DNA of 36,571 nt, taken from positions 1-36,571 of the forward strand of contig JAJFFZ010000200.1 of NCBI GenBank assembly GCA_021776395.1, given 5' to 3'. The notes beneath the pieces were generated by a model, which worked only from the letters and a program-made list of their open reading frames with translations, was not told where the DNA came from and made no database searches. Numbering within the stretch: the first letter of the stretch is position 1; every line of letters starts with the position of its first letter. Shown here in pieces: positions 1 to 36,571 of this stretch. The stretch is from Hyphococcus sp. (GTDB lineage Bacteria; Pseudomonadota; Alphaproteobacteria; Caulobacterales; Parvularculaceae). The translations under genes were made by a program, and so were the position numbers.

Positions 1-50
1 TTCCCCCGTTTACGGGGGAAGTGTCACCGAAGGTGACGAAGGGGGGTCTT
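1..50. repeat. Half of a REP-like bipartite palindromic element, possibly cut by the window edge
   Basis: TTCCCCCGTTTACGGGGGAA (1-20) followed by GTCACC-GAA-GGTGAC (23-37) and a G-tract; same architecture as 7519-7556 and 30286-30323. Confidence 0.8.
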
Positions 51-74
51 CGCCATTTGAATTCCGCACCAACT

Positions 75-791
75 CTAACCAGTTCGGACACTAACAACAT
101 TCCCCGGATCGCGCGCCAGCATCTCGCGCCCAATCGGATAAACCCCTTCAGCGCCCATCACCCAGGCGGTGAAGCTGTCAAACAACGGCGCATAGGCCGC
201 ATCAAGCACGTTCAGCCCGCCGGTATAAGCGCCTATTGCCGGCATGATGATGCGTTGGTTATCTTCGCCGCCGACCGCAAAACAACGCCTACGGAGCATG
301 CGTCCCTCGGCGGCGACCCGTGCGCAAGGATGGAGGTGGCCGGCGATTTCTCCGGGCGCGGCGCCAGCTTGCGGCTCATGGCGGAAAATCAACGGGCCGA
401 TCTGCTTTTCATGCACAGTCTCGGCAACAAACCGCGCCGACGGCGCCGGATCGTGATTGCCTAAAATCCACAGCCAGTCACTCTGGCGCAGCAGCGTTTG
501 CAGCGTGTCGGCGTCCTGGCTCTCCATCCGCGCCTCCGCCTCGCGATCATGAAACGCATCGCCAAGGGAAATCACGCAAGCGGGGTTATATTTCTTGACC
601 AGCGCCGCCAGCCGCATCAGTGTCGTGCGCGTATCATAAGGCGGCAACATCACGCCGCGCGCCGCAAAGCTCGATCCCTTTTCGAAATGCAAGTCCGAGA
701 CAATCAGCGTTTCGCGCGCACGCCAATAGAGAGCGCCGAGGGGGTCGGGCGTCAGGTTTTCTCCGTTGATAAAAATATTGGTTGTCTGCAC
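75..791 (-). CDS. pdeM: Ligase-associated DNA damage response endonuclease PdeM (metallophosphoesterase)
   Basis: 238 aa ORF (GTG start) with metallophosphoesterase motifs SDLHFEKGSS, SLGDAFHD, LGNHD and GHLHP; downstream of an Lhr-like helicase on the same strand. Confidence 0.88.
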   Translation of the reverse strand: MQTTNIFINGENLTPDPLGALYWRARETLIVSDLHFEKGSSFAARGVMLPPYDTRTTLMRLAALVKKYNPACVISLGDAFHDREAEARMESQDADTLQTLLRQSDWLWILGNHDPAPSARFVAETVHEKQIGPLIFRHEPQAGAAPGEIAGHLHPCARVAAEGRMLRRRCFAVGGEDNQRIIMPAIGAYTGGLNVLDAAYAPLFDSFTAWVMGAEGVYPIGREMLARDPGNVVSVRTG

Positions 792-846
792 GATGCGCAG
801 GATGGGGGGATTACTGTCAGAAGGGAAGAGCCAACCCCCTCTCCAC

Positions 847-932
847 TGTCATTACCGGACTTGTTCCGGTAATCCAGAGGCCCACTCGACATTTTTTCAG
901 ACTGGATTACCGGGACAAGCCCGGTAATGACA
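847..932. repeat. Intergenic inverted repeat, two 31-bp arms, each itself a hairpin
   Basis: TGTCATTACCGGACTTGTTCCGGTAATCCAG (847-877) and CTGGATTACCGGGACAAGCCCGGTAATGACA (902-932); near-perfect inverted copies with a 24-nt spacer. Confidence 0.9.
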
Positions 933-949
933 TCATCGAAAAATGCTAC

Positions 950-3466
950 CTAACCCATCGCCGCGGCAATGAGATCGGCGGAGGCGGTTTTCAACATGGC
1001 TTCGCTGGCGTCCTTGGCGACGTTCTCGCGGCCGATTTCCAGCATCACCGGCACCGCCAGCGGCGAGACCTGTACCAGCGCAGCGTGATCGATGTGGGTT
1101 TGCACTCGCGCCAGCAGTGCTTGCAGGCGTTTGAGGTCTAGAAACCCGCTCGATGCATCCGCCCACGCCGCCCGCATCAACAGATGCTCCGGCTCATGCT
1201 CACGCAACACGTCGTAAATGAGGTCCGCTGAGAAAGCGATTTGTCGGCCGGTTTTTTCCTGACCGGGATATTTGCGCTCAATCAGCCCGGCGATCACTGC
1301 GCAATTTCTGAAAGTGCGTTTCATCAACACAGCTTCGGCAAGCCAGCTTTCGAGATCGTCGCCGAGCATGTCCTCGTCAAACAGCGCCGCCATATCAACG
1401 TCGCTCATATCCTGACGGCTCCATATGGACAGCGCATATTCGGTTGGCGCAAAACCAATCGGCTGTTTGCCAAGCCGCTCCAGCCGGCGCGTCAGCAACA
1501 TCGCCAGGGTCTGGTGCGCCAGCCATCCGTCAAACGGATAGCAAACCAGAAAATACCTGTCCTGATACGGAAAGGTCTCAATCAGCATTTGGCCGGGCTT
1601 GGGAATGCGCGCTACCTCGCGCTGTTTTTCCAGCCAGACGCGCACCTGCTCCGGATAGGCGCTCCAGCTTTCCGGGTCAGACAGCATCGCGCGCACGCGT
1701 TCTGCCAGATAGGTCGACCACGGAAATTTATTGCCGCCCCAGGTCGGAATGCGCGGCGCCTCGCTCACCGTGCGCGAGACAATCGCGTCGCCGCCCTCAA
1801 TGCGTTCCAGCCGCAAAATTTCGCCGGCAAAATAAAACGCATCGCCCGGCGTCAGGCTTTCGAAGAACCACTCTTCGAGCGTGCCTAATTTGCGTCCCGC
1901 GCGCAAAGGCGCGCTCTTATTATTTGGGCCGCCTTCGCGGCCCGCGCGCAAAGCCCCCTTCCCGCTCCCCAGCCGCACATTCAGCGCCGGCGCCTCAACG
2001 ATGGTTCCGACATTCATCTTATATTGCTGCGCCGCGCGGCCGTCGCGGGCGGCGTATAGCCCGCCCGGGGTTTTGACAATCCGGCAGTAGCGGTCATAGC
2101 GCTTCAGCGCATAGCCGCCGGTGGCGACGAAGGCGACGGCGTCGTCAAAGTCCTTGCGCGTAAGGCTTGCATAGGGCGCGGCGGAGCATATCTCCGTATA
2201 AAGAGCATTGGCGTCAAAAGGCGCCGCGCATGCCATGCCGAGAATATGTTGCGCCAACACAGCAAGCTTTCCTACTCGCGGCGGGGCGCCAGCGAGCGCG
2301 CCCTCGACTATCGCCTGTTTCGCGGCGATGCATTCGAGCACCTCCATGCGGTTTGCCGGCACAAGCAGCGCCCGGCTCGGCTCGTTCATGCGGTGATTGG
2401 CTCTGCCGATGCGCTGGGTAAGGCGGCTGGCGCCTTTCGGCGCGCCCATCTGAATGACGAGATCAACATCGCCCCAGTCAATGCCGAGATCAAGCGTCGA
2501 TGTGGCGACCACGGCGCGCAATCGCCCCGCCACCATCGCCGCCTCAACCTTACGGCGGCGTTCAACCTCCAGCGATCCGTGATGCAGCGCGATCGGCAGA
2601 TTGTCGTCGTTCAACCGCCACAGCGCCGCGAATGTCGCCTCGGCCTGGCTGCGGGTGTTGACGAAAACCAGCGTCAGCCCGGCGCTTTTGATTGCCGCAT
2701 AGACGTCCATCCCTGCAGGCCGCCCGGAATGTCCGGACCACGGGATGCGCTCTTGGGAAACCAGAACATCGACCTGCGGCCTGGCGCCGGCGGCGGCGCG
2801 AATGAGTTTGGCTGACGTCACGCCGGGGGTGTTTTGCGGCGTCAGATAATCGATGAGCGGGCGCGCATCAGGCACTGTGGCCGATAGCCCCGCCATGCGC
2901 ATTTGCGGCGCCAGCACGCGCAGCCGCGCCAACGCCAGCGACAACAAATGCCCGCGCTTGTTGGGGATCAGCGCATGCAGCTCATCAAGGATGACGCGGT
3001 GCAGGCCTTTGAAATATTTGGCGGCGTCCGGCGATGCGAGCAGCAGCGACAGGCTTTCCGGCGTGGTCATCAAAATATCGGGCGGTTGATGTTTCTGGCG
3101 CAAGCGGCGCGATGGCGGCGTGTCGCCGGTGCGGGTCTCAATCGCGATATCGAGGCCCATCTCTTTGACCGGCGTTTGCAGGTTGCGGGCAATATCGACA
3201 GCCAGCGCTTTTAACGGCGAGATATAAAGCGTGTGCAGGCGGCCCTCACGCGGAACGTTGCGCCCATCCAGCGCAATCAGGCTCGGCAAAAAACCCGCCA
3301 GCGTCTTGCCGCCGCCGGTGGGCGCAATCAACAGGTGCGAGAGCCCCGCGCGATCCGCAACAACGCACTCAAGCTGGTGCGGACGCGGACGCCAACCCCG
3401 CGACGCAAACCAGTCCGCAAATTTGGGCGGCAAAGCTATTTCAGAATGTTCTGGACCATCGAGCAT
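950..3466 (-). CDS. Ligase-associated DNA damage response DEXH-box helicase (Lhr-like)
   Basis: 838 aa; Walker A APTGGGKTLAGFLP, DELHAL, SATVPDA, and C-terminal helicase motifs STLDLGIDWGDVDLVIQMGAPKGASRLTQRIGRANHR. Confidence 0.92.
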   Translation of the reverse strand: MLDGPEHSEIALPPKFADWFASRGWRPRPHQLECVVADRAGLSHLLIAPTGGGKTLAGFLPSLIALDGRNVPREGRLHTLYISPLKALAVDIARNLQTPVKEMGLDIAIETRTGDTPPSRRLRQKHQPPDILMTTPESLSLLLASPDAAKYFKGLHRVILDELHALIPNKRGHLLSLALARLRVLAPQMRMAGLSATVPDARPLIDYLTPQNTPGVTSAKLIRAAAGARPQVDVLVSQERIPWSGHSGRPAGMDVYAAIKSAGLTLVFVNTRSQAEATFAALWRLNDDNLPIALHHGSLEVERRRKVEAAMVAGRLRAVVATSTLDLGIDWGDVDLVIQMGAPKGASRLTQRIGRANHRMNEPSRALLVPANRMEVLECIAAKQAIVEGALAGAPPRVGKLAVLAQHILGMACAAPFDANALYTEICSAAPYASLTRKDFDDAVAFVATGGYALKRYDRYCRIVKTPGGLYAARDGRAAQQYKMNVGTIVEAPALNVRLGSGKGALRAGREGGPNNKSAPLRAGRKLGTLEEWFFESLTPGDAFYFAGEILRLERIEGGDAIVSRTVSEAPRIPTWGGNKFPWSTYLAERVRAMLSDPESWSAYPEQVRVWLEKQREVARIPKPGQMLIETFPYQDRYFLVCYPFDGWLAHQTLAMLLTRRLERLGKQPIGFAPTEYALSIWSRQDMSDVDMAALFDEDMLGDDLESWLAEAVLMKRTFRNCAVIAGLIERKYPGQEKTGRQIAFSADLIYDVLREHEPEHLLMRAAWADASSGFLDLKRLQALLARVQTHIDHAALVQVSPLAVPVMLEIGRENVAKDASEAMLKTASADLIAAAMG

Positions 3467-3520
3467 TGGGGCAGGATAAGGCCGTGGCCGCAGTGCTCAA
3501 TAGACAATACCGTCTTTTTG

Positions 3521-3730
3521 CTACTCTCGAATTGAAGGTTCGTAATACAAGACCATCTCACTGAACTGTTCGCGCTCTCGGCACTGCGGCATTTTGTGTT
3601 CTTTCATACAGTCTTTTTGACGTTGTTGTTCGCCCCATTCTTCGCCGATTGCTTTCAAATCAATCGTTGTGCAGGCTGGTAAAAGAACAATAGCGGCAAG
3701 GATGATGGGTTTGGCAAATCTATATCTCAT
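3521..3730 (-). CDS. Small putative lipoprotein (69 aa)
   Basis: N-terminal hydrophobic signal with lipobox LLPAC; start overlaps the 3' end of the upstream XRE ORF. Confidence 0.6.
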   Translation of the reverse strand: MRYRFAKPIILAAIVLLPACTTIDLKAIGEEWGEQQRQKDCMKEHKMPQCREREQFSEMVLYYEPSIRE

Positions 3731-3941
3731 CGTCCACTCCTCTCACAAATTCGAGAATGTCGCCGGGCTGGCAGTCCAGCACGTCGCAGATTTTTACGAG
3801 CGTATCGAAACGAACGCCTTTGACTTTGTTGGTTTTGATCATGGATAGCGCCTGCTCGGTTACGCCGACCCTGGCGGATAATTCCTTCAGCCGCATTTTT
3901 CGTTTTGCGAGCATGACGTCGAGGTTGATAACAATTTTCAT
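3720..3941 (-). CDS. XRE/Cro-C1 type (YozG-like) HTH regulator, 73 aa
   Basis: MKIVINLDVMLAKRKMRLKELSARVGVTEQALSMIKTNKVKGVRFDTLVKICDVLDCQPGDILEF is a typical compact HTH; downstream of a DUF2975-like gene. Confidence 0.88.
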   Translation of the reverse strand: MKIVINLDVMLAKRKMRLKELSARVGVTEQALSMIKTNKVKGVRFDTLVKICDVLDCQPGDILEFVRGVDDEI

Positions 3942-3952
3942 AAAGCGCCTGC

Positions 3953-4489
3953 CTATAGAAACCCTTCGTTTTCATCTTTCGCCTGCTTTCCTTCCATAAA
4001 AACATGGGCGACGAAAACGAGAAGCAGCGCCATAAAGAACGCCTTCAATTCAGTTGATCCGAGCTGTATAGACAATGCACCCTGATGCGCTGGGTCACTC
4101 ATAGAAAAAATCGCGATCAGACCTGTTCTTTGGGCGATCGCGAAAAACACCATCACGAGGCTTACCCAAGCAAAACGATGAAAACCCACGACAGCGCGGT
4201 CAGACAATGACCGCCCCATGGCAGCCTCCAAAAAGGTTTGGCGCAGGCCCAGCAGACCATAGGCTTGGATCGCCGCGCCGATGAAAAACAGGCAGAAACC
4301 GGCGAGCCGCGCGCCTGCACTGAGACTGGCAAGATCAAAGGCATATTGAAGGTTTCCGGAAGCAAACGGCGCCAACTGACCCCAGAACATCCAGATGGCG
4401 GCGGCGACTATTGGCAGCGCAATCGCCCCCAAAAGCGCGACGAATGCAAGGACAGTCGCCAGGCGGCGAGATGGATGCGCTCTCAACAT
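3953..4489 (-). CDS. DUF2975-like membrane protein
   Basis: 178 aa with about four hydrophobic segments; adjacent to a YozG-like HTH, the usual partner of DUF2975. Confidence 0.72.
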   Translation of the reverse strand: MLRAHPSRRLATVLAFVALLGAIALPIVAAAIWMFWGQLAPFASGNLQYAFDLASLSAGARLAGFCLFFIGAAIQAYGLLGLRQTFLEAAMGRSLSDRAVVGFHRFAWVSLVMVFFAIAQRTGLIAIFSMSDPAHQGALSIQLGSTELKAFFMALLLVFVAHVFMEGKQAKDENEGFL

Positions 4490-4517
4490 AATAATCCTAG
4501 TTTTAGCTTCATAAATT

Positions 4518-4542
4518 CAAGTAACACTTGCATTTTTAAATG
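4518..4542. promoter_or_regulatory. Operator-like palindromes in divergent promoter
   Basis: CAAGT-aac-ACTTG (4518-4530) adjoining CATTT-tt-AAATG (4531-4542), between divergent genes; TTGCAT-N17-TAAATC is a possible + strand promoter overlapping them. Confidence 0.45.
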
Positions 4543-4580
4543 TAAAAGGTTAAATCTACCTGACTCAAAGGAGGCTAATC

Positions 4581-4943
4581 ATGAGGATACTTACCGTCGT
4601 CGCTATAGTCAGTATTGCGGCGCTTTCGCCCGCCCAGGCACAACAGCTAACAGTTCAGGAAGTGCTCGATATCAAGAACCGGGCGACCACAGGCGCCTTC
4701 GGCGGGCGCGCCGAATGGAATGCTCTCGCTTTTTATTTCCAGGGCGTCATTGAAGGGGCAGTTGGCTACCAGCTGACGCTCACTGAACAGGGAAAGTCAC
4801 CGCTGTTTTGCCCGCCACGCGGCAAAGGCTATACTGTTGAAGAAATGATCCGCTTTCTAAATAAAAGTACAACGGATGACCGATCACGTCCTGCTTCTCT
4901 TGTAATCATGGAGTCCTATGGGCGCGAATATCCATGTCACTAA
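4581..4943 (+). CDS. Rap1a/Tai-like domain secreted protein
   Basis: Signal peptide ending AQAQ, then AFYFQGVIEGA...LFCPPRGKGYTVEEMIRF...RPASLVIMESYGREYPC, resembling the Rap1a immunity family pattern; RBS AAAGGAGG upstream. Confidence 0.65.
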   Translation: MRILTVVAIVSIAALSPAQAQQLTVQEVLDIKNRATTGAFGGRAEWNALAFYFQGVIEGAVGYQLTLTEQGKSPLFCPPRGKGYTVEEMIRFLNKSTTDDRSRPASLVIMESYGREYPCH

Positions 4944-5029
4944 CAAACATCATTAGCGCGGGCGGCCAATATGCCCTTTATCTAGCCGCTACCCGACGAC
5001 CTTTTCCCCTACACGGCCCCAACAATATT

Positions 5030-5059
5030 CAGGCCGGCCCGCCGAAGCGGACCGGCCTG
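5030..5059. terminator. Terminator-like hairpin between convergent genes
   Basis: CAGGCCGGCCCG-ccgaag-CGGACCGGCCTG, stem with one mismatch, between convergent ORFs 4581-4943 and 5083-5694. Confidence 0.55.
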
Positions 5060-5082
5060 AGATTTCAGAACGTCTTGTCGCC

Positions 5083-5694
5083 CTAAAGGTTCTGCGCGCC
5101 AACCATGGCGAACAGCATTGGTATCGACAATAGCGTGTTGGTCCGTGAAAAGAGCATCGCGATTTTACCGGCCTTGGCTTTGTCGTCGGCGGCGATGTCG
5201 GGATATTTGTTATCGATGTTGAGGGCTTTTTGCTGGTTTGGCCAGATGATGAACCAGACATTGAACCACATGATAATCCCGAACCACATACCGATGCCAA
5301 TCAACACTTGGTTGCGCACGAACCCTTCGGCTAGGCCAAGCGTCAGCGCATTGATAAGATAGCCGTTGAGCATGCCTAAAATCAGCCCGGTGACGATGGT
5401 TCCCATCGCCCCCCAGCGAAACCAGAACAGCGCCTTGGGTGCAATATGTTTGCCGATCGCCGGTTTTTGATCGTCAGGAATGCTCGGCATGGTCGGGATC
5501 TGGACGAAGTTGAAATACCATAACAGGCCGATCCACATGACCGCGGACAGAACATGCAGCCACCGAAACAGGAACAGCCAGAAATGCCCGTCAATCGTCC
5601 CGCCCCAGGCGGCGACATAAAGAATGAAGAGCAATATTGTGAGGACGCAGCCCACCAATACCGTGTTGCGCAAACTCGATAATATCGACGCCAT
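5083..5694 (-). CDS. Membrane protein resembling the PuuD N-terminal (urate oxidase N) membrane domain
   Basis: 203 aa, multi-TM, FRWLHVLSAVMWIGLLWYFNFVQIPTMP and MWFGIIMWFNVWFIIWPNQQKAL motifs typical of this family. Confidence 0.7.
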   Translation of the reverse strand: MASILSSLRNTVLVGCVLTILLFILYVAAWGGTIDGHFWLFLFRWLHVLSAVMWIGLLWYFNFVQIPTMPSIPDDQKPAIGKHIAPKALFWFRWGAMGTIVTGLILGMLNGYLINALTLGLAEGFVRNQVLIGIGMWFGIIMWFNVWFIIWPNQQKALNIDNKYPDIAADDKAKAGKIAMLFSRTNTLLSIPMLFAMVGAQNL

Positions 5695-5974
5695 GTGTAG
5701 ATCTCCCGTTTCGTGCTGTCCGGCGCCGGCCTGCTGGCGGCGGCGCGGTTGTTGTCTGCAAAATCACAATCGTAACAAACGATTAGAGCGTGAGTCTGGC
5801 GCGCCTGACAAGGGTGAATGGACGTGGCGCTAAGGCATATTTCGCCCCTGGTGCTTATGGGCCCCGAATTACCGCTTCTCAGATCGGACAAGTCAGACAA
5901 TAATCACCACTAATAACCCCGATCAGGGGGCCGCCAGCAACGGGCCGCGCTGCCCCTATCAGGAAATTCTCCCC

Positions 5975-7303
5975 ATGACCCCACAACAGCCCGGCGACAA
6001 GTCGGGACCCCCGCAATGGTCCTCGCGATATACGTTCCTGATGGCGGCGGTCGGCGCGGCGGTTGGGCTTGGCAATCTGTGGCGGTTTCCGTTCCAGACA
6101 GGGCAGAACGGCGGCTCGGCGTTTGTGCTGGTCTATCTCATCTGCGTCGCCTTCATCGTCTATCCGATCCTGATCGGCGAGATTGCCTTCGGCCGCCGCA
6201 AGGGACTGTCCGCTGTCGGATCAACCCGCGAGCTGGCCAAAGACGTCGGCGCCTCGCCCCTATGGGGCGTGATCGGACTGATCGGCATCCTGGCGAGCTA
6301 CATGGTGCTCACCACCTATAGCGTTATCGCCGGGCGGATTATTTCCTATTCGGTGATGTCGTTCGCCGGAGAGTTTGCCAACACCGAACCGGAAGCGCCG
6401 CGCTCGCTCTATGACGGAACCGGGCACGCGATTTTCTGGCACACGGTCTTTATCGCCATCACCGCGCTGATTGTCTCGCGCGGGCTGATCAAAGGCGTTG
6501 AGCGGATGGTGACGATTTTAATGCCGCTGTTTTTTGCGATGCTCGCGGGGCTTAGCATATATGCGCTGAGCACCGGCGCCGCGGGCGCGGCGATCAACTA
6601 TCTGTTTGCGCCCCGGTTTAACGAGTTAACGCCCGATGTCCTGCTCGCGGCCATGGGCCAGGCGTTTTATTCCATGGCCGTCGGCTCGGCGGCGATGATC
6701 ACTTACGGCGCCTATCTCAATCGAAAAGAAAATATCGCCGAGAACAGCGCGATTATCGCTGGCGCCGACACAATTGTCGCACTGGTCGCGGGGCTTATGA
6801 TCTTTCCCGTCGTGTTCGCCTTCAGCCTCGATCCGACCGCCGGCATGGGGTTGATTTTCAGCGCCCTGCCCGCAGTCTTTGCCGGCATGCCGGCGGGGTC
6901 GATCATCGGCGGGTTATTCTTCTTCCTCGCCTTCATTGCAGCACTTACAACATCAATCAGCATGCTGTTGATTACCGTGGTCTTCATCGAGGAATGGTGG
7001 GGCTGGAGCCGTATCAAATCGGTTGTCATTCTTGCGATTGTCGCCTGGGCGGCGGGCGCGGCGAGCGTATCGGTGCACGGGTTGGCGGAAATGATCGACT
7101 TCCTCGCCGGCAATATATTCCTGCCGCTCGGCGGATTACTAGGCGCAATCCTTGTCGGCTGGATCGTGCCGCGCGCGGTCATGCGCGATGAGTTGCACAA
7201 TTCCAGCAGTAAGTTTTTCAGCTACTGGCGGTTTTTAATCCGCTATCTCGCGCCAGTGGCGGTTGCGGTGATTTTGGTACTGGGGGTTGCTGCGAAGTTT
7301 TGA
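5975..7303 (+). CDS. Sodium-dependent transporter, NSS/SNF family
   Basis: 442 aa; GPPQWSSRYTFLMAAVGAAVGLGNLWRFPFQTGQNGGSAFVLVYL signature. Confidence 0.93.
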   Translation: MTPQQPGDKSGPPQWSSRYTFLMAAVGAAVGLGNLWRFPFQTGQNGGSAFVLVYLICVAFIVYPILIGEIAFGRRKGLSAVGSTRELAKDVGASPLWGVIGLIGILASYMVLTTYSVIAGRIISYSVMSFAGEFANTEPEAPRSLYDGTGHAIFWHTVFIAITALIVSRGLIKGVERMVTILMPLFFAMLAGLSIYALSTGAAGAAINYLFAPRFNELTPDVLLAAMGQAFYSMAVGSAAMITYGAYLNRKENIAENSAIIAGADTIVALVAGLMIFPVVFAFSLDPTAGMGLIFSALPAVFAGMPAGSIIGGLFFFLAFIAALTTSISMLLITVVFIEEWWGWSRIKSVVILAIVAWAAGAASVSVHGLAEMIDFLAGNIFLPLGGLLGAILVGWIVPRAVMRDELHNSSSKFFSYWRFLIRYLAPVAVAVILVLGVAAKF

Positions 7304-7333
7304 CGGAAGTCCGGTCTCCGGATTGCGCAGGCG

Positions 7334-7568
7334 CCTTATACCAAAGGCCAAAAAGGATGATCGTTGGTATAAGGTTGAACTTGGCGCAAGGCTCTTTCTT
7401 CCCCCGCTTGCGGGGGGTCAAAAGTATACTTTTGACGGCCGCAAAGCGGTCGAAGGGGGCTCTTCTCCACAAAGAAACTGAAGCGTTTGCGTATGCCGAA
7501 ACTCTGCAAGACCCCTCCGTCAGCTTCGCTGACACCTCCCCCGTAAACGGGGGAGGAATACCAAAGGC
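7334..7568. repeat. Composite palindromic repeat cluster
   Basis: CCTTATACCA/TGGTATAAGG (7334-7374); CCCCCGCTTGCGGGGG (7401-7416); GTCAAAAGTATACTTTTGAC (7417-7436); GGCCGCAAAGCGGTC (7437-7451); GTCAGCTTCGCTGAC (7519-7533); CCTCCCCCGTAAACGGGGGAGG (7535-7556); direct repeat ATACCAAAGGC at 7338 and 7558. Confidence 0.9.
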
Positions 7569-7628
7569 AAAATGAGAGACGCATTTTTCACTTTGGCGCT
7601 ACTCCAGCGCGTGCTGCTCGCCGCCCTA

Positions 7629-8495
7629 TCAACCGGGCTTCATGATCATCTTGTGAATGGAAACGATATAGGCGACCGCCTTAACGTCGCCTTTGGCAGC
7701 ATTGGCAAATGAACCTTCAAGTTCCTCAAGGGCTTTGCGCCCCTGTTCGCTCTTTCCCATAGTCGTGCGTAATTCATCGATCATCCGCGCGGTATCTTCT
7801 GGGGTAAGATCGGCGCTTTGCATGCGCGCCTTGTCTCGATTTTCCTCTATGGTCTCACGAAACGCCCTGATGACAATGTCCTCTTTGGCGTTAAGGGCGT
7901 CAATGGAATCCACGGAAATGACTTTGTTGGCGTGTTTGTGGACATCCTCGCTGGAAATAGATTTTAACAAAGCGAGCAGCCCGACAAGGTCGCCCGCGCA
8001 CTCATTGAGGTGTTCGGCGTTTAATATGTTGCCGGTATGGACATATAAAAGCCGCCAGCTTTCGGGCAGTTTTTTTTCAGAGGCCGCGACGTCCTTGGTG
8101 ATCCTGATATAGTTCAGGAAACGCCCAGCCGAACCTTTCAGGGTTTCGATGAGTTGCTGTTTTTCGTTTTCAAATCGCAAATCTAGGTTTTTGCGCGCCC
8201 CGGTTTGCGCAACAGACGCCCGCGAGACCATCAGCTCAAGGAGAATGCGCGCTTCCTGCAAGCCATCGACGATTTCGGTTTCCCGGCGATATTCCGCCGA
8301 CTGCATATAAAGCGCGATGACGAGACCGATCGTGGCGATAATCAACGCAAGCGACGCACTGACAGCGTTTGAGTTTTCCGCGTTGCCGGTAACCAGATTG
8401 CCCACCGGGAGAAACAACAGCGCAAAACTCACCGCAACAGCCGTTAGCGCCAGTATCAATACTAATAGTGTAAGGAAGTTCAGTCTTTTCTTCAT
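7629..8495 (-). CDS. Hypothetical membrane protein, two N-terminal TM segments plus helical cytoplasmic domain
   Basis: 288 aa ORF; two hydrophobic stretches in the first ~65 residues, then a charged helical region; no family recognised. Confidence 0.6.
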   Translation of the reverse strand: MKKRLNFLTLLVLILALTAVAVSFALLFLPVGNLVTGNAENSNAVSASLALIIATIGLVIALYMQSAEYRRETEIVDGLQEARILLELMVSRASVAQTGARKNLDLRFENEKQQLIETLKGSAGRFLNYIRITKDVAASEKKLPESWRLLYVHTGNILNAEHLNECAGDLVGLLALLKSISSEDVHKHANKVISVDSIDALNAKEDIVIRAFRETIEENRDKARMQSADLTPEDTARMIDELRTTMGKSEQGRKALEELEGSFANAAKGDVKAVAYIVSIHKMIMKPG

Positions 8496-8524
8496 CGTCG
8501 CCCCTCGGTCTTTGCAAAATCTCA

Positions 8525-8544
8525 GCGGGAGGCGTTACTCCCGC
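8525..8544 (-). terminator. Hairpin overlapping the purL-bolA stop codon
   Basis: GCGGGAG-gcgtta-CTCCCGC; on the minus strand followed closely by ATTTTG. Confidence 0.45.
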
Positions 8545-11264
8545 GCTTCCGTTTCCAGCGCCAGCGCGTGCAGCTCGCCGCCCATGCGGCCTTTGAGGGC
8601 TTTGTAGACCAGTTGATGTTGCTGGATGCGGGTTTTGTCGTTGAACGCCGCCGAGATGATGCGGGCGCGATAGTGATCGCCGTCGCCGGCGAGGTCCTCG
8701 ATTTCGATGTCCGCATCGGGCATGGCGTCGAGAATGAGCTTTTTGATATCTTCAGCGGCCATCGGCATCGGCAAGGTCTCCTTTTCCATTGCGGCATTCA
8801 TATAGTCCGGCAGCGCGGCTTCCCAAAGATCGCTGAGATCTAGCAGCGACAGGGCGTCGGTCTCGTCGAGCAAAATATCCGGCCCGCCGAAGCGGCCCAG
8901 CTTTGACGCCTGAACGCCGGCCATGGCTGATTTTAGCAATAGCGTGTCGGCGGCGGATGGCGATGCGGCAACGAGATAGCGCGCCTGGTCTTCGCCGAAC
9001 CAGAACGCGGCTTTGCGTTGCTTGACCGGGGTTGCCAGATTAAGCCCGCGCCCCGCCGCCAGCGCCATTTCCGCTGCCGCCACCAGCAAGCCGCCATCAG
9101 AAACATCGTGGCAGGCGGTAACCAGGCCTTCATCAATCAGCTTACGGATTAACTCGCCGGTCTTGCGTTCAGCGTCGAGGTCAACCGGCGGCGGCGCGCC
9201 GTCTTCCATCGCGAACAGCTCGCGCAAATATAGCGACTGGCCAAGCCATCCGCGCGTCACGCCAATCGCGATCAGCTCCTCGCCCGCTTCCGCGCCGCCA
9301 ATGCGCACCGCCTTGGAGACATCTTCCAAAACGCCAACGCCGCCGATTGCCGGGGTCGGCGCAATCGCCTCGCCATTGGTTTCATTATAAAGCGAGACAT
9401 TGCCGGAGACCACCGGGTAGCCGAGCGCCTCGCAAGCCTCAGCGATGCCGTCAATGGCGCCGACAAACTGCGCCATGATTTCCGGGCGTTCGGGATTGCC
9501 GAAGTTAAGGCAATTGGTAATCGCCAACGGCGCGGCGCCAGTTGCGCAAATATTGCGATAGGTTTCGGCCACCGCCTGCTTGGCGCCTTCATGGGGGTCG
9601 GCCCTGACATAGCGCGGCGTCACATCGGTAGTGATCGCCAACGCCCGCGCGGTTCCATGGACACGCACCAGCGCCGCGTCGCCGCCGGGCGCGATCACCG
9701 TGTCGCCCATCACCGAGTGGTCATATTGCTCCCAGATCCAGCGGCGCGAACACAAATCCGGCGCGGTCATCAGCTTGGCCAGCGCCGTCAGCATGGTGTC
9801 GCCGCCGGCGGTCTCGGCGAGCGTTGCGGTTTCTTCGTTGTGCTCAACCTTCGCGCTCTCAACCATGCCCGATGCGGCGAGGTTGGATGCAGCTTCCTCA
9901 AACCCTGAAAAGGCGACGCCTTCCGGTTTTGAGCGGGCATAAATCCGCGCCTCGCCGGCGCTGATTGTCAAACCCACGGCGTCCACCAAATCACCGTCGC
10001 TGAGCCGGTCGCCGATCAGCGCATCGGCAATGACGCGCATTTCCGCCTCGCTTTTGCCGGGCGCTTTGAGGACGGCTTGCGCTTCGCGATAAGTTACCGT
10101 CGGGTCTTCCAGCGGCGCGGGCTTTTCAAGCGCGCTATGGGGCCGGTCATAATTCGGCGCGCCATCGGCCAGCGGCGGCACCGGTAAATCCGCGGCGATC
10201 TCGCCTTTGTGGTTGATCACCAGCCGGCCAGTGTCCGTAGTGACGCCGATGACCGCGAAATCAACGCCCCATTTATCGAAGATCGCCCGGGCGCTCTCTT
10301 CTTCACCGGGCTTCAGCACCATCAGCATGCGCTCCTGGCTTTCCGACAGCAGCATCTCATAGGCGGTCATGTTGTCTTCGCGCTGGGGAACCGCATCGAG
10401 ATCAAGCTCAAACCCGCCCCCACCTTTCGCCGCCATCTCAACCGATGAAGAGGTGAGCCCCGCCGCGCCCATATCCTGAATGGCGATAATTGCATCGGAC
10501 GCCATCAGCTCCAGACAGGCCTCAAGAAGAAGCTTTTCCGTAAACGGATCGCCGACCTGCACGGTCGGGCGTTTTTCATCCGAGGCGTCGTCAAACTCGG
10601 CCGAGGCCATGGTCGCGCCGTGGATGCCGTCGCGGCCGGTCTTGGAGCCGACATAAACCACCGGATTGCCGGCGCCGCGGGCGGCGGAATAAAAAATCTT
10701 GTGCTTTTCGGCGACGCCCACCGTCATCGCATTGACTAAAATGTTGCCATTATAGCCGTCGTGAAAGTTGGTCTCGCCGCCGACCGTCGGCACGCCCATG
10801 CAATTGCCGTAGCCGCCAATCCCGGCGACCACGCCGGACACCAGATGCCGGGTTTTGGGATGGCCCCAGCCGCCAAAGCGCAGCGCATTCAGGTTCGCCA
10901 CGGGCCGCGCGCCCATGGTGAAGACATCGCGCATAATCCCGCCGACGCCGGTCGCCGCGCCCTGATAGGGTTCAATAAAAGACGGGTGGTTGTGGCTTTC
11001 CATCTTGAAGATGGCGGCGAGGCCTTCGCCAATATCGATAACGCCGGCATTCTCGCCCGGACCGCAAATCACCCACGGCGCGCTGGTGGGGAGCTTTTTC
11101 AGATGCCTGCGTGAGGATTTATAAGAACAATGCTCCGACCACATCACCGAGAACACGCCCAGCTCAACCAGATTCGGCGCACGGCCCATATGCTCCCTGA
11201 CGCGGTCATATTCTTCCGGCGTCAGGCCATGCTCGGCGACAATTTCGGGGGTGATGGTCGTCAT
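8535..11264 (-). CDS. purL: Phosphoribosylformylglycinamidine synthase subunit PurL with central insertion and C-terminal BolA domain
   Basis: 909 aa; PurL motifs [74 protein letters not shown]. The last ~75 aa ([72 protein letters not shown]) are a BolA domain. Confidence 0.93.
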
Positions 11265-11282
11265 GAAAGTTCCTGTAGTCTG

Positions 11283-11301
11283 GCGGGGCGATCTGCCCCG
11301 C
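11283..11301. promoter_or_regulatory. Hairpin in the purL leader / upstream gene 3' region
   Basis: GCGGGGC-gatct-GCCCCGC, about 18 nt upstream of the purL ATG on the minus strand. Confidence 0.4.
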
Positions 11302-11407
11302 AGATAATCGGCGTTCGCGCCGCGTTAGTGATTAAGGCAAACCCCATATGCCGAATACGGGTTCAATATGCCAGTTGATCGATCCGTGCAAATCAATGCG
11401 CGTCTGG

Positions 11408-12343
11408 TCAGCGCTGCTTGTAGAGATAATCGTCAGCAAGCCCCAAGCGGCGGCAAGATTGCGCCGCCGGGCCGGAGCGCAATATCAGCCGATCCGCGCG
11501 CCTTGCCATCCGCCGCACAACACGCCGTTCAAACGGGCGCAGCCCGTAGCTTTTGTCCAGCCCGAGAATATCCCGGACGTCGCCGGGAATAATATCGACG
11601 GCGGCGCGAACAAGCGAATGTTGCGCGAGCTGCGCGGGCTGCGGGAACGCTGGCGCTTTCTTCATGATGGATAAAAACTCAAAGATAATATCCGAACGTT
11701 CAAACCGCGGCTTCATGGCGGCGAAAAGTTCGTGCAGGTCCTCAAGCGACGCCGGCGCGTCGGTCGCGCCATAAAGCGCCGCCGTGGTTTGGCCTTCTCT
11801 ATAGTATCGGTTTTGATCGTCGTTACTGAGCGGCGCTACATAAGAGGAGTAGGCTTCGAGAAATCCGAACCCCGCCGTTGCCTGCACCCAGGTGAGGAGC
11901 GTGGGGTCGCTCGCGGCATAAGGCTCGCCCGATGGGGTGACGCCAGCGATGGCGCCATGGCGACGGTTGACGCCGTCGATCATCGCCCGCGCAACGCTCT
12001 GCGCGCCATAGACCGTCACCATCGCCGCCAACCCGGTGCGTTTCAGTCTGGTAACCGGATCGCTCCGGAAAGACGTGTTGTCCCAAACGCCCGACCGCAC
12101 CCGCGGCTCGGCGAATTCCAAAATCACCGCCGCGACGCCGCCGATAAAAAGCGAAACCGGATTTTTAAATATCCGCCATGAAACTGAAGCCGGCCCATTG
12201 ATCGCCGGCTCCCCGCAAGGCGTGGCAAAATCAACGCTTAAAAGCCGGTCATCTTTAAGATAGACTGCCGCCGCCTGGTCAAGGCGCTTTTCAATCGTCC
12301 GCTTAACCCGCGTTTTTAGCGCCGTTACCGGCATGAACGCCAC
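11408..12343 (-). CDS. Oxygenase MpaB family / DUF2236-like protein
   Basis: 311 aa; SWRIFKNPVSLFIGGVAAVILEFAEPRVRSGVWDNTSFRSDPVTRLKRTG followed by YAASDPTLLTWVQAT, characteristic of DUF2236. Confidence 0.82.
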   Translation of the reverse strand: MAFMPVTALKTRVKRTIEKRLDQAAAVYLKDDRLLSVDFATPCGEPAINGPASVSWRIFKNPVSLFIGGVAAVILEFAEPRVRSGVWDNTSFRSDPVTRLKRTGLAAMVTVYGAQSVARAMIDGVNRRHGAIAGVTPSGEPYAASDPTLLTWVQATAGFGFLEAYSSYVAPLSNDDQNRYYREGQTTAALYGATDAPASLEDLHELFAAMKPRFERSDIIFEFLSIMKKAPAFPQPAQLAQHSLVRAAVDIIPGDVRDILGLDKSYGLRPFERRVVRRMARRADRLILRSGPAAQSCRRLGLADDYLYKQR

Positions 12344-12500
12344 CTACCCTTCAACGCCCGTCCCCAGCCTTACTATAGCGAAAAACTGAGCCCAACTGTG
12401 GCAATAGGGCGACGGTTTCGAGTTCATTCACATTGGCGCGAATGGGCTTGATGTTCGTGTCAGATCGGCTACCGCTAGCGGCAGGATCGAAAAAGGCGCC

Positions 12501-13553
12501 ATGATGAACATTCAGGACAATGTAAAAGACTATTACGGCAAGGTGCTGACCGCGACGTCGGACCTTAAGACCAGCGCCTGCTGCACCATGGACGCGCCGC
12601 CGGATTATCTCAAAACCGTGCTCGCCAATATTCACCCGGAAGTGGCCGCGCGATATTATGGCTGCGGGCTGGTGGCGCCGCTGGCGCTTGAAGGCGCGCG
12701 CGTTCTCGACCTTGGTTCCGGCTCCGGTCAGGACGCCTATGCGCTGGCTCAGCTGGTCGGCGCAGAGGGTGCGGTGATCGGCGTTGATATGACGCCCGAA
12801 CAGCTCGCCGTGGCGCGGGAGCATCTAGATTGGCATACGGAGAAATTCGGCTTTGCTAATGTTCGCTTCATCGAGGGCGATATTGAAAACCTTGAGGCGC
12901 TGGCGCTGGAGCCGGCCAGTTTCGATGTCATTATATCCAATTGCGTGATTAATCTGGTTGCAGACAAAGCCAAGGTGTTCCGCAGCGCGCACGGGTTGCT
13001 GAAGCCGGGCGGCGAATTTTACTTCTCCGACGTCTATGCTGACCGCCGGCTGCCGGAATCTCTGCGCCATGACCCGGTGGCGCAAGGCGAATGTCTCGGC
13101 GGCGCGCTTTACTGGAATGATTTTTTAAATATCGCCAAGGCGGCAAGCTTTGCCGACCCCCGGCTGGTGAGCGATGAGCCGATTGAAATCAACAATCGCG
13201 CCCTGCGCGAAAGGCTCGGCCAGGCGAGGTTTCATTCCGCAACCTATCGCCTGTTCAAAATCGACGGGCTGGAGCCGGCTTGTGAAGATTATGGCCAGGC
13301 CGTGATCTATCAAGGCGGGCTCGCCCATAGCGACGACGCGCTAATCCTGGACAGCCATCACCTTATTGAAAAAGGCCGGGTGTTTCCCGTCTGCGGAAAT
13401 ACCTACCGTATGCTGAAGGAAAGCCGCTTTGCGCCCTATTTCGATTTCATCGGCGACAGTTCCACACATTACGGAATTTTTCCAGACTGCGGGACGGCGT
13501 CACCGTTTGGGCAGGGCGCCACGGAGGCCAAGGATGGCAATGCGTGTTGTTAA
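12501..13553 (+). CDS. arsM: Arsenite methyltransferase (ArsM-like SAM methyltransferase)
   Basis: 350 aa; VKDYYGKVLTATSDLKTSACCTMDAPP, VLDLGSGSGQDAYALAQLVG, ISNCVINLVADK, QGECLGGALYWNDF with conserved cysteines. Confidence 0.88.
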   Translation: MMNIQDNVKDYYGKVLTATSDLKTSACCTMDAPPDYLKTVLANIHPEVAARYYGCGLVAPLALEGARVLDLGSGSGQDAYALAQLVGAEGAVIGVDMTPEQLAVAREHLDWHTEKFGFANVRFIEGDIENLEALALEPASFDVIISNCVINLVADKAKVFRSAHGLLKPGGEFYFSDVYADRRLPESLRHDPVAQGECLGGALYWNDFLNIAKAASFADPRLVSDEPIEINNRALRERLGQARFHSATYRLFKIDGLEPACEDYGQAVIYQGGLAHSDDALILDSHHLIEKGRVFPVCGNTYRMLKESRFAPYFDFIGDSSTHYGIFPDCGTASPFGQGATEAKDGNACC

Positions 13554-13599
13554 ATTCCATTAGATCTTCAGCGAAAATTCAGATTCAAGTCAAACTCCC

Positions 13600-13682
13600 C
13601 CGCTCATCCCCGCGAAAGCGGGGATCCAGAACAGCGCGCGCCGGACGTGGCTCTGGATCCCCGCTTTCGCGGGGATGAGCGG
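13600..13682. repeat. Intergenic inverted repeat with perfect 31-bp arms
   Basis: CCGCTCATCCCCGCGAAAGCGGGGATCCAGA (13600-13630) and its exact reverse complement (13652-13682), between convergent genes. Confidence 0.93.
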
Positions 13683-13718
13683 AAGGTTGTGTGTGGCTCA
13701 GGTTTTTCGCCCGGCGCT

Positions 13719-14006
13719 CTAGTCACTATTATCGATAACAATAATTTCTGCATCGCACGAATTCTGAATTCGCCTAACAGCGGCCTTACAACCGCTTTTG
13801 CTTTTATACCCTTCGCCACCCGATGCGATAGGCTGCCCGTTACCCGCCTTCAGTCGCCAATACCAATCGCCATTTTTCTTACTTTGAAATATCTCGTACT
13901 TATTTCTGCTGGATGATGCTGGTCGCTTCGCCAGCGCATTCGCTGATAACAAACCAGCGATACTAAATCCGAGCAATGCACGTCGTAACATAACTAACCT
14001 CCTCAC
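13719..14006 (-). CDS. YegP/DUF1508-domain protein with predicted signal peptide
   Basis: 95 aa; KYEIFQSKKNGDWYWRLKAGNGQPIASGGEGYKSKSGCKAAVRRIQ; N-terminal hydrophobic signal ending ANALA. Confidence 0.8.
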   Translation of the reverse strand: MRRLVMLRRALLGFSIAGLLSANALAKRPASSSRNKYEIFQSKKNGDWYWRLKAGNGQPIASGGEGYKSKSGCKAAVRRIQNSCDAEIIVIDNSD

Positions 14007-14027
14007 TATAAATATCTGTTATAGCTT

Positions 14028-14687
14028 TCAACGCCCCAGCCGCCACGCCGCCAGCCACACCGCGCTGGCCCAGGCGGCGCCGACGCTCCAGCCGGCGATG
14101 ACGTCAGTTGGGTAGTGGACGCCCAGAAAAACCCGGCTGGCGCCGATCAGGAACACCAACACCAGCGAGGCGCTCAATGCGTAGCGCCGTGCGGCGCGCA
14201 GCTTCAACACATTCGCAATCGCCAGCCCGAAGGTAAGGTATATCGCCGCCGCGCTTGCCGAATGGCCGCTGGGGAAGCTTTTGCTGCTCGCTGAGGTGAG
14301 ATGCGGAAGAAAGTCCGGACGCACGCGGCCGAAAAAATCTTTGAGAATGCCGGTTATCACTGTCTCGCCGATCACCACGGCCAAAAGGACAAACAGAAAC
14401 GACCATTGCTTGTGAATAATGAGCGCGCCGGCGAGCAAGAGGCTGAACACCGTCAGCACCGGCCAGCCGCCGAGTGCGGTAATGTTCTGTACAAAGTATA
14501 ACAGCCATCCGGGGCCGTTCAGCAAAGCCGGATCGTCGCCATTGCGCAATGACAACAGGAAGCTGCGCTCGGCTGTTTCAAAGGCGCCAACGGGCGCCGT
14601 TACGCTGAGAAAAAGGAATATCGCCAGCGACGCCGCCAGCATAATCCATGCAAAACGCGGCGATAGCGCAGCTTCGGGATGCAGCAT
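14028..14687 (-). CDS. PAP2-family phosphatase
   Basis: 219 aa; KDFFGRVRPDFLP, SFPSGHSASAAAIYLTF and SRVFLGVHYPTDVIAGW motifs. Confidence 0.93.
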   Translation of the reverse strand: MLHPEAALSPRFAWIMLAASLAIFLFLSVTAPVGAFETAERSFLLSLRNGDDPALLNGPGWLLYFVQNITALGGWPVLTVFSLLLAGALIIHKQWSFLFVLLAVVIGETVITGILKDFFGRVRPDFLPHLTSASSKSFPSGHSASAAAIYLTFGLAIANVLKLRAARRYALSASLVLVFLIGASRVFLGVHYPTDVIAGWSVGAAWASAVWLAAWRLGR

Positions 14688-14707
14688 AACCGGTCAGCTT
14701 ACCGCCG

Positions 14708-15814
14708 CTATCGCGCTGGCCAGCGCTCGGCATAAACCGCATGGCTGATCAAGATTGACGCCCCGGCGCCGCAAGCGCCGTTTGACGACATGGTTCCCCA
14801 GACCGTGACTTCCTTGCCGAGAAGGTCGTCAGCGGGCTGTGTCGTCGATAGCCTGCGCAACACATCATTGTCGGTTTTCAGCAATAAGCACCCATCGGTG
14901 CTGTCGACAATTTCGCCGCGCAGTGAAATTTTTCGCTGTTGCACCAATCGCGGCGTTACGACGATGTCGCCAATTTTTGAATAATCCGGCAGGCGATAAC
15001 CAGTGTCGGCAGCTGGCGTTGTATAATGCGCCGCCGGCACGCCCGGCGTCAGCTGAACCGGTGCGGATGCACTGATCAACCTGCAGTCAGAACCCTCGCC
15101 TTCGCTCATCGCATTGATTTCAACAAACGTATTTTCAGGTGTTGAAATAATTTTCCGCAGCTTATGAATTTTGCCGCCGTCGCGTTTGCGCAAAACCTGA
15201 CATTCGATAAGTTGAATATCCGGCGACGCATTCGCGCCGGCAAATCTCGTCGGCGACGTTGGCAGTCCGGCGCTTTCAATCCGTAATGCAGACAGCCGCT
15301 GATAGCTAAGCGTGTCTGAATTGGCGTGTTGCCGGGCGCCAAGCGGCTCCTCGCGACGCCAGGCCGACCTTGAGGATGAAGAGCCCCACTGATTGCGATA
15401 ACTAATACGTTGCGCTGCTCCGGGGAAATCACCGCCCAGTCCAGCATCACTGATACCAGCATCACTGATAATTGTCCCGCTAACACCATGCGCCGGCCTG
15501 TCGGTTGACGCCGGCTGAACCGTCGGCGCGTCCGCCACAGGCGCGTCCACGAGCGGTATCGTTGAGCGCGTGATCTCATCAGGCAGCGCCAGATACTCGC
15601 CCGGCCGAACATTGCGCGGGTCTACGCCGGGATTGGCCTCATATAGCGCCGACAGATTGACATTGCACTGGCGCGCCACCGTCACCAGGGTGGTCGGCGC
15701 ATCAACTGCGTAAGAGTTGCCGCAACGCCCGGCCGAAGCCGGCGCCGCCAGGACAAAGAACGCCGCGCTTACAGCGCCAATTCCAACGATGTTGCGTGTC
15801 CCGATAGTGCTCAT
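14708..15814 (-). CDS. LysM-domain exported protein
   Basis: Start reassigned to ATG at 15814 (GGAGGGG RBS upstream); signal peptide then YAVDAPTTLVTVARQCNVNLSALYEANPGVDPRNVRPGEYLALP LysM motif; C-terminal beta-rich region. Confidence 0.8.
   Translation of the reverse strand: MSTIGTRNIVGIGAVSAAFFVLAAPASAGRCGNSYAVDAPTTLVTVARQCNVNLSALYEANPGVDPRNVRPGEYLALPDEITRSTIPLVDAPVADAPTVQPASTDRPAHGVSGTIISDAGISDAGLGGDFPGAAQRISYRNQWGSSSSRSAWRREEPLGARQHANSDTLSYQRLSALRIESAGLPTSPTRFAGANASPDIQLIECQVLRKRDGGKIHKLRKIISTPENTFVEINAMSEGEGSDCRLISASAPVQLTPGVPAAHYTTPAADTGYRLPDYSKIGDIVVTPRLVQQRKISLRGEIVDSTDGCLLLKTDNDVLRRLSTTQPADDLLGKEVTVWGTMSSNGACGAGASILISHAVYAERWPAR
15441..15470. repeat. 15-bp perfect tandem duplication in the LysM gene
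   Basis: CCAGCATCACTGATA x2, encoding SDAGISDAG. Confidence 0.9.
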
Positions 15815-15844
15815 GACGACCCCTCCATAAGAGATTCTGATTAT

Positions 15845-16328
15845 GGTTAATAACACGGATTCACGTGCTTTGGCTGATAATTTCGATATTTTCTAAAGCC
15901 GGACGGTTCGGCTGGAATCTGCCCCAAGCACATGACTTGCGCCTTAAGTCACTGAATTTATTGCGCTATCATTTTCGGAAGATTTCAATCTAACCGACGA
16001 TGTTAACCCAGCCGAGGCGCGCTCGCGCTGAAAATCCCTGGCTGCCCCTCGCAACGCTCAACCTCATAAAAAGACGCGCCCGCCAACAACCTCAATGACT
16101 ACAAATTTAGACGGCGACATCCCTCGAGCACACGCGCCTGCGGCGCTCTATTTAATGGGCTCGCACTAAAGGTTTTCTCTCACGGCAGGTGTCACATTCT
16201 GGATTACATGGTTAATTTGTGTACGGTGCATGTAAGGAAGAAGGAAAACTGGATAAAATTTTAGAACAATTACACCTGCCTATCCGAAATCCAGGCGATT
16301 AACCACGTTCAATTACAAGATGTTAACC
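15845..16328. promoter_or_regulatory. Cluster of TTAACC (CtrA half-site-like) motifs
   Basis: TTAACC/GGTTAA at 15845-15850, 16003-16008, 16210-16215, 16299-16304 and 16323-16328; the first and third extend to TTAACCAT on the minus strand. Confidence 0.4.
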
Positions 16329-16385
16329 GCAGCAGCGATAATGGCGCATGCTTGTACTTAGTTATTATGCTGATCAAGGTGTGAA

Positions 16386-18488
16386 ATGCTCATTCCGGTA
16401 AAAACGTCTTGCGTTTCGAAAAGCAACCGCAACATTGCGTCTGCATCACAACCATCAAGGCGGCGCAGCCTTAACCGCTTCGCACATGACCGCAGCGGCA
16501 ATATCGCAATCTTGTTCGTGTTCATGTCGACAGTGTTGTTTCTTTTTGTCGGCGGCGCGGTTGATTATAGCCGCTGGAACGCTGTCAGAGCCGATATGAT
16601 TGAATCGATGGACGCAGCCAGCCTCGCTGTTGCTCAACTTGCAGCCGCCGATGACACACTAACGCCGACCCAGCTCGAGGCTTATGGCGATGCTTTTTTC
16701 AAAGAAAATTTTGACTATGAAGACCAACTCCTCACAGGCTGGAACATAGATTTCAACCTCTCTAACACAGCCGTCATCTCAACGTGTATAACCGGCCAGA
16801 TATCAACCTTTCTCCTGGGCGTTACCGGCATCACTGAACTTGATATTGACAAATGTGTCGAGATTATTCCTCAAGGGTCGGGGCGCATTGAACTGGCGCT
16901 TGTGCTCGACGTCACCGGTTCGATGAGTTGGAACGATTCAAACGGCCAAAATAAATTGAATAGCCTACGGACCGCCGTAACGGCGTTGCTCGATGTTCTG
17001 TTTGAGGGCAACGCGACAAGCGACAATGTAAGAGTGGGCGTGGTTCCGTTTAATCAACATGTGAACGCAGGCGCCTCCAGCGGTTGGACCAGTAGCTGGG
17101 GCGACTTGAACGGAGTTGCAGCTTACAATGGGGCGCGGTTCTTTCACGTTGATGAGAACGGCGTTGTGGATGCTAACCGAAAAGTCAATCACTACGACCT
17201 TTTCAACTCTGATCCAGACAGAAGTTGGGACGGGTGTCTGGAGGCAAGGCCCTATCCGCTCGATGAGCTGGACACTGAGCCAGGTTTGGCGACAACAACT
17301 TCTGTTATAAACGCAGCCATGCAAACGCCGTCATCGGCCGATGAACCCGATTCGCTTATGCGCTCGGCATTCAACAGCATGCCGAACATTAACACAGAAT
17401 TCACGGTTGCAGACCTTGCTTCCGCCGACAACTCCAGATGGGTGCCTGTCTTTCTGGCTGACGAACCTGATTGCAACAACTCAGATGACTGTGACAATGG
17501 CGACTACAGTGAATCCGGAACTGTCAATGGCGTCAACTGGAGCGGTTACTGGTTTGACGATCCCGATGATGACAATGTCCTGACATGGGTCAGGGAATCT
17601 TCCTACTCTAACCGGTATTACATAGACGATCATGATTTTACCAATGATAATCAGGGTACGCCATTTAACAAGTACGTGCCAATCGTCAGCCATTTCAGAG
17701 AAGTCAACCAGGGCAACATTACCGATACGCCCTTTTTAAACTGGATGACAAAGCAGGGTGTCAAACCGCTCACCGGTTACGGCAAACAGGAATATATTAT
17801 GCGCACCGGCTATGTCGGCTGGTGGGACCCTGGAACCCAGACCTATAAATATCGTTATGACCTGCCCAAGGGTAGCTCGTCGAAGGGGCCGAATTACAGC
17901 GCCTGTCCGGAGCCAATTCTGCCGCTAACGGATACACGCGCCGATATCGACGGCGCCGGCACTGGCATCATGGAACAGTTGGTCGCCACCGGCGCCACAA
18001 ACATCCCGGCTGGCGCAGTTTGGGGGTGGCGTGTCGTTTCCCCGGACGCTCCGTTTACTGAGGCCATTGCCCCAGGCGAAATCGGGCCGGGCAGCTCAAC
18101 CTATGATGACTGGCAGAAGGCTGTTGTCATTATGACAGACGGCGAAAATTATTTCGGCGGCCGAAGCACGCATTGGGGGTCATCCATCTCCGCCTTCGGC
18201 TATGAGATTGAAGAGCGTATGGGCGACGGTATTGATCAAAGCAACAAAATGGAAAATGAAGCGGATAATAAAATTCTTCGCATCTGTCGTCGGATGAAGG
18301 AGGACAATGTTCTCGTCTATACGATTGTGTTTGACGTGAATGTGGGAAGCACCATTGAAAGCATCTTCAAATCCTGTGCGACACAGCCTACCGCGCCATA
18401 TTTTTTCAACGCGCCGGATGGCGATCAATTAGCAACAGCGTTTGGCGATATCGCCGACGATCTGGTTAAACTTCACATCAGTAAGTAA
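16386..18488 (+). CDS. TadG-like pilus assembly protein with von Willebrand factor A domain
   Basis: 700 aa; RFAHDRSGNIAILFVFMSTVLFLFVGGAVDYSRW (TadE/TadG-like N-terminus) and MIDAS motif LVLDVTGSMSW; VIMTDGEN. Confidence 0.85.
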   Translation: MLIPVKTSCVSKSNRNIASASQPSRRRSLNRFAHDRSGNIAILFVFMSTVLFLFVGGAVDYSRWNAVRADMIESMDAASLAVAQLAAADDTLTPTQLEAYGDAFFKENFDYEDQLLTGWNIDFNLSNTAVISTCITGQISTFLLGVTGITELDIDKCVEIIPQGSGRIELALVLDVTGSMSWNDSNGQNKLNSLRTAVTALLDVLFEGNATSDNVRVGVVPFNQHVNAGASSGWTSSWGDLNGVAAYNGARFFHVDENGVVDANRKVNHYDLFNSDPDRSWDGCLEARPYPLDELDTEPGLATTTSVINAAMQTPSSADEPDSLMRSAFNSMPNINTEFTVADLASADNSRWVPVFLADEPDCNNSDDCDNGDYSESGTVNGVNWSGYWFDDPDDDNVLTWVRESSYSNRYYIDDHDFTNDNQGTPFNKYVPIVSHFREVNQGNITDTPFLNWMTKQGVKPLTGYGKQEYIMRTGYVGWWDPGTQTYKYRYDLPKGSSSKGPNYSACPEPILPLTDTRADIDGAGTGIMEQLVATGATNIPAGAVWGWRVVSPDAPFTEAIAPGEIGPGSSTYDDWQKAVVIMTDGENYFGGRSTHWGSSISAFGYEIEERMGDGIDQSNKMENEADNKILRICRRMKEDNVLVYTIVFDVNVGSTIESIFKSCATQPTAPYFFNAPDGDQLATAFGDIADDLVKLHISK

Positions 18489-18496
18489 GGCGGCTT

Positions 18497-19105
18497 GTGA
18501 TGAGTTTGTCCAAACCAACGAACCCAAAACGCTCACGCTGGTTGCGCTTTGCGCTAAGGCGGCGGCGCTTTGCCGGAGACCGCAGCGGCGCCGCTGCTGT
18601 TGAGTTCTCCATGGTCGCTCCGGTGTTTTTGTTGATGATGTTTTCAACGTTCGAAATTGGCTGGTTCTTTTACGCCAATTCCATTGTCGATGCATCCGTT
18701 GCAGAAGCAGCACGGCTCGTCAAAACCGGTCAGATACAACAAATGGCCGGCACTCCCCAACAGAAATACGACCTCATCTACAATACGCTCTGCGATGTGC
18801 TGGATACGTTTGGTACGTGCAATACACGCCTGACTGTCGAAGTGCAAACCTATACATCTTTTAGCGATCTTGCCGCTGACGTCACGCCGCCTACCTGTGC
18901 GTCTGCGCCGCCGGCTGCTGTCAGCGCTATTCCGTTTAATCCCGGCAACCAGCTTGATATTGTTCGTGTACGTGTCTGTTTTATCTATGACACAATCAAT
19001 CCCGCCATTGGCATTAATCTTTCTCAGCCCGGCACAAATAATCGGAACCTTATTTCATCAATGATATTCCGAAATGAACCTTATCAGACAGGCGCAACAC
19101 CATAG
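18497..19105 (+). CDS. TadE-like pseudopilin
   Basis: 202 aa; GDRSGAAAVEFSMVAPVFLLMMFSTFEIGWFFYANS. Confidence 0.88.
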   Translation: MMSLSKPTNPKRSRWLRFALRRRRFAGDRSGAAAVEFSMVAPVFLLMMFSTFEIGWFFYANSIVDASVAEAARLVKTGQIQQMAGTPQQKYDLIYNTLCDVLDTFGTCNTRLTVEVQTYTSFSDLAADVTPPTCASAPPAAVSAIPFNPGNQLDIVRVRVCFIYDTINPAIGINLSQPGTNNRNLISSMIFRNEPYQTGATP

Positions 19106-19119
19106 CGGAACGCAGGCGG

Positions 19120-19710
19120 GTGAAAATCATGATTATGAAAAAAAACTTCCAGCTCATTCGAAATTTTGCATCATGCAGAAAAGGCATGGCGGCGACCGAG
19201 TTCGCCTTGCTGCTGCCGGTAATGTTCACCCTGTTTTTTGGCATGCTGGAGACATCCGATGTCGCAACCGCGAACCGACGCGCCGCCATCGCCGTCAACA
19301 CGATTTCGGACCTCGCCGCACAATCAACTGCGCTCACCTATGACGATGTCAATAATCTGATTGGCGGCGCCCTGCAAATTCTCGATCCGGCCGCCGGCGC
19401 TGTACTTAATGTAAATGTCGTCAGTGTCATAGCCGATCCAAACGGCGATCCAATCATCCATTGGAGCCGAGATGAATTGGGCGCCCAGCCCTATACGCCT
19501 GGCGACTCATACACTAGCCTCAACGACAATACGGTATTGAATCCTTTGGGCTCGCTCATCGTTGTAGAAATAACCTACCCCTACTCGCCGCCTTTCACGA
19601 GTTACTTTGTAAGCTCCCCGGTGGTGTTTGCCAAAACTTCGATCCGTTGGCCGCGCCTCGTCAGCAAGGTTCAGCTTTGTGATAATAACGGCGCCAACTG
19701 CACGACGTAA
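19120..19710 (+). CDS. TadE/TadF-like pseudopilin
   Basis: 196 aa; CRKGMAATEFALLLPVMFTLFFGMLETSDVATANRR; GTG start. Confidence 0.86.
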   Translation: MKIMIMKKNFQLIRNFASCRKGMAATEFALLLPVMFTLFFGMLETSDVATANRRAAIAVNTISDLAAQSTALTYDDVNNLIGGALQILDPAAGAVLNVNVVSVIADPNGDPIIHWSRDELGAQPYTPGDSYTSLNDNTVLNPLGSLIVVEITYPYSPPFTSYFVSSPVVFAKTSIRWPRLVSKVQLCDNNGANCTT

Positions 19711-19743
19711 TTACATCCGTGGGCGACGCAGCCCCCTGGCCTG

Positions 19744-21411
19744 TTATCGGGTCAGGGGTTTGTATTTGAGCCGTTTGGGGATGTCGGCGTCGTTGCCTAA
19801 GCGGCGTTTTTTATCTTCCATATAATCTTCGAAGTTGCCTTCAAACCATTCCACATGGCTGTCGCCTTCAAAGGCGAGGATATGCGTGGCGATGCGGTCC
19901 AGAAACCACCGGTCATGCGAGATGATGACGGCGCAACCGGCGAAATCTTCTAATGCGCCCTCAAGCTCGCGCAGCGTGTCAACGTCGAGATCGTTGGTCG
20001 GCTCGTCAAGCAGAAGCAAGTTGGCGCCCTCTTTCAGCATCTTCGCCAGCTGCACGCGGTTGCGCTCACCGCCGGAAAGGCTGCCGACTTTCTTTTGCTG
20101 GTCCCCGCCCTTGAAATTGAACCAGCCGACATAAGCGCGACTGGAAATCTCCCGCTTTCCCAGTTGAATAACATCGTTGCCGCCAGAAATTTCCTCCCAG
20201 ACATTCTTACCGCCATCGAGGCTCTCGCGGGTCTGATCGATATAGCCCATTTTGACGGTCTCGCCGATCCGCAAGGCGCCGCTATCGGGCGTGTCCTGCC
20301 CCGTCAGCATGCGAAACAGCGTCGTCTTGCCGGCGCCGTTCGGCCCCACCACGCCGACGATGCCGCCGGGCGGAAGCTGAAAACTCAAATCGTCAAACAG
20401 CAGCTTGTCGCCGAAACCTTTTTTAAGGTTGTCCACCTCGATAACCACGCCGCCAAGGCGCGGGCCCGGTGGAATTTGAATTTGCGCCTGTCCGACATCC
20501 TGGGCGCCGGCTTTGGCGAGCAGATCCTCATAGGCGCTGATGCGGGCTTTTGATTTCGCCTGGCGCGCACGCGGAGACGCTTTAATCCAGTCAACCTCGC
20601 GGTCGAGTGTTTTCTTACGGTTGCCCTCTTCGCGTTGTTCTTGTTCCAGGCGTTTGCGTTTTTGTTCGACCCAGGACGAATAGTTTCCCTCAAACGGAAT
20701 GCCCCTCGCCCGGTCGAGCTCTAAAATCCAGCCGGTGACATTATCGAGGAAATACCGGTCATGGGTCACCAGAACAACCGCGCCCGGAAACTCGCGCAGA
20801 TGGTGCTCAAGCCAGGCCACCGATTCCGCATCAAGGTGGTTGGTCGGCTCGTCCAGCAACAACAAATCAGGCTTTGACAATAATAACGCCGCCAGAGCGA
20901 CGCGGCGCTTTTCGCCGCCGGATAATTTATCAACCGACCAATCGCCGGGCGGACAACGCAAGGCGCCCATGGCCATCTCAATTTTCGAATCGATATCCCA
21001 GCCATCGGCCGCATCGATCTCTTCTTGCAGCGCTGACATTTTCTCCATCAGCTCATCAGAATAGTTCTCGCCGAGCTCCACCGACACGGCGTTAAACGCA
21101 TCAATCTTGGCTTTGACCGATCCGACCCCTTCCATCACATTTTCAAAAACCGTCTTTGTCGCGTCCAGAACCGGCTCCTGAGGCAAAAATCCGACCCGCG
21201 CGCCATCGGCGGCATAGGCCTCGCCGGAGAACTCCTGGTCAATTCCGGCCATAATCTTCAAAAGCGTCGATTTGCCGGACCCATTGACCCCGACAACCCC
21301 GATTTTGGCGTCGGGAAAGAACTGTAAGTGTATGTCTTCTAATATCTTTTTGCCGCCCGTGAACTGCTTTGTCAGGCCTTGCATGAAGTAGATATACTGG
21401 TATTTCGCCAT
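19744..21411 (-). CDS. ettA: Energy-dependent translational throttle protein EttA (ABC-F)
   Basis: 555 aa; two ABC domains (GVNGSGKSTLLKI, LSGGEKRRVALAALLLSKPDLLLLDEPTNHLD; GPNGAGKTTLFRM, LSGGERNRVQLAKML) and ABC-F linker. Confidence 0.95.
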   Translation of the reverse strand: MAKYQYIYFMQGLTKQFTGGKKILEDIHLQFFPDAKIGVVGVNGSGKSTLLKIMAGIDQEFSGEAYAADGARVGFLPQEPVLDATKTVFENVMEGVGSVKAKIDAFNAVSVELGENYSDELMEKMSALQEEIDAADGWDIDSKIEMAMGALRCPPGDWSVDKLSGGEKRRVALAALLLSKPDLLLLDEPTNHLDAESVAWLEHHLREFPGAVVLVTHDRYFLDNVTGWILELDRARGIPFEGNYSSWVEQKRKRLEQEQREEGNRKKTLDREVDWIKASPRARQAKSKARISAYEDLLAKAGAQDVGQAQIQIPPGPRLGGVVIEVDNLKKGFGDKLLFDDLSFQLPPGGIVGVVGPNGAGKTTLFRMLTGQDTPDSGALRIGETVKMGYIDQTRESLDGGKNVWEEISGGNDVIQLGKREISSRAYVGWFNFKGGDQQKKVGSLSGGERNRVQLAKMLKEGANLLLLDEPTNDLDVDTLRELEGALEDFAGCAVIISHDRWFLDRIATHILAFEGDSHVEWFEGNFEDYMEDKKRRLGNDADIPKRLKYKPLTR

Positions 21412-21571
21412 CGGGTTGAATGCGCTCCTGCGCTTTGAGAATCGTTGCTGCGGGGAAACAGCGCGGCGTCTTATCGCGCAAACCGCCTCATTTCAACTAA
21501 TGAGCATTTTCCCGTAGCCAAGTTTGCCTATATGGTAGGCATAACAAGAAGGCTTGCGGGGTTAGGGCGTT

Positions 21572-22123
21572 ATGGCGGGATATGTCGAAAAGACTTTGGC
21601 GGGTGGTGAAGAGGTTGTTCATCGCGCGAATTACAATTGGACCTATAGTTTCTTTCCGGTGTTTTGGTTTGCGCTCGGCGCCGCCTCGCTGGTGTTTATT
21701 TTCTTCGTCCAGTACGCCGCCGGCGTTCCCTATGAGGCGCTGAAAGTCGGTTGGTGGTCGGGCATAATTGCTGCGGCGGCTGGCTCTGTTATTTTGGCCA
21801 ATCACATCATCATCCTGGTGACCACCGAAATTGTCGTCACCACTTACCGGTTTGTTTACAAGACCGGCCTGGTTTCGCGACATACGCAAGAAGTAAGCCT
21901 CAACAAGATTGAGGAAATCACGTTGCATCAGACGGTTTGGGGGCGGTTTCTCGGTTTCGGCAAGCTGGTGCTGCGCGGCACCGGCGTCGGCGTCATCACC
22001 CTGCCCAATCTCGACGACCCGATCCGCCTGCGCAGGAGTATCGACAACACCCAGGCGGCGCTACGCACCGACCACCGCCGGCGCCAGCGCATCAATGATG
22101 ATGATGATGAAGACGATTATTGA
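21572..22123 (+). CDS. PH (bPH2/YdbT-like) domain membrane protein
   Basis: 183 aa; YVEKTLAGGEEVVHRANYNWTYSFFPV and TTEIVVTTYRFVYKTGLVSRHTQEVSLNKIEEI; acidic tail from (ATG)5 repeat. Confidence 0.8.
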   Translation: MAGYVEKTLAGGEEVVHRANYNWTYSFFPVFWFALGAASLVFIFFVQYAAGVPYEALKVGWWSGIIAAAAGSVILANHIIILVTTEIVVTTYRFVYKTGLVSRHTQEVSLNKIEEITLHQTVWGRFLGFGKLVLRGTGVGVITLPNLDDPIRLRRSIDNTQAALRTDHRRRQRINDDDDEDDY

Positions 22124-22149
22124 ATAGAGCATATACGGATATGTGTGAC

Positions 22150-22176
22150 GCGTTGAAAGCTATTCGCTTTCAACGC
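22150..22176. terminator. Perfect 11-bp stem hairpin between convergent genes
   Basis: GCGTTGAAAGC-tattc-GCTTTCAACGC. Confidence 0.6.
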
Positions 22177-22202
22177 CGATAGATATGCCGCAAACAACGA
22201 AT

Positions 22203-22245
22203 CTAGAGCAAATCCATTATTCAATTTAACTCGGATTTGCTCTAG
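22203..22245. repeat. Perfect 13-bp inverted repeat overlapping hydrolase 3' end
   Basis: CTAGAGCAAATCC-N17-GGATTTGCTCTAG; right arm lies in the last codons of ORF 22226-23065. Confidence 0.75.
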
Positions 22246-23065
22246 CCGGCGCGCGGAACACGACGCCCTTGAGGCCGTCACGGTCAAACGGCGCCCATTC
22301 GCCTTCCTTTTGCGCCAGGCGATCGGCGATGAGATAGACCACCAGCGGGTTGACGCCGAGGCCGAAATGGCTCGCCGGGACTTCGATGTTTTCCGTATAG
22401 GGATGGCTTGGATCATCATGCTGGACCGAGCCGCGCCAGGCGACGATGCCGTCCGTCTTTGAAAAAATCGACGTCGTCGGCGCCGGCGGCGGGACATTGA
22501 GCTGCGCCATGCGTTCCGATTGGCTCTCGTCCGGCGAACCGTTCAGACGATCATACAGGCTTCGAGCGTTAGAATGTTTGCGGTCCGGCGAAATTGGGCT
22601 GCCGAGCGTGATGACACTGCGTACCAAGTCCGGTCTTGCCTTGGCGATTTCCCGCGCGAACAACCCGCCAAGGCTCCAGCCAATGATCGAAATCTTGCGA
22701 TTATGCTGTTCGTAAATTTCATCGAGCAATGAGAGCATTTCCGCTTCGCGGGCGTCGTCAAATTTGAGGTTGCGGCCAAGCCCCCAGGCATAGGGCGCAT
22801 AGTCAAGGTCCTTCAAAACGCCGCGCAACGGGCGGGTCGAGACATCGCTGGCGAGGAAGCCCGGCAGCACCAACACCGGATGCCCGTCGCCGCTCGGCAA
22901 CCGGTTCATGAGCGGGCGCAACGCATAAAACCAGCTAAGCTCAAAAACCGCGCGGCCTTCCGTCAGTGTCCAGAATAAGGATGGCGGTTTTGCGTTGTCA
23001 TCATGCGTCATGGTCTCGGCCTGCGTTAAAGTCTCAGCCTGCGTTAAAGTCTCAGTCTGCATCAT
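22226..23065 (-). CDS. Alpha/beta hydrolase (lipase-like)
   Basis: 279 aa; PVLVLPGFLASDVSTRPLRGVL, IIGWSLGGLFAREIAKARPDLVRSVITLGSPI (GxSxG). Confidence 0.85.
   Translation of the reverse strand: MMQTETLTQAETLTQAETMTHDDNAKPPSLFWTLTEGRAVFELSWFYALRPLMNRLPSGDGHPVLVLPGFLASDVSTRPLRGVLKDLDYAPYAWGLGRNLKFDDAREAEMLSLLDEIYEQHNRKISIIGWSLGGLFAREIAKARPDLVRSVITLGSPISPDRKHSNARSLYDRLNGSPDESQSERMAQLNVPPPAPTTSIFSKTDGIVAWRGSVQHDDPSHPYTENIEVPASHFGLGVNPLVVYLIADRLAQKEGEWAPFDRDGLKGVVFRAPARANPS
23013..23062. repeat. 18-bp tandem repeat (about 2.8 copies) at the hydrolase 5' end
   Basis: gtctcggcctgcgttaaa / gtctcagcctgcgttaaa / gtctcagtctgcat, encoding QTETLTQAETLTQAETMT. Confidence 0.9.
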
Positions 23066-23145
23066 CGGGCGTTCCGCCTATTGTAACTCTCACCTACCCC
23101 AAAGCATGGGCTGCGCCGTTCTTTGTTGCAAGCAACAATGGCGCC

Positions 23146-24582
23146 TTACGCTGCTTCGTCTCCGACTTGGTCCAGCGCGCTTAAATGCGCTGCATAAGAC
23201 TCTTGTAAATGCCGCATATAATTTTCAGGGTCCGGCATCGCTTCGCGGCAGGCTGTAACGCCAATGGTTATCTCGCCAACATAGCTGTGGACAACATGGC
23301 CGAGGCCAACCCCGTCCAACAGGCAAAGATTCCCATAAAGACCGATCAGTTTCGCGCCGCAAGAATAAATCGGAATTGGCGGCCCCGGCACATTAGTAAC
23401 GACGGTATTGAAGACCGGCTTCATCCGATTGGCCAATCCCCATTGACTATAGGCGCGCGCGCCCAGCCCCATGAACATCGCGGGCGATACTTTCGACATT
23501 TCCGTCATCTGCCGGGCGCCCATCGCATTGCTCATGGCTTTGGATTTTTGCGTCTCTTCATGAACAAAAGCCAGGCGTTCAACCGCATCCTCGATATGCG
23601 TGCCGAGCGGCGCCCGCATTGCCGAGACCTGATTGCCCATTGTGTTTTTTTCAGCCTCGTCGCGCACCGAAATTGGCGCCATCGCCGACAGCGTATCCTC
23701 CGGCAAATCGCCATGGGCGATCAGATAGCTGCGCAGCGCGCCGCCAACGATGGAAAGCACCGCATCATTGACCGTAGCGCCATCAACCAGACGTCGCGTC
23801 TCCTTGATCTTGGCCAGCGAAAACGTCGTGCCGTCAATCACCCGGTGCGGCGAGACAACCTGGTTAAAGCGCGTGCGCGGCGTGTTCATGGCGCCTTTAA
23901 TGTCAAAGTCGCCGCTTAAAAATCCCTTGGCGGCGCGCGCCATTCCGGGCGCCGACTTTATAGCCGCGCCCGCTTGCCTCCACGGCAGCGTCAGCGCACG
24001 AACATAACCGCGGGTTAACAGCCCCAACTGGCTCGGCATGCGCTCCGGTTTCCATGGGTCGGGTTTGGGAATGTCGTCAATCTCCGGCGCGGCGGTGTGC
24101 AACGCCTGCATCAAATCAACACCGGAAACGCCGTCGATAGCTGCGTGATGAATTTTGGTCAGCATCGCGTAGGAGCCCTTCGGCACGCCCTCGACATTAT
24201 CCAACCCCTCGACCACCAGAATTTCCCAGGGCGGACGCGTCAGATCCAGCGGCCGCGCGAAATTTCGCGCCGCAAGAATATTGAGCTGGCGCCAATCGCC
24301 GGGTTTGGGGAGCGCCACATGGCGCACATGATATTCAAGGTCAAAGCGCGGGTCTTCAATCCAATAGGGATAATCAATATTCAAAGGCGGCTTGACCATG
24401 CGCCGGCGCATTACCGGCGCCATATGCAGCCGGCCCTTGATGAATTTTAAAATATCCTTGAAGCGAACAAATCCGCCCGGCGCGGTCGAGGGATCGTAGA
24501 TCAGCACCGAACCGATATGGATCGGCGCGTTGGGTTGCTCAAAGGCGACGAAAGTCGCGTCCAGGCCTTGCATCTGCTGCAT
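23146..24582 (-). CDS. Wax ester synthase/diacylglycerol acyltransferase (WS/DGAT)
   Basis: 478 aa; HHAAIDGVSG (HHxxxDG) active site, PLDLTRPPWEILVVEGL, NVPGPPIPIYSCGAKL motifs. Confidence 0.93.
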   Translation of the reverse strand: MQQMQGLDATFVAFEQPNAPIHIGSVLIYDPSTAPGGFVRFKDILKFIKGRLHMAPVMRRRMVKPPLNIDYPYWIEDPRFDLEYHVRHVALPKPGDWRQLNILAARNFARPLDLTRPPWEILVVEGLDNVEGVPKGSYAMLTKIHHAAIDGVSGVDLMQALHTAAPEIDDIPKPDPWKPERMPSQLGLLTRGYVRALTLPWRQAGAAIKSAPGMARAAKGFLSGDFDIKGAMNTPRTRFNQVVSPHRVIDGTTFSLAKIKETRRLVDGATVNDAVLSIVGGALRSYLIAHGDLPEDTLSAMAPISVRDEAEKNTMGNQVSAMRAPLGTHIEDAVERLAFVHEETQKSKAMSNAMGARQMTEMSKVSPAMFMGLGARAYSQWGLANRMKPVFNTVVTNVPGPPIPIYSCGAKLIGLYGNLCLLDGVGLGHVVHSYVGEITIGVTACREAMPDPENYMRHLQESYAAHLSALDQVGDEAA

Positions 24583-24709
24583 CGTCGCCGCTCCTTAAAA
24601 AATCCGGGGCACTGGCGTTACAAGGCGCTAAAATCCCCATTTTTCAAAGGCTAGCAGTGAATTTTAGAAACGTCACTCTAACCGCGCGAGGCCAGGCAAA
24701 CTGCCGGTT

Positions 24710-25192
24710 CTAAGAAAAACAGGCCATAATGATGCGCTCCAGCCCCTCCCGGTCGATGTCGTCAAACTGCGCCTTTTGATCGCTGTCGACATCCAGCACC
24801 GCAATGAGATCGCCAGAGGCGCCCATCACCGGCACGACGATTTCTGATTGCGCGCGGGCGTCGCAAGCGATATGGCCGGCGAACGCATGCACGTCATCGA
24901 CGATCTGGGTCTGGCGCGTCGCCGCGGCTGTTCCGCATACGCCTTTTCCGACCGGAATGCGCAAACAGCCAAGCGATCCCTGAAAGGGACCGATCACCAA
25001 TTCGTCGGGGCTAGTCGGGTCAACGAGATAAAAGCCGGTCCAGAAATAATACTCAAAGGCGTGATGGAGACTGTTAGACACCGTCGCCATCCGCGCAACG
25101 AGATTGTCCTCGCCGTCAATCACCGCGGCGATTTCTTGTGTAACTTCTGCGTAGCGTTGTTTCTTCTCAACAGCTGTCATCATTTCATCCAT
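24710..25192 (-). CDS. GAF-domain free methionine-(R)-sulfoxide reductase
   Basis: Start reassigned to MDEMMTAVEKK at 25192; NSLHHAFEYYFWTGFYLVD, FQGSLGCLRIPVGKGVCGTAAATRQTQIVDDV typical of fRMsr cysteines. Confidence 0.85.
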   Translation of the reverse strand: MDEMMTAVEKKQRYAEVTQEIAAVIDGEDNLVARMATVSNSLHHAFEYYFWTGFYLVDPTSPDELVIGPFQGSLGCLRIPVGKGVCGTAAATRQTQIVDDVHAFAGHIACDARAQSEIVVPVMGASGDLIAVLDVDSDQKAQFDDIDREGLERIIMACFS

Positions 25193-26102
25193 CCGCTGCA
25201 AACGCCATAACAACCAGCCCGAGAACGGTCGCCAGCGCGCCCGCAACCACGCTCAAACTCACCCAGCCGGCGCCGGCGAAGCCTTCGATCAGGATGATAT
25301 ATGTAGGCGTTAAATAGCCATAGGCAATCGCTTTGCCCGCCGGGATGCGTGTCGCTGCATATTGCAACAGGAAAAACGTGCCGGCGGTGGTGAAGATTGC
25401 GAGATAAGCGATGGTGAACCACACGCTCGCCGGTAGTGCATGCCATGTGGTCGCGACGAGTTCAGGCAATGCGTAAAGCGTGATGCAAACCCAGCTTCCC
25501 GCTAACGTCCAGAAGGTAAAGGTTGTCACCGGCTCGGTGCGGATGAATTTTTTCACCAGCGGCGCATAAGCGCCATGGGCGGCAACGCCAAAGAAAAAGA
25601 TAATTTCGCCGCGCCCGATATCAAAGGCGATCATCGCATTCAGATCACCGCGAAAGATCACCCAGATTGCTCCGATGGCGGCGACGGCGAGGCTGGCGAG
25701 CACTACTGGTCCGGAAATCTGACGTAAGAAGATGTAGGCAAAACCGGCGCTCATAAACGGCATCAATGTAAACATCGCGCCGGTCGAGACTGGGCTGGTG
25801 GTTTTCAGCGCCTCAAACATGGTGATGAAATAAACTCCCATCAACGCACCCAGAACGAAGTAACGCCACACCGCAGCGGGCCGGAAAAACGCCGGCCGCG
25901 CCTCTGCCGGCGTCAGCGCGTAGGCGACGGCGCCCATGATTATTGCGCCAAAGAAAAACCGGATGGAATTGAGCGCGCCGGGCTCGATATGATTGACGGC
26001 GCGATGGCCGATGGAAAAGGAGACCGCAATCAGGAGCGCGAATAACGCCATTGCGAGATGGCCGCGCAACCGGTTCTTGCGCGCCGCATCCGCGTCAGCC
26101 AT
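25185..26102 (-). CDS. DMT (EamA) family transporter
   Basis: 305 aa, ~10 TM; EamA-like repeats. Confidence 0.85.
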   Translation of the reverse strand: MADADAARKNRLRGHLAMALFALLIAVSFSIGHRAVNHIEPGALNSIRFFFGAIIMGAVAYALTPAEARPAFFRPAAVWRYFVLGALMGVYFITMFEALKTTSPVSTGAMFTLMPFMSAGFAYIFLRQISGPVVLASLAVAAIGAIWVIFRGDLNAMIAFDIGRGEIIFFFGVAAHGAYAPLVKKFIRTEPVTTFTFWTLAGSWVCITLYALPELVATTWHALPASVWFTIAYLAIFTTAGTFFLLQYAATRIPAGKAIAYGYLTPTYIILIEGFAGAGWVSLSVVAGALATVLGLVVMAFAADG

Positions 26103-26797
26103 GGGCGCCGATGGAAAAACGACATTCCGGCAAATCGCCGATCTTGATGGCGACGCGGTCGCCTTGGGCCAGCGCGCCGACGCCTGCGGGCGTGCCGGTG
26201 AAGATGAGATCGCCGGGGCGCAGCGCGAACAGTTTTGACAGCGCGATGATGATTTCCGGCACGGACCATATCATCGTGCTGAGCGGCGCGGACTGGCGTT
26301 GTTCATCATTCACAAGTGTTGAAAGGCGCGCCGCCGACATGTCCCCGGCCTCATCTGCGCGAAGGATTTCACCGATCGGCGCGGACTGATCAAACCCCTT
26401 GGCGGTATCCCAGGGGCCGCCGGCTTTCTTAGCCGCCGCCTGATGGTCGCGACGGGTCAAATCGCAACCGGCGGCGTATCCAAAAATCATCTCCGCCGCG
26501 CGTGCGACATCAACATCACGGCCGCCCGATTTCAACGCGACAACAAGCTCGCCTTCATAATGCAGGTTATCCGTCGCCTGAGGGAACGCCACGACATCGC
26601 CCACAACCACCGCGTCAGCAGGCTTGGCGAAAAACACCGGCGCATCGGATTTGGCGTCACCACCCATTTCCTTGACATGGTCGGCGTAGTTTTTGCCGAT
26701 ACAAAAAATCCGCCGTACAGGGAACAAACCACCGCCATGGACGCGAACCGCGGGCGTTGACGGCGGCGCAATCACAAATTCGTCATTCAAGTTCATG
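26095..26797 (-). CDS. Fumarylacetoacetate hydrolase family protein
   Basis: Likely start MNLNDEFVIAPP; RIFCIGKNYADHVKEMGGD, FAKPADAVV, YEGELVVALKSGG, GFDQSAPIG, DLIFTGTPAGVGAL. Confidence 0.9.
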
Positions 26798-26803
26798 GCT
26801 CGT

Positions 26804-27244
26804 TCAATTCTCTCCAATGGCCTTCGCATCGGCGTCAAACAATCCCTTCCCCGGCACATAATTGATTTCAAGCCGCACCCCGTCCGTGTCTTCAAACAGG
26901 ACGGAGTAATAGCCGGGCGCCCATGGCGCTTCTTCCGGTGCATGGACGATATGGGCACCGTGGTCTTTCAGCCATACATGGGCTTCGTCAATGCTCTCGC
27001 GGGTTTTAGCGCGAAAGCAAAGATGGTGCAGGCCTGTGCGCTCTTGCACGAACTTCTCGCCTGCAAACTCTTTCGCCGCAGGTCGAACGCCAAGCGCCGT
27101 GCGGGCCCCGACGCCATACAAAAACTGGTCATTATCCATCACCAGCGTCATGCCTAAAAACGGAAGAAACTCTCTGTAGAAATCTTTGGATCGCTGGAAA
27201 TCGCCTGCGGTCAAAATAACATGGGCCATGCCGCTGATATCCAT
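26804..27244 (-). CDS. VOC/glyoxalase family protein
   Basis: 146 aa; HVILTAGDFQRSKDFYREFLPFLGM, LHHLCFRAKTRESIDEAH, YYSVLFEDTDGVRLEINYVPGKG. Confidence 0.85.
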   Translation of the reverse strand: MDISGMAHVILTAGDFQRSKDFYREFLPFLGMTLVMDNDQFLYGVGARTALGVRPAAKEFAGEKFVQERTGLHHLCFRAKTRESIDEAHVWLKDHGAHIVHAPEEAPWAPGYYSVLFEDTDGVRLEINYVPGKGLFDADAKAIGEN

Positions 27245-27318
27245 CGATCAAACACCTCTCTCGAATTCTGCTTCAACAGTTTTCCGCCCGCGATTGGGCG
27301 CCGCAAAACCATGGGCTC

Positions 27319-27972
27319 TTACAAAATCTTCTGGCCGGTTTTCTCCCAATCGGTAAGAAAAGTCTCAAGGCCTTTGTCGGTCAGCGGGTGTTTCACCAGG
27401 GATTTCAAAACCCCCGGCGGCACGGTCGCAACGTCAGCGCCGCTAAGCGCTGCGTCTTTGACATGATTGGCGCTACGAATGGATGCAGCTAAAATCTCGG
27501 TGCGGAAATCATAATTGTCGTAGATGACGCGGATTTCGCGGATCACTTCCATGCCATCGATATTGATGTCGTCGAGACGGCCGATGAATGGCGAGATGAA
27601 GGTGGCGCCCGCTTTGGCCGCGAGCAGCGCCTGGTTGGCAGAAAAACACAACGTCACATTGGTCATGATCCCGTCGCCGGTCAGCGCCTTGCAGGCGATC
27701 AATCCCTCGATGGTCAGCGGCAGTTTGACGGTGACATTGCCGGCGATTTTGGCGAGCGAGGTTCCCTCTTTAATCATTTGCGGCGCCTCAAGGGCGGTGA
27801 CTTCGGCGCTCACCGGCCCGTCAACAATCGCGCAAATTTCCGCCACCACCTCGCGAAAGTCGCGGCCCGATTTCATCACCAGGCTGGGATTGGTGGTCAC
27901 CCCGTCAACCAGACCGGTCGGGATCAGCTCTTTGATGTCATCAACATCGGCGGTATCGACAAAAAATTTCAT
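27319..27972 (-). CDS. Fructose-6-phosphate aldolase / transaldolase (Fsa-TalC type)
   Basis: [31 protein letters not shown] start at 27972; [23 protein letters not shown] motifs; 217 aa. Confidence 0.92.
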
Positions 27973-28293
27973 CTCAATTCTTTCTTCTCGCGCTCTGTCA
28001 TTCGCGCCACCCCATGGGCGCCGGATGAATGCAGGGAGTCGCACAGCAAGCGTTGGCTCGCAACCGAAAATTGTGTGCGCCCAGGCGGCGTGTGGTTCTG
28101 CGCAGCGCTCAACTTTGCCCTGTCGATCACCATGTCGCGAGGGACTGCGGGAAAGTGCTTGTAATTGGCCCCGAGGATTGAGATATCAGCGGCCACAAAA
28201 CCCATGGCGGCGTCAGTTATCTGTGGAGTACCGGCTTGTTTTTGCTGGCGATTTGGTCATGCTATTCAAACGAAATACGGGTGGGCCTTCTCA

Positions 28294-30195
28294 ATGGGCA
28301 AAATAACTCCTGAAAGCCGGTCTGTCGTTGTCAGATTTGCAGGCGACTCGGGCGACGGCGTTCAGCTTCTGGGAGCGCAATTTGCAGAATCAACGGCGCT
28401 GGCGGGGGCGGATTTTTCGACCTTTCCGGACTTTCCGGCCGAGATCAGGGCGCCGGTCGGCACCACTTTTGGGGTATCGGCGTTTCAGATTAACCTTGGC
28501 GCAAGGCGCATCTCCACCGCTGGCGACGAACCGGACGTGCTCGTCGCCTTCAATCCGGCGGCGCTGAAGGTCAACCTGCCGCTGCTGCGCAAGGGCGCGC
28601 TGATCCTTTTAAACACCGACGCCTTTACGGCCCGCAATTTCTCCAAGGCGCATATTGAGACCGATCCGCGCGAGACCGGCGAGCTGGATGGCTACCAGGT
28701 GGTCGATATCGACATGTCGACGCAAACGCTGGAGGCGGTCAAACCGCTTGGGCTTTCCAAATCCGATGCGGAACAGTCGAAAAACTTCTGGGCGCTGGGC
28801 GCGGTGTTGTGGATGTTTGGCCGCTCGCGGGCGCCGATTGAAGAATGGACGCGGAAGAAATTCGCCAAAAAGCCGCAAATTCTGGACGGCAATCTCGCCG
28901 CACTCAATGCCGGCCACGCCTTTGCCGAGACTGCGGAACTCTCAGCCGAAATCCCGCAATTTGTGATCGGCAAGGCGCCGATGCAGGCCGGCGAGTATCG
29001 CACCATCACCGGCGCGGAGGCGCTGGCGCTTGGCCTTGCCGCCGCCGGAGAGCTGGCCAATCGGGACATTATCTTTTGCTCCTATCCCATCACGCCGGCC
29101 TCGCCGGTGTTGCATCATCTGGCGCGGATGGGCGAATTGGGCGTTGCGACGTTTCAGGCCGAAGATGAAATCGCCGCCTGTTGCGCGGCGATTGGCGCCA
29201 GCTTCGGCGGTAAAATCGGCGTCACTTCGTCTTCCGGGCCCGGCATTGCGCTGAAGACCGAAGCGATTGGCCTGGCGATGTCGGCGGAACTGCCGCTGGT
29301 GATCGTCAACTCCCAGCGCGGCGGGCCATCCACTGGCCTGCCGACCAAGACCGAACAGTCCGATCTTTACCAGGCCGTTTATGGCCGCAACGCCGATGCG
29401 CCGCTGCCGGTGATCGCCACCGCCGGTCCGGGCGATTGTTTCGATGCGGCGATTGAAGCGACGCGGATTGCGGTCCGCCATATGACGCCGGTCTTTCTGC
29501 TGACGGACGGTTATATCGCCAACGCCGCCGGCCCCTGGGCGTTGCCGGACATGGAAGATTTCGAACCGATCCTGTCGAACACGCCGCCGGTGATTAACGG
29601 CGACGCGACCAGCGAACCGACGGCCATCAAACGCGCCATCTGGAGCCGCGATCCGTCGAGCCTTGGGCGGCCATGGACGGCGCCGGGCATGGCCGGTCTC
29701 GCCCACCGGATTGGCGGGCTGGAAAAAGACATCGCCACCGGCGATATTTCTTATGACGCCGACAACCATCAGGCGATGAGCGAATTGCGCGCGAGAAAAG
29801 TCGAGGCGGTCGCCGATTTTATTCCCGATCAGGATGTCGAACAGGGCGAGACCAAAGGCCCGGTAGCGGTTGTCGGCTGGGGTTCAACCCATGGCGCGAT
29901 CTGGCGCGCGGTGCATGATATCCGCGAGCAGGGCTACGACGTTGCGCAAATTCACTTGCGTTATTTAAGCCCGCTGCCGAAAAACCTTGGCCGGCTCTTG
30001 TCCAGCTATGACAAAGTAATCCTGCCAGAGATGAATATGGGTCAATGCGCAACCCTGCTCCGCGACAAACTCGGGCTGGAGGTGATCCAGCTCAACAAAG
30101 TCTCCGGCCAGCCGTTCAAGATTTCTGAGATTGTTGACGTGATAAAAGAGAGTTATCCGGCGAAGGCAAAGCGTCTGAAAAAGGCGGCGGAATAA
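28294..30195 (+). CDS. korA: 2-oxoglutarate:ferredoxin oxidoreductase-type 2-oxoacid oxidoreductase, alpha (fused gamma-alpha) subunit
   Basis: Start reassigned to MGKITPESRSVVVRF at 28294; FAGDSGDGVQLLGAQFA gamma domain and YPITPASPVLHHLARMGELGVATFQAEDEIAA alpha domain. Confidence 0.9.
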   Translation: MGKITPESRSVVVRFAGDSGDGVQLLGAQFAESTALAGADFSTFPDFPAEIRAPVGTTFGVSAFQINLGARRISTAGDEPDVLVAFNPAALKVNLPLLRKGALILLNTDAFTARNFSKAHIETDPRETGELDGYQVVDIDMSTQTLEAVKPLGLSKSDAEQSKNFWALGAVLWMFGRSRAPIEEWTRKKFAKKPQILDGNLAALNAGHAFAETAELSAEIPQFVIGKAPMQAGEYRTITGAEALALGLAAAGELANRDIIFCSYPITPASPVLHHLARMGELGVATFQAEDEIAACCAAIGASFGGKIGVTSSSGPGIALKTEAIGLAMSAELPLVIVNSQRGGPSTGLPTKTEQSDLYQAVYGRNADAPLPVIATAGPGDCFDAAIEATRIAVRHMTPVFLLTDGYIANAAGPWALPDMEDFEPILSNTPPVINGDATSEPTAIKRAIWSRDPSSLGRPWTAPGMAGLAHRIGGLEKDIATGDISYDADNHQAMSELRARKVEAVADFIPDQDVEQGETKGPVAVVGWGSTHGAIWRAVHDIREQGYDVAQIHLRYLSPLPKNLGRLLSSYDKVILPEMNMGQCATLLRDKLGLEVIQLNKVSGQPFKISEIVDVIKESYPAKAKRLKKAAE

Positions 30196-30210
30196 TGTTT
30201 TCTTCTGACA

Positions 30211-30330
30211 CCCCCATCCCCGGCTTCGCCGGTACTTCCCCCACAAGCGGGGGAAGAAAGAGGTTGCAACAAGCTCAACCTAGTTCCTCCCCCGTTTACG
30301 GGGGAGGTGTCAGCGAAGCTGACGGAGGGG
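30211..30330. repeat. Paired (BIME-like) palindromic repeat within korA-korB
   Basis: CCCCC..CCGGC-TTC-GCCGG (30220-30232), CTTCCCCC..GGGGGAAG (30235-30256), linker, CCTCCCCCGTTTACGGGGGAGG (30286-30307), GTCAGC-GAA-GCTGAC (30309-30323), G-tract. Confidence 0.88.
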
Positions 30331-30385
30331 GCATCGTCCCTCAGTCAGCCCCGCACCCCAACCCCTCAGTTCAAGGACGTCCGCA

Positions 30386-31387
30386 ATGAACGCTCCCCTC
30401 ACCGCAAAAGATTTCGCGACCGATCAGGAAGTGCGCTGGTGTCCTGGCTGTGGTGACTATGCGATTTTGAAATGCATGCAGAAGACCATGGCCGATATTG
30501 GCGCCGAGCCGGATAACACTGTGTTCGTTTCCGGCATCGGGTGCTCCTCGCGCTTTCCCTATTACATGAACACCTATGGCTTCCACACTATCCATGGCCG
30601 CGCGCCGGCGTTTGCGACCGGCCTAAAGCTCGCCAATCCCGCACTTGATGTCTGGGTCATCACTGGCGATGGCGACGGGCTATCGATTGGCGGCAATCAT
30701 CTGTTGCATGTCATCCGGCGTAATGTGAATTTGCAAATCCTTCTGTTCAACAATGAAATCTACGGCCTCACCAAGGGGCAATATTCGCCGACATCGCGGC
30801 TCGGCACGCGCTCTCCTACCAGCCCGACGGGCTCGATTGACGCACCGCTCGCCCCCGGCGCCTTCGCGCTTGGCGCCGGCGCCAAATTCATCGCCCGCGG
30901 CATCGACACGGATGCAAAAAAACTGGCGCCAGTGCTGAAAGCCGCGCAGGAATTTAACGGCGCCGCCTTCGTTGAAATCTTTCAAAACTGCATCGTCTAT
31001 AACAAAGACGTGTTTGAAAGCTTCGTCGGCAAGAAAACCGCGAAGGAAACCCAAATCCATGTGGAACACGGCCAGCCACTATTGTTCGCCGACGGAACAA
31101 AAGGGCTAAAGCTCAACACGGCAACGCTGGCGCTCGACATCGTTGAGGTAGGCGAAGGCGGTGTTCCGGAGACGGATATACTCATCCATGACGAGACTAA
31201 CGCCGTCATAGCGCAAATGCTCCTCACCCTGCCGAAACAAAACTACCCCATGCCGCTCGGCGTCATCTACCGCGCGCCAACCCTCACCTTCGACGACGCC
31301 TTCTGGGCGCACCATGCAACGCAAGGCAAGCGCACGGGGAAAGTGGCCGATGCATTGCGCAAGGGCAGTGTCTGGAAGAAGGCTTAA
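30386..31387 (+). CDS. korB: 2-oxoglutarate:ferredoxin oxidoreductase-type 2-oxoacid oxidoreductase, beta subunit
   Basis: 333 aa; EVRWCPGCGDYAILKCMQ, GIGCSSRFPYYMNTYGFHTIHGRAPAFATGLKLA, GDGDGLSIGGNHLLHVIRRN. Confidence 0.93.
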   Translation: MNAPLTAKDFATDQEVRWCPGCGDYAILKCMQKTMADIGAEPDNTVFVSGIGCSSRFPYYMNTYGFHTIHGRAPAFATGLKLANPALDVWVITGDGDGLSIGGNHLLHVIRRNVNLQILLFNNEIYGLTKGQYSPTSRLGTRSPTSPTGSIDAPLAPGAFALGAGAKFIARGIDTDAKKLAPVLKAAQEFNGAAFVEIFQNCIVYNKDVFESFVGKKTAKETQIHVEHGQPLLFADGTKGLKLNTATLALDIVEVGEGGVPETDILIHDETNAVIAQMLLTLPKQNYPMPLGVIYRAPTLTFDDAFWAHHATQGKRTGKVADALRKGSVWKKA

Positions 31388-31399
31388 CTCTCAACAACC

Positions 31400-31516
31400 A
31401 ACCACCCTCATCCTGAGGAGCGGCGAAGCCGCGTCTCGAAGGATTGCCGCGAGCGGCTTGCTTCCGATCCTTCGAGACGCGAACCTATGGGTTCGCTCCT
31501 CACGATGAGGGTGGTT
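31400..31516. repeat. Bipartite inverted repeat between convergent genes
   Basis: AACCACCCTCATCCTGAGGAGCGGC-gaa-GCCGCGTCTCGAAGGAT and inverted copy ending AGGGTGGTT with a different internal hairpin (CGAACC-cata-GGTTCG). Confidence 0.9.
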
Positions 31517-32825
31517 ATGGTTTCAGCGCCGCCTCGGTCGCATCGGCGAAAATATCCAGCCCTTCATCGAGCAGTTCATCGGAAATCACCAGCGGCACGA
31601 GCGAGCGCAGGCACTGCGCGTAGGCGCCGGCTGTGGTCATAATCAGGCCGCGTGCGCGCGCTTCGAGGAGGATTTTTGCGGCGATGGCGCCATTGGGTTT
31701 TGACGCGTCGCCGTCCTGCACAAACTCCAGCGCGCACATGGCGCCAACCCGGCGCACGTCGCCGATGACGTCTTTGGCGACGCCCTTTTGTAGCTCGCGC
31801 CAGCGCGCTTCTGTTTTGGCGCCAATCTCTTCAGCGCGCGCGAGCAGGCCCTCTTCTTCAAAAATTTTAAACACTGCAAGCGCCGCCGCACAAGCGACCG
31901 GGTTGCCGCCATAGGTCGAGCCCATGGACCCCGGCACGACTTTGTCCATCAGTTCGGCTTTACCGGTAAGCGCCGACAGCGGCAGGCCCGCGGCGATGGA
32001 TTTTGCGATACAGACAAAATCAGGCTCGACGCCGGCTTTTTCAAACGCAAAATATTTGCCTGTGCGGCCCATGCCCGACTGAATTTCGTCTGCGATCAGC
32101 AAAATCCCGTGCTCGTCGCATTTGGCGCGCAGGGCTTTCAGGAATTCTTTCGGCGCCGGGTTAAACCCGCCCTCGCCCTGCACCGGCTCAACTATCATCG
32201 CCGCCACCTCTTCCGGGCGGATCATGGTCTTGAAAATATGCTCAACGCCGGCAAGAGCCTCAGCCACGGAGACGCCATGATATTCATCCGGATACGGCGC
32301 ATGGAAGATGGCCGGAACATAAGGCCCGAAGCCAACCTTATAGGGCTTGGACTTGCCGGTGAGCGTGGTTGTGAGCAGCGTGCGGCCATGGAACGCGCCG
32401 GCAAACGCGATGACGCCGGGCCGGCCGGTAATCTGGCGGGAAAACTTCACCGCGTTCTCAACCGCCTCGGCGCCGGCATTAAACAGCGCGGTTTTTTTCG
32501 GCGTTTCGCCCGGCGTCAATCGGTTGAGCGTTTCGCAAACCTCAACATAGCCTTCATATTGCGCAATGCCAAAACAGGTATGAACGAAGGCCTCCGCCTG
32601 GGTCTTGATCGCCTCCACCACTTTCGGATGGGCGTGGCCGACATTTAAAACCCCGATCCCGCCGATGAAATCGATATAGCGCTTGCCCTCAACGTCCCAC
32701 AACTCAGCGCCCTGCGCGCGCGCGGCATAGATCCCCGACTTCGACGGCAACCCCACGGGGCAAGCCTCATCGCGGCGCGCCTTCAGGCTTTCATTCGAGG
32801 CGAATTCATTTTTTCCGTGGTCCAT
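31515..32825 (-). CDS. Class III aminotransferase (4-aminobutyrate aminotransferase-like)
   Basis: 436 aa; KRYIDFIGGIGVLNVGHAHPKVV, FAGAFHGRTLLTTTLTGK, LIADEIQSGMGRTGKYFAFE, STYGGNPVACAAALAV. Confidence 0.9.
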   Translation of the reverse strand: MDHGKNEFASNESLKARRDEACPVGLPSKSGIYAARAQGAELWDVEGKRYIDFIGGIGVLNVGHAHPKVVEAIKTQAEAFVHTCFGIAQYEGYVEVCETLNRLTPGETPKKTALFNAGAEAVENAVKFSRQITGRPGVIAFAGAFHGRTLLTTTLTGKSKPYKVGFGPYVPAIFHAPYPDEYHGVSVAEALAGVEHIFKTMIRPEEVAAMIVEPVQGEGGFNPAPKEFLKALRAKCDEHGILLIADEIQSGMGRTGKYFAFEKAGVEPDFVCIAKSIAAGLPLSALTGKAELMDKVVPGSMGSTYGGNPVACAAALAVFKIFEEEGLLARAEEIGAKTEARWRELQKGVAKDVIGDVRRVGAMCALEFVQDGDASKPNGAIAAKILLEARARGLIMTTAGAYAQCLRSLVPLVISDELLDEGLDIFADATEAALKP

Positions 32826-32926
32826 GGCGGGAACTCCGATTTAGGCGCTCAAAGAAGGCCGCTCTAGCACGTTAAAATTTAAAGGGAAGGGGCGGCGGCC
32901 CAGTATTTACGCATCAAACTTATTTT

Positions 32927-34414
32927 TCAAACATCAAACTTAACGCCCTGGGCCAGCGGCAGGTCGGGTGAATAATTCACCGTCTGGGTCTGGCGGCGCA
33001 TATAGGCCTTCCAGGCGTCAGACCCGCTCTCGCGCCCGCCGCCGGTTTCTTTCTCGCCGCCAAAGGCGCCGCCGATCTCCGCCCCGGAAGGGCCGATATT
33101 GACATTGGCGATGCCGCAATCAGAGCCCGTAGCGGACAGGAAACGCTCCGCCTCCAGAAGATCGCGGGTGAAGATGCATGATGAAAGCCCCTGCACAACA
33201 TTGTTCTGCATCGCGATTGCATCATCGAGGTCGCCATAGCGCATCACATATAGGATTGGCGCGAAGGTCTCCTCGCAGACAATCCCCTCATGCGCCGCCA
33301 GCTCAACAATTGCCGGGCGCACATAATAGCCCTTATCGCCAACGCGCTCGCCGCCGGTGATGGTCCCGCCCTGCGCCCTCGCCCGGTCGAGCGCATACTG
33401 CATACAGTCAAACGCCGCACGGTCGATCAGCGGCCCGACCAGGCTGCCGTCTTCCAGCGGGTCGCCGACCGGCAGGCTCGCATAGGCTTTTTTAAGACGC
33501 GGCGCCAGGCTGTCGTAAATATCTTCGTGCACGAACAAACGCCGCAGCGAGGTGCAACGCTGCCCAGCCGTGCCGGCGGCGGAAAAACAGATCGCCCGCA
33601 CAGAGAGCTCAAGGTCTGCCGACGGCGCGGCAATCGCTGCATTGTTGCCGCCAAGCTCCAATAGCGAGCGCCCAAAACGCGCCGCTACGCGTGGGCCGAC
33701 ACCCGCGCCCATGCGGGTTGATCCGGTCGCGGAGATGAGTGCAACGCGGGTATCATCGACCAGCTGTTCGCCAGCCTCGCGCGCGCCAATCATGATTTGC
33801 GACAAGCCCTCCGGCGCATCGCCAAACTTTGCCGCCGCCCGGCTATAGAGCGCCTGCACCGCCAAAGCCGTCAGCGGCGTCTTCTCTGATGGTTTCCACA
33901 CGCATGAATTGCCACAAACCAGCGCCAGCGCCGCATTCCATGACCACACCGCGACGGGGAAATTAAATGCCGAGATTATACCGACAACGCCGAGCGGATG
34001 CCAGGTCTCACGCATATGGTGGCCGGGGCGTTCCGAGGCGATGGTCAGGCCATAAAGCTGGCGCGACAGACCAACCGCGAAATCGCAAATGTCGATCATC
34101 TCCTGCACTTCGCCGAGGCCTTCGGAAAGAATCTTGCCGCACTCCATCGTCACCAGCCGGCCGAGGTCATCCTTATGCGCACGAAGCTCCTCGCCCAACA
34201 GCCGCACCAGTTCGCCGCGGCGCGGCGCCGGAACCGCGCGCCATTGCAAAAACGCCTCTTGCGCGGCGGCGAGTTTCGCATCAATCGCGGCTGCCTCATC
34301 AACCACAACCCGGCCAATTTCTGAGCCGTCAATCGGCGTATCAACGAAGAGGTCGCCCTTGGCGTAGGCAGTTTCGTTTACGCCGAGGCGGGTGAGGAGT
34401 TCGCTAATATTCAT
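32927..34414 (-). CDS. Aldehyde dehydrogenase, ALDH7/AmaB (piperideine-6-carboxylate dehydrogenase)-like
   Basis: 495 aa; HMRETWHPLGVVGIISAFNFPVAVWSWNAALALVCGNSCVWKPSEKTPLTA, LELGGNNAAI, AGTAGQRCTSLRRLFVHE. Confidence 0.85.
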   Translation of the reverse strand: MNISELLTRLGVNETAYAKGDLFVDTPIDGSEIGRVVVDEAAAIDAKLAAAQEAFLQWRAVPAPRRGELVRLLGEELRAHKDDLGRLVTMECGKILSEGLGEVQEMIDICDFAVGLSRQLYGLTIASERPGHHMRETWHPLGVVGIISAFNFPVAVWSWNAALALVCGNSCVWKPSEKTPLTALAVQALYSRAAAKFGDAPEGLSQIMIGAREAGEQLVDDTRVALISATGSTRMGAGVGPRVAARFGRSLLELGGNNAAIAAPSADLELSVRAICFSAAGTAGQRCTSLRRLFVHEDIYDSLAPRLKKAYASLPVGDPLEDGSLVGPLIDRAAFDCMQYALDRARAQGGTITGGERVGDKGYYVRPAIVELAAHEGIVCEETFAPILYVMRYGDLDDAIAMQNNVVQGLSSCIFTRDLLEAERFLSATGSDCGIANVNIGPSGAEIGGAFGGEKETGGGRESGSDAWKAYMRRQTQTVNYSPDLPLAQGVKFDV

Positions 34415-34423
34415 TGCCGTTTC

Positions 34424-35227
34424 CTATCCAACCCCAACCACGCCGCGAAGCAACGCCCCGACGCCATAGGCGACGCCGGCGGCGATGAGGCCGATGCTAA
34501 AGGTCTCCAGCCCCGACTTCCACCACGGCGCGGTCGACCATTTTGATTTCAGTGCGCCGATGCCAAAAAATGTTGTGCTGGTCATCAACGTCGCGGCGAG
34601 AAGCGCATTGCCTCCGGCCGCTACATGACCGCCAAACACAAACGGCAAAAGCGGCACCGCGCCGCAAACAAAAAATGCCGCAAACGTCACCAGCCCGGCC
34701 TTAACCGGCGAGTGGCCAACTTTGGGCGCGCCATGTTCTTCCTCCAGCATCACCTGCACCCAGCGCTCGTGGCTGGCGGTGATAATTTCCACCGCGCGGT
34801 CTAGGTCCGCGCCTTCAAATCCTTTCGATGCAAAAATCTGTCGCACCTCCTCGCGCTCGCCCTCCGGCGTCACCGCGATATGGCGGATTTCCATCTGCCG
34901 CAGGCGTTCATAGTCGTCTTTCTCGGCTTTAACGCCGGAATAATTCCCCGCCGCCATGGAAAACCCGTCAGCCAGCAAGTTTGCCGCGCCGAGAATAAGG
35001 ATGATCGAGGTTGGCAGCTGCGCCCCGGCGACGCCGGCGACAACCGCAAAGGTCGTCACCGCGCCGTCTATGCCGCCAAACACCCAGTCGCGCAGGTAGT
35101 TTACTCCCGGGCCCTGTTCGAGCCGCTCGGCAATCGCGTGCGGCGCGTGGCCGTGTTCGATTTCGCTGTCGGTTGCGTCCGGTTTCATCATCTGCGCCTT
35201 ATCGCGCGGGCGCCGATTGCGCGTCAA
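34424..35227 (-). CDS. VIT1/CCC1-family transporter
   Basis: NYLRDWVFGGIDGAVTTFAVVAGVAGAQLPTSIILILGAANLLADGFSMAAGNYSG; true start may be an internal Met (MMKPDATDSEIEHGHAPH). Confidence 0.9.
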   Translation of the reverse strand: MTRNRRPRDKAQMMKPDATDSEIEHGHAPHAIAERLEQGPGVNYLRDWVFGGIDGAVTTFAVVAGVAGAQLPTSIILILGAANLLADGFSMAAGNYSGVKAEKDDYERLRQMEIRHIAVTPEGEREEVRQIFASKGFEGADLDRAVEIITASHERWVQVMLEEEHGAPKVGHSPVKAGLVTFAAFFVCGAVPLLPFVFGGHVAAGGNALLAATLMTSTTFFGIGALKSKWSTAPWWKSGLETFSIGLIAAGVAYGVGALLRGVVGVG

Positions 35228-35284
35228 TGGTTAGTCTTGCGGGCGGTTCTCAAATCGCCCGCCGCCCATGCATGGCCCCGTTGT

Positions 35285-35300
35285 GTCTCGCGCGCGAGAC
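35285..35300. promoter_or_regulatory. 16-bp perfect palindrome in divergent promoter region
   Basis: GTCTCGCGCGCGAGAC; half-site GCGAGAC recurs at 35357-35363 just upstream of the ATG at 35370. Confidence 0.45.
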
Positions 35301-35369
35301 GGGTACACCGCCGGGACCAATTCCTTTGCGGCCCGACCCCGTTGCCGTGCAAGCCTGCGAGACATAAAT

Positions 35370-36571
35370 ATGAGCGACGCCGCCTCCACCGACATTGTTA
35401 TCATTGGCGCCGGCCATAACGGTCTGGTTTGCGCTGCTTACCTCGCCGAAGCCGGGCTCAATGTCCACATGGTTGAGCGGCGCCATATTGTCGGCGGCGC
35501 GGCGGTGACCGAGGAGTATCACCCCGGTTTTAAAAACTCCGTCGCCAGCTATCCGGTCAGCCTTCTCAACCCGAAAGTCATCGCCGATCTCGACCTTTAC
35601 AATAACGGCCTGGAACTTGTGGAACGCTCGATGCCGAACTTCTGGCCGCTGGGCAACAAGCCCGGCGAGTATCTGAAACTGTCCTACGACATGGCCGAGA
35701 CGCAAGCGGAATTTGCGCGCTATTCCAAACATGACGCCGCCGCCCTGCCCGGCTATTACGCTGCGATTGAGCGCGCCGCCGCAGTGGTGCGCAGTCTGGT
35801 GCTGGAAACGCCGCCAAACGCCGGCGGCGGTTTGCGCGATATCTGGCGGGCGATCAGCGCCGGCAATAAATTGCGCAAACTGTCGCTCGCCGACCAGCAA
35901 TTGTTGCTCGATCTGTTCACCAAATCGGCGGCGGAGTTTTTGGCGCCGTGGTTTGAACACCCGGCCATTCTCGGCGCCTTCGCGTTTGACGGCATCGTCG
36001 GCAATTTCGCCTCGCCGCATGCGCCCGGCTCCGCTTACGTGTTGCTGCATCATGTGTTTGGCGACCTCAACGGCAAGAGTGGCTATTGGGGCCATCCGAT
36101 TGGCGGCATGGGCGCAATTACGCAAGCGATGGCGCGGGTGGCGGAAAGCCGCGGCGTTAAAATTACCACCGAGGCGCCGGTAAAACGCGTTCTGGTGGCC
36201 GATGGCCGCGCCGCCGGCGTCGAGCTGGAGAGCGGCGAGACAATTTACGCGCGCGCCGTCGCGGCCAATGTCGACCCCAAGCTGTTGTTCACCAAGCTCA
36301 CCGATGCGGGCGATTTGGCGGCGCCATTCTGCACCCGGATGGAAAACTTCGCCTGCGGCTCGGGCGTGTTGCGGATGAATGTGGCGCTGTCGGCGTTGCC
36401 GGATTTTCCCTGCCTGCCTGGCAAGGACGCCGCCGACCATCACCGCGCCGGCATCATCATCGGCCCCAATCTCGATTATCTCGACCGCGCCTATCTCGAT
36501 GCGCGCAATTTCGGCTGGTCGCGCGCGCCTGTGGTGGAGATGTTGATCACCTCGACAATGGACCCGACGCT
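35370..36571 (+). CDS. FAD-dependent oxidoreductase, CrtI/PYROXD2-like (3' end outside window)
   Basis: Manual translation: MSDAASTDIVIIGAGHNGLVCAAYLAEAGLNVHMVERRHIVGGAAVTEEYHPGFKNSVASYPVSLLNPKVIADLDLYNNGLELVERSMPNF...; GxGxxG Rossmann motif; open to the window edge. Confidence 0.9.
   Translation, partial: MSDAASTDIVIIGAGHNGLVCAAYLAEAGLNVHMVERRHIVGGAAVTEEYHPGFKNSVASYPVSLLNPKVIADLDLYNNGLELVERSMPNFWPLGNKPGEYLKLSYDMAETQAEFARYSKHDAAALPGYYAAIERAAAVVRSLVLETPPNAGGGLRDIWRAISAGNKLRKLSLADQQLLLDLFTKSAAEFLAPWFEHPAILGAFAFDGIVGNFASPHAPGSAYVLLHHVFGDLNGKSGYWGHPIGGMGAITQAMARVAESRGVKITTEAPVKRVLVADGRAAGVELESGETIYARAVAANVDPKLLFTKLTDAGDLAAPFCTRMENFACGSGVLRMNVALSALPDFPCLPGKDAADHHRAGIIIGPNLDYLDRAYLDARNFGWSRAPVVEMLITSTMDPT

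Follow-up and report, generated by a model that had tools for sequence, protein, structure and literature searches.

An in-frame copy of a dispersed 45-nt double-hairpin repeat in a ligase-associated helicase gene of Hyphococcus

Introduction

Palindromic elements that lie in frame within genes are known best from the intracellular Rickettsia. A pair of hairpins inside a helicase gene of Hyphococcus sp. (assembly GCA_021776395.1, contig JAJFFZ010000200.1), an organism close to Marinicaulis (now Hyphococcus, Parvularculaceae), raises the question of where this stretch came from and how it came to lie within the reading frame. A first-pass annotation, made from the sequence alone, had proposed that a palindromic element was inserted in frame here, in the manner of Rickettsia palindromic elements (RPEs). 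We followed up this proposal in the window, i.e., the whole 36,571-nt stretch of DNA that was analysed, and across the 28 genomes of the genus. The assembly that holds the window is a metagenome-assembled genome (MAG) of 3.01 Mb in 258 contigs, 83% complete, and the copy numbers reported below rest on incomplete MAGs.

Results

The helicase gene carries a net insertion of 45 nt

The proposed in-frame insertion was borne out by comparison with the orthologues of the genus: filled and empty sites differ by exactly 45 nt net, in frame, and the insert is present only in our genome and in its sister G025. Of the 22 further orthologues in the genus that extend to the site, 21 are empty, including those of G021 and of G033, whose helicase is 91% identical, and the empty site is shown to be the ancestral state. 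Alignment of these homologues, which had been suggested as a check, also set the boundaries of the insertion (Table 1). The loop is not conserved as protein sequence in relatives, being absent from the 21 empty orthologues and of variable length in Alphaproteobacteria generally. In a tree, our genome (G000) and G025 group together (97/90), with G033 next; the helicase of G025 and its insert match GenBank JAADIQ01 (L054). The spacer between the hairpins is identical in both filled helicase copies and variable elsewhere, which points to one insertion.

Table 1. Features of the helicase locus, in window positions
Feature	Position	Strand	Evidence and remarks
pdeM, ligase-associated endonuclease, adjoins helicase gene	75..791	-	TIGR04123, 223.5 bits
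Ligase-associated DNA damage response DEXH box helicase, 838 aa	950..3466	-	ORF; TIGR04121, 1061.7 bits against a cut-off of 850
Net 45-nt insertion relative to empty site, encodes 15 aa EGGPNNKSAPLRAGR	1896..1940	+	Alignment with empty congener sites and G025; ends uncertain by ~3 nt
Double-hairpin palindromic element, one copy of genomic family	1897..1944	+	Alignment and covariance model, 62.8 bits, E 1.3e-11 (this copy is among the 25 used to build the model)
Hairpin 1, GCGCGC-AAAG-GCGCGC	1899..1914	+	Sequence, fold, compensatory changes across copies
AT-rich spacer TCTTATTATTT	1915..1925	+	Differs among copies; same in G025
Hairpin 2, GGGCCGC-CTTC-GCGGCCC	1926..1943	+	Sequence, fold, compensatory changes across copies
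Native flank overwritten by copy of element's other end, length unchanged	1941..1954	+	G025 keeps GPKRPGR, window has GALRAGR

The insert is one copy of a dispersed repeat family

Folded as DNA, positions 1895-1945 form both hairpins (-19.2 kcal/mol, z = -3.8; none of 200 shuffles was as good), exactly where the first-pass annotation had placed them. The reality of the element, however, rests more decisively on its membership in a genomic repeat family. With the window stretch alone as query, nine other places were found in the same assembly at E ≤ 8.2e-5, and a consensus query found further copies; 25 copies were then aligned to build a covariance model, which matches about 29 places in our genome at 42.9 bits or more. 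The helicase stretch is thus one copy of a dispersed repeat family, whose other copies in the host genome lie both between genes and within ORFs, the bulk of them outside long ORFs. Matches were found in all 28 genomes of the genus, and few or none in the other genera of the family in a family-wide search.

In the consensus (CCGCGCGCGAAGGCGCGC, an AT-rich spacer, CGACCGCCTTCGCGGTCGG), an AT-rich stretch of ~12 nt lies between two GC-rich hairpins, whose loops are GAAG and CTTC. Double-sided compensatory cells in the stems number 30 across 131 distinct copies, compared to a null mean of 1.8 and a shuffle maximum of 8, indicating that the hairpins themselves are kept. In several genomes the units form tandem arrays with a period of 45 nt. 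The element had no match to a known RNA family in Rfam, and its exact-core pattern had none in viral_contigs, so that a viral origin is not supported. Several copies (L024-L028 and related loci) share a longer conserved surround, with TTCGCTCGCGGCTAATCC...GGGGGCCTGCGCGGG upstream and GGGGCGCAGTCGCGCCC downstream; some members of the family thus move, or are copied, as larger mosaic repeats.

Insertions in three further genes

Three further genes were found to carry in-frame insertions of the element, each a multiple of 45 nt. In our own genome (contig 49), a 658-aa ORF has 15 extra residues (ARERMLADNNQTAFA) relative to G033, G034 and G032. The dus gene of G022, encoding a tRNA-dihydrouridine synthase with a detected Dus domain (L367:1152-2207, C35), has a 45-nt in-frame insert encoding 15 residues, and 22 congeners are empty at this site. 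A secreted PDDEXK_11 protein of G025 (L288:1066-1782, C71) carries four tandem 15-aa units, 60 residues in all, between its signal peptide and its domain, and its sole homologue found, in G021, carries none. Since the unit length is divisible by three and an average of 3.6 frames out of six are free of stops, an insertion can survive inside a gene.

Two other copies in our genome also lie in ORFs, here named by eye. One (C231, L356:408-486) appears to disrupt the reading frame of an RHS/YD-repeat-like ORF, suggesting that insertions need not be harmless. The other (C212, L355:1487-1534) is a diverged copy near the C-terminus of a prohead-protease-like ORF, with its second hairpin replaced by CGGGTCG-CGACCCG.

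An overwritten flank and possible template switching

The insert had also been described as flanked by an imperfect direct repeat. The repeat itself is present: CCCGCGCGCAAAG occurs at 1896-1908 and again at 1941-1953, and the 20-mers at 1889-1908 and 1934-1953, 45 nt apart, are 90% identical. It does not, however, form a pair flanking the insert, since comparison with G025 assigns the first occurrence to hairpin 1 and the second to replaced native helicase sequence. Here, in our genome only, 14 nt of the native left flank have been turned into a copy of the far end of the element, while G025 retains the native sequence. The best reading of the overwritten flank is that it was converted, or copied by a template switch, from a point one 45-nt unit away; a tandem duplication with a later deletion would account for it too.

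We examined the flanks of 145 copies, mainly the best matches in a subset of genomes, found by a simple position matrix rather than by the full model. No target-site duplication was seen among them: a flank match of at least 4 occurred in 25 copies, compared to 25.5 expected, the observed number equalling the shuffled one. Together with the native flank of G025, this rules out that the direct repeat arose by target duplication. Copies often lie between the arms of other palindromes, and an inverted complement of at least 6 bp spans the element in 50 of the 145, compared to 11.4 (maximum 20) expected by re-pairing flanks, although these are copies and not events, and since shared host repeats and tandem arrays are not independent, the number of events is overstated.

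These observations bear on the possibility that template switching between hairpins during replication spreads or rewrites the element with no dedicated enzyme. Such a process would account for the tandem units of period 45, for the 14-nt overwritten flank of unchanged length, and for the nesting between the arms of other palindromes without target-site duplication. Yet a constant net 45 nt at unrelated gene sites is more orderly than fork errors would predict, and we therefore consider this explanation a real possibility that falls somewhat short of even odds.

Other palindromes were observed in the window itself. The host palindrome TTCCCCCG-CGGGGGAA stands at positions 1-20 without the element, and a palindromic repeat, TTCCCCCGTTTACGGGGGAAGTGTCACCGAAGGTGACGAAGGGGG, is found at 1-45 and at 30288-30331, the two being 91% identical; elsewhere in the genus, the element lies between the arms of this repeat. 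Positions 847-932 hold two hairpins in opposite orientation, ATTACCGGA-CTTGT-TCCGGTAAT (851-873) and ATTACCGGG-ACAAG-CCCGGTAAT (906-928), with TGTC-like tags and CCA tails that fit the description of a CGTC-REP dimer. These CGTC-like repeats (851-928) are a family separate from the element, and they host copies of it elsewhere. The spacing at this place is ~135 nt shorter in the sister L054, and the hairpin pair may be another recent insertion.

RAYT genes and the element

Another explanation takes the element for a REPIN that a RAYT (REP-associated tyrosine transposase) mobilises. A RAYT gene scored above the cut-off in 10 of the 28 congeners, our own genome included (C217); it was NF047646 that detected the latter, as PF01797 missed it. 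Genomes with a RAYT have more matches to the element (Mann-Whitney p = 0.03, relatedness not controlled), and the lack of target-site duplication together with the preference for hairpins fits an HUH enzyme. On the other hand, the element was found within about 1.5 kb of the RAYT gene at none of nine RAYT loci, and the RAYT genes that were inspected are adjoined by other inverted repeats, mostly of the GTAG type. In our genome, the GTAG-type repeat GGCGGGCAAATGCCCGCCCTAC lies just downstream of the RAYT gene (L405, C217:4358-4783). Moreover, three genomes without a RAYT match have many matches to the element, namely G040 (100% complete) with 51, G031 (99%) with 27 and G025 (91%) with 60, counts that include copies scored on both strands. 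As for the tags, GTAG was found on none of the 145 flanked copies, and CGTC itself, the one form counted among CGTC, TGTC and CCTC, at 2 of 145 left ends and 6 of 145 right ends. Taken together, mobilisation by a RAYT appears unlikely.

Reading frames and the helicase protein

The insert lies within the WH_Lhr domain (residues 387-569) of the helicase. An AlphaFold2 model of the protein (mean pLDDT 80.8) places it in a loop that joins the strands 494-501 and 522-531, and in which residues 503-517 have a pLDDT below 50. The insert is accordingly predicted to be disordered and to loop out from the tip of a beta-hairpin, which fits a surface loop, as which it had been suggested for modelling, and one that would be tolerated. 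Aligning the sequence with that of the solved Lhr helicase 5v9x gave no useful placement of the insert.

That selection favoured the insert as an addition to the helicase could be argued from the frame being kept open in two species, and from known intragenic REPs being frequent in replication and repair genes (PMC3733652). However, the element is read in frames -2, +1, +1 and +2 in the four genes, i.e., in three different frames, and thus contributes no common peptide. Frame -2 is open in all 131 distinct copies, but column shuffling also leaves it open in 98.9 of 100; column composition is enough to predict how well open frames are kept, and selection holding one frame open was rejected. Given also that the loop is predicted to be disordered, we regard a selected addition as highly improbable. 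Finally, a local loop expansion or an assembly artefact, rather than a mobile element, can be set aside almost entirely, for although loop length does vary across Alphaproteobacteria, the dispersed copies of the same DNA rule out a local duplication or a low-complexity loop, and the presence of the insert in a second, separately assembled MAG makes an assembly error unlikely.

Discussion

The reading that we favour, with a probability of about 0.9, is that the helicase stretch is one member of a non-autonomous, REP-like family of double-hairpin elements with units of 45 nt, and that it was inserted once, in the ancestor that this species shares with its sister G025. Following this single insertion into the helicase gene, the copy would have been tolerated rather than selected. 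The family as a whole may have spread by a single-stranded-DNA route that favours hairpins, either through an HUH-type enzyme that acts in trans or through template switches at stalled forks. More speculatively, and with the odds clearly against it, this selfish 45-bp palindrome, its unit being a multiple of three, might multiply head to tail within genes and so supply proteins with new 15-aa repeats, of which the four-unit protein of G025 would be an example, and might spread without a dedicated transposase by entering hairpins during replication. With its 28 genomes, the genus offers empty and filled sites, tandem states of one to four units and widely varying copy numbers, and makes testable both the movement of palindromes that lack a tag or a dedicated transposase and how often palindromes add protein sequence.

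How does this element compare with known systems? Unlike a classical MITE, it lacks a target-site duplication. Mitochondrial double-hairpin elements are likewise mobile, made of two hairpins and without a known transposase, and may be a parallel, although those elements, unlike this one, are organellar. Our literature search found no paper joining Parvularculaceae and REPs. The CGTC-tagged REPs of Alphaproteobacteria are opposed hairpin pairs with GC-rich stems, 4-nt loops and no dedicated transposase, and they include intragenic copies and copies within other palindromes (PMC3733652). Intragenic REPs, many in replication or repair genes, have been described, as have REPs within other palindromes (PMC3733652). 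The element shares their two opposed hairpins, GC-rich stems and 4-nt loops, is likewise without a known dedicated transposase and also has copies within genes and palindromes, but lacks the CGTC tag and the initial AT of their stems. It resembles GTAG REPs and REPINs (PMC3116915, PMC3733652) in its paired hairpins, its tens of copies and the occurrence of RAYT genes in the genus, and differs from them in that it bears no GTAG tag, that the RAYT genes have GTAG repeats of their own and that many copies reside in RAYT-less genomes.

RPEs are the classic in-frame case as summarised in PMC10969869, and the work of Ogata et al. (2000, 2002), as cited in PMC10969869 and PMC3733652, presents them as dispersed palindromes lying between genes and in frame within genes of unrelated function, with no known transposase. 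Like them, the element lies in frame in unrelated genes (the helicase, dus, the PDDEXK_11 protein and the 658-aa ORF). It is distinguished from them by its 45-nt unit, the first RPEs being put at about 150 bp in the account of PMC10969869, and by having no conserved encoded peptide. The resemblance that was first proposed holds for how the element works, on a comparison with RPEs by description. Judged in this way, the element behaves like an RPE or a REP but fits none of the described families.
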